DNA of 54,784 bases, taken from assembly GCA_002792535.1 (NCBI GenBank), contig PFOM01000009.1, forward strand, positions 1-54,784, written 5' to 3'. Both the position numbers and the translations under genes were made by a program. Origin of the DNA: Candidatus Peregrinibacteria bacterium CG_4_10_14_0_2_um_filter_38_24 (GTDB lineage: Bacteria; Patescibacteriota; Gracilibacteria; UBA1369; LOWO2-01-FULL-3). The notes beneath the pieces were generated by a model that made no database searches, had not been told where the DNA came from, and saw only the letters and a list, made by a program, of their open reading frames with translations. Shown here piece after piece: positions 1-54,784 of this stretch (positions within the stretch are counted from its first letter, which is position 1; each line of letters begins with the position of its first letter).

Positions 1-302
1 TCAACAATTGCACTCATACTTGAATCGGATTTTAAAAAAAAATGCTTCGCTCCAAGCCGAATAGCTGTTTTTTTATCTACTTTTTCCCCAAGATTTGAAA
101 GCACAATAACAGGAATTTTCTTTAATTCTTCATGCTTTTGTAATTCATCCAACACTTCAAATCCATTTTTATTAGGCATGATAAGGTCCAACAAAATCAC
201 ATCAGGAGGGTTAGCTTTTATTGAAGAAAGAGCTTCGTCTCAATCAAAAACAGGAGTTACAATATATCCAGCATTTCCCAAATCTCTAGTCAAATTATGA
301 GC
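1..302 (-). pseudogene. Response-regulator receiver domain remnant, cut by the window edge
   Basis: Not in the ORF track. Reading the minus strand from 302 gives a clear receiver-domain sequence: PPDVILLDLIMPNKNG contains the phosphoacceptor Asp and the following MP, and IPVIVLSN with the later KSD supplies the conserved Ser/Thr and Lys regions. Two defects are visible. The frame opens straight after a TAA at 303-305, so the first strand with the acidic Asp pair is missing. An in-frame TGA at 240-242 follows Asp where this family usually has Gly (D-G-x-E-A-L). The remnant therefore looks decayed; it continues beyond base 1, so any output domain is unknown. Sequencing error at the TGA is possible but would not restore the N-terminus. 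Confidence 0.75.
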
Positions 303-318
303 TTAAATAAAACGAGAT

Positions 319-347
319 TTGACAAGCGGTTAGATTTAATGTTAAGT
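319..347 (+). promoter_or_regulatory. Candidate promoter for the cold-shock gene
   Basis: TTGACA at 319-324 is followed after 17 bases by TTAAGT at 342-347, a weak -10. A leader of roughly 50 bases would precede the ATG at 403 and can form a small CTTTAG/CTAAAAG hairpin, in keeping with the structured leaders of cold-shock mRNAs. Confidence 0.4.
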
Positions 348-402
348 TACCTTTAGCAAAAGACTAAAAGTCCTTTGTATCTAATATTTTAACGTAAACA
401 CT

Positions 403-600
403 ATGGTCGGAACGATCAAAAAGATTACTGACAAAGGCTTCGGCTTTATCACAGGCGAAGGTCTTGAGAAAGATTTATTCTTTCACAGTAATTCTTTAGT
501 TGGAGTAACATTCAACGAGCTTCAGGAAGGTGACGCAGTCACTTTCGAAACAGAAGAGTCTCCAAAAGGACTTAACGCTGTTAATGTTCAACGTGCTTAA
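403..600 (+). CDS. cspA: Cold-shock domain protein (CspA family)
   Basis: A 65-residue single OB-fold cold-shock protein, the usual length for the family. It binds single-stranded RNA/DNA and melts RNA structure. RNP1 is seen as KGFGFIT (about residues 11-17) and RNP2 as LFFHSNS (about 25-31), where a Val often replaces the first Phe. It is monocistronic: a terminator follows directly and the next gene has its own promoter. It sits just upstream of a DEAD-box RNA helicase, a pairing that fits joint work on RNA structure. The start is set by the N-terminal MVGTIKKI, which matches the family's first strand. Confidence 0.95.
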   Translation: MVGTIKKITDKGFGFITGEGLEKDLFFHSNSLVGVTFNELQEGDAVTFETEESPKGLNAVNVQRA

Positions 601-630
601 AGTTGAATGGGCACTTAAAAACGCCAATTG

Positions 631-665
631 AAAAGCCATTACCGTAAAAAGTAGTGGCTTTTTTG
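631..665 (+). terminator. Rho-independent terminator after the cold-shock gene
   Basis: GCCATTAC (635-642) pairs with GTAGTGGC (651-658), with one G-U pair, and is followed by six T, with A residues upstream. This is a classic hairpin plus U-tract, 31 bases after the stop codon. Confidence 0.85.
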
Positions 666-680
666 TAACATCTTTCCTCA

Positions 681-709
681 TTGACATAACAGTATTTTTC
701 ATGTAGTTT
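681..709 (+). promoter_or_regulatory. Candidate promoter for the DEAD-box helicase
   Basis: TTGACA (681-686), 17-base spacer, TAGTTT (704-709). It lies between the preceding terminator and the ATG at 740, giving a leader of about 25 bases. Confidence 0.55.
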
Positions 710-739
710 AATCGTCTAAGTAATTAAATACAAAATTAG

Positions 740-2026
740 ATGATCTCTCAGACAGAAACAAAAAAAGAAGAAAACGCAGTAAACCTGCCGGAAGCAAAAT
801 TTTCAGATATGAAAATAAATCCGAAAATTCTAAAGAAACTTGAAGAATTAAAATTCACAGTTCCTACACCTATTCAGCTACAAACAATTCCGGTCGGACT
901 CGAAGGAGGCGATTTGATTGGTATTGCTCAAACAGGAACAGGTAAGACTTTGGCTTTTGGAATCCCGATTATTCAAAAAATAATGGACGAAAAACAGCTA
1001 GCTCTTATAGTGCTTCCAACTCGTGAACTTGCTTTGCAGGTTGATGAGGTTTTCCAAAAGGTTGGAAGATCTCTTGGCATAACCACTGCAGTTTTGATTG
1101 GAGGAGCGGCATTTGGCCCTCAAATGGCGGCGATTCGAAGACATCCACAAGTTATCATCGGAACACCGGGTAGAATTATCGATCACCTTGAAAAGAGACA
1201 TATCAAACTTCACGCATGTAGAATCCTTGTTTTGGATGAAGCGGATAGAATGTTGGACATGGGTTTTGCTCCTCAAATAAAGGAAATTTTGAAAGAAATG
1301 GAAGCTTCGAAAGATCGCCAAACATTGCTGTTTTCAGCAACAATGCCTGACTATATTGCGGCAATTGCAACAAAATATATGAAAACACCTTTGCGCGTGG
1401 AAGTCGCTCGTGCCGGATCAGTCGCAGAAAACATCGAACAAGAAATATATTTCGTAAAAAAAGATCAGAAATTAAGATTACTTGAGAAACTTTTGCAAGA
1501 GCACACAGGCTCAGTTTTGGTTTTCTCAAGAACAAAATACGGTGCTCAAAAAATATGCAAAGAGTTGGAAATGAGTGGTTATACAGCCGCAGAAATTCAC
1601 TCAAACAGATCTTTGATGCAGAGAAGACAAGCTTTGGATGGATTTAAAGCGGGAAAATATCGTGTGCTTGTAGCGACTGACATTGCATCAAGAGGAATCG
1701 ACGTAACAGGAATTCAATTGATCGTAAATTTTGACCTGCCTGAAAGTCCTGAAGATTATGTACACAGAATCGGTAGAACGGGAAGAGCAGGCCAAAAAGG
1801 TCGTGCAATCTCAATCGCAACTTCAGATCAACAACACAAAATTTACCGAATCGAAATGCTTACAAAGACGAAAATGAAAGTTTTCGGAGAGGCAAAAGAC
1901 CTACCAAGAGCATCACAAGGAAGATCACATCCTTCAGAACAAAGACATTTCTTCAAAAAAAGACAATTTAGACGTGGATCAGGAGGTGCAAACAGAGGAA
2001 GAGGGGGAGCACCGGGAGGAAGATAA
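740..2026 (+). CDS. DEAD-box ATP-dependent RNA helicase
   Basis: A 428-residue helicase with two RecA-like domains, of the RhlE/DeaD type. Visible motifs in order: Q-motif region FTVPTPIQ (about 39-46), Walker A AQTGTGKT (about 63-70), PTRELA, GTPGR, DEAD in LDEADRMLDMG (about 165), SAT in LLFSATMP, and HRIGRTGRAG of motif VI. The last 40 residues are basic and Gly/Arg-rich (RRGSGGANRGRGG), an RNA-binding tail common in cold-induced helicases. It unwinds short RNA duplexes, probably in ribosome assembly or mRNA turnover. It has its own promoter and is closed by a terminator, so it is a single-gene unit. The RhlE/DeaD/CshA sub-assignment cannot be settled by eye. Confidence 0.95.
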   Translation: MISQTETKKEENAVNLPEAKFSDMKINPKILKKLEELKFTVPTPIQLQTIPVGLEGGDLIGIAQTGTGKTLAFGIPIIQKIMDEKQLALIVLPTRELALQVDEVFQKVGRSLGITTAVLIGGAAFGPQMAAIRRHPQVIIGTPGRIIDHLEKRHIKLHACRILVLDEADRMLDMGFAPQIKEILKEMEASKDRQTLLFSATMPDYIAAIATKYMKTPLRVEVARAGSVAENIEQEIYFVKKDQKLRLLEKLLQEHTGSVLVFSRTKYGAQKICKELEMSGYTAAEIHSNRSLMQRRQALDGFKAGKYRVLVATDIASRGIDVTGIQLIVNFDLPESPEDYVHRIGRTGRAGQKGRAISIATSDQQHKIYRIEMLTKTKMKVFGEAKDLPRASQGRSHPSEQRHFFKKRQFRRGSGGANRGRGGAPGGR

Positions 2027-2042
2027 AGAAATTTCCCAATTT

Positions 2043-2066
2043 CGCCATTGTTAAAATGGCGTTTTT
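2043..2066 (+). terminator. Terminator after the DEAD-box gene
   Basis: CGCCATT (2043-2049), five-base loop, AATGGCG (2055-2061), then five T. The hairpin sits 17 bases after the helicase stop codon and shares bases with the next promoter. Confidence 0.8.
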
Positions 2067-2076
2067 GTGCTAAAAT
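2048..2076 (+). promoter_or_regulatory. Candidate promoter of the type IV pilus operon
   Basis: TTGTTA (2048-2053), exactly 17 bases, TAAAAT (2071-2076), preceded by TGC as in an extended -10. The -35 lies in the loop and descending arm of the terminator hairpin. Start of pilB is 26 bases after the -10. Confidence 0.6.
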
Positions 2077-2101
2077 ACACAGATAAAAATAAAAACAAAA
2101 A

Positions 2102-3826
2102 ATGCAAATTGCAGAAGAGGCTCTAAAAAAAGTTTTAATTGAAAAAGATCTTCTAAAGGAAGAAAAAATTGAGCTTTTAAAAAAACAGGCAAAAACCGAA
2201 GGTAAAACTTTGATAGATTTGATGTTTGAAAAGGAAGTGATTTCAGATCTAGAACTTGGCAAAATTATAGCTGAAATAAACGGAGTTCCATTCATAAAGC
2301 TATCGGATATAAATATCGTGGAAACATTGTTGAAGATCGTACCTTACGCAGTAGCTTCGCATCAATTGGTCATGCCTTTCAAGGAAACTCCGGGGCAGAT
2401 ACATATCGCGATGTACGAGCCTGAAAACAAGGAAATGATAAACTTCCTTGAGCAAAAAACAGGACAAAAAATTGTTCCGTATTTTGCCACAAAAAAAGAC
2501 ATTAAAGCCTCGCTAAAAATCTACAATAGCGATATAAATAAAAAATTTAACGATCTCCTTCAAAGAGTTCTTGCTGATCCTTCAAAAATCGAATCGCTAA
2601 AAGATGCGGCCAAAATTTTGGATACCGTAATTCTTTTTGCATATCAAAATAATTCTTCAGATATTCATATCGAACCGCAAAAAACGGGACTACTCGTCAG
2701 ATACAGAATCGACGGACTTTTACACACGATTACAGAGCTTCCACATGCAGTGGAAGAGCTTTTGATCGCCAGAATAAAAGTTCTCGCGGGAATGAGGACG
2801 GACGAACATAGATCTCCGCAAGACGGACGTTTTAAAATCGATTTGGACGGAAACGAAATCACACTCCGTGTATCGATTTTACCGGTTTACGAAGGAGAAA
2901 AAATCGTACTCAGATTGCTAAGTTCACAAAAACAGGAACTGAATCTCGATGTACTTGGATACACTCCAAAAAATCTTGCAATTATCAAGGCAAATATCGC
3001 AAAAACGCATGGAATGTTGCTTGTGACAGGACCGACAGGTTCAGGTAAAACAACAACACTTTATTCGATTTTAAAACTTCTAAATTCACCTGAAGTAAAT
3101 ATTTCAACAATCGAAGATCCGATCGAGTACAGACTCGAAGGAGTTAACCAAATTCAGGTTAATGCAAAAACAGATCTTACCTTCGCGAACGGACTTCGTT
3201 CTATTTTGAGACAAGATCCGGACATCGTGATGGTCGGAGAGATTCGTGATGAAGAAACAGCCGGCATCGCGATAAACGCGGCGTTAACGGGACATCTCGT
3301 GCTCGCAACTTTACATACGAATGATGCCGCAACAACTCTTCCACGTTTGTTGGAAATGGGCGTCGAAGGATTTTTGGTCGCGGCGACAACAAACGCAATC
3401 ATCGCACAAAGGTTGGTCAGAAAAATTTGTGCGCACTGTAAAGAAGAATACAAAGTTACAAGACAAGTCCTGAAAGACATGAGTACAAGCGCAAGAATCA
3501 AATACGACATCTTGGAAGTTTTCGACAAAGTGGTGCAAGAAAATCCGGAATTGTCAGTTAAAAAAACACCGGAAGAATTTATTTTAACAAAAGGAAAAGG
3601 ATGCGACCATTGTGGTCATACAGGTTTCGCAGGACGACTCGCCATAGCAGAAGCAATAGACATAACAGAAGGTGTCAAAGAATTAATTTTAAACAAAGGA
3701 AACGCAACTCAAATCGAGCAACTTGCCTACAAAGAAGGCATGATTCCGATGTTTATCGATGGAATGATAAAAGTCGTGAGAGGAACCACAACTATCGAAG
3801 AAGTACTTCGCGTAATGAGAGAATGA
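2102..3826 (+). CDS. pilB: Type IV pilus extension ATPase PilB (GspE family)
   Basis: A 574-residue cytoplasmic hexameric ATPase that powers pilus assembly at the inner face of the membrane. The N-terminal part (about 1-150) is the MshEN-like/GspE N-terminal domain; the ATPase core follows. Seen directly: Walker A GPTGSGKTTT (about 309-318), Asp box and Walker B DPDIVMVGEIRD (about 370), and a tetracysteine zinc site CAHC (about 443) with CDHC (about 501), typical of assembly rather than retraction ATPases. It is the first gene of the pilus operon, with pilC 15 bases downstream. It ends in tandem TGA-TAA stops. No PilT retraction ATPase is present in the window. Confidence 0.95.
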   Translation: MQIAEEALKKVLIEKDLLKEEKIELLKKQAKTEGKTLIDLMFEKEVISDLELGKIIAEINGVPFIKLSDINIVETLLKIVPYAVASHQLVMPFKETPGQIHIAMYEPENKEMINFLEQKTGQKIVPYFATKKDIKASLKIYNSDINKKFNDLLQRVLADPSKIESLKDAAKILDTVILFAYQNNSSDIHIEPQKTGLLVRYRIDGLLHTITELPHAVEELLIARIKVLAGMRTDEHRSPQDGRFKIDLDGNEITLRVSILPVYEGEKIVLRLLSSQKQELNLDVLGYTPKNLAIIKANIAKTHGMLLVTGPTGSGKTTTLYSILKLLNSPEVNISTIEDPIEYRLEGVNQIQVNAKTDLTFANGLRSILRQDPDIVMVGEIRDEETAGIAINAALTGHLVLATLHTNDAATTLPRLLEMGVEGFLVAATTNAIIAQRLVRKICAHCKEEYKVTRQVLKDMSTSARIKYDILEVFDKVVQENPELSVKKTPEEFILTKGKGCDHCGHTGFAGRLAIAEAIDITEGVKELILNKGNATQIEQLAYKEGMIPMFIDGMIKVVRGTTTIEEVLRVMRE

Positions 3827-3841
3827 TAATTCAACAACAAT

Positions 3842-5041
3842 ATGCCAAAATTTGAATACGTATTAACGACGAATGGAGGGAAACACGAAGACGGTGAAAT
3901 CTTCGCTCAAGATAGAGAAACTGCCATAAGAAAGCTACAAACGGCGGATAAAATCATCTTGTCGTGCAATGAAATAACAAAAGGAAAACACGAATGGTTT
4001 TGGGAAAAACCAAGTCTTTCTTCAGAAGATCTTTTGATGTTTACAAAATATCTCGCGGCAATGATTACAGCGGGAATTACAATCGCAGAAGCGTTTGATA
4101 TAATAATAAGCCAAACAAAAGATGCCGGATCAAAAAAGATGTTTGAAAATATCACGACGGCAATGAGAAACGGACAAACAATGTCGAAAAGCTTGGCATT
4201 ATATCCGGATGTTTTTTCCGAAATTTACGTGAATATGATCGGGATTGGAGAAGAAAGCGGAACGCTTGAACAAGCCTTAACCGGTCTTGAAACCCAGCTC
4301 GAAAAAGATGCAGACCTAAGAAGTAAAATTAAGGCCGCATTTATCTATCCGATAATAATTTTAATCGTCACACTTTTGATGGCATTTGGTATCGTAATTT
4401 TTATTATGCCAAAAGTTATGAAAATTTTTACGACATTCAAAGTGGATTTACCTCTCCCAACGAGAATTTTAATTTGGGGAACAAACAATGTTTGGCTTAT
4501 TCTTGCCACAACAATCGTTGCAGTGATAACAATGATTTTCTTGTTCAAATTTAAATTCATCAAGAAATTATGGAACAAACTTTCACTGCATTTTCCGATA
4601 TTTGGAAATATTTTGATAAAAACTTACTTGGCAAGATTTTCGAGAACACTCCATTCTCTTTTGCAAAGTGGAATAGTAATGACGAAAGCTCTTCAAATTT
4701 CATCTGAAACAATCGGAAGCGAAACATACAAAGACATAATTATTGAATCAAAACAAAAAGTCGAACAAGGTGGTTCGCTATCAAGCAGTTTAGAATCTCA
4801 TCCAAAATATTTTCCGACAATTATGGCTAAAATGTTGATGGTGGGGGAGAAAACGGGAAGTATGGAAAAAGCAGTCGGCCACTTGGCAAATTTATATGAA
4901 AAAGAAGTGGACAATATCACGAAGAATTTATCAGTCTTACTTGAACCTTTACTCCTTATTTTTATGGCGACAATAGTGGGAGGACTCGCGATTTCCATCA
5001 TCATGCCGATTTATCAATTGCCTAATTTGATTTCGAAATAA
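3842..5041 (+). CDS. pilC: Type IV pilus inner-membrane platform protein PilC (GspF family)
   Basis: A 399-residue polytopic membrane protein that anchors PilB and couples ATP use to pilin polymerisation. Two GspF-type helical domains are visible: one after about residue 65 (LLMFTKYLAAMITAG) and a second after about 260 (LARFSRTLHSLLQSG), the internal duplication typical of the family. Membrane segments lie near 165-190, 213-235 and 370-393. The first ~60 residues form a soluble start. It sits between pilB and the first minor pilin, one base before the next ATG, so translation is probably coupled. Confidence 0.95.
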   Translation: MPKFEYVLTTNGGKHEDGEIFAQDRETAIRKLQTADKIILSCNEITKGKHEWFWEKPSLSSEDLLMFTKYLAAMITAGITIAEAFDIIISQTKDAGSKKMFENITTAMRNGQTMSKSLALYPDVFSEIYVNMIGIGEESGTLEQALTGLETQLEKDADLRSKIKAAFIYPIIILIVTLLMAFGIVIFIMPKVMKIFTTFKVDLPLPTRILIWGTNNVWLILATTIVAVITMIFLFKFKFIKKLWNKLSLHFPIFGNILIKTYLARFSRTLHSLLQSGIVMTKALQISSETIGSETYKDIIIESKQKVEQGGSLSSSLESHPKYFPTIMAKMLMVGEKTGSMEKAVGHLANLYEKEVDNITKNLSVLLEPLLLIFMATIVGGLAISIIMPIYQLPNLISK

Positions 5042-5042
5042 C

Positions 5043-5522
5043 ATGAAAAATATTTTAAAAAAATTAGGGGGAAACGAAAAAGGATTTAGCCTGACGGAAA
5101 TAACTATAGTCCTGATAATTCTTGCAATCGGATTCGGTTTTTCAGTTTTATATACGCAAACAATCCAAGTGCAATCCGACTTAAAATCAATCTCTTCAAA
5201 TTTTGTAGGATTAGCCAGGACCGCACAGAGCAACGCAAACTCAGGCAAGCAAGGCGTCGGGACAGGGGTTCATTTGGACACAAAAGAATATGTGCTTTTC
5301 GAGGGCGGAGTTTACGACCCGAATGCTCCGACAAATTACACGGTGGAAATGCCTTCAACAATTGACATTCAAAATATAAATCTAAACGGAGGAGGAAGTG
5401 AGGTGATTTTTCTATCTCCAAAAGGAGAGACAAACACTCACGGGACATTCTCGTTTTTCTCTTCGCAAAACAACAAATCTATACCAATAACAATCACAAA
5501 CATTGGGTCTATCCAATATTAA
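5043..5522 (+). CDS. Minor pilin/pseudopilin (GspH/FimT-like)
   Basis: 159 residues with a class III signal: KGF at residues 13-15 cut after Gly, Phe+1 and Glu+5 (FSLTE), then a hydrophobic helix to about residue 40. The rest is a small soluble domain without a recognised fold. By size and place it resembles GspH/FimT minor pilins that prime pilus assembly. It begins one base after pilC and its 3' end overlaps the next gene. A prepilin peptidase is needed for maturation and is not in this window. Confidence 0.85.
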   Translation: MKNILKKLGGNEKGFSLTEITIVLIILAIGFGFSVLYTQTIQVQSDLKSISSNFVGLARTAQSNANSGKQGVGTGVHLDTKEYVLFEGGVYDPNAPTNYTVEMPSTIDIQNINLNGGGSEVIFLSPKGETNTHGTFSFFSSQNNKSIPITITNIGSIQY

Positions 5523-7341
5523 AAAAGCAGGAATCTCGATCGTCGAAGTGGTCCTTGCGGCCGGAATTTTCGCAATATTTTCGACTTCTATTTTCTATTT
5601 GTCCGCAGATTCTTTACAAGGTTCTGAAAAAATTGAAGAAAACAATAAAGCAATTTTATATGCACAGGAAGGAATCGAAGCGACAAGACAAATGAGAGAC
5701 AAAAATTATCTATTACTTGAACCGGGAGACCACGGACTTAATCTGACAAACGACACATGGTCATTTATTCAAGCGCCGGAAGATATAGACGGCTACTATA
5801 GCAGAACAATTTTCATTAGTGACGTTTTCAGAGACGGAAATGGGAATATATCGGATTCAGGAACCTTAGATCCGGATATCAAAGAAATTACTTCCAAAAT
5901 AGAATGGCTATACAGAGGCATTCTCCCAAGATCTTTTGAGTTAACGACATATCTCGCGGATTGGAGGGGAAATGACATTATCCAGACAGATTGCACGGAA
6001 TTTAATAGCGGAACTCTTACGGATACGGAAACAATTTCAACTCTCGCTCCACCGGAAGATAATTGCGCTATCAAGCTTTCCATAGAAGAATCTCAAAGCG
6101 AATTTTTAGTTTCGGCGGACGTAGGAGAACATGGAAATGACGTAGTAGTCGATGGAAATTACGCATACGTCTCGACCGAAAAAACGAATGGAGGTCTTGC
6201 AGTAGTGGATATTACAAATAGACAAGCCCCAGTCGTAGTAACTGCAATCGATATTGGAGCAAAAGGTAATTCGGTCACAAAGATTGGAAATTATGTATAT
6301 GTCGGCACAGGAAAGAGCTCAGGAGGATTGGCGGTAATAAACGCAACAACTCCGGCCAGCGCAACATTACTAACAACAAAAAACATTGGAGGAGAGGGGA
6401 TATCGATAGCATCCAGTGGCAATTATCTGTACATGGGAATAGACGGAAGTAGTCCAAAATTTGTTGTATTAGACGTTTCAAATCCGGCATCTCCATCAAT
6501 ATTATCTTCTTCAAATTCTCCAGGGAATATCTACGGAATAGAAATTACAGGAGGATACGCATATGTCGGAATGGATTATGATTGGCAGGGCTTTAGAATT
6601 TACAATATTTCAAATTCCGCCTCTCCGACAGTTGTTTCAAATCTTGGATTAAACGAAGAGGTTAATGTGGTGAAAGTCCAAGGTCCTTACGCATTTTTGG
6701 GAACGGAAGCAAATTCTTTTTACGTAATAGATGTTTCAAATCCGGCATTACCGTCAGTAACAAAAAAAATAACCACAGCCGCGGAAATCCAAGGCATTAC
6801 GATTCAGGGAGATTATGCCTACGTGGCAATGAACACCAATAGTCAAAATTTATCAGCTATAAATATCTCAACACCGGCAAACCCATACGTAGTTTACACA
6901 AAAGATTTGGGAGGCAAGGGTAGTGGAATAACAAGCGATGCAAATTATATTTATGAAACAATCATCGTAAACAACAAAGGCTTGGTTATCAATGGAACAA
7001 CGGTTCTTGAAACGTTGCCTGCAGGGGATTATGTCTCCACGCCTTTCGACACCGGAAGTTCAGATCCAAGATATAATTATTTGAAATGGGCGGCGGAAGC
7101 GACAATAGGATCCACAGTAAAATTACAAATAAGAACCGCAGACACAGAGGTCGGATTAGCTGACGCTATGTGGGTCGGTAGCGACGGGAATAATGGGACC
7201 TATTACGAAAATTCCGGCATGCAAATCACAGTTTCGCCGAGTGCATCGGGAACAAGATATATTCAGTTTAAGATACAAATTATGTCAGACGGAGTAAACA
7301 CACCATTCGTAGAATCAGTAACTATCAACTACAATCCATGA
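5503..7341 (+). CDS. Minor pilin fused to a seven-bladed-type beta-propeller (LVIVD repeats)
   Basis: 612 residues. The N-terminus has a type III prepilin motif (KKAG then ISIVE, Glu at +5) and a hydrophobic helix to about 32, followed by a PilV/GspI-like stretch (AQEGIEATRQMRDKNY) to about 190. Residues about 200-500 hold repeated blades of the form GNYAYVST...LAVVDITN, recognisable as LVIVD beta-propeller repeats. The last ~110 residues form a separate beta-rich domain (VSTPFDTGS ... YIQFKIQI) common in secreted adhesive proteins. It begins with TTG at 5503, overlapping the previous gene by 20 bases. It is likely a tip or surface-exposed binding subunit. The exact number of blades is my count by eye. 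Confidence 0.85.
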   Translation: MGLSNIKKAGISIVEVVLAAGIFAIFSTSIFYLSADSLQGSEKIEENNKAILYAQEGIEATRQMRDKNYLLLEPGDHGLNLTNDTWSFIQAPEDIDGYYSRTIFISDVFRDGNGNISDSGTLDPDIKEITSKIEWLYRGILPRSFELTTYLADWRGNDIIQTDCTEFNSGTLTDTETISTLAPPEDNCAIKLSIEESQSEFLVSADVGEHGNDVVVDGNYAYVSTEKTNGGLAVVDITNRQAPVVVTAIDIGAKGNSVTKIGNYVYVGTGKSSGGLAVINATTPASATLLTTKNIGGEGISIASSGNYLYMGIDGSSPKFVVLDVSNPASPSILSSSNSPGNIYGIEITGGYAYVGMDYDWQGFRIYNISNSASPTVVSNLGLNEEVNVVKVQGPYAFLGTEANSFYVIDVSNPALPSVTKKITTAAEIQGITIQGDYAYVAMNTNSQNLSAINISTPANPYVVYTKDLGGKGSGITSDANYIYETIIVNNKGLVINGTTVLETLPAGDYVSTPFDTGSSDPRYNYLKWAAEATIGSTVKLQIRTADTEVGLADAMWVGSDGNNGTYYENSGMQITVSPSASGTRYIQFKIQIMSDGVNTPFVESVTINYNP

Positions 7342-7838
7342 GAAAAATAACCTCACAAAAAGGATTCACATTGATAGAAATAGTAGCTTATTTTGCAATA
7401 ACAAGCGTGTTCCTATTTGCAATCTCGGTATTTGCATTGCAAATAATAGATGCATCAAGGCTTTCTGAAAACATGAATGAAATTCAATACAGTGACACAT
7501 TTTCAACAAGCAAATTTATTGAAAAAATTCATAGTGCTCTGAGTGTAGATACAGGCAATAGTGTCTTTGACAACGACACAGGGAAATTAGCTTTAAACGG
7601 ATCTCCAAACATATTGTTCTATTTAGAGAATTCAAATATTTATATCAAAGAAGAAAACGAAACTCCGATAAAATTAAATGCCAACGCAACAAATGTAACA
7701 AAGTTAAGATTTCACCAAATTACTGCGGCAAAAACACCGACACAAATTGTCATAGATGGGGAAATTAATACAATGTCGAACATATCAAATTTGTCACACA
7801 CTTATCCATTTCACTTATCAGTATCACTACGAAAATGA
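7338..7838 (+). CDS. Minor pilin/pseudopilin (PilW/GspJ-like)
   Basis: 166 residues with a class III prepilin signal: QKG followed by FTLIE (Glu+5) and a hydrophobic helix to about residue 35, then a soluble domain with conserved-looking NSNIYIKEEN and LRFHQI stretches seen in PilW/GspJ-type minor pilins. Its ATG overlaps the TGA of the preceding gene as ATGA, and its own TGA overlaps the next ATG in the same way, so all three are probably translated together. The PilW/GspJ assignment rests on gene order and on the LRFHQI-type C-terminal strand; family is certain only at pseudopilin level. Confidence 0.8.
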   Translation: MRKITSQKGFTLIEIVAYFAITSVFLFAISVFALQIIDASRLSENMNEIQYSDTFSTSKFIEKIHSALSVDTGNSVFDNDTGKLALNGSPNILFYLENSNIYIKEENETPIKLNANATNVTKLRFHQITAAKTPTQIVIDGEINTMSNISNLSHTYPFHLSVSLRK

Positions 7839-8233
7839 AGAATTTACTAAAAACACAAAGAGGTTCTATCGCACTGATAAGCATGTTAATCATCTCAGCA
7901 TTCGTGCTACTTTTAGCGGTAGGAATGGCGGAAAATAGCATTTCCACCGGTTATCAAAACGTTAATAGTTCTCTAAATGAATATTCAAATAACTATGCCG
8001 AAGGATGTTTTGAGGAAGCCATTCATAGGATTGAATCAGATATTAATTTTAGTGGATATACGTTCAATTTTACAGATGGAACTTGTATAATAAGTGTAAG
8101 TGGAGCAAATCCAAAAACAATAGACGTAACATTGAATTATTTAGATTATTCTCAAACGTTCAGGGGAATTGTAAATATTACTCAAGTTGGGCATGCAACA
8201 AATGCAACCCTTTCTACTTGGACAGAAATCTAA
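7835..8233 (+). CDS. PilX-like minor pilin component
   Basis: 132 residues. The N-terminus (QRGSIALISMLIISAFVLLL) resembles PilX proteins, which keep a hydrophobic pilin helix but often lack the Glu at +5, as here. The remainder contains EYSNNYAEGCFEEAI, a stretch like the PilX region following the helix, and two Cys that could pair. It follows the PilW-like gene by ATGA overlap and precedes pilM by 14 bases. Processing by the prepilin peptidase is uncertain because the Gly-Ser context is atypical. Confidence 0.7.
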   Translation: MKNLLKTQRGSIALISMLIISAFVLLLAVGMAENSISTGYQNVNSSLNEYSNNYAEGCFEEAIHRIESDINFSGYTFNFTDGTCIISVSGANPKTIDVTLNYLDYSQTFRGIVNITQVGHATNATLSTWTEI

Positions 8234-8247
8234 TATAATAAAAACCG

Positions 8248-9873
8248 ATGTCATTCTTCTCAAAAAAAATTATAGGATTAGACTTCCATGACTACTACGC
8301 TCAAGTGGTGGAAATGGAAGCATCGGGGGATGGAAATTCATTATTGGCTTTTAATAGAGTAGTAATCCCACCTCAAGTAATCAGAGACGGAGAAATTGTT
8401 AATCAAGAAGAATTAAAAAATATAATTACTACGCTTCTTGAAACAGCAAATCCAAAAGCAATAAAAGTAAAAAACGTGATTTGCAGTTTTCCCGAAAGAA
8501 AAGTTTTTACACATATTTTTAAATTTCCGGTAGAACTAAACCCAAAAGAAATTGAAAAAGCACTACCGTTTGAAGCTGAAAATGTAATCCCTTTTCTTGT
8601 TAAAGACATTTATTGGGATTTTAGAATTTTGCACAAGGATCCGCCAAAAACACCGCATGCTTCACAGTATGTTTTATTCGCAAGTGTCCAAAAACAAGTG
8701 GCAGATAGCTACGTAAAATTACTCACTTCAGTTGGACTAAATCCTTATGCTTTCACAATACATGCGGAATGCGTGGAAAATGCACTTAAAAGTCAGATTG
8801 AAAGAATGCCTTCATCGTTGGTAATAGACATAGGATATCTTGCAACGACATATTCAGTATTCAATAAATCGGAACTCAAAAATGTCTTCACATCTATGGA
8901 AAGTGGAAAAGGCCTTGTGAAAGAATTGGCTGAACAATCACAATTGCAGGAATTTGAAATCATTAATCAAAAAGAAAAAAATAATTTTGATCCGTCATTC
9001 ACTCCTCAAATAGAAAAATTTGAAAATAAAATTTTTGAAGAAACAAAAGTAATAATTAAAGATATTGACGTTAAAACGATATTCCTTACAGGAGAATTTT
9101 TAAACCTTTCAGGTTTTTATGATAACGCCAAAAAAGTGTTCCCTGATAAAGAAATTTTGCCGGGTGATCCACGTTTGGGAATAAAAGTGGACTCAGATAA
9201 ATTTACCCCATTGGACAAAAACAAAGGCGCATTCCCGTATTCAGTCTACTTCTCGACAGCCATGGGATTGGCGGTAAAAGGGCTAAACGCAAAGGACACA
9301 GGCATCAACTTATTGCCCGACTATCTCAAAGCTTCTTTCGCTTCCAAAAAATTATCACTATTGTTGGTTTTAACATCAATATCTTTAGCAATAGTTTCTT
9401 TAGTTCTAAGTACACTTGTCATTTTGAAACATCAGGAATTTTCTTTTCAAAGAGTCGATTCGGAAGGGGAAAAAAGCTCTCTACAGCAATTAATTTACGG
9501 AACAAGATATCAAGAAATCAAAAGAGCAATAACGGATTTTAATGCAGAAGTGACAGCATTAACTACGATTCAAAGTTCTTTATTTTCACTACCTGAATTA
9601 TTAAAAAACATAGTCAGTTCAATCCCAAAAGGAGCCACAATATCTTCTCTTGGATTCAACAACCAGGATTTGACCGTGAATATCAGTGGAATCGCAAACA
9701 CAAGAGAAACCCTATTGAATACAAGAAAAAAACTGGAAGAGGCTCCGTATGTAGAAAAAGTCATTGCGCCTCTATCGAATTTTGACGAAAAAGAAAACAT
9801 CTCATTCATATTAAAACTAGAATTAAAATTTAACGAATTAAAGCCTTATGCTTGGAATGGAATCCCAAAATAG
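8248..9873 (+). CDS. pilM: PilM-PilN fusion protein of the type IV pilus
   Basis: 541 residues joining two proteins that are usually separate. Residues 1 to about 355 are PilM, an actin-like cytoplasmic ATP-binding protein (IIGLDFHDYYAQVVE, PFEAENVIPF, VIDIGYLATTYSVF are the phosphate-binding and adenosine-type regions). A membrane helix follows at about 372-392 and then a PilN periplasmic domain ending in NISGIANTRETLLNTRKKLE, the ferredoxin-like PilN fold. In normal systems PilM binds the short cytoplasmic tail of PilN; here the link is covalent. It lies between minor pilins and the PilO-like gene, overlapping the latter by 26 bases. Confidence 0.85.
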   Translation: MSFFSKKIIGLDFHDYYAQVVEMEASGDGNSLLAFNRVVIPPQVIRDGEIVNQEELKNIITTLLETANPKAIKVKNVICSFPERKVFTHIFKFPVELNPKEIEKALPFEAENVIPFLVKDIYWDFRILHKDPPKTPHASQYVLFASVQKQVADSYVKLLTSVGLNPYAFTIHAECVENALKSQIERMPSSLVIDIGYLATTYSVFNKSELKNVFTSMESGKGLVKELAEQSQLQEFEIINQKEKNNFDPSFTPQIEKFENKIFEETKVIIKDIDVKTIFLTGEFLNLSGFYDNAKKVFPDKEILPGDPRLGIKVDSDKFTPLDKNKGAFPYSVYFSTAMGLAVKGLNAKDTGINLLPDYLKASFASKKLSLLLVLTSISLAIVSLVLSTLVILKHQEFSFQRVDSEGEKSSLQQLIYGTRYQEIKRAITDFNAEVTALTTIQSSLFSLPELLKNIVSSIPKGATISSLGFNNQDLTVNISGIANTRETLLNTRKKLEEAPYVEKVIAPLSNFDEKENISFILKLELKFNELKPYAWNGIPK

Positions 9874-10546
9874 GATAGACGATCCGAGAGAATCGGAAGA
9901 TTACGGAGATGCCACCACTCAGCCGGTAAAAATATCATCACCGGAGGACAACTCTCACGACGAAGGCACCGGAACTTTGGCGAAAAGAATCATACATATA
10001 TGTTTGATATTTGTAATCCTTGGTTTCTTTGGTACGTCCATCATCGGGATGTCTTCGTTAAGTATAAAAACTGACATAAGCGAGAATAAATCTTTTATTA
10101 AAGTCGCGGAAGAAATGCGTCCAAACTTTGAAGATAGCTTATTACTTTACACAGGAAATACTCAAAAAGTTATAGACTTTTTATTGAAATTACGACCTCA
10201 AACGGAAGAGGAATTTATCACATTTATCACCACATTGGAACGTCTCGGAAAAGAACTTTCTCTAAATCTGGATATCAGGACTATTGACGAGAAAGATCAG
10301 CAACCCGACACGAAAAAATCAACAGATGAAGGCGTCACTTATAATATTAATTTTTACGGAAGTCTAAAAGATATGCAATCTTTCATAACTGAACTTGATA
10401 AAATTCCTTATTACATAAAAATTTCAAACATAAAATATCAAAATCTATCACTTAAAGATGGGGCGCAAGACAAGAAATTAGATGGACTTACAAATATCTC
10501 GATAGAACTTCAATTATTCACAAAAAAAAGAAATGCAAATCAATGA
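9848..10546 (+). CDS. pilO: PilO-like type IV pilus assembly protein
   Basis: 232 residues: an acidic soluble N-terminus of about 50, one membrane helix (about 52-72, HICLIFVILGFFGTSIIGM), and a periplasmic part with KVIDFLLKLRP and a C-terminal ferredoxin-like pattern (YNINFYGSLKDMQSFITELDKIP) typical of PilO. PilO pairs with PilN to align the machine. The order after a PilM-PilN gene supports the call. The longer acidic N-terminus is unusual for PilO and could be a species-specific extension; the start at 9848 gives a 26-base overlap with the previous gene, with an internal Met a few codons later as an alternative. Confidence 0.7.
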   Translation: MLGMESQNRIDDPRESEDYGDATTQPVKISSPEDNSHDEGTGTLAKRIIHICLIFVILGFFGTSIIGMSSLSIKTDISENKSFIKVAEEMRPNFEDSLLLYTGNTQKVIDFLLKLRPQTEEEFITFITTLERLGKELSLNLDIRTIDEKDQQPDTKKSTDEGVTYNINFYGSLKDMQSFITELDKIPYYIKISNIKYQNLSLKDGAQDKKLDGLTNISIELQLFTKKRNANQ

Positions 10547-10769
10547 ATATAAAAAATACAGTCTTTTAATATCAGTTGCTGTATGCGGAATATTGACGAT
10601 AGCCTCCGTTGCATTTTTTCTGTTTTTATATGTGTCATGGGGAAACACGGATGACAAAATAACTCCGGAAGTTATAGAGATTAGGTTGCCCGTAATGAAC
10701 TGGTCGCAATATTCAATCTTGTCAAAAAAGTACGAGAATGGTATCCTAAAGAACGATATTAAAAAATAA
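10533..10769 (+). CDS. Small single-pass membrane protein in the pilus operon
   Basis: 78 residues with one membrane helix near 10-32 (SLLISVAVCGILTIASVAFF) and a short external tail. I do not recognise a family. It overlaps the PilO-like gene by 14 bases and is followed 13 bases later by the major pilin, so it belongs to the pilus operon. A PilP-like or pilin-chaperone role would be guesswork; no lipobox is present, which argues against a normal PilP. Confidence 0.6.
   Translation: MQINEYKKYSLLISVAVCGILTIASVAFFLFLYVSWGNTDDKITPEVIEIRLPVMNWSQYSILSKKYENGILKNDIKK
10719..10747 (+). promoter_or_regulatory. Candidate internal promoter for the major pilin
   Basis: TTGTCA (10719-10724), 17-base spacer, TATCCT (10742-10747), inside the small membrane gene and 35 bases before the pilin ATG. 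An extra promoter would give the high pilin output needed. Confidence 0.35.
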
Positions 10770-10782
10770 CCTATCTTTTCCT

Positions 10783-11232
10783 ATGAAAAAGATCCTCAAC
10801 AGGAAGGGCTTCACGTTAGTTGAAGTGCTCCTAGTAGTTGTCATCATTGCGATTTTGGCAGCTATCGTCATCATTGCCATTAATCCGGCAAGACAAATCG
10901 CTCAAGCGAACAACACTCAGAGAAGTTCAGATGTCCAAGCTGTTATAAATGCTGTTCATCAGTCGGCAATTGATAATCGTGGAACACTTCCAACTGAAAT
11001 CACTGTTACAGCTACAGTTATTGGTAGTGCTGTAGGACAGATTGATATTTGTACAATATTAGTCCCTACCTACATGGCGGCAATGCCATTTGATCCTACG
11101 TCAACAGGTGCGGGATACACGGATTGCACAAATTACAACACAGGATATACAATCCTAAAAACTGCTGAAGGAAGAGTAACAGTCTCTGCTCCATCAGCCG
11201 AACTTTCAAAGACAATCAGCGTTACACGATAG
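10783..11232 (+). CDS. pilA: Type IV major pilin (prepilin)
   Basis: 149 residues with a textbook prepilin start: short basic leader MKKILNRKG, cleavage after Gly9, then FTLVEVLLVVVIIAILAA with Phe+1 and Glu+5. Helix one continues through NPARQIAQANNTQRSSDVQAV, the amphipathic segment conserved in CPR and Gram-positive pilins. The globular domain has two Cys (ICTIL and TDCTNY) that may form a disulphide. It ends the pilus operon, just before a strong terminator; the only other candidates are longer and less typical, so this is the likely structural subunit. Confidence 0.92.
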   Translation: MKKILNRKGFTLVEVLLVVVIIAILAAIVIIAINPARQIAQANNTQRSSDVQAVINAVHQSAIDNRGTLPTEITVTATVIGSAVGQIDICTILVPTYMAAMPFDPTSTGAGYTDCTNYNTGYTILKTAEGRVTVSAPSAELSKTISVTR

Positions 11233-11253
11233 TTTTTTTCTCAAGACAAAATC

Positions 11254-11282
11254 AAAAAGCCCTTTATCTAAAGGGCTTTTTT
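11254..11282 (+). terminator. Terminator closing the pilus operon
   Basis: AAAAAGCCCTTTA (11254-11266) and TAAAGGGCTTTTT (from 11269) form a perfect stem with a two-base formal loop, followed by T residues. It lies 22 bases after the pilin stop and can act on both strands. Confidence 0.9.
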
Positions 11283-11344
11283 AGTGCAATTTTCTCGTTG
11301 ACCTTATGAAGTTTTCAGGCATCCCGATCACTTGTTATCTATAT

Positions 11345-11777
11345 ATGAACAATTTTTTAGAAAAATTTGTAATCCCGCTTGTTATAGCTTCCACCCCTGC
11401 TTGTGTCGATCAATATCCAGCGGGAGATCAGGAAGTACCGATTGGGGCTTTATAGCTTTACATTATCGACAGATTTTTTTGATTTTTATCATTTCGAAAA
11501 TGGTGACGGATGTATAAAATGCGGAAAACCAAATCTTAAAGTCCGTAATCCATCCGACTGTGCTATGGAAACAAATTCTGCCTCTACATGCTTAGACTCT
11601 AAAAGTGAAGGAACAGCAAAATGTTTATTGTCAGATGATGATCAAAAGTATCAGATTGTCGAACAAAGATCTCCTCTCGACGAAGGATCTTCTCAGCCTG
11701 ATATTGATGCATTATTTCTCATGCTTCAATCCACAATGCAACTTCAAGGTTACGATTTATTACCATTTGAAAATTGA
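11345..11777 (+). pseudogene. Frameshifted exported Cys-containing protein
   Basis: A start at 11345 gives MNNFLEKFVIPLVIASTPAC, a short leader with a weak lipobox-like TPAC, but the frame stops at 11453-11455. The plus-one frame is open through the same spot and runs to 11777, encoding YSFTLSTDFFDFYHFENGDG and a Cys-bearing region (CIKCGKP, CAMETN, STCLDS, KCLLS). Joined, they give one exported protein of about 140 residues. The switch falls at TTGGGGCTTTAT, where a one-base change would restore the frame. The ORF track lists only the downstream part with an artificial start at 11403. Natural decay and a base-calling error are both possible. Confidence 0.6.
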
Positions 11778-11806
11778 CAAATTTTCTGATGGTGATAATT
11801 TATAAT
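11774..11806 (+). promoter_or_regulatory. Candidate promoter region before the small acidic gene
   Basis: TTGACA at 11774-11779 overlaps the preceding TGA stop; a TATAAT is at 11801-11806, but the spacing is 21 bases, too long for a standard pair. AATTTA at 17-base spacing is weak. The TATAAT may work with a poor -35. Confidence 0.35.
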
Positions 11807-11829
11807 CCAAACTTTTAATCCAAAAAACT

Positions 11830-12027
11830 ATGGCAGAAGTACCAGGAGAAGGAGAAGTTCAGGTCGAAAAAGCAGACCTAGATCCCTCAGCTACAACAGC
11901 AGAAACGGCAGTTGCAGAAGGCGTTGCAGGTAAAATTGAGGCAGTAAGGCCAATCGAAGGAGAAGCGCTTGCCACCGCAGTAGCAAGCATCAGTGACAGA
12001 CTGGATCCGGGAGCACAGCTCTGTTAA
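11830..12027 (+). CDS. Small acidic protein of unknown function
   Basis: 65 residues, rich in Ala, Glu and Val, with no Cys until the last residue and no membrane segment (for example EVQVEKADLD and TAETAVAEGVAGK). I recognise no family. It lies nine bases before the aspartokinase start and is preceded by promoter-like sequence, so it is probably expressed with that gene. Composition is coherent and low in rare residues, which supports translation, but it could be a short leader gene. Confidence 0.5.
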   Translation: MAEVPGEGEVQVEKADLDPSATTAETAVAEGVAGKIEAVRPIEGEALATAVASISDRLDPGAQLC

Positions 12028-12036
12028 CACTCCACA

Positions 12037-13599
12037 ATGCAACCAACGACTGTAAACAAAATTGGGGGTGCCAACATGTCACAGCTAGATGTAGTAAAAC
12101 AGCTCGTCGACACACTTGAGGCGCGAAAAGAAAACATGGTTCTTGTTGTATCCGCATTCGAAGGAGTCACAGATACACTAACCAAAGCGATGAATCGCCT
12201 AAGTGGCACGGATTATTCTGAAGCCGACATAGACGAGGCTTTTTCAGTAACCAAGGCAAAACACGATGAAATCATAGCAAAATTTTTTCCGGGAGAACGC
12301 GCAGATGCAGTCATTGCAAAATATGAAGCTGATTTTTGTGCTTTAAGGCAATCACTAATGACACACAAACAAGTATCAAACGTATTGATGCCAAAATCAG
12401 GGTCTTTCAAAATCCGCGATCAAGTTATAGGATTTGGAGAACATATAGCTGCAGCATTTTTGCAGATTTACCTTGAACAGGAGGAAAAAGAAGCTAGACA
12501 TTTCGAAAACGTAACAGCTGACGAAGAGATTTTAGATCAAGGTCCTATCACAGGAGCTAGGCTTCACGAAGCCAAAAAGAAGGGGATAACAAAAGCATTA
12601 AGAGAAGAGACCAGAGAAAATGTAATAAGAATTTTAGGAGGACACGTGGGAGAAACACCAAAAGGATTGATCCCACACCAAAGTCGTGGGTACAGCGATA
12701 TTATGGCTGTAGATACAGCACTTGCATTAAAGGATATGGGCGGAGATTTGACGGCAACAAGATTCTGGAAAGATGTTGATGGATATTTTACAGCAAATCC
12801 GAAAGATCTTATTTTAAAAAATGATCAAAATAAACCAATACTTCATCGTGATATTTCAAACGACGAAGCTCTTGAAAATGCCTCTGCTGGAAGCGGCCTT
12901 ATAAACGTAGGTGCGCTTGCCCTTGCGGCAAAGCATGGACTCGATCTACACATCAGAAACATAAAAAAATTAGATCCAGAGTTTGGGACAAACGTAACAA
13001 CGGGAGAAATAGTCACAAATAAATTATTTAAAACAATAGTAAGCAATCCACGTATAGACGCAATAACCGTCAAACTTTCACAAATGGCCGATCAAGATGG
13101 ATTCGCGGCGGCAATAGCGACGGCATTTGCAGAACAAGAACTATCAATCGATCAAATTGGAACAGATGGAACAAGTATGACATTCACTACAGTACTGCCA
13201 AAAGATGAAGCTGATCAAGAAGCATGCAGAGAAAAAATTAGAAAAATAAAGGGTGATTTAGGGATGATTGATATCAATGGAGAAAGATATAGAGTTGAAG
13301 GATTTCAATGGGCAGAAGGAAAAGCCACAGTCTCCGTAATTGGAAGTGAACTGTTAAAAAATCCCGGAGTTTTGGGATCAATATATTCTACTTTAACGGC
13401 TTCAGATATAGAAATTCACTTGGTCTCACACTCAATAATGAAGAGAAGATTCTCTTTCCTTATCGATCCTAACAAATGTCAGGAAGCTGTACGATTGATT
13501 CATTCCGTATATGTAGACAATGACAAAATGGTGATTGCAGAAGTGGATACAAAGAGGGCCGAACAAGAGGCCGGAATGAGGGGCACATTTCTAAGGTAA
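12037..13599 (+). CDS. lysC: Aspartate kinase (aspartokinase)
   Basis: 520 residues. It phosphorylates L-aspartate with ATP in the first step towards lysine, threonine and methionine. The amino-acid-kinase domain (1 to about 330) shows VNKIGGANM near the start (matching KFGGxSV), VVSAFEGVTDTL, QSRGYSDIMAVDTALAL and WKDVDGYFTANPK, all family motifs. The C-terminal part has two ACT-type regulatory domains (FAEQELSIDQIGTDGTS and VIGSELLKNPGVLGSIYSTL ... DIEIHLVSHS), consistent with feedback control. No other genes of the aspartate pathway are in the window. The enzyme is at the upper end of the family's length; long inserts sit in the kinase domain (about 60-140). Confidence 0.9.
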   Translation: MQPTTVNKIGGANMSQLDVVKQLVDTLEARKENMVLVVSAFEGVTDTLTKAMNRLSGTDYSEADIDEAFSVTKAKHDEIIAKFFPGERADAVIAKYEADFCALRQSLMTHKQVSNVLMPKSGSFKIRDQVIGFGEHIAAAFLQIYLEQEEKEARHFENVTADEEILDQGPITGARLHEAKKKGITKALREETRENVIRILGGHVGETPKGLIPHQSRGYSDIMAVDTALALKDMGGDLTATRFWKDVDGYFTANPKDLILKNDQNKPILHRDISNDEALENASAGSGLINVGALALAAKHGLDLHIRNIKKLDPEFGTNVTTGEIVTNKLFKTIVSNPRIDAITVKLSQMADQDGFAAAIATAFAEQELSIDQIGTDGTSMTFTTVLPKDEADQEACREKIRKIKGDLGMIDINGERYRVEGFQWAEGKATVSVIGSELLKNPGVLGSIYSTLTASDIEIHLVSHSIMKRRFSFLIDPNKCQEAVRLIHSVYVDNDKMVIAEVDTKRAEQEAGMRGTFLR

Positions 13600-13664
13600 A
13601 CTTAAAACCTTGTCCTTTATTACCATATGTAATACGATAAACCCACAGTTTATATTTTTTAGAA

Positions 13665-14912
13665 ATGATAAATCCAGCAACTTTTATTCAGGACTTCAGA
13701 GAGTTGTACGCAAAATCCCCACAATGCGGTTCATGGACACGTGGCAGTGAAAATTGTGAATATGGAGATATTTTGACAATGTCTAAAAACTGTTACATGT
13801 GCTTCAACACAGGAAACAGCAGGAATGCTTATTACTGCGAAGACGGGCGCATTTTAAACGACTCAGTAGATTGTACTTTTTGCGAAAATTGCGAGCTTTG
13901 CTACGAGTGCACGGATTGCAATAATTGTTATAACTCAAATTTTTGTCAGGACTGCAACAACGGAAATGATATTAGCTTTTGCTACGACGTAAAAAGATGC
14001 AAAAATTGTATAGGATGCGTAGGCTTAAGGGACAAACAATACTGCATTTTCAACGAACAATACACAAAAGAAAAATACGAAGAATTTTTGAAAAATTTCA
14101 ATTTTAGCGATGAAAAAGTTCTCAAAATTACTGCGGAAAAAGTTGAAGAACTGAAAAGAAAAATTCCTAGGATGTTTACACATCAAATTGACACACAAAA
14201 CTGCACAGGGGATTACATCTATCACAGCAAAAACAGCTTTCAGTGTTTTGAGACAAGATATACCGAGGATAGCGGATATATCGTACAAGCAAACCTCGAT
14301 AAAGGCACAAACGACAGTTACGACTGCGGTCCTGTACCAACGGCGCTGGATTTATGTTACGACGCGGCATACGTGGATTATCTTTTTAATTGCGAACATA
14401 TTTATTGGGGAAGTCAGCTAAAAGATTGTGAATATTGCGTAAACTGTATCGAAGGAGGAAATCTTTTTGGATGCAATTATTTACACCATAAATCAGGAAA
14501 ATTTTACATTTTAAACCAAGAGGTGGATGAAGATTTTTACAAAAAAACTACAGAAGAAATAAAAAAAATACTTTTAGAAAATGGAATTTATACAATTCAT
14601 GACCTTATTCATAAAGATCTTACGAAAGCCAAAAACAACGTGGACAACAAGGATCAAAAAAGAAAATGTTTGATTTGCGAAGATGATTTTGAACTGACAC
14701 CACAAGAAATAAAATTTTATGAAGAAAGGAAAATAGTATATCCGGTTTATTGTTTTCCATGCCGAATGAAACAAAGATCAGTTTTAAGGAACGAACGAAA
14801 AATGTACAAAAGAAAATGCGATTCATGTAAAAATACATTGATAACCACTTATCCTGAAGACACGAAATATGTCGTTTATTGTTTAAATTGTTGGTGGAAA
14901 CACATAGGCTAA
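13665..14912 (+). CDS. Cys-rich protein with C-terminal probable zinc-ribbon modules
   Basis: 415 residues. Residues about 20-130 are dense in Cys with repeated CxxC and CxxCxxC spacing (CENCELCYECTDCNNC), and a similar but sparser patch recurs at about 225-275 (CGPVP, CEYCVNC, FGCNY). The C-terminal ~85 residues hold two pairs of CxxC (CLICEDDF ... CFPCRMKQ and CDSCKN ... CLNCWW), the probable zinc-ribbon/zf-trcl type. The following gene is little more than this C-terminal module, so the two are related. No catalytic motif is visible. Likely a cytoplasmic metal-binding or nucleic-acid-binding protein; proteins of this look are frequent in CPR genomes, but I know of no experimental function. 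Confidence 0.7.
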   Translation: MINPATFIQDFRELYAKSPQCGSWTRGSENCEYGDILTMSKNCYMCFNTGNSRNAYYCEDGRILNDSVDCTFCENCELCYECTDCNNCYNSNFCQDCNNGNDISFCYDVKRCKNCIGCVGLRDKQYCIFNEQYTKEKYEEFLKNFNFSDEKVLKITAEKVEELKRKIPRMFTHQIDTQNCTGDYIYHSKNSFQCFETRYTEDSGYIVQANLDKGTNDSYDCGPVPTALDLCYDAAYVDYLFNCEHIYWGSQLKDCEYCVNCIEGGNLFGCNYLHHKSGKFYILNQEVDEDFYKKTTEEIKKILLENGIYTIHDLIHKDLTKAKNNVDNKDQKRKCLICEDDFELTPQEIKFYEERKIVYPVYCFPCRMKQRSVLRNERKMYKRKCDSCKNTLITTYPEDTKYVVYCLNCWWKHIG

Positions 14913-14921
14913 CCTTTAAAA

Positions 14922-15209
14922 ATGTCAGAAAAAAATCAAAAATTAGAATGTGAAAAATGTAAAAAAGAATTTCTCGTAATAGAACAGGAAAGTAATTTTT
15001 ACAAAAGAAAAGGCCTTCCTCTGCCATCGATTTGCTCAGAGTGTAGGCGAGAAAGAAGGAACAACCTAAGAAATAAAAAACAACTTTTCGAAAGAACTTG
15101 CGACAAGTGCGGCACAAACCTAAAAAGCACTTACAAAAAAAACAGCAAATTCACAGTTTACTGCGAAAAATGCTACTTCGATTATATGGGTGGAAGCGAA
15201 ACTCTATAA
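14922..15209 (+). CDS. Double zinc-ribbon protein (zf-trcl-like)
   Basis: 95 residues with two CxxC...CxxC units: CEKCKKEF with CSECRRER, and CDKCGTN with CEKCYF. It aligns end to end with the last ~85 residues of the upstream protein, including EQESNFYKRKGLPLPSIC against the PQEIKFYEERKIVYPVYC stretch, so one probably arose by duplication. It follows nine bases after that gene and is likely cotranscribed. The basic middle (RRERRNNLRNKK) suggests RNA or DNA contact. Confidence 0.75.
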   Translation: MSEKNQKLECEKCKKEFLVIEQESNFYKRKGLPLPSICSECRRERRNNLRNKKQLFERTCDKCGTNLKSTYKKNSKFTVYCEKCYFDYMGGSETL

Positions 15210-15213
15210 CATT

Positions 15214-17013
15214 TTACCCTCTTTTCCCTTTCTTTCTGTCATTCTCCGTCAAAAGCTTCTTTCTTAGACGAATGCTCTTTGGAGTGATTTCGGCATATTC
15301 ACCTTCTTTTACGTATTCGATAGCTTTCTCCAAAGTCATTTCAAGTGGAGGAATAAGAGATATTGCATCGTCAGAACCTGATGCACGAATATTTGTAAGA
15401 TTTTTATTCTTAATAGCATTTACAACGATATCAGTACCTTGATTATGTTCACCGATAATCATGCCTTCGTAAATCTCAGTAGTAGGAGTTATAAATAGTG
15501 GACCTCTCTCTTGAAGTTTCCATAGAGAATAAGCCATAGTTTTACCTGTCTCGCCGGAAATCATTGATCCAACACCGCGTTTATCGATCGCTCCTTTATA
15601 AGGCGCAAAACGGTCAAAAGAATGATAAAGCGTTCCTTCTCCACGTGTCATAACCATATATTGTGAACGGAAGCCAAGAAGACCACGTGTAGGAATTTCA
15701 AATTCCAGAGAAGTATTTCCATTCTCGGATTTTACACTCTTAAGTTCACCTTTTCTCTTAGATAAGGCCTCAATCACTTTCCCACTCATATCATCAGGTA
15801 CATTCAAAACAGCGTATTCAATAGGTTCACATTTTTCACCGTTTATTTCCTGCATAATGACCTCAGGTTGCGAGATTTGCAGCTCGAATCCTTCACGTCT
15901 CATCGTCTCAATCAAAACGGCAATGTGCATTTCTCCACGCCCGTAAACTTTTATAGAATCAGAGTTCGGTACATTTTCGATTTTTAATCCGACATTCGTC
16001 TCAAGCTCTTTCTCAAGCCTTTCGCGAATATGACGACCTGTGACATACTTTCCTTCTTTCCCGGCAAAAGGGGAGTCATTTACTACGAATTCAATAGCAA
16101 TAGCCGGCGGATCGATCCTTATTGCAGGTAAAGCCTCAGCATTTTCATCAGTAGTAATAGTTTCTCCAACACTAATATCAGGAATTCCGGCAATCGCAAC
16201 GATGTCTCCGGATACAATTTCCTGTGTTTCAATTTTTTTAAGTCCTTTAAATGTGAAAACTTTTGTGAGTTTCCCTTTTCTTTTCTTCCCATCATAACCG
16301 ATAACGGTAACATTTGTTCCCTCTGCTGCTTTTCCATCAGTCACTTTTCCAATAGCCAAACGACCTATGAAGTTATCATAAGCAAGCGTTGCAGGCTGCA
16401 TTCGGAAAGGCTTTTCAAGATATGTATCAACTGGTTTTACATTTTCAAGAATAAAATCAAAAAGCGGAACAATATCTTTTTTCTCGTCTGTAAGTTGTTT
16501 GATCGCAATCCCTTCTCTAGCAATAGTGTAGATATAAGGGAAATCAAGCTGTTCATCTGTTGCACCCAAAGAAGAGAAAAGATCAAAAGTAAGATCAACT
16601 ACAGCGTCAGGACGAGCCATAGGCTTGTCTATTTTATTTATAACAACAAGAACTTTTAGTCCAAGCTCAAGTGATTTCTTAAGTACAAATTTAGTTTGTG
16701 GCATAGGGCCTTCATAGGCATCCACAAGCAGAAGAGTCGCATCCACTGTTCGTAGCATACGTTCAACCTCTGATCCGAAATCCGCATGCCCTGGAGTATC
16801 AACGATATTGATCTTAGTGCCTTTATAAAAAATCGCCGCATTTTTCGCATAAATCGTGATTCCTCTCTCCTTTTCCTGATCATAAGAATCCATCACGCAT
16901 CTATCAACATGCTGGTAATCTTCAAAAGCCCCACCGGCCTTCAGCAGAGCATCCACAAGTGTGGTTTTTCCATGATCTACGTGCGCTATGATGGCAATAT
17001 TTCGAATATCCAT
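15214..17013 (-). CDS. typA: Ribosome-associated GTPase TypA/BipA
   Basis: 599 residues, normal for the family. A translational GTPase that binds the 70S ribosome and helps large-subunit assembly and stress growth. G-domain motifs: AHVDHGKTT (G1), RGITIYAKN (switch I), DTPGHADFG (G3), NKIDKP (G4). Domain II, the EF-G III/V-like domains and the TypA-specific C-terminal domain ([20 protein letters not shown]) follow in order. A promoter with TTGTAC-N16-TAGAAT lies just upstream. It is convergent with the zinc-ribbon pair, with a four-base gap. Confidence 0.97.
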
Positions 17014-17033
17014 GTTTTTTGTAAAGCCAAACC

Positions 17034-17061
17034 ATTCTACATGGAAATTGCCTTAGTACAA
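17034..17061 (-). promoter_or_regulatory. Candidate promoter of typA
   Basis: On the minus strand: TTGTAC (17061-17056), 16 bases, TAGAAT (17039-17034). The leader before the ATG is about 15 bases and holds no Shine-Dalgarno sequence. Confidence 0.5.
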
Positions 17062-17077
17062 GGGAAAATAAAAATTA

Positions 17078-17106
17078 TTGACATGTAGATTTAGAGAAGA
17101 TATTAT
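17078..17106 (+). promoter_or_regulatory. Strong candidate promoter of the TrpR/YerC-like gene
   Basis: TTGACA (17078-17083), exactly 17 bases, TATTAT (17101-17106): near-consensus. It is followed directly by an inverted repeat at 17110-17125. Confidence 0.7.
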
Positions 17107-17109
17107 GTC

Positions 17110-17125
17110 AACGTATTAACACGTT
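17110..17125 (+). promoter_or_regulatory. Inverted repeat operator candidate
   Basis: AACGT, six bases (ATTAAC), ACGTT: a perfect 5-bp inverted repeat at the expected transcription start of the regulator gene, in the right place for autorepression by the helix-turn-helix protein encoded next. Confidence 0.4.
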
Positions 17126-17140
17126 AAAACGCAAAAGCGC

Positions 17141-17434
17141 ATGGAAAAAGAACTAAAAACAAAAGAGGTTAAGGAGCTATATTCGGTTATAAGCAACCTA
17201 AAAAATGCTAAAGAAGCCGAAAACTTTTTGCGTGATTTATGTACTATCTCAGAAATAAAAGCTATGGCTGAAAGATGGCAAGTGGCAGGATTATTAGATA
17301 AGAAAGTTAGTTACAGAGAAGTGGCAAAAACAGCAGGTTCAAGCACCGCAACGGTTACACGTGTTGCCGCTTGGCTTAATCATGGAACCGGAGGGTATAA
17401 ATTACTGCTCCATCGCCGCCGCGGCGAAAAATAA
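17141..17434 (+). CDS. TrpR-like DNA-binding regulator (YerC/YecD family)
   Basis: 97 residues. The helix-turn-helix region VSYREVAKTAGSSTATVTRV (about 66-85) and the preceding CTISEIKAMAERWQVAGLL match the TrpR-superfamily YerC/YecD proteins, which lack tryptophan-repressor ligand residues. These proteins act as small dimeric transcription factors; their effector is not established. The gene is a single transcription unit with a near-consensus promoter, an inverted repeat over the start point, and a terminator downstream. What it regulates besides itself cannot be told from the sequence. Confidence 0.9.
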   Translation: MEKELKTKEVKELYSVISNLKNAKEAENFLRDLCTISEIKAMAERWQVAGLLDKKVSYREVAKTAGSSTATVTRVAAWLNHGTGGYKLLLHRRRGEK

Positions 17435-17456
17435 TCAACAGTAATTTATATCCTTT

Positions 17457-17482
17457 AAACCGCAAAAGAACGCGGTTTTTTT
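17457..17482 (+). terminator. Terminator after the TrpR-like gene
   Basis: AAACCGC (17457-17463), eight-base loop, GCGGTTT (17472-17478) and further T. It lies 22 bases after the stop codon. Confidence 0.8.
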
Positions 17483-17507
17483 ATTATTAATCTAATTCAC
17501 AAAATTT

Positions 17508-18347
17508 ATGGAAACTAAAAATATTCAAGATGAAGAAGCTGTTCAAAGCGAAATAACCAGAAAATTACAAATCGGAGTAACTGCGAAGGCATCTGCTCCA
17601 AAATATGCCGAAAGAACAGAACAATTAGCGCAAGAAACAAGATTTTGGATTGCGGAAAATAATGCAACCTTAATAGAAGGAATTGAAAGAGGTGAAGATG
17701 TTCTAAAGCCAGATTGTGACGGGATAATTCGAATAGAAGGCGGAGCAGGAAAAACATGCTTAGGTTCGGAAATAGACGTTATATATGCAGCTGACAAAGC
17801 GGAAATGCGAAAAACCGGACAAGTAATATTTTACGTCGATACAGAGGATACAGAATATCCAGAAAATCAAATAGCGGATGTTCCAGGAGAAAGATGCGCT
17901 ATCCAGGAGGAGGGAGACACTCCACAAAAAGCCGTCGAACTAATATTGCAAAGAATTAGAGAAGCGCTTGGGAACATCCCGATAGGTGTGGAAATAACTC
18001 CGCCTCAAGATCCAGCCTTTATAGGGCAATACTCAGAAGCTGCAGTAAAAATTCTCGGAAAAGGAAAAGTAAGTACATGTTTTGTTGTAGGTACAGAGCC
18101 AATGGACTCACTCAAACAAGGGATAGAAAAGGTTGTAGACTTCGACGTGATTCCATCTCCTTTGGCTGGCAGATACTTCGAACAATTCACGGATTATCCT
18201 TTTGATCCTCGCGTAAATTGGAAAGATTTCTTGGAAATTTTTAGATTTACGAGAGAGCAAATGCTACAAAGAGGTCTCATGTCCTCAGATAAAGCAGGAT
18301 GTATCTCATGCGGTATGTGTGATGTCATAGGTGATAAAGAAAAATAG
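17508..18347 (+). CDS. Radical-SAM-like protein without the usual cluster motif
   Basis: 279 residues, no certain family. The C-terminal half (FVVGTEPMDSLKQGIE, VIPSPLAGRYFE, WKDFLEIFRFTREQMLQRGL, KAGCISCGMCDV) resembles the end of biotin-synthase-like radical SAM proteins, including the terminal CxxCGxC. However, the N-terminal region lacks the CxxxCxxC that binds the catalytic cluster; where it would be, the sequence reads IEGGAGKTCLGS, which looks instead like a short Gly-rich loop. It may be a barrel that has lost radical chemistry, or a truncated relative. It is flanked by a terminator upstream and a hairpin downstream, so it is probably expressed alone. Confidence 0.4.
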   Translation: METKNIQDEEAVQSEITRKLQIGVTAKASAPKYAERTEQLAQETRFWIAENNATLIEGIERGEDVLKPDCDGIIRIEGGAGKTCLGSEIDVIYAADKAEMRKTGQVIFYVDTEDTEYPENQIADVPGERCAIQEEGDTPQKAVELILQRIREALGNIPIGVEITPPQDPAFIGQYSEAAVKILGKGKVSTCFVVGTEPMDSLKQGIEKVVDFDVIPSPLAGRYFEQFTDYPFDPRVNWKDFLEIFRFTREQMLQRGLMSSDKAGCISCGMCDVIGDKEK

Positions 18348-18358
18348 AGAAAAAGACA

Positions 18359-18390
18359 ATGGGGCTTCGTATCCAAACACCGAGCCCCAT
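18359..18390 (+). terminator. Hairpin after the radical-SAM-like gene
   Basis: ATGGGGCT (18359-18366) pairs perfectly with AGCCCCAT (18383-18390). The loop is 16 bases and only two T follow, so it may be a weak terminator or an mRNA-stabilising hairpin. Confidence 0.45.
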
Positions 18391-18489
18391 TTGACATTTT
18401 AAAAACTGATTGCATTCTGCCCCTAAAAATGATTCAATTAACAGTGGATGGGGCATAGAGACCCTATTGTTTATCTTAACACCAATACA

Positions 18490-19464
18490 ATGGCTACAAG
18501 AAAAAAAGTATTCGTCACGAGAGAGATTCCGGAGGTTGGACTAAAGATGCTTGAGGAACATTTTGACTTGAAGGTCAGAAGGGAAGATAGCCCTATTCCA
18601 AGGGAACAATTGATGGAAGAAATAAAAGATTATGATGGAATTATCACGATTTTAACAGACAAAATGGATTCGGAAGTAATGGACAATGCACCAAACCTAA
18701 AAATAATTTCAGCTTTCGCAGTAGGATATGACAATATTCAAGTTCCGGAAGCTACAAAAAGAGGAATTGCTGTTGGAAATACTCCTGAAGTTTTGACTCA
18801 ATCTACAGCGGAACACGCACTTGCTCTTATAATGTCAGTCGCAAAAAGAACAAATGAAGGAGACATGGTAATGAGAGAAGATTCATTCCCTGGTTGGGGC
18901 CCAATGTATATGCTTGGAACAGAGCTAGAAGGCAAAACTGTAGGAATTATAGGATACGGAAGAATCGGTCAAAAATTGGGAGAAATGATGGAGAAAGCAT
19001 TCGATTGCAAAATTATTTACATGGATCACAGCGAAAAGAGCACGGGAGGAGCAAGAAAAGTTGAGCTAGATGAGCTTTTGAAGGAGTCAGACATCGTTAG
19101 CATACACGTTCCATTAAACGAACATACGAGACACTTCATAGGAGAAAAAGAACTTAAACAAATGAAGAAAACTGCATATTTGATAAATACAGCACGTGGA
19201 CCTGTCGTTGACGAGGAAGCGCTGTTAAAAGCCCTTCAAGACGGTACCATCAGAGGCGCGGGAATGGATGTTTTCGAGAAAGAACCAAGACGTTTGGCTG
19301 GACTTGAGCAATGCAAAAACGTTGTAATGACGCCACACACGGCCTCTGCAACATGGGAAGCAAGAAGCAAAATGTCTGAGATCGCCGCAAAAAACATAAT
19401 CGGAGTTTTGATAGAAGGTGAAAAACCTGTAGCGATTTTGAACCCGGAAGTTTTGGCAAAATAA
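18490..19464 (+). CDS. D-2-hydroxyacid dehydrogenase (glyoxylate/hydroxypyruvate reductase type)
   Basis: 324 residues when started at 18490 (MATRKKVFVTRE); the ORF track start at 18448 adds a non-homologous stretch. NAD(P)H-dependent reduction of glyoxylate or hydroxypyruvate. Seen: GYGRIGQKLGE (about 155) as the Rossmann loop, NTARGPVVDEEAL with the catalytic Arg, a downstream acidic DVFEKEP with the Glu, and TPHTASATWEAR with the catalytic His. It is followed 39 bases later by glycerate kinase, so hydroxypyruvate reduced to glycerate could be passed directly to phosphorylation. Substrate choice within the family cannot be fixed by sequence inspection. Confidence 0.88.
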   Translation: MATRKKVFVTREIPEVGLKMLEEHFDLKVRREDSPIPREQLMEEIKDYDGIITILTDKMDSEVMDNAPNLKIISAFAVGYDNIQVPEATKRGIAVGNTPEVLTQSTAEHALALIMSVAKRTNEGDMVMREDSFPGWGPMYMLGTELEGKTVGIIGYGRIGQKLGEMMEKAFDCKIIYMDHSEKSTGGARKVELDELLKESDIVSIHVPLNEHTRHFIGEKELKQMKKTAYLINTARGPVVDEEALLKALQDGTIRGAGMDVFEKEPRRLAGLEQCKNVVMTPHTASATWEARSKMSEIAAKNIIGVLIEGEKPVAILNPEVLAK

Positions 19465-19503
19465 ATCCGCGAAGGATTTCTCACAATTTGAAAACTTACT
19501 CCT

Positions 19504-20775
19504 ATGATAAAAAATCGGAAAAAGTTACTTAAGAATTTCCCTGAGTCGGGGCTTTTTCTTGATATTGCTGACGAGGCCTTAAAATTTTTATCACCGGAAA
19601 ATCTTATGAAAAACTCGGTGAAATTTGACGAGAAGAAATTAAAAAAATACAAAAAAATCTTCGTAATCGGTGCAGGAAAAGCAACTTACTTAATGGCAAA
19701 AGAAATAAATCGCCTCCTAAAAAACCGCATAACAGAGGGATTTATCAATGTACCTGAGGCAATAACAAAAAACCTCGGAAAAATAAAAGTAAATAAATCT
19801 GGTCATCCTTTTTCTGACGAAAACGGGCTAAAGGGAGCACAAGAAATTTTAAAAATTGCAGAAAAAGCTGACAAAAATGATTTAGTCATTTGTTTGATTA
19901 GTGGTGGAGGTTCAGCGATGTTGCCAGCACCAATCGCTCCATTAAGCCTGAAAGACAAGGTGCAGATTACGAAACAACTTTTGAAATCAACTGCGACAAT
20001 TCACGAAATAAATACGGTCAGAAAACATTTGTCCGAAATAAAAGGTGGAAATTTATCGGCAAAAATAATGCCTGCAGACTTGATAGCGCTATACATTTCA
20101 GATGTAAAAAATGATGATTTGGATATCATCGCATCAGGCCCTACAGTCTTGGATAAAAGTACATCAAAAGATGCCTTAAAAGTTTTGAAAAGATACGGAA
20201 TAAAAAATGCAAAGGCTGAAAAAGTGCTTGCAGTAAACGAAACTCCAAAGTCTATAAACAATAAAAAAGTAAAAAATTACATTATCGGAAGTAACACTCT
20301 CGCACTAAAACATCTACAAAAATTCTTACAAAAGAAAAACCACAAAGTTGAAATCTTTCCGGATTTCTTAGAAGGCGAAGCAAAACTAATGCCAAAAAAA
20401 CTTTTCACAAAAGCCAAACAAAAAAATAAAATTTATATTTTTGGCGGCGAAACAGTTGTAAAAATAATCGGAAAAGGTTTTGGCGGCAGAAATCAGGAAT
20501 TGGCACTTAGTGCGATAAACGAAATTCCCGAAACGGCAAAATTAATGACCCTCGCCACAGACGGAGTCGATGGCATCACCCCAGTTCCAATAGCCGGCGC
20601 AATAACCACACCAGCATTAAAAAAACTTTGCAAAGAAAAGAATATCGATATAGAAAAACACCTCAAGAATAACGATTCATATAGTGTTCTAAAAGACCTT
20701 GATTGTCTCATCTATACGGGTCCTTCCGGCACAAATGTAGGGGATATTTCGGTGGTGAAATATCTCGTGCAATAA
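19504..20775 (+). CDS. Glycerate 2-kinase (MOFRL/GckA family)
   Basis: 423 residues. It phosphorylates D-glycerate to 2-phosphoglycerate. Family signatures: VIGAGKATYLMAKEI near the N-terminus, LISGGGSAMLPAP, INTVRKHLSEIKGG, ISDV(K)ND and the C-terminal MOFRL region FGGRNQELAL with ATDGVDGITP and GPTGTNV-like GPSGTNVGD. It follows the hydroxyacid dehydrogenase in the same direction and completes a route from glyoxylate or hydroxypyruvate to lower glycolysis. The glycerate-kinase II family is a different fold and does not match. Confidence 0.92.
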   Translation: MIKNRKKLLKNFPESGLFLDIADEALKFLSPENLMKNSVKFDEKKLKKYKKIFVIGAGKATYLMAKEINRLLKNRITEGFINVPEAITKNLGKIKVNKSGHPFSDENGLKGAQEILKIAEKADKNDLVICLISGGGSAMLPAPIAPLSLKDKVQITKQLLKSTATIHEINTVRKHLSEIKGGNLSAKIMPADLIALYISDVKNDDLDIIASGPTVLDKSTSKDALKVLKRYGIKNAKAEKVLAVNETPKSINNKKVKNYIIGSNTLALKHLQKFLQKKNHKVEIFPDFLEGEAKLMPKKLFTKAKQKNKIYIFGGETVVKIIGKGFGGRNQELALSAINEIPETAKLMTLATDGVDGITPVPIAGAITTPALKKLCKEKNIDIEKHLKNNDSYSVLKDLDCLIYTGPSGTNVGDISVVKYLVQ

Positions 20776-20849
20776 GAACGCAAATCTGTCCACCGATTCC
20801 ACTTTTCCAATTTCAAGATTTTAGAATTATTTTAAGAAAATTTTAAGCC

Positions 20850-20910
20850 AACATGTAACAATGCATGTTGACATCCACGAAAAGATTGTGTACACTTAAG
20901 GTACACTTAA
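20850..20910 (+). promoter_or_regulatory. Toxin-antitoxin promoter with operator-like repeats
   Basis: TTGACA (20868-20873), 17 bases, TACACT (20891-20896). Two repeat types overlap it: an inverted repeat AACATG-N8-CATGTT at 20850-20869 over the -35, and a direct repeat GTACACTTAA at 20890-20899 and 20901-20910, 11 bases apart, over the -10. This is a typical layout for autoregulation by antitoxin or the complex. Confidence 0.65.
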
Positions 20911-20921
20911 TTTTAAAAAAC

Positions 20922-21173
20922 ATGACGACAAAATTCATAGGGGCGAAAGATTTTAGGCAAAACATGTCAGCATACACAGCACAGGCAAACAAGAAAAAAA
21001 TAAAGTTTATTATCCTCAAAAAGAATGTACCTGTTCTCGAAGTAAGTCCGATAAATGAAAAGGAATATGCTTATGTGAAATTTTCAAAAGAAATTGAGGC
21101 CTCAGAAAAACAAATACAAGAAGGAAAATCATATACTCAAGAAGAAGTTATGAAAGAATTCGGATTACTGTAG
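20922..21173 (+). CDS. Phd/YefM-like antitoxin
   Basis: 83 residues from the ATG at 20922; the earlier start in the ORF track lies inside the promoter. The N-terminal FIGAKDFRQNMSAY and KKKIKFIILKKNVPVLEV match the Phd/YefM DNA-binding fold; the acidic C-terminal tail (EIEASEKQIQEGKSYTQEE) is the toxin-binding segment. It neutralises the toxin encoded four bases later and likely binds the repeats at its own promoter. Confidence 0.85.
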   Translation: MTTKFIGAKDFRQNMSAYTAQANKKKIKFIILKKNVPVLEVSPINEKEYAYVKFSKEIEASEKQIQEGKSYTQEEVMKEFGLL

Positions 21174-21177
21174 TTCT

Positions 21178-21453
21178 ATGTACAAAATAATTTATTCTGA
21201 AAATTCAGTAAAAGATTTAAGGAAAATTGATAAATCTATTGCGCAAAGAATCATTAAAAAGATTTTATTCTTTTCAGAACAAAAAGACATATTTAAATTT
21301 TCCAAGCCTTTAAAAGGATTTGGAAATAACAAGTATAGATTCCGCATCGGAGATTATCGCGTTATTTTTAAAGTAGATGGCACAGGCGAGGTTAGAATTC
21401 TTATGATATTAAATATCAAACACCGCAAAGAAATTTATAATTTTTCAAATTAA
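21178..21453 (+). CDS. RelE/ParE-superfamily toxin
   Basis: 91 residues with the core RelE/ParE pattern: MYKIIYSENSVKDLRKI at the start, LKGFGNNKYRFRIGDYRVIF in the middle, and ILNIKHRKEIY near the end. A basic RNase-like or gyrase-directed toxin; sequence alone does not tell which. It starts four bases after the antitoxin stop (translational coupling). RIGDYRVIF is the best-conserved block of this family and supports the call. Confidence 0.9.
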   Translation: MYKIIYSENSVKDLRKIDKSIAQRIIKKILFFSEQKDIFKFSKPLKGFGNNKYRFRIGDYRVIFKVDGTGEVRILMILNIKHRKEIYNFSN

Positions 21454-21522
21454 ATTCCCGTTGCAATTTCTTCCAAATACAACGAAAATGAATAAAACCA
21501 AGTTTTCGTAAAAAATTTTGCC

Positions 21523-22530
21523 ATGATACAGAAATTTCCATTTAAAGAACTTTTTTTTGAACAGGTCGAAAAGGCCAAAGGAATGGCTAATTGCCATGCA
21601 CATCTCGATCGCGCATATACACTGACTCCTGAGATTTGGAAGCAAGCTTCCGCGTTGATGGAGGAAAAATGGGTTTTAAATCGCGAGATAAAGAGAAAAC
21701 ATACAGAGGAATCTCTGACAGAAAGACTTACATTTTGTATTGAGGATTTTATGAGGCAGGGGATCACGGCCTGCAGAACCCACGTTGATGCCGATAGCAT
21801 AGTGGGAATGCTGGTGGTCGATTCTGCCGCAAAAGTGAGAGAAAAATATAAAGGAACCTTTACCCTCCAACTCGTAGCTCATCCATTGGAGGGATTTTTG
21901 AATGAGGACAGAACAGAGCCTAGCAAAGAGAAAATGGACCTATTTGAAAAGGCCTGTGCGATTTGTGATGTAGTTGGAGGCCTTCCATCAAGAGATAGAA
22001 ACAAAGACGGTGGAGATAAAAAACACATGGATTTTTTGATAGAAATGGCAAAAAAATTCGATAAAGACATAGATATGCATGTAGATCAGGAAAATAATCC
22101 TGAAGAAAAAGACAGCGAATGGATTTTAGACGCAATAGAAAAAGCCGGAATGCAGGGACGGGTGACTTTCGTTCACGCGATTTCTGTTGCGGCACAAAGC
22201 GCACAAGACAGAGAACGCATTTACAAAAAAATGGCAGAACTTGGCGTAAACGTAACAGTTTGTCCAAAGGCGGCAATCAGTATGAAACAGCACAAAGATA
22301 AATTATCACCACTTCACAACTCGATTGCACAGGTCGACGAAATGCTCGAGCATGGGATTAATGTTTCGCTTGGGACAGACAATATCTCGGACATTTTTGT
22401 GCCGGAAGACAACGGAGATTTATTTGAAGAAATTCTTATGCTGGCGAGTGCGGTCAGATTTTATGACATAGAACGATTGGCTCAAATAGCCACAACAAAC
22501 GGATTCAAAACAATGAAACTTAATCAATAA
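21523..22530 (+). CDS. Amidohydrolase-superfamily deaminase (cytosine-deaminase-like)
   Basis: 335 residues, a metal-dependent hydrolase barrel. Metal and catalytic sites are visible: NCHAHLDRAY (about 24-33), HVDQENNPEE (about 185), VTFVHAIS (about 216) and SLGTDNIS (about 283, the catalytic Asp). The overall pattern resembles cytosine deaminase/N-acyl-amino-acid deaminase relatives. Substrate is not assigned. It opens a three-gene run with argH and the Gmad2 protein, 11 bases before argH, which raises an arginine- or pyrimidine-linked role without proving it. Confidence 0.75.
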   Translation: MIQKFPFKELFFEQVEKAKGMANCHAHLDRAYTLTPEIWKQASALMEEKWVLNREIKRKHTEESLTERLTFCIEDFMRQGITACRTHVDADSIVGMLVVDSAAKVREKYKGTFTLQLVAHPLEGFLNEDRTEPSKEKMDLFEKACAICDVVGGLPSRDRNKDGGDKKHMDFLIEMAKKFDKDIDMHVDQENNPEEKDSEWILDAIEKAGMQGRVTFVHAISVAAQSAQDRERIYKKMAELGVNVTVCPKAAISMKQHKDKLSPLHNSIAQVDEMLEHGINVSLGTDNISDIFVPEDNGDLFEEILMLASAVRFYDIERLAQIATTNGFKTMKLNQ

Positions 22531-22541
22531 TTTTTTTTGCC

Positions 22542-23894
22542 ATGACTAAGAAAATCCCAAAGATCAAAACGAAAAAAGAGCCTGCCCAGAAAAAACTTTG
22601 GCAGAAGAAAGGATTTACACTGAACCCAACAATAGAGTTGTATAATTCCGGCGATGACGTTATCTATGATCAGAAACTCATTCCTTATGACGTTCAAGGT
22701 TCATACGCTTACGGGAAAATGCTAAACAGACATGGGATTTTGACAGACAAGGATCTGATAGTCTTGAAAAAAGGATTAGATGAAATAATGGCTCTATATA
22801 AGGCAGGAAAATTCCAACTGAAAGTGGAGGATGAAGATTGTCATACAAAAATAGAAAATTATTTGACGGATCATTATGGAGATATTGGTAAAAAAATTCA
22901 TACGGCTCGTTCAAGAAATGATCAGATTTTGGTGACGATGAGACTTTTCATGAAAGAAAAAATGAAAGAAATGAAAACCCTCGCTTTGCTTCTTGTGAAT
23001 GACCTTTTAGACATGGCACAAAAACATGAATTTGTCCCAATGCCGGGATTCACACACATGCAAAAAGCGATGCCTACAACACTTGGAACATGGTACGGAT
23101 CCTTCGCGGAAAGCTTACTCGACGACATCAAAATTATGTCTGCCATAAGCGACGTTTTGGTCGATCAAAATCCCTTAGGTAGTGGTGCGGGATATGGCTC
23201 ACCGTTCGCATTTGATAGAGATTTATTATCAAAAGATTTGGGATTATCACGAACACAGAGCAATGTGATTTATTGCCACAACTCACGCGGAAAAATCGAA
23301 GGAATGGTCTTGGAATCATGCTGTCAGATAATGCTTTCTTTAAACAAAATGGCGAGCGATTTTCTTCTTTTCACAACTCAGGAATTCAAATTTTTCACAA
23401 TCACTGACGAAATTGGAACAGGATCTTCAATAATGCCTCAAAAGAAAAATCTGGATGTCGCAGAATTGATAAGAGGAAGAACAGCCACTGTAATTTCTTG
23501 CAGAAATGAAATTACAATGAATATTTTGAACAAAGTTTCAGGCTATCACAGAGATGGACAAGAAATAAAAAGACCACTGTTTTTGGGCTTACGCTACACG
23601 GAAATGTCGATGAAGGTCGCTTCAATAATTGTTAAGAAACTTATCCCAAACGAAAAATCTTTATACAAAGATATGACTCCGGAACTTTTTGCGACGCACA
23701 AAGCTTTTGCATTAGTGAAGAAAGGTAAAAACTTCAGAGATGCATACAGGGAAGTTGGTCTGAATTTGGACAAAATGAGAATCGACAAAGACAATATAGT
23801 AAAAATGCTAAAAGAATCACAGCATCAAGGAGGAGCGGGAAATCTACAATTGGATAAACTAAGAAAAGAAGCCGCATACCTTGCAAAACAATAA
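22542..23894 (+). CDS. argH: Argininosuccinate lyase
   Basis: 450 residues, the family's length. It splits argininosuccinate into arginine and fumarate. Motifs: IENYLTDHYGDIGKKIHTARSRND (substrate and signature region, quoted only in part here as HTARSRND), and the fumarase-superfamily loop GSSIMPQKKN (about 290-300). Residues TLGTWYGSF and GSGAGYGSPF agree with the lyase family. The N-terminal ~15 residues (KIPKIKTKKEP) are a basic extension. Argininosuccinate synthase is not in the window, so whether this works in arginine synthesis or in a salvage pathway is unknown. Confidence 0.93.
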   Translation: MTKKIPKIKTKKEPAQKKLWQKKGFTLNPTIELYNSGDDVIYDQKLIPYDVQGSYAYGKMLNRHGILTDKDLIVLKKGLDEIMALYKAGKFQLKVEDEDCHTKIENYLTDHYGDIGKKIHTARSRNDQILVTMRLFMKEKMKEMKTLALLLVNDLLDMAQKHEFVPMPGFTHMQKAMPTTLGTWYGSFAESLLDDIKIMSAISDVLVDQNPLGSGAGYGSPFAFDRDLLSKDLGLSRTQSNVIYCHNSRGKIEGMVLESCCQIMLSLNKMASDFLLFTTQEFKFFTITDEIGTGSSIMPQKKNLDVAELIRGRTATVISCRNEITMNILNKVSGYHRDGQEIKRPLFLGLRYTEMSMKVASIIVKKLIPNEKSLYKDMTPELFATHKAFALVKKGKNFRDAYREVGLNLDKMRIDKDNIVKMLKESQHQGGAGNLQLDKLRKEAAYLAKQ

Positions 23895-23902
23895 CAAATT
23901 CT

Positions 23903-24343
23903 ATGAAAAAATTTATATTCTTTCTGCTTGGTTTGATTTTAGGCATGGCAATAGTTTGGGGTATTGCAATTTCAATGCAATGCAACACGGAAACTACGCC
24001 GGCGAAGCCGACCCAACTAACAACGCAAAGTATTACCGTCACAAGGCCTATCGCAAACGAAGAAATCTCACCCCCGATTTCTATAGAAGGAACCGCGAAA
24101 GGTACATGGTTTTTTGAAGCGGTAGCTCCCGTAAAAATTGTTGATGAAAAAGGACTGGAACTTGGCAGTGGCAGTCTGCAAGCCATGGGAGACTGGATGA
24201 CTGAAGATTTTGTCCCATTCAAAGGTAAAATTTCTTTTGATAAAAAAACATCCAAAACAGGTTTTTTGATTTTCGAAAAAAGCAATCCGTCAGGCCTAAA
24301 AGAGAATGCTGAAGAATTCAAATTGCCTGTTAACTTTCAGTAA
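23903..24343 (+). CDS. Membrane-anchored Gmad2-domain protein
   Basis: 146 residues. A single N-terminal membrane helix (about 3-25) anchors an external domain from about 45 that matches the Gmad2 immunoglobulin-like fold: ITVTRPIANEEISPPISIEG, TWFFEAVAPVKIVDEKG, and a C-terminal strand set. This domain occurs in spore-germination and other secreted proteins and has no known enzymatic role. It follows argH by eight bases. Its last 14 bases overlap the convergent MFS gene. Confidence 0.8.
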   Translation: MKKFIFFLLGLILGMAIVWGIAISMQCNTETTPAKPTQLTTQSITVTRPIANEEISPPISIEGTAKGTWFFEAVAPVKIVDEKGLELGSGSLQAMGDWMTEDFVPFKGKISFDKKTSKTGFLIFEKSNPSGLKENAEEFKLPVNFQ

Positions 24344-25529
24344 CAGCAAGAGCTTCCGGTTCAACATTTTCTGTTTTGACGAACAATAACATCACGAAAG
24401 AAATAATCGCGAGTGTTCCACCATAAATAAATGTTGCATTAGGCCCAAACTTATCCCAAAGAAGACCAGCCATAAGGCCTCCAGGAAGGGCAGTTAGGGC
24501 AATGGCAGTTTGAAGAAGTCCAAGTGCCGTAGCCTTTAAATGTTTTGGTGCGACGTCCGCAACAAACGCTCTTTGAACACCGTCGACCATTGCAAAAAAC
24601 ACTCCATAGACCGCAAACGCAAGCAAAAGTGAAGGCAAAGTATTCGCGAAGATAAGCCCAAAAGAGGTCAGCGCAAAAAGCAAAAAACCGACGGATAAAA
24701 CTATTTTTCTTCCAATCCTATCGGAAAGTGCGCCAGCTGGCGTAGTAACAATTGTATAAATAATATAGAAAAACACATAAAGCAAAATAGAATTGCTATC
24801 TGAAAATCCAATATATTTAGCTTTAAGAATCAAGAATGCATATCCAAAATGTCCCAACGCAAAAATTGCAGAGATGAAAACAAAAAGTTTTAGATTTTTT
24901 GGAAGAAGATTAACGCTCAATCTTAAAGTCTGTTTTTCTGCTTCTGGAATCTTCTCCGGTTTTTTTTCTTTAACCAAATAAATAAAGAAAATGACTATAA
25001 GTCCAGGCCAAAAAGAAGCTAAGAATAAATTTTTATATCCCAAAATTGGTAAAAGTAACCACGCCAAAATGGCTCCCATTACGCTTCCGGCTCCATCCAT
25101 TGCCCTCTGAAAACCAAAAGCTTTTCCGTAATATTTCTGTTCACATGAATCAGTGACGATGGCATCTCTAGGTGCACCTCGTATTCCTTTTCCAATTCTT
25201 TCTATTACTCTTATTCCAAGAACTAATGGCCAAAAAGTAGCTAAAGCAAAGAGAGGTTTAGTTATAGAAGAAAGTCCATATCCTAAAAATATAAATGGTT
25301 TTCTTTTTTGAATTTTATCAGACCAATATCCGGAAACTACTTTCAAAAGTGAAGCAGTAGTTTCGGCGGCCCCTTCAACGGCTCCTACAACCACAGCACT
25401 TGCTCCTAAAACAGAAGTAAGGTAAAGAGGAATCAACGGGAAAATCATCTGACTGGTCAAGTCCGTAAAAAGGCTTACAAATCCCAACAAAATGACATTC
25501 TTTGTTATTCCTTTGAACCAGTTCTTCAT
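24330..25529 (-). CDS. Major facilitator superfamily transporter
   Basis: 399 residues with about 12 hydrophobic segments. The MFS loop motif is visible twice in degenerate form: GYWSDKIQKRKP (about 66-77) and DRIGRKIVL (about 270). PRDAIVTDS matches the drug/proton antiporter-like loop of a family found next to oxidative-stress genes. Third gene of a minus-strand run behind ahpC and the flavoprotein gene, six bases after the latter, so likely part of one operon. Substrate unknown. Confidence 0.85.
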   Translation of the reverse strand: MKNWFKGITKNVILLGFVSLFTDLTSQMIFPLIPLYLTSVLGASAVVVGAVEGAAETTASLLKVVSGYWSDKIQKRKPFIFLGYGLSSITKPLFALATFWPLVLGIRVIERIGKGIRGAPRDAIVTDSCEQKYYGKAFGFQRAMDGAGSVMGAILAWLLLPILGYKNLFLASFWPGLIVIFFIYLVKEKKPEKIPEAEKQTLRLSVNLLPKNLKLFVFISAIFALGHFGYAFLILKAKYIGFSDSNSILLYVFFYIIYTIVTTPAGALSDRIGRKIVLSVGFLLFALTSFGLIFANTLPSLLLAFAVYGVFFAMVDGVQRAFVADVAPKHLKATALGLLQTAIALTALPGGLMAGLLWDKFGPNATFIYGGTLAIISFVMLLFVKTENVEPEALAVTES

Positions 25530-25535
25530 AAATTT

Positions 25536-26774
25536 TTATTTAATTTTCTTTGTAATATTTTCGCCGGCAAGTCTACCTGTGGCCCATGCCGATTGCAAAT
25601 TGAATCCACCTGTAAATCCATCAATATCCAAAATTTCTCCAGCGAAATATAAGTTTGGACAGATTTTTGATTCCATAGTTTTAGCATCTACATTGCGTAA
25701 ATCAACTCCTCCTGCCGTTACAAATTCTTCACTAGGCGTTTTTCCGGAAATATTAAACTTCATGTTTTTCAAAAACTCGGTAAGTTTATTCAAATCTTTT
25801 TTACTAATCTCAGGGCATTTTTTTTTGCCTACTTCAGCGAGTTCACACATCATTTCAGCGAGTGCTTTTGGAACAAAAGTTCTAAAAACATTTATAAATT
25901 CTTTTTTCGGATTCTCTGAAATACCGCGATTCAAATCTTCAAAAACTTCTTCATATTTCTTCTCTGGGAAAAAATCTATAAACAAAGAAGTTTCACCATT
26001 GTCGAATTTTTCATGCGCCGCCATCGATGAAAGTGCGAAAACGGCAGGACCGGTAATTCCTTTATGCGTAAACAAAAACGGACCATTGAACTCATAAGAT
26101 TTTTCACCTTTTATTTTTAAATTCGCATTCGTGAAAGAAATTCCCGCAAGATCTTTTACATATTTTTCTGTAAAACTAAACGCATGCAAACTAGGGGACA
26201 GTTGAGTTATTCTATGCCCCAAAGCTTTCGCAAAATTGTATCCATCTCCAGTTGATCCGGTATGGCTATAGGCATTCCCTCCGGTCGTCAAAAGCAAGAA
26301 ATCAAAAACTATATTTTGCCCGTCCAATAATTTAGTATAAAATTTTTCATTTCTTATCCCAACCTCGGCCACATTATGTTTCAGCAAAACATTAACTTTC
26401 TTCTTTTCAAAAATCTCTCCAAAAAGTTTTGTGATATCTTTCCCGTCATTAGATTTTGGAAAAACACGCATATCGTCTTCAATTTTCAAAGGTACTCCAT
26501 GAGACGCGACCCACTTGAAGACATCTTCAGGCGAAAAATTATGCATCGCAAGCTTCAAAAAATTCGCCCCTCTCGGATATTTTTTCAAAACCTCTTTGTC
26601 ATCACGAAGACCTGTTGTCACGTTACATCTTCCACCTCCGGTAATCTCAACTTTCTTTCCAATCTCGGCATTTTTCTCTATCAAAAAAACATCAGCACCT
26701 CCCTGCGAATTTTCCGCAATCGTCGCCGCCGCCATCATCCCCGCCGCTCCTGCACCTATTATTCCGATTTTCAT
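25536..26774 (-). CDS. FAD-dependent oxidoreductase, HI0933/YhiN family
   Basis: 412 residues. The N-terminal dinucleotide fold is GAGAAGMMAA (about 7-16), followed by GGGRCNVT (about 50), the family-specific loop, and a C-terminal ATGR-type FAD end (SAWATGRLAGENI). GGVDLRNVDA and NLYFAGEILDIDG match the HI0933-like group, whose substrate is not established. It lies nine bases downstream of ahpC in the same operon, which suggests a link to redox defence, though this is inference. Confidence 0.88.
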   Translation of the reverse strand: MKIGIIGAGAAGMMAAATIAENSQGGADVFLIEKNAEIGKKVEITGGGRCNVTTGLRDDKEVLKKYPRGANFLKLAMHNFSPEDVFKWVASHGVPLKIEDDMRVFPKSNDGKDITKLFGEIFEKKKVNVLLKHNVAEVGIRNEKFYTKLLDGQNIVFDFLLLTTGGNAYSHTGSTGDGYNFAKALGHRITQLSPSLHAFSFTEKYVKDLAGISFTNANLKIKGEKSYEFNGPFLFTHKGITGPAVFALSSMAAHEKFDNGETSLFIDFFPEKKYEEVFEDLNRGISENPKKEFINVFRTFVPKALAEMMCELAEVGKKKCPEISKKDLNKLTEFLKNMKFNISGKTPSEEFVTAGGVDLRNVDAKTMESKICPNLYFAGEILDIDGFTGGFNLQSAWATGRLAGENITKKIK

Positions 26775-26783
26775 ATAACAAGA

Positions 26784-27353
26784 TTATATTTTTCCAACTA
26801 GATCCAAACCTGGTTTTAACGTAGCAGCTCCTGGTTTCCAGCTAGCCGGGCAAACTTCACCATTGTGTTCACAAACATAAATAGCCGCTTGAAGCTTTCT
26901 TAGAAGCTCAGCAACACTTCGTCCTACTGAATTGTCATGAACCTCCATAACCTTAATTTTTCCATCAGGATCAACAAGAAATGTTCCACGTAGAGATAGC
27001 CCTTCCTCAGGAATATACACCCCCATTTCACGAGAAATATTTCCTGTCGGATCAGCTCCCATTGGAAAAGTGATTTTTTTGATTACAGGAGAGTTATCAT
27101 GCCAAGCTTTGTGCACGAAAACAGTATCTGTGCTCATACTAACTATTTCGGCATTCAATTTCTTGAATTCTTCATAATTGTCCGCCATCTCAGAAAGTTC
27201 CGTAGGGCAAACAAAAGTGAAGTCTGCAGGATAAAAGAATAGAATTAGCCATTTCCCTTTGAAATCGGAAAATTTCACCTTCTTTGTCTCCTCATTTTGA
27301 TAAACTTCAAATTCCAGATCCGGCAGAAGTTTATTGATAAGAGTGTTTTCCAT
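26784..27353 (-). CDS. ahpC: 2-Cys peroxiredoxin AhpC
   Basis: 189 residues. It reduces hydrogen peroxide and organic peroxides with a thiol donor. The peroxidatic Cys is in FTFVCPTEL (about 45-53, within the PxxxTxxC pattern); the resolving Cys is in NGEVCPASWKPG near the C-terminus, as in typical 2-Cys enzymes of AhpC type. WHDNSPVIKKITFPMGAD is a family block. It heads the ahpC-flavoprotein-MFS operon behind a TTGGTC-N17-TAGAAT promoter. No AhpF reductase is present nearby; the flavoprotein next door is of another family. Confidence 0.95.
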   Translation of the reverse strand: MENTLINKLLPDLEFEVYQNEETKKVKFSDFKGKWLILFFYPADFTFVCPTELSEMADNYEEFKKLNAEIVSMSTDTVFVHKAWHDNSPVIKKITFPMGADPTGNISREMGVYIPEEGLSLRGTFLVDPDGKIKVMEVHDNSVGRSVAELLRKLQAAIYVCEHNGEVCPASWKPGAATLKPGLDLVGKI

Positions 27354-27384
27354 AATAAAAAAATGTTAAAAAATTCTCTCATAC

Positions 27385-27413
27385 ATTCTATCTTGAAGAC
27401 CGAATATGACCAA
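27385..27413 (-). promoter_or_regulatory. Candidate promoter of the ahpC operon
   Basis: Minus strand: TTGGTC (27413-27408), 17 bases, TAGAAT (27390-27385). About 25 bases of A/T-rich leader precede the ahpC ATG. Confidence 0.55.
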
Positions 27414-27431
27414 ATGAAAAGCTGAATAAAT

Positions 27432-27459
27432 TTGACAAATAAGAATTTTTGATTAAAAT
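27432..27459 (+). promoter_or_regulatory. Candidate promoter of the small 27494 gene
   Basis: TTGACA (27432-27437), 16 bases, TAAAAT (27454-27459). It is divergent from the ahpC promoter and gives a leader of about 28 bases. Confidence 0.6.
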
Positions 27460-27493
27460 GACACCTTGTTAAATAAATTTTAATACAAATTAT

Positions 27494-27697
27494 ATGTCAG
27501 AATCAATACCATCTGGAGACGGAGAAGCTCGACGAGAAACAGAAGGACAAGCCGGAGCAGAGACACAAAGAGACACTCGTCCTGTAGAAACTGAGCTTGA
27601 TGCCGCTTGGAGAAATGCAGGATTACACTCAGCAGTAGACGCTGTACAGGAAAGAGCAATGTCAGCCTTACAAGGTAGACCAAAACGCATAGGCTAA
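27494..27697 (+). CDS. Small hydrophilic protein of unknown function
   Basis: 67 residues, charged and disordered-looking in the first half (GDGEARRETEGQAGAET) and helix-like in the second (LDAAWRNAGLHSAVDAV). No membrane segment or family. It has a good promoter and its own divergent position next to ahpC. Its codon use and length suggest a true small protein, and it shares with the small gene at 11830 a charged, Ala/Glu/Gly-rich style, but no alignable region. Confidence 0.5.
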   Translation: MSESIPSGDGEARRETEGQAGAETQRDTRPVETELDAAWRNAGLHSAVDAVQERAMSALQGRPKRIG

Positions 27698-27713
27698 ATT
27701 TCCAAATATGTGC

Positions 27714-27719
27714 TAATAT
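27714..27719 (+). promoter_or_regulatory. Extended -10 element before the pseudouridine synthase
   Basis: TAATAT at 27714-27719 is preceded by TGC (27711-27713), an extended -10, and lies exactly six bases before the ATG at 27726. A -35 is not obvious. Transcription would begin at the start codon, giving a leaderless mRNA. Confidence 0.5.
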
Positions 27720-27725
27720 CTGCAC

Positions 27726-28394
27726 ATGCCAGATAAAACCATTATTTTTGAAGACAAGTCGGTCCTCGTAGTGTCAAAACCACGTGGACTTTTGACTGTT
27801 GCCGCAAAGGACAAAAAAAAACAGAAAAACCTACTTGATGAGCTGAAAGGGAAGTACGAAGCGGAAAGAGTACGCTTACGTCCAGTAAACAGAATAGATC
27901 GAGACACAAGCGGACTTGTAATTTTTGCGAAGACGAAAGAAGCCTTCATGGCAATCATGCAAAAACAAAGATTGGATAAAATCGAGAAGACATATTTGGC
28001 GATAGTTACAGGTATTTTGAAAAAGAAAGAAGGTAACATCAAGATTCCATTGCCATCACGAGAAAATCCAAAAGTAAAAATTCCTGCGAAAACGACATAC
28101 CAAGTTTTACGAGAATTCAGAATAGTAAAAGCTTCGCTTATAGAGGCCAGAATCACTTCAGGGAAATACCACCAAATAAGAAAACATTTCAGAATCCTAG
28201 ATCATGCTCTTTTAATGGATCGTGACTATATGGAGAGAAACGAATACGTGAAATATCAGAAAATCGTACCGTTTAGGCACTTTTTTCTACATTCTGCGGA
28301 AATGGATTTCACTCATCCTATTACAGGCAAAAAAATGCATTTCAGGGCTGAGTTGCCGGAAGAATTTGCTGAAATTTTGAAAATTCTAAAATAA
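27726..28394 (+). CDS. RluA-family pseudouridine synthase
   Basis: 222 residues. It isomerises uridines in rRNA or tRNA. The catalytic block is VNRIDRDTSGLVIFAKT (about 57-73) with the invariant Asp; KPRGLLTV and HQIRKHF (about 155-161, RxHQIRxH pattern) are further family motifs. No S4 domain is present, so it is the short RluA/TruC type. It is followed 17 bases later by a membrane protein gene. The exact target nucleotide cannot be predicted. Confidence 0.92.
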   Translation: MPDKTIIFEDKSVLVVSKPRGLLTVAAKDKKKQKNLLDELKGKYEAERVRLRPVNRIDRDTSGLVIFAKTKEAFMAIMQKQRLDKIEKTYLAIVTGILKKKEGNIKIPLPSRENPKVKIPAKTTYQVLREFRIVKASLIEARITSGKYHQIRKHFRILDHALLMDRDYMERNEYVKYQKIVPFRHFFLHSAEMDFTHPITGKKMHFRAELPEEFAEILKILK

Positions 28395-28411
28395 TAAATC
28401 TTAGAGATTTT

Positions 28412-29125
28412 ATGAACATCTCAAAAAGATTCCAGGAAATAGATTTGTTTAGAGGCATCGCCGTAATAGGGATGATTTTTTATCACGCGATTTTTGCTGT
28501 AAATTTTTTTAACATAGCCCAGACAAATATTTTTTCTGATTCATGGCTTCCATACTTGAGATTTGTACAATTTAGTTTCTTAGGACTTGTGGGGATTTCA
28601 ATGGCAATTTCAAAAAAAACATATGCAGGGCAAGTGCGAAGAGCATTGAAAATATTCGCAGGCGCACTTGCGATAACAATTGTCACATACATTTTTGTGC
28701 CGGATTATTTCGTAATTTTTGGAATACTTCATCTGATAACAGTCAGCGTTTTGATTTTACCAATAGCGAAAAACAAAAAACACATGGGGCTGATTTTTGG
28801 GCTTGCTGCGATCACAATCTGGCTTTTTATAAAAGACATATCTTCAGAAAATATTTTTCTTTTCATTCTTGGATTCAAAAATACGACGGTATCTTCTCTC
28901 GATTATTTTTCAATATTTCCTTGGATATCAGTGCCATTTTTTGGGCTTGAAATAGGGCATTACCTCTATAAAGATAACGCCCCAATCATCGATACGAAAT
29001 TCCCAAAATTTTTGCATCCAATCCTATTTTTGGGACGCCACTCTCTTGTTATTTACCTCATACACATCCCGATAATCATCATTTTGCTTTTTATTTGTCA
29101 GACTTTTCTTCGAGTTTTACAGTAA
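28412..29125 (+). CDS. Multi-pass membrane protein, DUF1624/HGSNAT-like
   Basis: 237 residues with roughly seven hydrophobic segments. The start (KRFQEIDLFRGIAVIGMIFYH) is the family signature for DUF1624/heparan-alpha-glucosaminide-acetyltransferase-like membrane proteins, with the RG and the His of the first helix; PWISVPFFGLEIGHYLY matches the family's later block. These proteins may move acyl groups across a membrane; the substrate is unknown. Its C-terminal 35 bases overlap the convergent htrA gene. Confidence 0.8.
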   Translation: MNISKRFQEIDLFRGIAVIGMIFYHAIFAVNFFNIAQTNIFSDSWLPYLRFVQFSFLGLVGISMAISKKTYAGQVRRALKIFAGALAITIVTYIFVPDYFVIFGILHLITVSVLILPIAKNKKHMGLIFGLAAITIWLFIKDISSENIFLFILGFKNTTVSSLDYFSIFPWISVPFFGLEIGHYLYKDNAPIIDTKFPKFLHPILFLGRHSLVIYLIHIPIIIILLFICQTFLRVLQ

Positions 29126-30290
29126 CAGTTTTCTCCTCACCTTTGTGAAGAACCTTCATCTCTACACTGTCCCCGACATTCTTTTTTGCGATAAAATTCG
29201 GCAATGAAACATTGTCATCGAGTTTTACTCCGTCCACTTCAAGAATAATATCGTTTTCTGTGATGCCAGCTTTATCCGCAGGGGATCCAGGTACGACCGC
29301 AAGTTCTTCAGGCTTTTCTCCGCGCAAAACCAGAACGCCATAATCAACAGATAAACTGTTCGTCTCTTTAATAGCTTTTGTTATAGGGATAAATCTTATC
29401 CCAAGGAAAGGACGAACTATTTTTCCGGTTTTTTGCACAGAATCAAAAATACTTTTTACAGTATTTGCAGGAAGAGAAAATCCTATGTTTTCCGCACTGG
29501 CAACAGCCACATTCACTCCAATTATATTTCCATGGATATCAAGAAGTGGTCCACCGGAATTCCCTGGATTTATAGCCGCATCGGTTTGTATTACTCCTTC
29601 AAGTTTTTCAGACATTCCACGTCCGTCTCCTGCGGTAATTTTCCTTGAAAGCCCTGAAACAACTCCGACAGAAACAGAATTTTTGAATTCAAGAAGAGGG
29701 CTTCCAATAGCGATTGCAGTCTGTCCGACTTGTAAAATATCGCTATCCGCAAAACTCAAAAATGGAAGACCTTTCTCTTCGATTTTTATCACAGCAATAT
29801 CATTTAAAGGATCTCTCGCAATAACTTTTGCATCATATTTCGTTGCTGCATCATTCATAATGACAGTATATTCAGCAGTTTCATCTGAAACTACATGCCT
29901 GTTTGTGATTATATATCCATCCTCTGAGACGATAAATCCGCTTCCTCCGCCAACTTCCTTCTTCTCGGTGCCATTTTGTCTGTATTGAGGTATTTGGAAG
30001 TTGAGAGGACTGCTCTCCCCGAAAGGATTCGAAAAATATTTTTCAAGAATCGGCACATCCTTGCTGATAACGATAGAAACCGTAGAATCCTTAGCTTTTT
30101 TTACGGTATCTATTATGAGCTGTTCTTGTGAGGTAACATTTTGAACAACACTTTTAGAATTAACGTCACTATTTGCAGGGGAATATTGCGCAGACGGGGA
30201 TAGTCCGACAAAAGATCCTACAATAATAAGCGCGGTAACTCCACCGGAAACCGCTCCAGTAAGGACTACTTTCGCATAATTTTTCTCCAT
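29091..30290 (-). CDS. htrA: HtrA/DegP-like S1C serine protease with PDZ domain
   Basis: 399 residues from the ATG at 30290; ATG at 30296 is an alternative, and the 30320 start in the track lies in the operator. One N-terminal membrane helix (about 8-28) anchors an extracytoplasmic trypsin-like protease. Catalytic triad: His in IITNRHVV, Asp in DPLNDIAVIKIE, Ser in NPGNSGGPL. One C-terminal PDZ domain (VVPGSPADKAGI ... DIILEVDGVKL) recognises unfolded substrate termini. It degrades or refolds damaged envelope proteins. A CIRCE element over its promoter implies HrcA-controlled heat-shock induction. It overlaps the convergent 28412 gene by 35 bases. Confidence 0.95.
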   Translation of the reverse strand: MEKNYAKVVLTGAVSGGVTALIIVGSFVGLSPSAQYSPANSDVNSKSVVQNVTSQEQLIIDTVKKAKDSTVSIVISKDVPILEKYFSNPFGESSPLNFQIPQYRQNGTEKKEVGGGSGFIVSEDGYIITNRHVVSDETAEYTVIMNDAATKYDAKVIARDPLNDIAVIKIEEKGLPFLSFADSDILQVGQTAIAIGSPLLEFKNSVSVGVVSGLSRKITAGDGRGMSEKLEGVIQTDAAINPGNSGGPLLDIHGNIIGVNVAVASAENIGFSLPANTVKSIFDSVQKTGKIVRPFLGIRFIPITKAIKETNSLSVDYGVLVLRGEKPEELAVVPGSPADKAGITENDIILEVDGVKLDDNVSLPNFIAKKNVGDSVEMKVLHKGEEKTVTVKLEEKSDK

Positions 30291-30313
30291 ATACATGTAG
30301 ATTAAGAAATAAA

Positions 30314-30340
30314 TTAGCACACGTCATATTAGAGTGCTAA
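30314..30340 (-). promoter_or_regulatory. CIRCE operator (HrcA binding site)
   Basis: TTAGCACAC, nine bases, GAGTGCTAA, against the consensus TTAGCACTC-N9-GAGTGCTAA. Only one position differs. It covers the -10 and start point of htrA, where HrcA would block transcription until heat stress. CIRCE is normally seen before groESL or dnaK. Confidence 0.9.
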
Positions 30341-30354
30341 AAACAGACTGTCAA
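30326..30354 (-). promoter_or_regulatory. Promoter of htrA
   Basis: Minus strand: TTGACA (30354-30349), exactly 17 bases, TAATAT (30331-30326). The -10 lies within the CIRCE element. A strong, near-consensus pair. Confidence 0.8.
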
Positions 30355-30374
30355 TGGCTTAGACTAAATTAATG

Positions 30375-30402
30375 TTGACATTTTATGTGGGTAGGATAGT
30401 GT
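30375..30402 (+). promoter_or_regulatory. Candidate promoter of the 30434-34944 gene run
   Basis: TTGACA (30375-30380), 16 bases, TAGTGT (30397-30402). The -35 is perfect and the -10 weak. It is divergent from the htrA promoter. Confidence 0.4.
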
Positions 30403-30433
30403 TATAGACAATTACAACATAATCTTCATTTTT

Positions 30434-30736
30434 ATGATGAATTGGTCACAAAACTTCGCATATCCATGGTTTGGAATGCAATTGCATATGTTATTCGCGG
30501 TAATGACGTTTCTAGGAGTAGTTCTATTCCTAATCTGGGCGTTTAGAGTTTTGGACAAGAAGAAAATGTTTTCATGGGCGGTTTGGTTCTTGGCTATCGG
30601 AATAGTTGGGGCATTATTAACATCTGAAATGGGAGGCGCAGGTTTTGGACAAATGAGAGGATTGTGGGGAAGCAAATGTGGATTTAATCAGACAACACAA
30701 GCACCTGCAACTCAAGAACCGGCAGTTGTAAAATAA
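30434..30736 (+). CDS. Small two-helix membrane protein
   Basis: 100 residues with two membrane segments: about 15-38 (MQLHMLFAVMTFLGVVLFLIW in part) and about 45-65 (MFSWAVWFLAIGIVGALL). The tail is Gln/Pro/Ala-rich (TTQAPATQEPAVVK), a short linker-like end. I recognise no family. It lies 13 bases before mnmA and is probably cotranscribed with it, though a membrane role near a tRNA-modification gene is not evident. Confidence 0.65.
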   Translation: MMNWSQNFAYPWFGMQLHMLFAVMTFLGVVLFLIWAFRVLDKKKMFSWAVWFLAIGIVGALLTSEMGGAGFGQMRGLWGSKCGFNQTTQAPATQEPAVVK

Positions 30737-30749
30737 TTATTGAAAAATC

Positions 30750-31928
30750 ATGAAAGTAGCGGTACTCCTTTCCGGAGGAGTAGACAGTTCGGTAGCATTG
30801 AAATTGCTTCAAAAAAAAGGCTGTGATATCACGGCCTTTTACTTGAAAATATGGCTTGAGGATGAGATGTCTTTCATGGGAGAGTGTCCGTGGGAGGAAG
30901 ATTTGAAATACGTTCGTGAAGTTTGTGACAAAGAAAAAATTCCTTTGAAAATAGTTCCGATGCAAAAGGAATATTTTGATACTATTGTTAAATATACGAT
31001 CGAAGAAGTGAAAAAAGGTCGTACTCCAAATCCGGATATTATGTGTAACAACAATATAAAATTCGGACTTTTCATAAACAAAATAGACAAGAGTTTCGAC
31101 AAAGTTGCAACTGGACATTATGCACAAGTGGTAAAGAAAACGGGAAAGTATTTCCTGAAGAGATCTCCAGATAAAATAAAAGATCAGACTTATTTCTTAT
31201 CTAGATTAAGCCAAAAACAGCTTGCTCGCGCAGAGTTTCCAATAGGGCATTTGAGCAAAAAACAAGTCAGGAAATATGCAGAAAAATTTGATCTTCCAAA
31301 TAAAAACAGAAAAGACAGCCAAGGAATTTGTTTTCTAGGAAAATTAAAATATAGCGATTTTTTGAAACATTATTTAGGGGAACAAAAAGGAGATATCCTG
31401 GAATATGAAACGGGCGAAAAAATGGGAGAACATGAAGGAACATATTATTATACAATAGGGCAGAGGAAAGGCATTTTATTGGCAGGAGGGCCTTGGTATG
31501 TAGTAAAAAAAGACCTCAAAAAAAATATAGTTTTTATTTCAAAAAACTATCACGATAAAACTAAAAAAAGAAATGAATTTGAAATCTCGGATTACAATTT
31601 CTTTAACAATACATTACCTTCAAATACAAATTTAAAAAAATCCATACAAAAATCCCAAATACAAAACAACAAACAAATTTTGACCGCAGTGTGCAAACAT
31701 GTACATGAAGATCAAAATTTGCCGACAACGCAGAAGATGGGACTTTTGCATGGATCTCTAAAAGTAAAACTTCGCCATGGAGAAAAAATGTATATAGCAA
31801 AAATCACAAAAATAAATTCAAAAAGAGCGAAAGTGAAAATCAATAAAAATGACCAAGGGATCGCAAAAGGACAGTTTGCAGTTTTTTATAGAAATGATTT
31901 ATGCTTGGGCTCAGCGGTAATAGATTAA
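30750..31928 (+). CDS. mnmA: tRNA 2-thiouridylase MnmA
   Basis: 392 residues. It thiolates U34 of tRNA-Lys, -Glu and -Gln in the presence of ATP and a sulphur relay. Seen: PP-loop LLSGGVDSSVA (about 6-16), NPDIMCNNNIKF with the first catalytic Cys (about 97), and GICFLGK with the second Cys (about 193). It is somewhat longer than typical MnmA because of a hydrophilic insert around 290-340 (residues like SIQKSQIQNNKQ). It precedes ispG by two bases, so translation is probably coupled. Confidence 0.95.
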   Translation: MKVAVLLSGGVDSSVALKLLQKKGCDITAFYLKIWLEDEMSFMGECPWEEDLKYVREVCDKEKIPLKIVPMQKEYFDTIVKYTIEEVKKGRTPNPDIMCNNNIKFGLFINKIDKSFDKVATGHYAQVVKKTGKYFLKRSPDKIKDQTYFLSRLSQKQLARAEFPIGHLSKKQVRKYAEKFDLPNKNRKDSQGICFLGKLKYSDFLKHYLGEQKGDILEYETGEKMGEHEGTYYYTIGQRKGILLAGGPWYVVKKDLKKNIVFISKNYHDKTKKRNEFEISDYNFFNNTLPSNTNLKKSIQKSQIQNNKQILTAVCKHVHEDQNLPTTQKMGLLHGSLKVKLRHGEKMYIAKITKINSKRAKVKINKNDQGIAKGQFAVFYRNDLCLGSAVID

Positions 31929-31930
31929 AT

Positions 31931-33019
31931 ATGAAATCAGAAATAGTAAAAATCGGAAAAGTGAGAATTGGAGGAGGACTTCCTATTATTATTCAATCAA
32001 TGACGGATACTCCAACTTCCGACGTAACAGCAACTGTAAAACAATGCATCGAGCTTTATGATGCTGGCGCAGAAATAGTAAGGATGACTGTAAATGATGA
32101 TACATCCGCGAAAGCAGTGCCTGAAATCAGGAAAAGTTTGGATAAAAAAGGATACAAAGACATCGCACTCATCGGAGATTTTCATTTCAACGGACATATC
32201 TTACTAAACAAATATCCACTTCTTGTAAAAGCACTCGATAAATTTAGGGTAAATCCAGCAAACGAAAAATCATTTGAAGAATTTATAAGAATAGCTGCAG
32301 AAAATAATAAAACAGTAAGAATAGGCTTAAACAAAGGCTCTTTCGACGGCGATATCGTGAAAGCGATTTTGAGTTATGCAGCGAAAGCAGAAAAACTTGG
32401 ACTAAAAAGAAATCAAATAGTTCTGAGTTTGAAGAGTTCAGACGCAGTAGATTTCATAAAAGATCATGAAAGATTAGCGGAAGGAATGAAGAAAAATAAA
32501 AAGATATATGCCCTCCACGTAGGCCTTACAGAAGCGGGAACGGGCGTTCAAGGAATTGTAGCAAGTTCTGTCGCGACAGGAATACTTTTACAAAAAGGCA
32601 TCGGAGATACGATAAGAGTTTCGATAACTCCGACGAAAAATGAAAGCAGAACAAAAGAAGTGGAAGTCTGCAAAAATATTTTACAAACGTTAAATATTCG
32701 CACGTTTACGCCAAAAATCACAAGTTGTCCTGGATGCGGAAGAACGAATAAAAAATATTTTCAGGAAATGGTTGAGAGAATAAATGAACACATCAAAAAA
32801 TATAAAAACGCAAAAAATCTTCATATCGCAATAATGGGATGTATTGTAAACGGTCCAGGCGAATGCAAGAAAGCAGATATTGCAATAATGTTGCCGGGAT
32901 ATCAAGAAAAACAGACAGCTCAGGTTTACATCAAAGGTAAGCTAACAAAGAGCTTAAGTGGTAAAAATATGCTCAAAGAATTCTTTGAAATATTAGACAA
33001 AGAGCTGAAAATAAGCTAA
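31931..33019 (+). CDS. ispG: 4-hydroxy-3-methylbut-2-enyl diphosphate synthase IspG
   Basis: 362 residues from the ATG at 31931, where the family's first block (VKIGKVRIGGGLPIIIQSMT) begins; the track start at 31901 lies in mnmA. It makes HMBPP in the MEP isoprenoid route, using a [4Fe-4S] cluster. Cluster Cys are in SCPGCGRT (about 266-270) and GCIVNGPGEC (about 302); the last block is typical of the bacterial short form. It joins tRNA modification upstream and nucleotide genes downstream. No other MEP gene is in the window. Confidence 0.95.
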   Translation: MKSEIVKIGKVRIGGGLPIIIQSMTDTPTSDVTATVKQCIELYDAGAEIVRMTVNDDTSAKAVPEIRKSLDKKGYKDIALIGDFHFNGHILLNKYPLLVKALDKFRVNPANEKSFEEFIRIAAENNKTVRIGLNKGSFDGDIVKAILSYAAKAEKLGLKRNQIVLSLKSSDAVDFIKDHERLAEGMKKNKKIYALHVGLTEAGTGVQGIVASSVATGILLQKGIGDTIRVSITPTKNESRTKEVEVCKNILQTLNIRTFTPKITSCPGCGRTNKKYFQEMVERINEHIKKYKNAKNLHIAIMGCIVNGPGECKKADIAIMLPGYQEKQTAQVYIKGKLTKSLSGKNMLKEFFEILDKELKIS

Positions 33020-33047
33020 AAATTCCTAAGCTACATAACAAATAAAA

Positions 33048-33596
33048 ATGATTCTTTCAGACCAAACTTTAGAGCGTTTAATAAAAGAGAAAATTATCGT
33101 CATTGATCCGGTTGATGAAAAATCTATTCAGCCAGCATCAGTTGATTTAAGGCTCGGAACACACTTTCTCATCATCGAAGAAAATCAAATGGAGGTGATA
33201 ACTTTGGACTCAGAAGTTCAATACCGAGAAACAAATAGCGATACAATAATAATCCCTCCAAAATCATTTCTTCTCGCGACGACACAAGAATATATAAAAT
33301 TGCCAAATGACATTACGGCCTTCGTAGAGGGCAGAAGCTCGATTGGAAGAATCGGACTTTTCATCCAAAATGCAGGATGGGTCGATCCGGGATTTGAAGG
33401 AAGAATAACTCTAGAACTATACAATGCGAGTGCGCTTCCAATAAAACTTCAGGCAGGAAAAAGAATCTGTCAGTTGGTTTGTTGCAGAATGGACGCGCCG
33501 GCGAAAACGCCATACAATGGGAAATATCAGGGGCAAGATAAAACAACAGGAAGCAAAATTCACAAAGATACAGACACTATAAAAATAAATTTATGA
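33048..33596 (+). CDS. dcd: dCTP deaminase
   Basis: 182 residues. It deaminates dCTP to dUTP, feeding dUMP production. Family motifs: PASVDLRLG (about 25-33), [23 protein letters not shown] (about 93, with the catalytic Glu further on in ITLELYN), and the C-terminal CQLVCCRMD. Its TGA overlaps the thyA ATG as ATGA. It is the first gene of a dTMP cluster: dcd, thyA, folA. A bifunctional deaminase/dUTPase activity cannot be excluded from sequence. Confidence 0.93.
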
Positions 33597-34408
33597 AACA
33601 ATATTTAGAACTCGTACAAGAAGTTTTGAAAGATGGAGTTGAGAAAAAAGATAGAACTGGCACAGGAACTATTTCGATTTTTGGAACGCAAAAAAAATAC
33701 GATTTGCGCGAAGGATTTCCAATGGTAACAACGAAAAAAGTAAGCTACGGAGCTATTTTGAGAGAATTACTTTGGTTTCTAAAAGGATCTACAAATATAA
33801 ACGAAGATTTAACTCAGCACACTCCAATTTGGGACGCATGGGCCGACAAAGAAGGAAACCTAGGTCCGATTTATGGCTACCAATGGAGGAAATGGGAAAA
33901 ATTTACTTTAGGCGAAGATCAGAAGACATACACAAAAAGTCACATAGATCAGATACAAACTGCGATAGATACAATCAAAAATAATCCGGATTCAAGAAGA
34001 ATAATAGTAAGTGCATGGAACGTTGCAGATTTGGACAGGATGGCGCTTCCACCCTGCCACGCATTCTTCCAATTTTACGTTGTAGGAGAATTTTTGGACG
34101 TACAGCTCTATCAGAGGAGTGCGGACGTCGCGCTTGGCGTACCGTACAATATTGCGAGCTATGCGACACTTTTGATGATGGTCGCACAAGAATGTAATTT
34201 AACTCCAAGATATTTTGTTCATACGACAGGAGACACACACATTTACTCAAATCATTTGGAAGGAATAAAAGAACAAGTCAAAAGACAACCACACGCATTG
34301 CCGCAGTTGGTAATAGCAAAAAAACCTTTCCGGGATTTAACATTTGAAGACTTCGAATTGAAAAATTACACGCACGAGGCCTTTATAAAATTCCCCGTGG
34401 CTGTATAA
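33593..34408 (+). CDS. thyA: Thymidylate synthase
   Basis: 271 residues, classical ThyA, methylating dUMP to dTMP with methylene-tetrahydrofolate. Signatures: [13 protein letters not shown] near the start, [17 protein letters not shown], the catalytic Cys in [14 protein letters not shown] (about 152-157), and [17 protein letters not shown]. The family's substrate-binding residues DLxDLxxHxxQ-like and HxxxxxHxY are seen as GDTHIYSNH. It overlaps dcd by four bases, and folA follows with overlapping or adjacent start. Confidence 0.96.
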
Positions 34409-34419
34409 TGCTGTATAAT
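34404..34419 (+). promoter_or_regulatory. Tandem TATAAT boxes at the thyA-folA junction
   Basis: TATAAT at 34404-34409 and again at 34414-34419, the second exactly six bases before the folA ATG at 34426. Both lie over the thyA stop. No convincing -35 accompanies them. This could be a local promoter giving a leaderless folA message. Confidence 0.5.
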
Positions 34420-34425
34420 AAAGCC

Positions 34426-34944
34426 ATGACGAACAAAGAAATTTACATCATCGTTGCAGTAGACTCAAAAAATGGCATAGGCAAGGACAACGCAATGCCA
34501 TGGCATTTCAAAAAAGAAACTAAGTATTTCAAAGAGATTACTCTAACGACAAAAGATCCAAGCAAAAAAAACATGGTAATCATGGGCAAAAACACTTGGT
34601 ATTCTTTGCCTGAAAAATATCGTCCGCTTAAAAACAGAAAAAATGTAGTCCTTACTCGCGATATATCACTAAAAATCGAAGGAGTAGAAATCCGCCAATC
34701 TCTAGACGAAGCTATCAATTCAGCAGGGGACGACATCGAAACCATTTTCATAATCGGTGGCGCAACACTTTTCAAAGAATCCTTAACTCATCCAAGACTA
34801 ACAGGACTTTACATCACATTTATCGAGAACGAATACGAATGCGATACGTATTTCCCTAAAATCCCAGCCAAATTCTCGCATAAACAACTTCTAAAAGAGG
34901 AAGAAGAGGATGGAGTGAAGTTCAAATTCATACTCTATACATAA
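34426..34944 (+). CDS. folA: Dihydrofolate reductase
   Basis: 172 residues from the ATG at 34426, where the family start (IYIIVAVDSKNGIG) begins; ATG at 34408 overlaps the thyA stop and adds six residues. It regenerates tetrahydrofolate from the dihydrofolate made by ThyA, so the pair forms a thymidylate cycle. Seen: NGIGKDNAMPWHF (about 14-26), MGKNTWYSLPEKYRPL (about 52-67), FIIGGATLFKE (about 107-117), and the acidic residue before the first helix. It ends the plus-strand run, convergent with dsbA. Confidence 0.95.
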   Translation: MTNKEIYIIVAVDSKNGIGKDNAMPWHFKKETKYFKEITLTTKDPSKKNMVIMGKNTWYSLPEKYRPLKNRKNVVLTRDISLKIEGVEIRQSLDEAINSAGDDIETIFIIGGATLFKESLTHPRLTGLYITFIENEYECDTYFPKIPAKFSHKQLLKEEEEDGVKFKFILYT

Positions 34945-34982
34945 AAGAGAGCAGAAATCTATTTCCCAAACTCTTAACTTCC

Positions 34983-35729
34983 CTATTTCGCCAAAGCCTT
35001 ATCTATAACTTGCTCATACGCTTCAAGGCTATATAGCCCATCCATCATATAGCCATTGATAAGAAATCCGGGAGTTCCTCTGAATCCGATATTGGTAGCA
35101 TCTTGTGAATCCTTTGCTACTTCATCTTTGAATGTATCAGCGGCAACGCATGAATCAAATTTAGATAGATTTGCTCCTGATTTTCCGGCAGATTTCCTCA
35201 AGCTTTCCCCAGTCATTTCTTCAGAAAGCGCCGCTTCAAAAATATTTTCATTCATCGCATAATACATCTCGTCTCCACCTTGATCTTTCACGCACTCGGC
35301 CGCAAGCGCAGCAGGATAAGCATTTGGATGAATTGAAGTAAGTGGAAGATCTCTATAAACAAAATTCATTTTACCGGTATCAATATATTTTTCTTTCAAT
35401 GTTGGGAAAACTTCGGCATGAAATCTTTGGCAAACCGGACATTGATAATCTGAAAATTCAATCATTGTGACAGGAGCATCGCTATCCCCAAGAACCGCAT
35501 CATCATCAGTATAATCACCTTCAATTATCGTTCCAGTCTTGTCTTCCGGTTGAGCCTCGGCTTGTTGTTTCGCAATGAAAGCCTTGATGCCTTCCTCAAC
35601 TTTCGAATTGAAAACATCATCAGTCATTTTATTTGCATACTCGTATCCGAAAAAAGATAGAGACCCGGAAACAAGGATAGAAGCCACTAGAATAGAAACC
35701 GGAAGCAATTTGTTTGATTTTTTTTTCAT
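34983..35729 (-). CDS. Membrane-anchored DsbA-like thiol-disulphide oxidoreductase
   Basis: 248 residues: an N-terminal membrane anchor (about 10-28), a linker, then a DsbA/Com1-type thioredoxin fold. The redox site is CPVC in FSDYQCPVCQRFH (about 95-98), and the cis-Pro loop is GFRGTPGFLING near the C-terminus. It forms or rearranges disulphides in exported proteins, which fits the Cys-containing pilin and other exported proteins in the window. It follows the M29 aminopeptidase gene by 15 bases on the minus strand. A VKOR or DsbB partner is not seen here. Confidence 0.92.
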   Translation of the reverse strand: MKKKSNKLLPVSILVASILVSGSLSFFGYEYANKMTDDVFNSKVEEGIKAFIAKQQAEAQPEDKTGTIIEGDYTDDDAVLGDSDAPVTMIEFSDYQCPVCQRFHAEVFPTLKEKYIDTGKMNFVYRDLPLTSIHPNAYPAALAAECVKDQGGDEMYYAMNENIFEAALSEEMTGESLRKSAGKSGANLSKFDSCVAADTFKDEVAKDSQDATNIGFRGTPGFLINGYMMDGLYSLEAYEQVIDKALAK

Positions 35730-35744
35730 ATTGTTTAAAATTAA

Positions 35745-36839
35745 TTAATTTAAGAAATCAAATTTTCTATCGCACCATTTAGTTTTTGAGTATACTTTTT
35801 TCCCGTCAAAATATATTTCCGCGTTTGCCCACTTGAAATTAAATATCAAATCCCAATGCACGCTCGAATCATTCCCGTTTGGGCATTCATCATAACACTT
35901 GCCTAACGCCATGTGCAAACTCTTGCCCATTTTTTCATCAAAAAGGATTTGACGCGTCCATGTTTTTATTTGATCGTTAAGCCCAAAAGCGAATTCCCCG
36001 AAATATCTTGACCCTTTATCTGTATCCAGCAGTTTTGTTAGTGCAATTTTGTGATCAGACTCTTCTCCGACAACTTTTCCGTCTTTAAGAGTAAGTTTCA
36101 CCCAATTAAAATCATGTGATTGATAATGAGTCGGTACATTATATTTGATCACACCATTCACACTATCACGCACAGGAGAAGTGAAAATTTCACCATCAGG
36201 CAAATTACATTTTCCACAGCATGTAACCCATGTTTGCCCTGCGACAGAAACTTCCAAATCAGTTTCATCTCCTACAATTCTTATTTTTTTAACTTTAGTC
36301 ATTAGATCTACAAATTTTTGCTGCAATTTTTCTTCCTTTTTCCAATCCAAAAGACAACTATCCAAAATAAAATCTTCCCACTCCTCAAGGCTTCTGTTAG
36401 CCATTATTGCAGATGCATTGTTTGGGTATGCAAGAAGACACCATCTCTTTTTATGCAAAATATCACTCAAAGGTTTTCGCGCTTCTTGGCACACATTGAG
36501 CTTTTTAAAATCAACTTCTTTAAGTTCGTAAGGATTTGTATCCGCAAGAATTTGAACCATCGCATCATAACTATCTGCAACTTGTTTGTCCAAATCGCTC
36601 AAGTGTTTGAGCTGATTTGTGTCTGCATGTTTGAAAAATATTTTGCTAAGTTCATCATTTGAAAAACGAACATCGATAGCAATCGCGCCAGCTTTCACGC
36701 ATTCTTCATAAATTTCTTTTAGCAGGGGATAGCTCTCAAATCCATATCCTCTCAGCAAAATCCTCTCACCTTTTTTCAAAGCAATCGAATAATTCACAAC
36801 AATATCAGCAAGTTTTTTGAGTTTGTATTTATCAATCAT
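35745..36839 (-). CDS. M29-family aminopeptidase
   Basis: 364 residues, thermophilic aminopeptidase/AmpS family, a cobalt- or zinc-dependent exopeptidase that trims peptides in the cytoplasm. Metal ligands are visible as NLPDGEIFTSP (Glu), GEFAFGLN (Glu), EKMGKSLHMALG (His) and SVHWDLIFNF (His, Asp), in order over about 215-345. The start context is set by a -10 box six bases upstream. The gene is first of a minus-strand pair with dsbA, so peptide breakdown and disulphide formation are cotranscribed for reasons unknown. Confidence 0.92.
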   Translation of the reverse strand: MIDKYKLKKLADIVVNYSIALKKGERILLRGYGFESYPLLKEIYEECVKAGAIAIDVRFSNDELSKIFFKHADTNQLKHLSDLDKQVADSYDAMVQILADTNPYELKEVDFKKLNVCQEARKPLSDILHKKRWCLLAYPNNASAIMANRSLEEWEDFILDSCLLDWKKEEKLQQKFVDLMTKVKKIRIVGDETDLEVSVAGQTWVTCCGKCNLPDGEIFTSPVRDSVNGVIKYNVPTHYQSHDFNWVKLTLKDGKVVGEESDHKIALTKLLDTDKGSRYFGEFAFGLNDQIKTWTRQILFDEKMGKSLHMALGKCYDECPNGNDSSVHWDLIFNFKWANAEIYFDGKKVYSKTKWCDRKFDFLN

Positions 36840-36845
36840 GCGAGC

Positions 36846-36873
36846 ATTCTACCACGCTATTGCAAACAGACAA
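36846..36873 (-). promoter_or_regulatory. Candidate promoter with -10 six bases before the M29 gene
   Basis: Minus strand: TTGTCT (36873-36868), 16 bases, TAGAAT (36851-36846), then GCTCGC and the ATG. Transcription would begin at or next to the start codon. Confidence 0.6.
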
Positions 36874-36883
36874 AAATAAAATT

Positions 36884-37891
36884 TTATAATCTGATCCCAC
36901 GCTGATTAAACGCTCGTACATCCCCAATTGAGCCCCCGATAAGTTTAGGTAAATCTTCAGAATCGATATTGCGCACTCTTTCAAAAACCTCTGCAATAAG
37001 CTCGTCGGGAGCTCCTCCATGATAAAAAATATCCCCACGAGCACGTCCCTCATCAAAATCATAATTATCCTCATCCCATGAAAAAAGATTTCCCAATTTT
37101 TCATGAAATTTTGGAGGAAATCTTTCTTCGGCAAAACGGCTTCTCAAAACAAAATCTTCGGCAGGAGAAAAATCTGCTAAAATATTTTTTGCAATCATAC
37201 CTTTTGTTGTAGGCAGTATTTCAACTTTGCCCAATGGCGAAACATGAACAATAGGATAAAATGGCGTCAAAAAAGGGAACAATCTTTGAGGGAAAACATT
37301 GTGTCCCCAATATTGTTCAGTAACTTCTGCCGCCTCAGCAAATCCACCCATATTGGTGAATCCGGATTCATCTAATTCGCATATTGAAACCGGAGATTCT
37401 GATTTATCCACAGTATCATTTGCAACATCAACAAAAAGTGCTCCGGCCTGTAAAGCATTTTGGTAAGAATTCCCTTTTATTCCGGCAATTTGTTTCAAAT
37501 GTCCGCCACGTGCATGAAAATGTCTCAGCGCTTGCATGCCGGGAGGAACAGAATTCCCTTTCGTTTGAGGATATTTTAACGCTCTAAAAATTTGCACCCA
37601 AACGCCATCGGTAATAGTATCGTAAAACCCTACAGGATAATTTTTGGGATTTCTAATCGAAGGATCGCTTTCATACTGAGGAGGAAGATCTTTACTCATT
37701 TTTTTAAGTGCACCCTTTATTCTTATGTCAAATATTTTCATCAACTTCATTAATTCTACAACGATAGCATCAAGATTCGGCAAAAGAACGCTTTCCGTAA
37801 GCTCACGCTGTTGGTCATCCACAGGCCTTGTGTCCCGAGAATCTATCCACGTTTCCAATATTTCCTTAAATGCTCCGTCTTGAATATCCAT
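36884..37891 (-). CDS. Conserved-looking protein of unknown function
   Basis: 335 residues, soluble, no signal or membrane segment. I recognise no family. Visible: a helical first third (LDAIVVELMKLMKIFDIRIK), then a mixed region with HFHARGGHLKQIAG and a Trp/Tyr-rich YWGHNVFPQRLFPFLTPFYP, and an acidic DEDNYDFDEGRARGD near the end. Two His-rich spots could be metal sites but this is not shown. It is transcribed from just beside the tRNA-Phe promoter, on the opposite strand, and lies 44 bases upstream of the M29 gene. Coding potential is strong over its whole length. Confidence 0.75.
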   Translation of the reverse strand: MDIQDGAFKEILETWIDSRDTRPVDDQQRELTESVLLPNLDAIVVELMKLMKIFDIRIKGALKKMSKDLPPQYESDPSIRNPKNYPVGFYDTITDGVWVQIFRALKYPQTKGNSVPPGMQALRHFHARGGHLKQIAGIKGNSYQNALQAGALFVDVANDTVDKSESPVSICELDESGFTNMGGFAEAAEVTEQYWGHNVFPQRLFPFLTPFYPIVHVSPLGKVEILPTTKGMIAKNILADFSPAEDFVLRSRFAEERFPPKFHEKLGNLFSWDEDNYDFDEGRARGDIFYHGGAPDELIAEVFERVRNIDSEDLPKLIGGSIGDVRAFNQRGIRL

Positions 37892-37928
37892 ATGAATTTA
37901 TAAAAGGAGGCAATTATCACAAAAAACA

Positions 37929-37957
37929 TTGATTTATGAAAGGTATACCCTTAGAAT
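37929..37957 (+). promoter_or_regulatory. Promoter of tRNA-Phe
   Basis: TTGATT (37929-37934), exactly 17 bases, TAGAAT (37952-37957), 20 bases before the tRNA. Confidence 0.7.
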
Positions 37958-37977
37958 CTCCCTGTAAAACTTTTTGC

Positions 37978-38052
37978 GCCGGAGTAGCTCATTGGTAGAG
38001 CAGTGGATTGAAAATCCATGTGTAGGCAGTCCGATTCTGCCCTTCGGCACCA
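37978..38052 (+). tRNA. tRNA-Phe (anticodon GAA)
   Basis: Not in the ORF track. A full cloverleaf is visible: acceptor GCCGGAG pairs with CTTCGGC (one G-U), D-arm GCTC/GAGC, anticodon stem GTGGA/TCCAT with loop TTGAAAA (anticodon GAA), and T-arm GGCAG/CTGCC with loop TCCGATT. The discriminator is A and the CCA end (38050-38052) is encoded. Total 75 bases. Anticodon GAA assigns phenylalanine. Confidence 0.96.
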
Positions 38053-38058
38053 CTTCCA

Positions 38059-38331
38059 TCAATAAACTTCATCATGCGAACCAATATCAACCGGGACGAT
38101 TTGATCGTCTTTGATTATGAAATAAATAATCAGTCGATAGGAGATGGTGACGGAAACGCTAAATAACTCGGCTAATCTTCCTGATAATTTATGCATTCTC
38201 AAAGAAGGATGTTGAGGATTTATGCAAAGTATTTTTAAAATTTTCTCGTATTGTTCTAATATTTTCGGATGTTTTTCGAAAAATTTCTTTGCTCTTTTTT
38301 GATAACTTTCAGTAATGACTAATTTATACAT
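38059..38331 (-). CDS. RelE/YafQ-type toxin
   Basis: 90 residues. Core toxin blocks: MYKLVITESYQKRAKKFFEK at the start, MHKLSGRLAELFSVSVTISYRLI (about 44-66), and PVDIGSHDEVY at the end, the usual GxHDEVY finish of YafQ/RelE mRNA interferases. Its start overlaps the antitoxin by eight bases. Its TGA ends six bases from the tRNA-Phe CCA on the opposite strand, so the pair sits tail-on against the tRNA. Likely a ribosome-dependent RNase, by family. Confidence 0.9.
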   Translation of the reverse strand: MYKLVITESYQKRAKKFFEKHPKILEQYEKILKILCINPQHPSLRMHKLSGRLAELFSVSVTISYRLIIYFIIKDDQIVPVDIGSHDEVY

Positions 38332-38581
38332 TCTTCAAATCTTTTATATGCTTCTCAACACTTTTTACTTTAAACTTCCCCTTAGCCAAATCCGCTTCGG
38401 ATTCTTTTAAAGCGGCATCCAGCTCACATTCACGCAGATAATTGTATTGATCCATGGTAAGTACGGCAAAACTTTTTTCACCATGAATCGTTATGAAAGT
38501 TTCGCTGAATTTTTTGGCTCTTTCGTTAAGAGCTGACATGCCTTTGGTCTTTAGTTCCTGAGCAGTTACGATATTATTCAT
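38324..38581 (-). CDS. Phd/YefM-like antitoxin
   Basis: 85 residues. The N-terminal half (VTAQELKTKGMSALNERAK ... VLTMDQYNYLRE) matches the Phd/YefM fold; the C-terminal part (KESEADLAKGKFKVKSVEKHIKDL) is a charged toxin-binding tail. It precedes the toxin with an eight-base overlap. Repeated ATAGTACT boxes lie directly before the start codon. Confidence 0.8.
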   Translation of the reverse strand: MNNIVTAQELKTKGMSALNERAKKFSETFITIHGEKSFAVLTMDQYNYLRECELDAALKESEADLAKGKFKVKSVEKHIKDLKNV

Positions 38582-38610
38582 AGTACTGTTTATAATTTAT
38601 ATATAGTACT
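38580..38610 (-). promoter_or_regulatory. Repeated AGTACT boxes before toxin-antitoxin pair 2
   Basis: ATAGTACT at 38580-38587 and again at 38603-38610, each with the palindrome AGTACT, 23 bases apart (about two helical turns). They flank the AT-rich region where the promoter would be, a likely operator for the antitoxin. Confidence 0.5.
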
Positions 38611-38694
38611 ATTAATAATACCATCCGGGGGCGTAGATGTAAAGGAAAAATGGCAAACTTTATTCGAACATCATCTGCGACTATGTCCCACTTC

Positions 38695-38723
38695 TTGACA
38701 CATTGCCGTAATAGTGATATAAC
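38695..38723 (+). promoter_or_regulatory. Near-consensus promoter in the 540-bp gap
   Basis: TTGACA (38695-38700), exactly 17 bases, TATAAC (38718-38723). It is one of the best promoter matches in the window, though no known gene follows within 390 bases. Confidence 0.65.
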
Positions 38724-38729
38724 TCTGCT

Positions 38730-38891
38730 TCATATATCACAATATATTTTTTTATGAGCCCAGAATCAGCAGATAGGACGGCAAGGCAGAGAAGATAGAA
38801 TGGTTAACGGAGAAAATTTCTTGCAGGAATTATTATAAATCACGCAAAAGAAAAAAGACCCTCGAGGCTATTAAGTTCAAGAGTCCTTTTT
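38730..38891 (+). ncRNA. Putative small transcript with two tiny frames
   Basis: Between the promoter at 38695 and the hairpin at 38851 lies a region that could be a small RNA of about 160 bases. Tiny frames are present: ATG at 38754 for 14 codons (MSPESADRTARQRR) and ATG at 38800 region for 12 codons (MVNGENFLQELL). A one-base shift would join them as one peptide of about 27 residues. It may be a short RNA, a microprotein or the remnant of a small gene. Confidence 0.4.
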
Positions 38892-39121
38892 CGGATGGTA
38901 CCCAATGAATGGCGGTGAAGCCTATCAAAAGAATACCGGAGAGCTGATTTCCTTCTAAATAACTTGCATTATAAGAAGGGATCAGTGGGGCAATTAAAAT
39001 ATAAAACTTACGTTCCATATCCCAATTGCAAGTATATAATAACATATTTTTAGAAAAAATACAATAGCGCTTTTTTTAAAAAAGAATATTATAAAAACGT
39101 AATCCATAACAAACAATCTTT
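38833..39121. other. Non-coding stretch before hpf
   Basis: The rest of the 540-bp gap has no convincing gene. The minus-strand frame 38833-39045 in the track is hydrophobic at its C-terminal end, reads through the terminator hairpin and has no family, so it is not called. An AT-rich section with a self-complementary CTTTTTTTAAAAAAG and TATTATAAAA (about 39067-39095) lies before hpf and may hold its promoter. Confidence 0.4.
38851..38891. terminator. Bidirectional hairpin with A- and T-tracts
   Basis: AAAAAGACCCTCGA and TTCAAGAGTCCTTTTT pair imperfectly (including G-U pairs and one bulged base) around a loop GGCTATTAAG. With T-tracts at both ends it can stop transcription on either strand. 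Confidence 0.55.
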
Positions 39122-39493
39122 ATGGAAATAACTTTCTTTCACAAGAACCTCACGAAGGCCGAAGAAAGCTCTTTCGTTGAGTACGTGGAAACAAAACGGG
39201 AGATGATAACAAATCTTCTGAAAACGTTTCCGGAGAATGCTACGCTCATGAGAGCAAACATCGAGAAATTCGAGAAGCATGACGCTTATGAGGTGGAATT
39301 GGCGGTAATAATGCCGACAAAACAAGTTGTGGCAAAAGAGGCAAGCCACATGATAACGAAAGCGGTGGATCTTGCAAAAGACAGGTTAGTTTCTCAGATA
39401 AAGAAACATATCGCTTTAATGAGAAGAGAACGAAAGCACAAGTCTGTAAGGGAAAGAAAGGAGGTTGGAATAAAAGAAGAAGTCTTGTTCTAA
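39122..39493 (+). CDS. hpf: Ribosome hibernation-promoting factor (HPF/RaiA family)
   Basis: 123 residues, short HPF type. It binds the 30S decoding region to pause ribosomes in starvation or cold. Family pattern: MEITFFHKNLTKAEESSF at the start, EVELAVIMPTKQVVAKEAS in the middle, AVDLAKDRLVSQIKKHIALMRR, the basic helix, near the end. The tail is more basic and Arg/Lys-rich than most. It stands between the non-coding gap and a bidirectional terminator. Confidence 0.85.
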   Translation: MEITFFHKNLTKAEESSFVEYVETKREMITNLLKTFPENATLMRANIEKFEKHDAYEVELAVIMPTKQVVAKEASHMITKAVDLAKDRLVSQIKKHIALMRRERKHKSVRERKEVGIKEEVLF

Positions 39494-39500
39494 GATAAAC

Positions 39501-39534
39501 AAAAAAGAGCCCCGCAATGCGGAGCTCTTTTTTT
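39501..39534. terminator. Bidirectional terminator between hpf and the lipoprotein gene
   Basis: AAAAAAGAGC CCCGC and GCGG AGCTC TTTTTTT form a stem with one C/A mismatch and an AAT loop. T-tract on one side and A-tract on the other allow it to serve both convergent genes. Confidence 0.85.
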
Positions 39535-39550
39535 GAAAGTAATTTTATAA

Positions 39551-39763
39551 TTACTTAGCAGCTTCTTCAGCTGGAGCTTCTACAGCTGGAGCTTCTACAG
39601 CTGGAGCTTCTACAGCTGGAGTTTCTACAGCTTTTTCTGGTTCAACAACAGTTGTTGCTGGAGCTTCTGTTTCTTCTGTTGCAGGAGCTGTTATAGCAGC
39701 ACATCCAACTAGAGAAAGCATAGCAACCAAAGCTAGAGATAGTACAATCTTCTTCATAGCCAT
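39551..39763 (-). CDS. Small Pro/Ala/Glu-rich lipoprotein
   Basis: 70 residues. Signal peptide with lipobox LVGC (Cys about 21); start ATG at 39763 or MKK at 39757. The mature part is low-complexity with VEAPA pentapeptides in tandem. It is anchored outside the membrane by its lipid and extends as a flexible stalk; no enzyme domain. It is convergent with hpf. Function unknown. Confidence 0.75.
   Translation of the reverse strand: MAMKKIVLSLALVAMLSLVGCAAITAPATEETEAPATTVVEPEKAVETPAVEAPAVEAPAVEAPAEEAAK
39571..39630 (-). repeat. Tandem 15-bp repeat in the lipoprotein gene
   Basis: CTGGAGCTTCTACAG occurs four times in a row, the fourth with one change. On the coding strand it encodes the VEAPA pentapeptides. 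In-frame copy number can vary without breaking the gene. Confidence 0.9.
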
Positions 39764-39791
39764 CTAGGTTAAGAAATTAATATATTTGTGA

Positions 39792-39804
39792 GTGACATAG
39801 TCAC
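39792..39804 (-). promoter_or_regulatory. Inverted repeat before the lipoprotein gene
   Basis: GTGAC, ATA, GTCAC: a perfect inverted repeat 29-41 bases before the ATG, with a TATATT beyond it. Possibly an operator. Confidence 0.35.
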
Positions 39805-39852
39805 AACGCAACAAATTATACGTATAACCCGAAAAATGTAAAAGAGTTAAAG

Positions 39853-39882
39853 TTGACAAAGAGGCGAGGAAATGGTTTTAAT
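39853..39882 (+). promoter_or_regulatory. Candidate promoter with -10 six bases before aroD
   Basis: TTGACA (39853-39858), 18 bases, TTTAAT (39877-39882), then AGAGCC and ATG at 39889. The first three bases are the TTG start used in the ORF track, so the track start lies in a -35 box. Confidence 0.55.
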
Positions 39883-39888
39883 AGAGCC

Positions 39889-40512
39889 ATGATTTGCGTG
39901 CCGATAAGACAAAATAGTAGTGAAAAAGCCGCTAAAATGATGGTCTCTGCCCAAAAAGTGGCTGACATAAGCGAAATATGGTTTGATGAGATTTCGGATT
40001 TTTCCGCAAAAGACATGGAAGAAATAACAAAAAAGAAGAAAACTCAAGTTATATACAAATGGCAGGGGAATCGCGAAAATCTGATAATTGTTCTGAATAA
40101 AAAGATAGAATATATAGATATTGATGTAAAAACGGAACAATCAATAATTAGAGAAATAAAGAAGATAAGTCCCAAAACCAAAATAATAATTTCATTTCAC
40201 GACTTCAAGAAAACGCCAAAAGACGCAGAACTTCTGAAAATAGTTGCGAAAATGAAAACAAAAAAAGCGGATATTTTTAAGTTGGCCACCTTCGCAAATG
40301 ACTTTTCTGACAATTTTAGAATGTTTAAACTCTTGTCAGCTCTTATCGAAAAAGGAGAAAAGGCGATATGTATTTGCATGGGGGAGAAAGGCAAATTCTC
40401 TCGCACTGCTGGACATTTACTCGGAAATTATTTAATGTACGCACCGCTGAATAAAAAAGATATTACAGCGGAAGGACAATTAACAGTTAAAGAACTCAAA
40501 AAATGTCTCTAA
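39889..40512 (+). CDS. aroD: 3-dehydroquinate dehydratase, type I
   Basis: 207 residues from the ATG at 39889; the TTG at 39853 is rejected because it lies in a -35 box and adds a non-homologous stretch. The enzyme dehydrates 3-dehydroquinate in the shikimate pathway through a Schiff-base Lys. Seen: MICVPI start, ISFHDF with the catalytic His, DIFKLATF with the Schiff-base Lys, and GEKGKFSR with the Arg, plus the C-terminal GQLTVKEL. No other shikimate gene is in the window. The stop overlaps the ychF start by ten bases. Confidence 0.9.
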   Translation: MICVPIRQNSSEKAAKMMVSAQKVADISEIWFDEISDFSAKDMEEITKKKKTQVIYKWQGNRENLIIVLNKKIEYIDIDVKTEQSIIREIKKISPKTKIIISFHDFKKTPKDAELLKIVAKMKTKKADIFKLATFANDFSDNFRMFKLLSALIEKGEKAICICMGEKGKFSRTAGHLLGNYLMYAPLNKKDITAEGQLTVKELKKCL

Positions 40513-41597
40513 AAATAGGAATTGTAGGCTTACCAAATGTAGGAAAATCAACTCTGTTTAACGCATTAACAAGGACAAAATGCGCGCAGGCTGCAAATTA
40601 TCCTTTTTGCACAATCGATCCAAATATTGGAATAGTTGAAGTCCCGGATTTTAGATTAAAAAAATTAACTGAATTCTCGAAATCAGAAAAAGTTATTCCT
40701 GCGACGATAGAATTCGTTGACATTGCAGGGCTTGTTAAAGGCGCAAGTACCGGAGAAGGACTCGGAAATAAATTTCTTTCACACATCAGAGAATGCAACG
40801 CGATCGCTCACATCGTTAGAGTTTTCAGTGATTCAAATGTCATCCATGTTCACGGAACTGTTGATCCTAAAATAGACAAAGAAGTTATAGAATCAGAATT
40901 GATAATTGCTGACATGCAAACGACAGAAAAACGCTTGGACAAGGCAATTTCTGAGTCAAAAGCTGGAGACAAAGATAAAAAAATATATGCAGAATTGGTT
41001 AGGAAAGTTTTGGAAAATTTGCAAAAAGGAACTATGGCTGTCGACATAGATTTAACGGATGACGAAAAAGAACAGATAAAAGATTTACATTTGCTCACAA
41101 TGAAGCCAAATTTCTACATAATAAATCTTAGCGAAGAAGAAATAAAAAATGCAGACAGGAAAAAGTTCGCAGAAATATTAGACGTAAAAGATGAAAATAA
41201 AATTATTCCGGTTTGCGCAAAAATAGAAGAAGAACTCGGAGATCTAAACGAAGAAGATGCCTACGAATATTTAAAAGAACTTGGGCTAAAAGAAACCGGT
41301 TTAAACGCATTAATCCGCACAGCATATGAAACACTCGGCCTGATAACATATTTCACCACGGGCCCAAAAGAATCGCACGCATGGACAATCAAAAAAGGTA
41401 TTTTTGCCCCTCAAGCGGCCGGAGTTGTTCATACAGATTTCGAAAAAGGCTTTATAAAGGCGGAAATAATAAATTGGCAAAAACTCTTGGAAGCGGGAAG
41501 CGAAGTAAAAGCGAAAGAATTGGGACTCTTAAGAATAGAAGGGAAAGAATATGTAATGCAAGACGGAGATAGTGTGCATTTCAGATTCGCTAACTAA
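40503..41597 (+). CDS. ychF: Obg-superfamily ATPase YchF (OLA1)
   Basis: 364 residues, normal. G-domain motifs GLPNVGKSTLFNALT (about 7-21), DIAGLVKGAS (about 78) with switch II, and NLSEEE in place of the usual NKxD, which is why YchF prefers ATP. A coiled-coil domain and C-terminal TGS domain (TYFTTGPKESHAWTIKKG and HTDFEKGFIKAEI) follow. It binds ribosomes and affects stress responses. It is convergent with the Rel gene, overlapping by eight bases. Confidence 0.97.
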   Translation: MSLKIGIVGLPNVGKSTLFNALTRTKCAQAANYPFCTIDPNIGIVEVPDFRLKKLTEFSKSEKVIPATIEFVDIAGLVKGASTGEGLGNKFLSHIRECNAIAHIVRVFSDSNVIHVHGTVDPKIDKEVIESELIIADMQTTEKRLDKAISESKAGDKDKKIYAELVRKVLENLQKGTMAVDIDLTDDEKEQIKDLHLLTMKPNFYIINLSEEEIKNADRKKFAEILDVKDENKIIPVCAKIEEELGDLNEEDAYEYLKELGLKETGLNALIRTAYETLGLITYFTTGPKESHAWTIKKGIFAPQAAGVVHTDFEKGFIKAEIINWQKLLEAGSEVKAKELGLLRIEGKEYVMQDGDSVHFRFAN

Positions 41598-43890
41598 GAT
41601 ATTTTTTAAAATTGACGAAACTGAATCCAAGATAGGCATAAATCATGGCTATCTCTATAATCAAAGTCGTCCAGCTCAATTTTAGATCAAAATAAAAAAG
41701 TTCAAATAAAAGCAGAAATGAGGCAATAATCGGGACACCCATGGAGAAAATCAAAAATGCCCTCTTGTTTCTGATGATAGGGAAATACTTTTTCGTGATA
41801 TCTGTCAGATAGAAAACACATAAAAATAGAATAAGCAGTCCGGCATCCAAAATCGCATTAAAGACAACTGTGGAATTTTTTGCGAACGGAATTTCGTCTA
41901 TAAAATGAATAAGAACAGGGTGAATTATCCATAAAACAATCGTAAAAATAGCAAAAGCATAAGTAAAATAAATACCAACATAAGAAATTCTATGAACAGA
42001 TTTAAACCCGTCCATTTTTTCTAGTTCATGAAAAATATTTTCAAGATCCTCTATTCCATCAACCATTATTTTAACACTAAAATATGCCTCATCCTGTTTA
42101 TTAGAGCCATAACCTTTTAGGTGAGTCATGTCCGAAGAATATTTGTACAAGATGTCGGAAATGTCTCTAAGAAGCCCAAATCTATTCTTCGCGACAATTC
42201 TTAGGGTTACATTTATTCCCTCACTTCCTTTCTTTGTTAATGATTTTACGATATCAATAGCCTTCAGATTTCCCTCTCCTATAGCTATAAAAACACTTTG
42301 CATACTTTCAAAATCTTTATGAAAATATGCGTTAATGCCACCTTTCAATTTTTTAAAATTAAAACTCGTAATAAGATCAAGTCCAGCCATATCAAACTCT
42401 TGTTGAAGTATTTTTTTGCCCTCTTTTAATTTCGATACATCTGCGATTTCCCCTAGATATTCCCTTATTTTTGATTTCGCAATATTCGTTTTCGTAAAAG
42501 AAAGCCAGGAAATTTCAGGAGTTGAATCCTCGGAAGTTATTATTTCTACGATATCGCCCGTCTTTAATTTCGTAAGAATAGGATAAATATGTCCATTGAT
42601 TTCAGCTTTGCAAGCATGATTTCCAAAATCATCGGATACGGCATAAGCAAAATCTATTACAGATGCTTCACTTGGCAAATCGATGCGTTTTCCCATCGGG
42701 GTAAAAACGAATATTTTATCCTGAAATACATCGGATTTTAATTGTTCAAGAAAATTTTCACTACCATAAAGTTCATTATCCGATTCAAGAACATCGCTTA
42801 TCCAAGAAGAAAAAGCATTATCCTTATTTCTCTTGTTTAAAAGTGAAGGAATAAGTCCATAATTAGCCTGTTTTTGCATATCAGTCGTTCGTATTTGGAT
42901 CTCCGTAAGAATTCCGTCAATTCCAAAAACCGTAGTATGAAGGCTCTGATAGCCATTCATTTTAGGGCTGGCGATGTAATCCTTGAATCTTCCGACTTTT
43001 GGGACATACAACCCATGAATAATCCCAAGTGCTTGATAGCAAGAAGATACATCGTCCACAACAATTCTTATCGCGATTCTATCTTTTATCTCATTTATGG
43101 TTTTACCTTCAAGTTTAATTTTTTTGTAGATGTTGTATGAATTTTTCTCTTTTTCGAGAATTTTAGCTTTAATCTTTGCATCTCTCAGCTTTGAAGAAAG
43201 CTCTTTTACAAACTCACAAACAGAATCTTTATGTTTCAAAATATTCCCTTCAGTTTTTTCTCTTAATTTTTCGTACTCCGCAGGGAAAATATATTTGAAA
43301 CACAAATTCTCAAGTTCAGACTTAAAAGCCTGAATTCCTATCAGATTTGCAATCGGAACATAAACCTCAAGAGTTTCTTTTGAAATTCTCAATCGCTTTT
43401 CGGGTTTATCGATGAAGTGAAGGGTCCTCATATTGTGGAGCCTATCTGCAAGTTTGATTAGAATTACTCGAGGGTCTTTTATGCTATGAAGCAGAAGTTT
43501 TTTTAGTGACTCAACCTCTCTCTCCGCCATATGACTTTGGTAATGTACCTTAGCCAATTTCGTAATGCCGTCCACGAGAAATGCAACTTTTTCACCGAAT
43601 AGTTTTTTTATTTCAAAGATGGTGTGGCTTGTATCCTCAGGAACATCGTGAAGAAGCGCGCTTATAAGCACATCTTGTCCTGCATGTATTTCCGTCAAAA
43701 TAGAGACAACCGTCACAGGATGCACGATATATGGAGTTTCATTATCTTTTCTAAGTTGTCCGAAATGCGCATTTTCAGCGAACTCAAACGCTTTTCGGAA
43801 CTTTTTGTCATCAAAATCCGGAAGGTATTTTTTTATACTTTTTATCAACGAATTAAGATCAAAATACTTGCTGTAGTCTTTTTTCACCAT
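41590..43890 (-). CDS. rel: RelA/SpoT (p)ppGpp synthetase/hydrolase with C-terminal membrane domain
   Basis: 766 residues. Domains in order: HD hydrolase (about 40-190; SALLHDVPEDTSHT with the HD pair), synthetase (about 250-370; GRFKDYIASPKMNGYQSLHTTV with EIQIRT further on), TGS (about 395-455; IFVFTPMGKRIDLPSEASV), and ACT (about 555-635; NRFGLLRDISDILYKYSS). After the ACT domain the protein continues with four hydrophobic helices (about 643-766; e.g. YAFAIFTIVLWIIHPVLI, AGLLILFLCVFYL, GVPIIASFLLLFELFYF, IIEIAMIYAYLGFSFV), which standard Rel proteins lack. It would be held at the membrane. The HD and synthetase motifs look intact, so it should be bifunctional. Alternative: the tail is a fused gene from elsewhere. 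Confidence 0.9.
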   Translation of the reverse strand: MVKKDYSKYFDLNSLIKSIKKYLPDFDDKKFRKAFEFAENAHFGQLRKDNETPYIVHPVTVVSILTEIHAGQDVLISALLHDVPEDTSHTIFEIKKLFGEKVAFLVDGITKLAKVHYQSHMAEREVESLKKLLLHSIKDPRVILIKLADRLHNMRTLHFIDKPEKRLRISKETLEVYVPIANLIGIQAFKSELENLCFKYIFPAEYEKLREKTEGNILKHKDSVCEFVKELSSKLRDAKIKAKILEKEKNSYNIYKKIKLEGKTINEIKDRIAIRIVVDDVSSCYQALGIIHGLYVPKVGRFKDYIASPKMNGYQSLHTTVFGIDGILTEIQIRTTDMQKQANYGLIPSLLNKRNKDNAFSSWISDVLESDNELYGSENFLEQLKSDVFQDKIFVFTPMGKRIDLPSEASVIDFAYAVSDDFGNHACKAEINGHIYPILTKLKTGDIVEIITSEDSTPEISWLSFTKTNIAKSKIREYLGEIADVSKLKEGKKILQQEFDMAGLDLITSFNFKKLKGGINAYFHKDFESMQSVFIAIGEGNLKAIDIVKSLTKKGSEGINVTLRIVAKNRFGLLRDISDILYKYSSDMTHLKGYGSNKQDEAYFSVKIMVDGIEDLENIFHELEKMDGFKSVHRISYVGIYFTYAFAIFTIVLWIIHPVLIHFIDEIPFAKNSTVVFNAILDAGLLILFLCVFYLTDITKKYFPIIRNKRAFLIFSMGVPIIASFLLLFELFYFDLKLSWTTLIIEIAMIYAYLGFSFVNFKKYLS

Positions 43891-43925
43891 AAAAACGTTA
43901 AATTAGCGTCCGAAAAGATAAAAAA

Positions 43926-43954
43926 AGCATGTCACAAAACCACCATTCCGTCAA
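43926..43954 (-). promoter_or_regulatory. Weak candidate promoter of the Rel gene
   Basis: Minus strand: TTGACG (43954-43949), 17 bases, CATGCT (43931-43926). The -10 is poor. Confidence 0.3.
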
Positions 43955-43974
43955 CTTTTTTAATTATATGAAGA

Positions 43975-44003
43975 TTGAAAAATGGCTTAAAAAAGAGTAA
44001 TAT
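43975..44003 (+). promoter_or_regulatory. Promoter of the sortase gene
   Basis: TTGAAA (43975-43980), exactly 17 bases, TAATAT (43998-44003), 28 bases before the ATG. Confidence 0.65.
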
Positions 44004-44031
44004 ATACAGATTCAAACAAAAATAAAAACAA

Positions 44032-44901
44032 ATGACAGAATATTTCAAAATACATATAAACCCACACGAGTTTCCGCACGAGCAAATTCCGAAGGAGCCT
44101 CTACCTCAAAAAGAAGCTCCGGTGGAGGAACAAAGAACACTTAAAACCATATTGAAAGATGGTGCCAGGCAGATTATAGCTAGCGCGGTTATATTGGGAA
44201 TAGGTATTTTAGCTCTCAATTGGTCTGCATACTATGAAATCGCGAAAGATGAGTTCAAAACGCTTACCGGTACGCACGTGGAAAGCCCTTTAAACAAGCT
44301 TATAGAAACACCTAAAACGCCAGAAACAAGTCAAGCGGCGGACACAGCCAAAACAGCGCAGGCAAATACTCTAAACACTCAAAATATCCCGGCTTTAAAT
44401 ATAGAAATAGCCCCAAGTGACAATAGACTTATAATCCCTCGAATAGATCAAAATCTTCCGATTGTCAGGATTAGCAGTGAAACGCTTATAAGACGAGACT
44501 GGAGTGCTCTTGAGAAAGAAATGCAAAATGCTTTGCAAGGAGGCGTGGTTCACTACCCTGGAACAAGTATCCCCGGAGAATTGGGAAACATGGCTATTAC
44601 TGGGCACAGTTCGTATTTCCCATGGGATTCAGGCAGATTTAAAGATGTTTTTGCGCTTTTGCACAATGTCGTGGAAGGCGACAAAATAGTCATGTATTGG
44701 GAAGGCAAAAAATATATATATGAAGTAACCGAAATAAAGATCGTTCTTCCGAGCGACATATCTATCTTGAAACAAACTCCTGACAGTACATTGACTCTGA
44801 TAACATGTACTCCGGTTGGAACAAATCTAAAAAGACTTGTCGTCAGAGCAAAGCCAGTCGAAGATGTTGGCCAATCAAACGATGGGAAAATAAAAAGATA
44901 A
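44032..44901 (+). CDS. Sortase family transpeptidase
   Basis: 289 residues. An N-terminal membrane helix (about 50-70) is followed by a linker rich in Thr/Ala/Gln and a sortase domain. Catalytic residues: His in ITGHSSYF (about 190), Cys in TLITCTPVG (about 262), Arg in KRLVVRAKP (about 272). It cleaves a C-terminal sorting signal and attaches proteins to the envelope or links pilins. Class looks like D/E from motif spacing (TLxTC form). No protein with an obvious LPxTG-type signal was found in this window. Convergent with the following minus-strand pair, two-base gap. Confidence 0.92.
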   Translation: MTEYFKIHINPHEFPHEQIPKEPLPQKEAPVEEQRTLKTILKDGARQIIASAVILGIGILALNWSAYYEIAKDEFKTLTGTHVESPLNKLIETPKTPETSQAADTAKTAQANTLNTQNIPALNIEIAPSDNRLIIPRIDQNLPIVRISSETLIRRDWSALEKEMQNALQGGVVHYPGTSIPGELGNMAITGHSSYFPWDSGRFKDVFALLHNVVEGDKIVMYWEGKKYIYEVTEIKIVLPSDISILKQTPDSTLTLITCTPVGTNLKRLVVRAKPVEDVGQSNDGKIKR

Positions 44902-44903
44902 AC

Positions 44904-45332
44904 TTATAAATTTTGAAGATGTTTGAACAATTCTTCTTCTTCTTTCTGCTCTCCTGCTTTACTTAGGTTTTCTTCTTTCCTTATATTTGCCAATTTTTCT
45001 TTTATTGTAACTTCATTGAATTTAGGGGCTTGCGCAGGAGCTGACTCAGTTTCTGTAGCATATTCCTGATCAAGTTTTGCAAGTTGATTCTTTTCATTCA
45101 AAAGAATGCCTTGGAATTTGGTTATTTGATCTTCAGACATAATAGGCATGATTTGAAGCCAATATTCGCGTTCTTCAGTATTCATAGATTCTGTTTCGAA
45201 AATAAGCTTTATAAGATCCGGAAATTTTTCTCTAATAAGTTTTGGAACAATATAAAACGACTCCGCCTCAATAAGATATTGCTCGGCAGTTTTATTCTTA
45301 TCGACTACTATTTGTTGTGAAACTTGTGACAT
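44904..45332 (-). CDS. Hypothetical protein, second gene of a two-gene operon
   Basis: 142 residues, mainly charged helix (for example LIREKFPDLIKLIFETES and KEKLANIRKEENLSKAG), with no signal or membrane segment. No family recognised. The repeated Glu/Lys pattern suggests coiled coil. It starts three bases after the previous gene's stop, so its expression is coupled to a gene whose end contains a ten-G tract. Slippage there would alter the upstream frame and perhaps coupling. Confidence 0.65.
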   Translation of the reverse strand: MSQVSQQIVVDKNKTAEQYLIEAESFYIVPKLIREKFPDLIKLIFETESMNTEEREYWLQIMPIMSEDQITKFQGILLNEKNQLAKLDQEYATETESAPAQAPKFNEVTIKEKLANIRKEENLSKAGEQKEEEELFKHLQNL

Positions 45333-45335
45333 ATA

Positions 45336-45710
45336 CTAGATTATAAATACATCCCCCCCCCCTATTTCAAGCCTTTCTTTTATGTCCCTTACGCTATGAA
45401 CAAGATTTTGCATCTGGAAAGTCCCCGTGAAACCCGCATCATTAAGCCCTTTAATGTCTCTAATTTTTGAAAGAACATTAAATGCTTCAATATCCGCTTT
45501 CCCCTTTTTGTCTACAGGAAGTTGATCATAAACAGCATGATTGATCAAAGTTTCAGGTTTATAAAGGTCAATTGTGCCTTTTGAAATCAGATCAAGCACA
45601 GTATTTAAAAATTCTTCATCTTTCGGATCATTCCCCGCAGGTGTGGCCAAAGGGGTATTAAGCACCTTTTGTGTCTCGGGATCTATTTGATTATTTGTTT
45701 GTGAATCCAT
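45336..45710 (-). CDS. Hypothetical protein with a G10 tract near its 3' end
   Basis: 124 residues, acidic and helical (DEEFLNTVLDLISKGTIDL, ADIEAFNVLSKIRDIKG), no family recognised. Near its C-terminus a run of ten G encodes GGG plus part of Asp, followed by VFII and stop. The tract is unusual in such AT-rich DNA. The gene begins the operon, behind a near-perfect promoter, and is followed three bases later by another hypothetical gene. Phase-variable ending is possible (see findings). Confidence 0.65.
   Translation of the reverse strand: MDSQTNNQIDPETQKVLNTPLATPAGNDPKDEEFLNTVLDLISKGTIDLYKPETLINHAVYDQLPVDKKGKADIEAFNVLSKIRDIKGLNDAGFTGTFQMQNLVHSVRDIKERLEIGGGDVFII
45353..45362 (-). repeat. Ten-G homopolymer (C10 on the plus strand)
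   Basis: Ten consecutive C on the plus strand, G on the coding strand, inside codons for GGG. With one fewer the frame ends soon after as MYL; with one more it runs on about 17 residues past the present stop and into the next gene's start region. Confidence 0.9.
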
Positions 45711-45732
45711 TTTTTATTGAATTAATCTTTAA

Positions 45733-49367
<3,635 letters not shown>

Positions 49368-49391
49368 ATGTTTTTAAACTAGGAGAGCATA

Positions 49392-50480
49392 CTAGCACAT
49401 TCTTAGGGCGTGTTTAATCTTTTTTTCAAATATTTCCCTTGAAAAAATTTGCGCATGTCGGCGGATAGTATGTGGCAAATAGAACTTTTCATTATACATA
49501 AGCCTTGCGAGGCCATCTTCCATGGACTCAACAGTTTGTTCAAAGAAAAATTCTCCGGTCTTTCCTGAAATAACACTTTCGGTGACGCCACCTTTTCCAT
49601 AAGCCAAAACGGGCTTTCCGCAAGCCATCGCTTCGACAGGAGTAATCCCAAAATCTTCTTCCCCCGGGAATATAAGTGCGCGACAATTTTCCATATATTC
49701 TTTCACAGTTTCATCATCCTTAAATCCAAGAAAATCTATATTATCCCCAGCAATACTTTCGAGATATTCTCTCTGCGGACCATCCCCGATGACAATGAGT
49801 TTTCGGCCTATCTTATTGAAAAGTTGAACAGCAAGATCAATTTTTTTGTACGGAGTTAATGTGGAAACAATCAAGAAATAATTTGAATGTTCTTCTTTAG
49901 CGCGAAATTTTTCTGTATCAACGGGCGGATAAACAATATCGCTTTCCATTTTATAATATTTACTGATGCGTTTTTGTACATGTCTTGAATTTGATAGATA
50001 CCTCGTAGGCCTATCTGCCGCAATCGCATCCCATTCACGTAAATATTTCATTAAAGGCGCATAAAGAAAAGCCTTAAATCCTTTTATGTCATTTTCTTCT
50101 CGGTATTCATTCGAATAATCCCACGCATAACGCATAGGGGAGTGACAATAGCAAATATGTTTTGTTTCAAGAGGAGTGATAATTCCATGAGAATAAGCAC
50201 CACTCGAGCTTATGACGAAATCAAACCCTTCAAAATTCATTTCTTCGATAGCACGTGGAATTTTATGAGTAAGAAGCCGATATCTTTTTCTTATAAAACT
50301 TGGATAACTCTGCAAAAAAGAAGTTCGGACTCTTTCTTTCGGAAAAATATGCCCGACTTTTTTCTCGTCATAAAGCAAAGTAAAAATAGGAGCCGTGGGA
50401 AACATTTCAGCAAGTACTTTAAGCACACGTTCAGCTCCTCCAAGCTTAAGCAAAAAATCATGGACTAAAGCTATTTTCAT
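49392..50480 (-). CDS. Glycosyltransferase family 4 protein
   Basis: 362 residues, GT-B fold. KLGGAERVLKVLAEMFP at the start is the acceptor-site block, and FPGEEDFGITPVEAMACGKPVLAYGKGG (quoted only in part: EDFGITPVEAMACGKPV) is the nucleotide-sugar site with the ExxGxxxxE pattern. It probably transfers a hexose to a surface glycan. It follows the small lipoprotein gene directly and is near a second family member at 52688; both may feed the same glycan. Substrate unknown. Confidence 0.92.
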   Translation of the reverse strand: MKIALVHDFLLKLGGAERVLKVLAEMFPTAPIFTLLYDEKKVGHIFPKERVRTSFLQSYPSFIRKRYRLLTHKIPRAIEEMNFEGFDFVISSSGAYSHGIITPLETKHICYCHSPMRYAWDYSNEYREENDIKGFKAFLYAPLMKYLREWDAIAADRPTRYLSNSRHVQKRISKYYKMESDIVYPPVDTEKFRAKEEHSNYFLIVSTLTPYKKIDLAVQLFNKIGRKLIVIGDGPQREYLESIAGDNIDFLGFKDDETVKEYMENCRALIFPGEEDFGITPVEAMACGKPVLAYGKGGVTESVISGKTGEFFFEQTVESMEDGLARLMYNEKFYLPHTIRRHAQIFSREIFEKKIKHALRMC

Positions 50481-50897
50481 TTATTTTACTGGTTGCTCTG
50501 CTGGTGCCTCGTCGACTGCCGGCACTTCATCAGTTGGCGCTGTATCGGCGCTTATCTCTGCAGATGTAGGAGCCGTTACATCAATTCCTGAACATTCCTG
50601 TAAAGCTTTTGCTGTAACATTTTTAACCTCTTCATCTTTCTCGTAATTCTTTGTGATAGCTTCCATTCCTGCCTGATCCTCAGCATCAAATCCATAATTT
50701 GAATAAATAGCTTTTACTTTATCAGATGTTTCTGGAGTAGGAGCCATAGGATTTTCAGAAGTGAAAATCACGCAGAGCGCCTCAGAAGTAGCTCCAATAA
50801 AACGATCTTTTTCACTTTTAAAGAAGTTTGTTAGTTTGCATCCTGATAATGATAATAAAAACACAGTCGAAAGAAGAATTGCTAAACCTTTTTTCAT
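50481..50897 (-). CDS. Lipoprotein with disordered C-terminus
   Basis: 138 residues from the ATG at 50897 (MKKGLAILLS); the 50945 start in the track adds a stretch with Cys not fitting a signal. Signal peptide with lipobox LSGC (Cys about 20). The middle (RFIGATSEALCVIFTSEN, DQAGMEAITKNYEKDEE) may fold as a small helical domain; the tail is Pro/Ala/Glu/Asp-rich (DEAPAEQPVK), like the lipoprotein at 39551. Not assigned to a family. It ends one base before the glycosyltransferase start. Confidence 0.75.
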   Translation of the reverse strand: MKKGLAILLSTVFLLSLSGCKLTNFFKSEKDRFIGATSEALCVIFTSENPMAPTPETSDKVKAIYSNYGFDAEDQAGMEAITKNYEKDEEVKNVTAKALQECSGIDVTAPTSAEISADTAPTDEVPAVDEAPAEQPVK

Positions 50898-50947
50898 TTT
50901 GATAAAATTTATAGAATAAGGACAACTACAAAAGAAATTATACATTG

Positions 50948-52678
50948 TTAAAAATAGGTGTCAAATTTTCCGAGACTTTTCGTATTTAATACATCATCTT
51001 TAGTAAGCCATCCGCGCCTCGCATTGAAAACTCCATACTCCATAAAATCAGGTTGCTCTACGCTATGTGAATCAGTATCTATTACAAATTTTGCACCTTT
51101 GTCTTTCGCAATTTTGATAAATATATCTGGCAAATCAAGACGTGACGGACTTGAGTTTATCTCTATGGCTACATGATTTTGCACGCAAGCTTCTATCACT
51201 TTTTCCATATCAAATTCCATCGGCGCCCTTTTGTTTATGAGTCGTCCGGTCGGATGTCCGAGAATTTTCGCATAAGGATTTTCGATAGCCGTGAGAAGTC
51301 TTTCCGTCTGTGCGTCGTAAGGAAGCGTGCCATACATATGCGCACTGATTACCACTATATCAAGCTGTTTCAAAACATCATCATTAAAATCGAGTGATCC
51401 GTCTTTCAAAATATCAACTTCACAACCTTTCAAAATCCTGATTTTCCCTTTAAGTTTTTTATTTAATTCATCAATTTCTTTCCATTGTCTTTGAATATCT
51501 TTAGTGCTCATTCCATTCACTATCGCCATGATTGAAGAATGATCCGTCACTGCGAAATATTCGTATCCCTTCGCGATAAAAGCCTCCGCCATCTCTTCAA
51601 TACTTGCTTTCCCGTCGCTATAAGTAGTGTGATTATGAAGATCTCCTTTCATATCTTTCAGTTCTATAAATTCAGGGAATTTTTTATTTTTCAGTCCATA
51701 CTCGATTTCGCCATTATTGTATCGATTTTCAGGAATGATATAAGGAAGCCCGACACTTTTGAAAACCTCCTCTTCTGTTTTTCCAGCAATCATTTTCTCT
51801 CCTTTGAAAACACCATATTCATTTATTTTAAGCCCTTTTTTCTTTGCAAGATCGCGTATTTTTATATTGTGATCTTTGCTTCCAGTAAAATAATGCATCG
51901 CCGCACCAAAACTCTCATCATCGATAACGCGTAAATCCACTTGAATTCCACTTTGCAAAACAACGCTTGATTTAGTGTCCCCCTTAGAAAGAATTGTCAA
52001 AATCTCCCTATAAGAATTGAAATATGTCATCACTGTTTCACTACTCTTTTTCGGATTTTTTACTGTGACAAGAATATCGATATCGCCGATGGTTTCTTGT
52101 CTTCTGCGAAGGCTTCCCGCGTATCCAATCCTTTTTACATCGTCACATTTTTCCATAAAAGAAATAACTCTTTTAGCCTCTTGCATGGCTTCGGAAATCA
52201 GATGTCTTTTTGTCGAAAAATAAGCATGTTCAGAAATTGCCTTCATGATTTCATTTTCTGTTTTTTTTCCCATTCCGAGCAAATCGCGAACTTTATGTTT
52301 TTCGCATGCCTCCTTCAAATCGTTGATGCTCTGAACTTTCAAATTCAAATACAAAGCCTTCACTTTTTTCGGGCCTATTCCTCGTATTTCAAGAAGTTCA
52401 AGCAAACCTTTTGGGATGGCTTTTCTGAGCTCATCATGTTCTTCACATTTACCTGTATTCACAAGTTCAATAATCTTATCTTTCAGTCCTTTTCCAACAC
52501 TGGGAATATTTTCAAGTTGCCTCGGGTCTTTCGCAACAACATCGCGTAAATCATATGGGAAATTTGCGATAACATGTCCGGCTTTTCTATAAGCATTTAT
52601 TTTAAAAACACTATCTCCTTTAATATCAAAGATATCTGCCATCTCTTCAAATATCGAAGCAATTTTTTTATTATCCAT
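50948..52678 (-). CDS. polX: Family X DNA polymerase with PHP domain
   Basis: 576 residues. N-terminal HhH and Pol-beta-like domains: IPSVGKGLKDKI (about 52), IRGIGPKKVKAL, then the nucleotidyltransferase site YAGSLRRRQETIGDIDILV (about 185-203, GDxD catalytic pair). The C-terminal PHP domain starts at DLHNHTTYSDG (about 340) with further metal His/Asp (HPTGRL, DTDSHSVEQ), a probable 3'-5' exonuclease or phosphatase. It repairs gapped DNA. Spacing of nine bases to the upstream glycosyltransferase suggests one transcript. Confidence 0.95.
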   Translation of the reverse strand: MDNKKIASIFEEMADIFDIKGDSVFKINAYRKAGHVIANFPYDLRDVVAKDPRQLENIPSVGKGLKDKIIELVNTGKCEEHDELRKAIPKGLLELLEIRGIGPKKVKALYLNLKVQSINDLKEACEKHKVRDLLGMGKKTENEIMKAISEHAYFSTKRHLISEAMQEAKRVISFMEKCDDVKRIGYAGSLRRRQETIGDIDILVTVKNPKKSSETVMTYFNSYREILTILSKGDTKSSVVLQSGIQVDLRVIDDESFGAAMHYFTGSKDHNIKIRDLAKKKGLKINEYGVFKGEKMIAGKTEEEVFKSVGLPYIIPENRYNNGEIEYGLKNKKFPEFIELKDMKGDLHNHTTYSDGKASIEEMAEAFIAKGYEYFAVTDHSSIMAIVNGMSTKDIQRQWKEIDELNKKLKGKIRILKGCEVDILKDGSLDFNDDVLKQLDIVVISAHMYGTLPYDAQTERLLTAIENPYAKILGHPTGRLINKRAPMEFDMEKVIEACVQNHVAIEINSSPSRLDLPDIFIKIAKDKGAKFVIDTDSHSVEQPDFMEYGVFNARRGWLTKDDVLNTKSLGKFDTYF

Positions 52679-52687
52679 GAGGTAAAT

Positions 52688-53803
52688 TTACACATTACCT
52701 TTTAAAACATCCAGCGTTTTTTTTGCGCAATCTTTCCAAGAAAACAAAGACAATCTTGCAGAACCTTTTTCGGAAAGCTCATCTGTGTATTTCTTGTCAT
52801 TCACGAGTTTATCAAGGCCATCAGCGATAATCTGAACATCGTATGGGTCTATATAGTGACATGCGTCGCCTCCAACTTCGGGAAGACAAGAGACTCGAGA
52901 AGTCAAAACAGGTTTGCGATATGAAAACGCTTCCAGAATAGGAAAACCGAATCCTTCATACAAAGATGGAAATGCGAAAACAGTACAATATTTCATAAGA
53001 GTGGCTTTTTCTTCTTCAGTTACATATCCTGGCATAATAACTCTGTCATCAATTCCAAGATGCTTCACGATATTCAAAATTTTATCAAACCCAACTCCTC
53101 TCTTTCCGGCAAGAATAAGGTAAAAATCGCCATTTTGCTCCAAGAATTTATTGAACGCCTGAACAAGCCTTTCAAGATTTTTTTTACTTTCAAGTCGTCC
53201 GACAAAAAGTATGAATTTCATTTCTTTATTAATGCGAAAATTTTTGAAAAAATCAGATTCCGAAAATTGTTTTTCGATAACTTCATAGGAAATTTTTGAT
53301 GGACTAAAGCCATGGGGGATTACAATAATTTTTTCTTCCAAACATTTGAAAAAATGAATCAGATCATTTTTTGTCGCATTACTTGGAACAATAATTTTCG
53401 AAGCATGTCTCACTGCGTACTTTGTACTCCAATTCAGATAATTATATTGAAAAGAAGAATATGCATTTTTCAGATATCTAAATGCAACATCGTGAATAGT
53501 GATAACGCTTAGTTTCGGCCTTATTAGAGGCAAAACATGAGATGGAACAAAAAGCACATCAACCTTTTTTTTCATCATTTCAAGTGAAAGCCAAAAAAGA
53601 GTCCAAAGCCTTTTTGATTTTATTACGACATTGTGAATAAAATTTTTGTTCGCGATAGGGAGTTTCTCTTTAGAATAAAGGAAAATCTCATCATTCTCTT
53701 TTTCAGCAAGATCAAGCAATGAGTTTATAATATTGAAACTATACCACTCAACTCCTGTGGATTGTTCATGCCCGTATCTGGAAGCGTCTATGCCGATTTT
53801 CAT
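52688..53803 (-). CDS. Glycosyltransferase family 4 protein
   Basis: 371 residues from the ATG at 53803 (MKIGIDASRYG), the family start; the track start at 53908 adds a non-homologous stretch. GT-B fold with SVITIHDVAF and NYLNWSTKYAVRHA blocks and the nucleotide-sugar motif FPSLYEGFGFPILEAFSYRKPV (ExxGxxxxE). Predicted to add mannose- or similar sugars to a surface glycan. It stands upstream of polX in the same direction. Together with the second GT it makes glycan synthesis a theme of this block. Confidence 0.92.
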   Translation of the reverse strand: MKIGIDASRYGHEQSTGVEWYSFNIINSLLDLAEKENDEIFLYSKEKLPIANKNFIHNVVIKSKRLWTLFWLSLEMMKKKVDVLFVPSHVLPLIRPKLSVITIHDVAFRYLKNAYSSFQYNYLNWSTKYAVRHASKIIVPSNATKNDLIHFFKCLEEKIIVIPHGFSPSKISYEVIEKQFSESDFFKNFRINKEMKFILFVGRLESKKNLERLVQAFNKFLEQNGDFYLILAGKRGVGFDKILNIVKHLGIDDRVIMPGYVTEEEKATLMKYCTVFAFPSLYEGFGFPILEAFSYRKPVLTSRVSCLPEVGGDACHYIDPYDVQIIADGLDKLVNDKKYTDELSEKGSARLSLFSWKDCAKKTLDVLKGNV

Positions 53804-53968
53804 ATATTTTTTTAGCCCAAGGAATTTTAACGTAAAAACAGAAAAGAATCCAGTATTCGGAGTAATGATATATTCCTTTGACCTTAAGCTTCTTTTATTT
53901 ATCACCAAAGATCCACTAAATTGAACGCAATGCGGTCAAAGAAATATATCATTACTACAATTTGCGAA

Positions 53969-54688
53969 TCACCCTCTCGCTAACGCTAAAACACAAACTA
54001 ATCTAACATTAGAATTCTTTAAGGCCTTACTGCATTCATTTGCAGTAGAACATGTGGTGACTATATCATCAATCAAAACTATATTTTTCCCGGCCAAAAA
54101 CTTTGCATATTCATCTTTTACGAAAATAGAATTTTGTAAATTAACCAAGCGATCATGTCTTTTTAGTTTTACCTGATCCTCGCGATGATTTCGCCATAGA
54201 GCATCGCAAAATTTTAAATTTAATTTTTTTGCAAAATTTTGCGCAAGAATTTTTGCATGATTTTCTCCTCGTACTTTAAGTTTTTGTTTGCTCATAGGAA
54301 CGGGAACAACGATAACATTTTCTTTGGAAAAAGAATCCTCGGACAATCGGAAAAACTTCAAAAACTGACTTACAAGAATACTTACGAAAAATTTATTTAT
54401 ATCTCTCAAGAATTTGTATTTGAAATTCACGACCAATTTTCGTAAAACGGTGTTTCGGTCATAGATAAAGCATAAAATCAATTGATCAAAATAAAAACTT
54501 TCCGCGCATCCACGACAAAATTTCCCGCAAAAACTTTTTCTTTTACAATTCGGACACATTTGAAATCCGACAATTTTTATCAAACTCTTGCACTCACTAC
54601 ACAAAAAATCCTCAAATTCACCACAATTTATGCACCTTTTTGGGAACAAAAAATCTACAAACATGCAGGCAGAATAAACTCCCAACAT
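53969..54688 (-). CDS. comF: ComF-family phosphoribosyltransferase-like protein
   Basis: 239 residues. N-terminal zinc-ribbon (CINCGEFEDFLCSEC, then CPNCKRKS and CRGCAESF), and a C-terminal PRTase fold with PVPMSKQKLKVRGENHAKIL and the PRPP loop VLIDDIVTTCSTANECSKAL, as in ComF/GntX. ComF takes part in DNA uptake during natural transformation, which fits a window with type IV pili. An alternative start at 54664 (MFVDFLFPKRC) would drop eight residues. It ends with TGA. No ComEC or ComEA gene is in the window. Confidence 0.9.
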   Translation of the reverse strand: MLGVYSACMFVDFLFPKRCINCGEFEDFLCSECKSLIKIVGFQMCPNCKRKSFCGKFCRGCAESFYFDQLILCFIYDRNTVLRKLVVNFKYKFLRDINKFFVSILVSQFLKFFRLSEDSFSKENVIVVPVPMSKQKLKVRGENHAKILAQNFAKKLNLKFCDALWRNHREDQVKLKRHDRLVNLQNSIFVKDEYAKFLAGKNIVLIDDIVTTCSTANECSKALKNSNVRLVCVLALARG

Positions 54689-54689
54689 T

Positions 54690-54784
54690 AAAAATTCTTA
54701 AAATTTTAGTATAAGAGAGCCTCCCATATTAATGTAGATTAATAGAGGCAAAGTGGAGGAGGAAAAACTTTAAAATTTACACTA
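54690..54784 (+). other. Window edge with ribosome-binding-like sequence
   Basis: AT-rich, with AGTATAAG (about 54707) as a possible -10 and GGAGGAGG (about 54754-54761) as a Shine-Dalgarno-like run. A plus-strand gene may begin just past the edge. AAAGTGGAGG has a faint resemblance to MraZ operator boxes but only one copy is seen. Nothing more can be said. Confidence 0.3.

Follow-up and report, generated by a model that had tools for sequence, protein, structure and literature searches.

What does a pilin with a beta-propeller built into it do for an ultrasmall bacterium? The gene in question lies at positions 5503-7341 (+ strand) of the window, the whole 54,784-nucleotide stretch of Candidatus Peregrinibacteria contig PFOM01000009.1 that was analysed. 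The source bacterium belongs to an ultrasmall, uncultured group believed to live attached to other microbial cells, and it presumably has an episymbiotic host. An earlier note had described the product as a 612-residue minor pilin with a prepilin motif, LVIVD propeller repeats and a distinct C-terminal domain, its gene starting by TTG inside the preceding gene, and had proposed it as a binding head; the gene and the domains that it described all held up. The open reading frame spanned exactly 5503-7341 (+), with 612 uninterrupted codons, and its TTG start lay 20 nt within the upstream pilin ORF (5043-5522). No ATG, GTG or TTG other than this start was present upstream of the cleavage site, and the TTG was the sole usual start option because the open frame began just four codons before it.

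The N-terminus carried the prepilin motif KAG/ISIVE with Glu5, followed by a hydrophobic helix. This combination is the class III prepilin signature of modular type IV pilins, and the additional C-terminal part that is not pilus-specific was also found, here as an LVIVD propeller plus a beta-sandwich. The Pfam N_methyl match to the protein itself reached 15.4 bits, under the cut-off of 21.2; 14 of 17 homologues matched N_methyl (best E 1.3e-6) and 13 of 17 matched the IV_pilin model. The motif predicts leader removal between G10 and I11, and the source genome encoded a prepilin peptidase and pilus machine genes. The leader peptide (residues 1-10, LGLSNIKKAG; 5503-5532), whose coding sequence overlapped the 3' end of the preceding pilin gene, was followed by the pilin N-terminal helix (residues 11-66; 5533-5700), which was supported by the homologue matches to N_methyl and IV_pilin and modelled by AlphaFold2 as helices 13-37 and 40-66, and by the pilin globular beta domain (residues 67-156; 5701-5970), which ended at W154-x-G156. 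A linker (residues 157-199; 5971-6099) held Cys164 (5992-5994) and Cys188 (6064-6066). Both cysteines were invariant in a 15-sequence alignment and missing from the most divergent homologues; a disulfide between them, placed between pilin and propeller, is possible. A DsbA-like thioredoxin-fold protein (CPVC) was encoded elsewhere in the window (34983-35729, - strand) and is a possible oxidant of this pair.

The structure prediction that the earlier note had called for was obtained with 15 homologues (mean pLDDT 83.5, pTM 0.61) and gave a pilin helix (13-66), a pilin beta domain up to about residue 161, a seven-bladed propeller and a C-terminal beta-sandwich. The propeller (residues 200-507; 6100-7023) was modelled at about 202-504 as seven four-stranded blades with pLDDT about 93 and a blade repeat of ~43 aa. 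PF08309 (LVIVD) matched five separate repeat stretches with an E-value of 2.3e-27 and 94.5 bits, against a gathering score of 20.2, and Foldseek returned WD40-type propellers (e.g., 3ow8_B, TMt 0.83), showing that this is an LVIVD repeat propeller. Fold matches in BFVD were mostly generic propellers and were set aside, and a PDB sequence search with the whole protein returned noise alone. The protein was the only LVIVD protein detected in the 1.1-Mb source genome. LVIVD propellers also occur in LVIVD-repeat/choice-of-anchor B surface proteins, but those are usually secreted or anchored otherwise, and TIGR04312 (choice-of-anchor B) scored 33.4 bits on our protein against a cut-off of 100. In several loci of the class (L056-L058, L063-L065, L070, L071, L074, L078 and L080), in-frame TGA codons were seen in or near LVIVD ORFs, suggesting a code-25-like reading; these members appeared to carry the propeller in secreted proteins, since their N-termini, where contained within the locus, were signal-like and not prepilin.

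The C-terminal beta-sandwich (residues 508-612; 7024-7338) was modelled with pLDDT about 57-87 in the full prediction, and the fold was retained when the domain was modelled separately (pLDDT 81). It had no confident known relative: Foldseek against the PDB gave no significant match (best E 0.013), and Pfam gave no family, the best hit being CBM_35_2 in 2 of 15 members (E 0.018). An antibody light-chain match was discarded as a similarity of low quality. The unit was nevertheless conserved, and similar domains were found in large, non-homologous, pilin-free proteins of relatives (729 aa in G004 and 952 aa in G027), indicating that it is a mobile module distinct from the pilin part. By eye, the 729-aa protein (L027, G004:C9) carried apparent SLH repeats at its end, which would give the domain a different surface anchor.

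The gene lay within a pilus operon on the + strand. Upstream were a PilB-type extension ATPase (2102-3826; MshEN and T2SSE), a PilC platform protein (3842-5041; T2SSF) and a GspH/FimU/ComGD-like minor pilin (5043-5522) assigned by profile matches. Downstream were a PilW/GspJ/ComGF-like minor pilin (7338-7838; ComGF E 0.004 and position), a PilX/GspK-like minor pilin (7835-8233; GspK E 0.06, position and sequence) with a hydrophobic N-terminus (RGSIALISML) lacking Glu5, a PilM with a PilN-like C-terminal part (8248-9873; PF11104 E 1.6e-21, and PF05137 E 8e-4, below the cut-off), a PilO-like protein (9848-10546) assigned by its conserved position alone, with no family match, and a probable major pilin PilA (10783-11232; profile matches and conserved position). 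The ORF at 8248-9873 is a probable PilM-PilN fusion, and its counterparts in relatives were similar in length. This order was identical in all loci L036-L049, to the limit of each contig, and the stretch from PilC through the GspH-like pilin and the propeller pilin to the PilW- and PilX-like pilins recurred in distant Patescibacteria (L136, L137, L138 and L141); in one other (L140) the propeller pilin came after the PilW-like gene. The neighbours matched ComGD, ComGF and GspK and were arranged as in comG, with the propeller pilin sitting between the H-type and the J- and K-type pilins, and the set lying between platform protein and PilM. Homologues matched the PilV model (11 of 17; best E 4.6e-7, weak even at best), ComGE (13 of 17) and GspI (8 of 17). 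The propeller pilin shared gene position, N-terminal helix and weak profile matches with classical PilV/GspI/ComGE pilins; these have no extra head, however, and its own ComGE match (E 0.096, 12.8 bits) was far under the curated cut-off of 49. We therefore assigned it to the PilV/GspI/ComGE slot from gene position together with the weak profile matches of its homologues.

Full-length homologues were sought in 60 related genomes (E at most 1e-40, with the match spanning pilin, propeller and C-terminal domain) and were present in 19 of them, the source genome included, at 27-94% identity and spread over the order; named records belonged to Candidatus Peregrinibacteria or Gracilibacteria. Two loci (L042 and L044) came from records titled Nitrospirota/Nitrospirae; their contigs matched genomes of the window family, and they are probably misnamed MAGs. 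All 19 genomes also had the PilC type of this operon (E at most 1e-70), and the 39 genomes lacking this type all lacked the propeller pilin too. Two genomes had the PilC type without the propeller pilin; in one (G051) a contig end cuts it, and in the other (G022) a different head occupied the slot. The association was strong (Fisher p 1e-13 over 60 genomes, shared ancestry not corrected). Since 19 of 60 relatives have the propeller pilin, in every case together with this PilC type, the operon encodes an accessory pilus with its own PilC. About two thirds of close relatives were without it, indicating that this pilus system is not essential for the lifestyle.

On balance, these results favour a modular protein that fills the PilV/GspI/ComGE minor-pilin slot of an accessory type IV pilus and carries a head for binding at the tip. 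The reading offered by the earlier note, in which a minor pilin bears a propeller, a terminal beta domain and so a plausible binding head, fits the domains, the tip slot, the dedicated pilus and the exchangeable heads described below. By analogy, the protein most likely acts as an adhesin at the tip of a pilus dedicated to attachment, with the propeller and outer domain probably forming a ready-made gripping head for a partner cell. Prepilin peptidase would cut off the 10-residue leader, after which the N-terminal helix and small pilin domain would lock the protein into a four-pilin filament cap. The tip location is suggested by slot homology; in the structural model of the Com pilus, four ComG minor pilins cap the filament (PMC12153270). 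The propeller and beta-sandwich, too bulky for the shaft, would be displayed at the tip, and there they would act as a binding head with which the cell could reach a surface or a partner and hold on to it. Retraction of the pilus could then pull the partner or surface in.

Adhesion and a ligand for the head are suggested by PilX2 of Saccharibacteria, PilB and PilC of Streptococcus, and PilY1. PilX2 of Nanosynbacter lyticus TM7x (T4P-2, Saccharibacteria) is likewise a minor pilin from the Patescibacteria that bears a seven-bladed propeller. Its genome, too, encodes more than one pilus, and PilX2 belongs to an accessory one of type IV; when it was deleted, host binding dropped from 10.6% of hosts to 4.6% (PMC12206443). 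By contrast, PilX2 as described has an RCC1-type propeller, was reported without a PilD signal and is named as a PilX, whereas our protein has an LVIVD propeller, a prepilin motif, a PilV-type slot and an extra beta-sandwich; RCC1 in Pfam matched neither our protein nor its 17-member family. Modular type IV pilins are an established kind, in which a functional domain sits on a small pilin module with predicted tip exposure, and the heads tested are the vWA of S. sanguinis PilB and the lectin of PilC (Raynaud et al. 2021, PMC8179133). Among the pilins in the 2021 survey is one from Falkowbacteria that has 12 copies of IPR013211, described there as a motif of unknown function (PMC8179133); IPR013211 is the LVIVD repeat (PMC10210494). 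The portion of the survey cited here describes neither a propeller pilin nor conservation of slot or system. Our literature search found no paper joining LVIVD and pilin by name. Thus modular pilins, one LVIVD-repeat pilin and a propeller pilin with a measured host-binding role in the same phylum are already on record; the present analysis adds the three-domain layout, the PilV-type slot, the link with a distinct pilus system and the swapping of heads.

The same pilin-plus-LVIVD layout, which the earlier note had proposed seeking in other CPR genomes, was common in Patescibacteria. A continuous match from pilin through propeller was found in at least 27 genomes of about 16 families in a 380-genome phylum sample, and most of these, counted over the matches listed, continued through the C-terminal domain. 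Some families of the class had pilin and propeller but no C-terminal domain (about 450-620 aa, e.g., L082-L090), others had this domain as well (L098 and L091) or had an inserted domain (L096). Different heads were also seen in the slot: FN3 in G009, and others in G022 and at a second locus of G039. In one genome (G208), another slot-type pilin followed in tandem, 987 aa long and bearing LamG domains. The slot may thus be a dedicated dock for exchangeable heads (LVIVD, FN3 or LamG) on a distinct accessory attachment pilus of Patescibacteria, with a swap setting the partner or surface recognised; we put this forward tentatively. Tandem duplicates of slot-type pilins were further noted in family f30 (L126:4361-9149 and L130:3-3267); in L126 one carried the LVIVD propeller and the next LamG plus DUF4215. 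Four loci with related operons (L114:9362-11248, L123:10373-13159, L127:9182-12190 and L129:5681-6841) showed that other minor pilins bear big heads too: GspH-like pilins with FN3 (629 aa) or LamG (929 aa), a GspH-like ORF of 1003 aa that matched TSP_3/BNR weakly, and a PilX-like pilin of 387 aa for which no family matched.

CPR pili are frequently associated with DNA uptake, and the lectin-like LamG and FN3 heads of relatives are compatible with glycan or matrix binding, so the head might bind something other than a partner cell: a polysaccharide, the surface of a mineral or matrix, or DNA that is to be taken up. We regard this as rather unlikely. Against the DNA version, binding in the Com pilus lies in ComGD/ComGF and ComGE mutants are normal (PMC12153270), and other pilus loci of the source genome could serve DNA uptake. 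Two further PilC loci were located on contigs C33 and C39, and PilB-type ATPases on C8, C39 and C11.

The propeller could instead be mainly an assembly or priming module, one that makes the tip complex stable and initiates the filament without direct adhesion, as in Myxococcus, where PilY1 likewise has a propeller and the pilus is primed and capped by FimU/PilV/PilW/PilX with PilY1 (PMC7541494). PilY1 gave no match in 353 class genomes in a search run without a positive control. PilY1/PilC adhesins resemble the model proposed here in showing a beta-propeller at the pilus tip via minor pilins, but PilY1, a non-pilin, carries a type I signal peptide, whereas our protein has a prepilin-type N-terminus; PF05567 (PilY1) was absent from its Pfam matches. 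At the C33 locus lay a PilV paralogue (PilV model E 9e-6) that has no head; its final residues, NWKGGAL, aligned to W-x-G at residues 154-156, showing that in the sequence alignment it stops exactly at the graft point of the head. Because head-less paralogues exist in the same genome, and alternative heads such as FN3 and LamG in the same slot of relatives, assembly does not generally require the propeller, and TM7x filaments form even without PilX2 (PMC12206443). A priming role is therefore unlikely.

A type II secretion-like pseudopilus, with the propeller engaging or releasing cargo, is suggested by neighbours for which pseudopilin models of the GspH/GspG type and pilin models both give matches, but is very unlikely: inner components of the PilM/PilN type, together with a PilT encoded elsewhere (TIGR01420, E 5e-136), point to a type IV pilus, and a short piston would hardly accommodate an external head of ~450 residues. 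The frameshift or sequencing error that the earlier note had named as its refutation, joining a pilin to an unrelated secreted propeller gene of the non-pilin LVIVD kind that does occur in the class, was excluded, as the fusion frame was continuous, and sat in the same slot of the operon, both in the sibling of 94% identity and in numerous distant genomes, with a dN/dS of 0.10.

That value, for the whole gene against the sibling, was matched by 0.098 for the propeller (one close pair), showing purifying selection on the gene, propeller included; the one close pair compared gave no sign that the propeller is diversifying under selection, a point against the binding-head reading. Across the order, the propeller was the least conserved folded domain, with a mean pairwise identity of 36% versus 44-47%. 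A viral origin was also considered and rejected, as IMG/VR held no relatives and PHROG gave no match.

Host recognition by ultrasmall episymbionts is understood mainly in a few cultured Saccharibacteria. The conserved, syntenic pilin with its ready-made head (about 450 soluble residues once the pilin part is taken off) offers a specific protein to express and crystallise, and one that could serve as bait for the partner organism of uncultured Peregrinibacteria-type lineages. Elsewhere in the source genome, an oversized 425-aa pilin was present (G000:C17:14080-14151; L142 971-2245, - strand). A sortase-like sequence with TLITC near its C-terminus was noted by eye at 44032-44901 (+) of the window.
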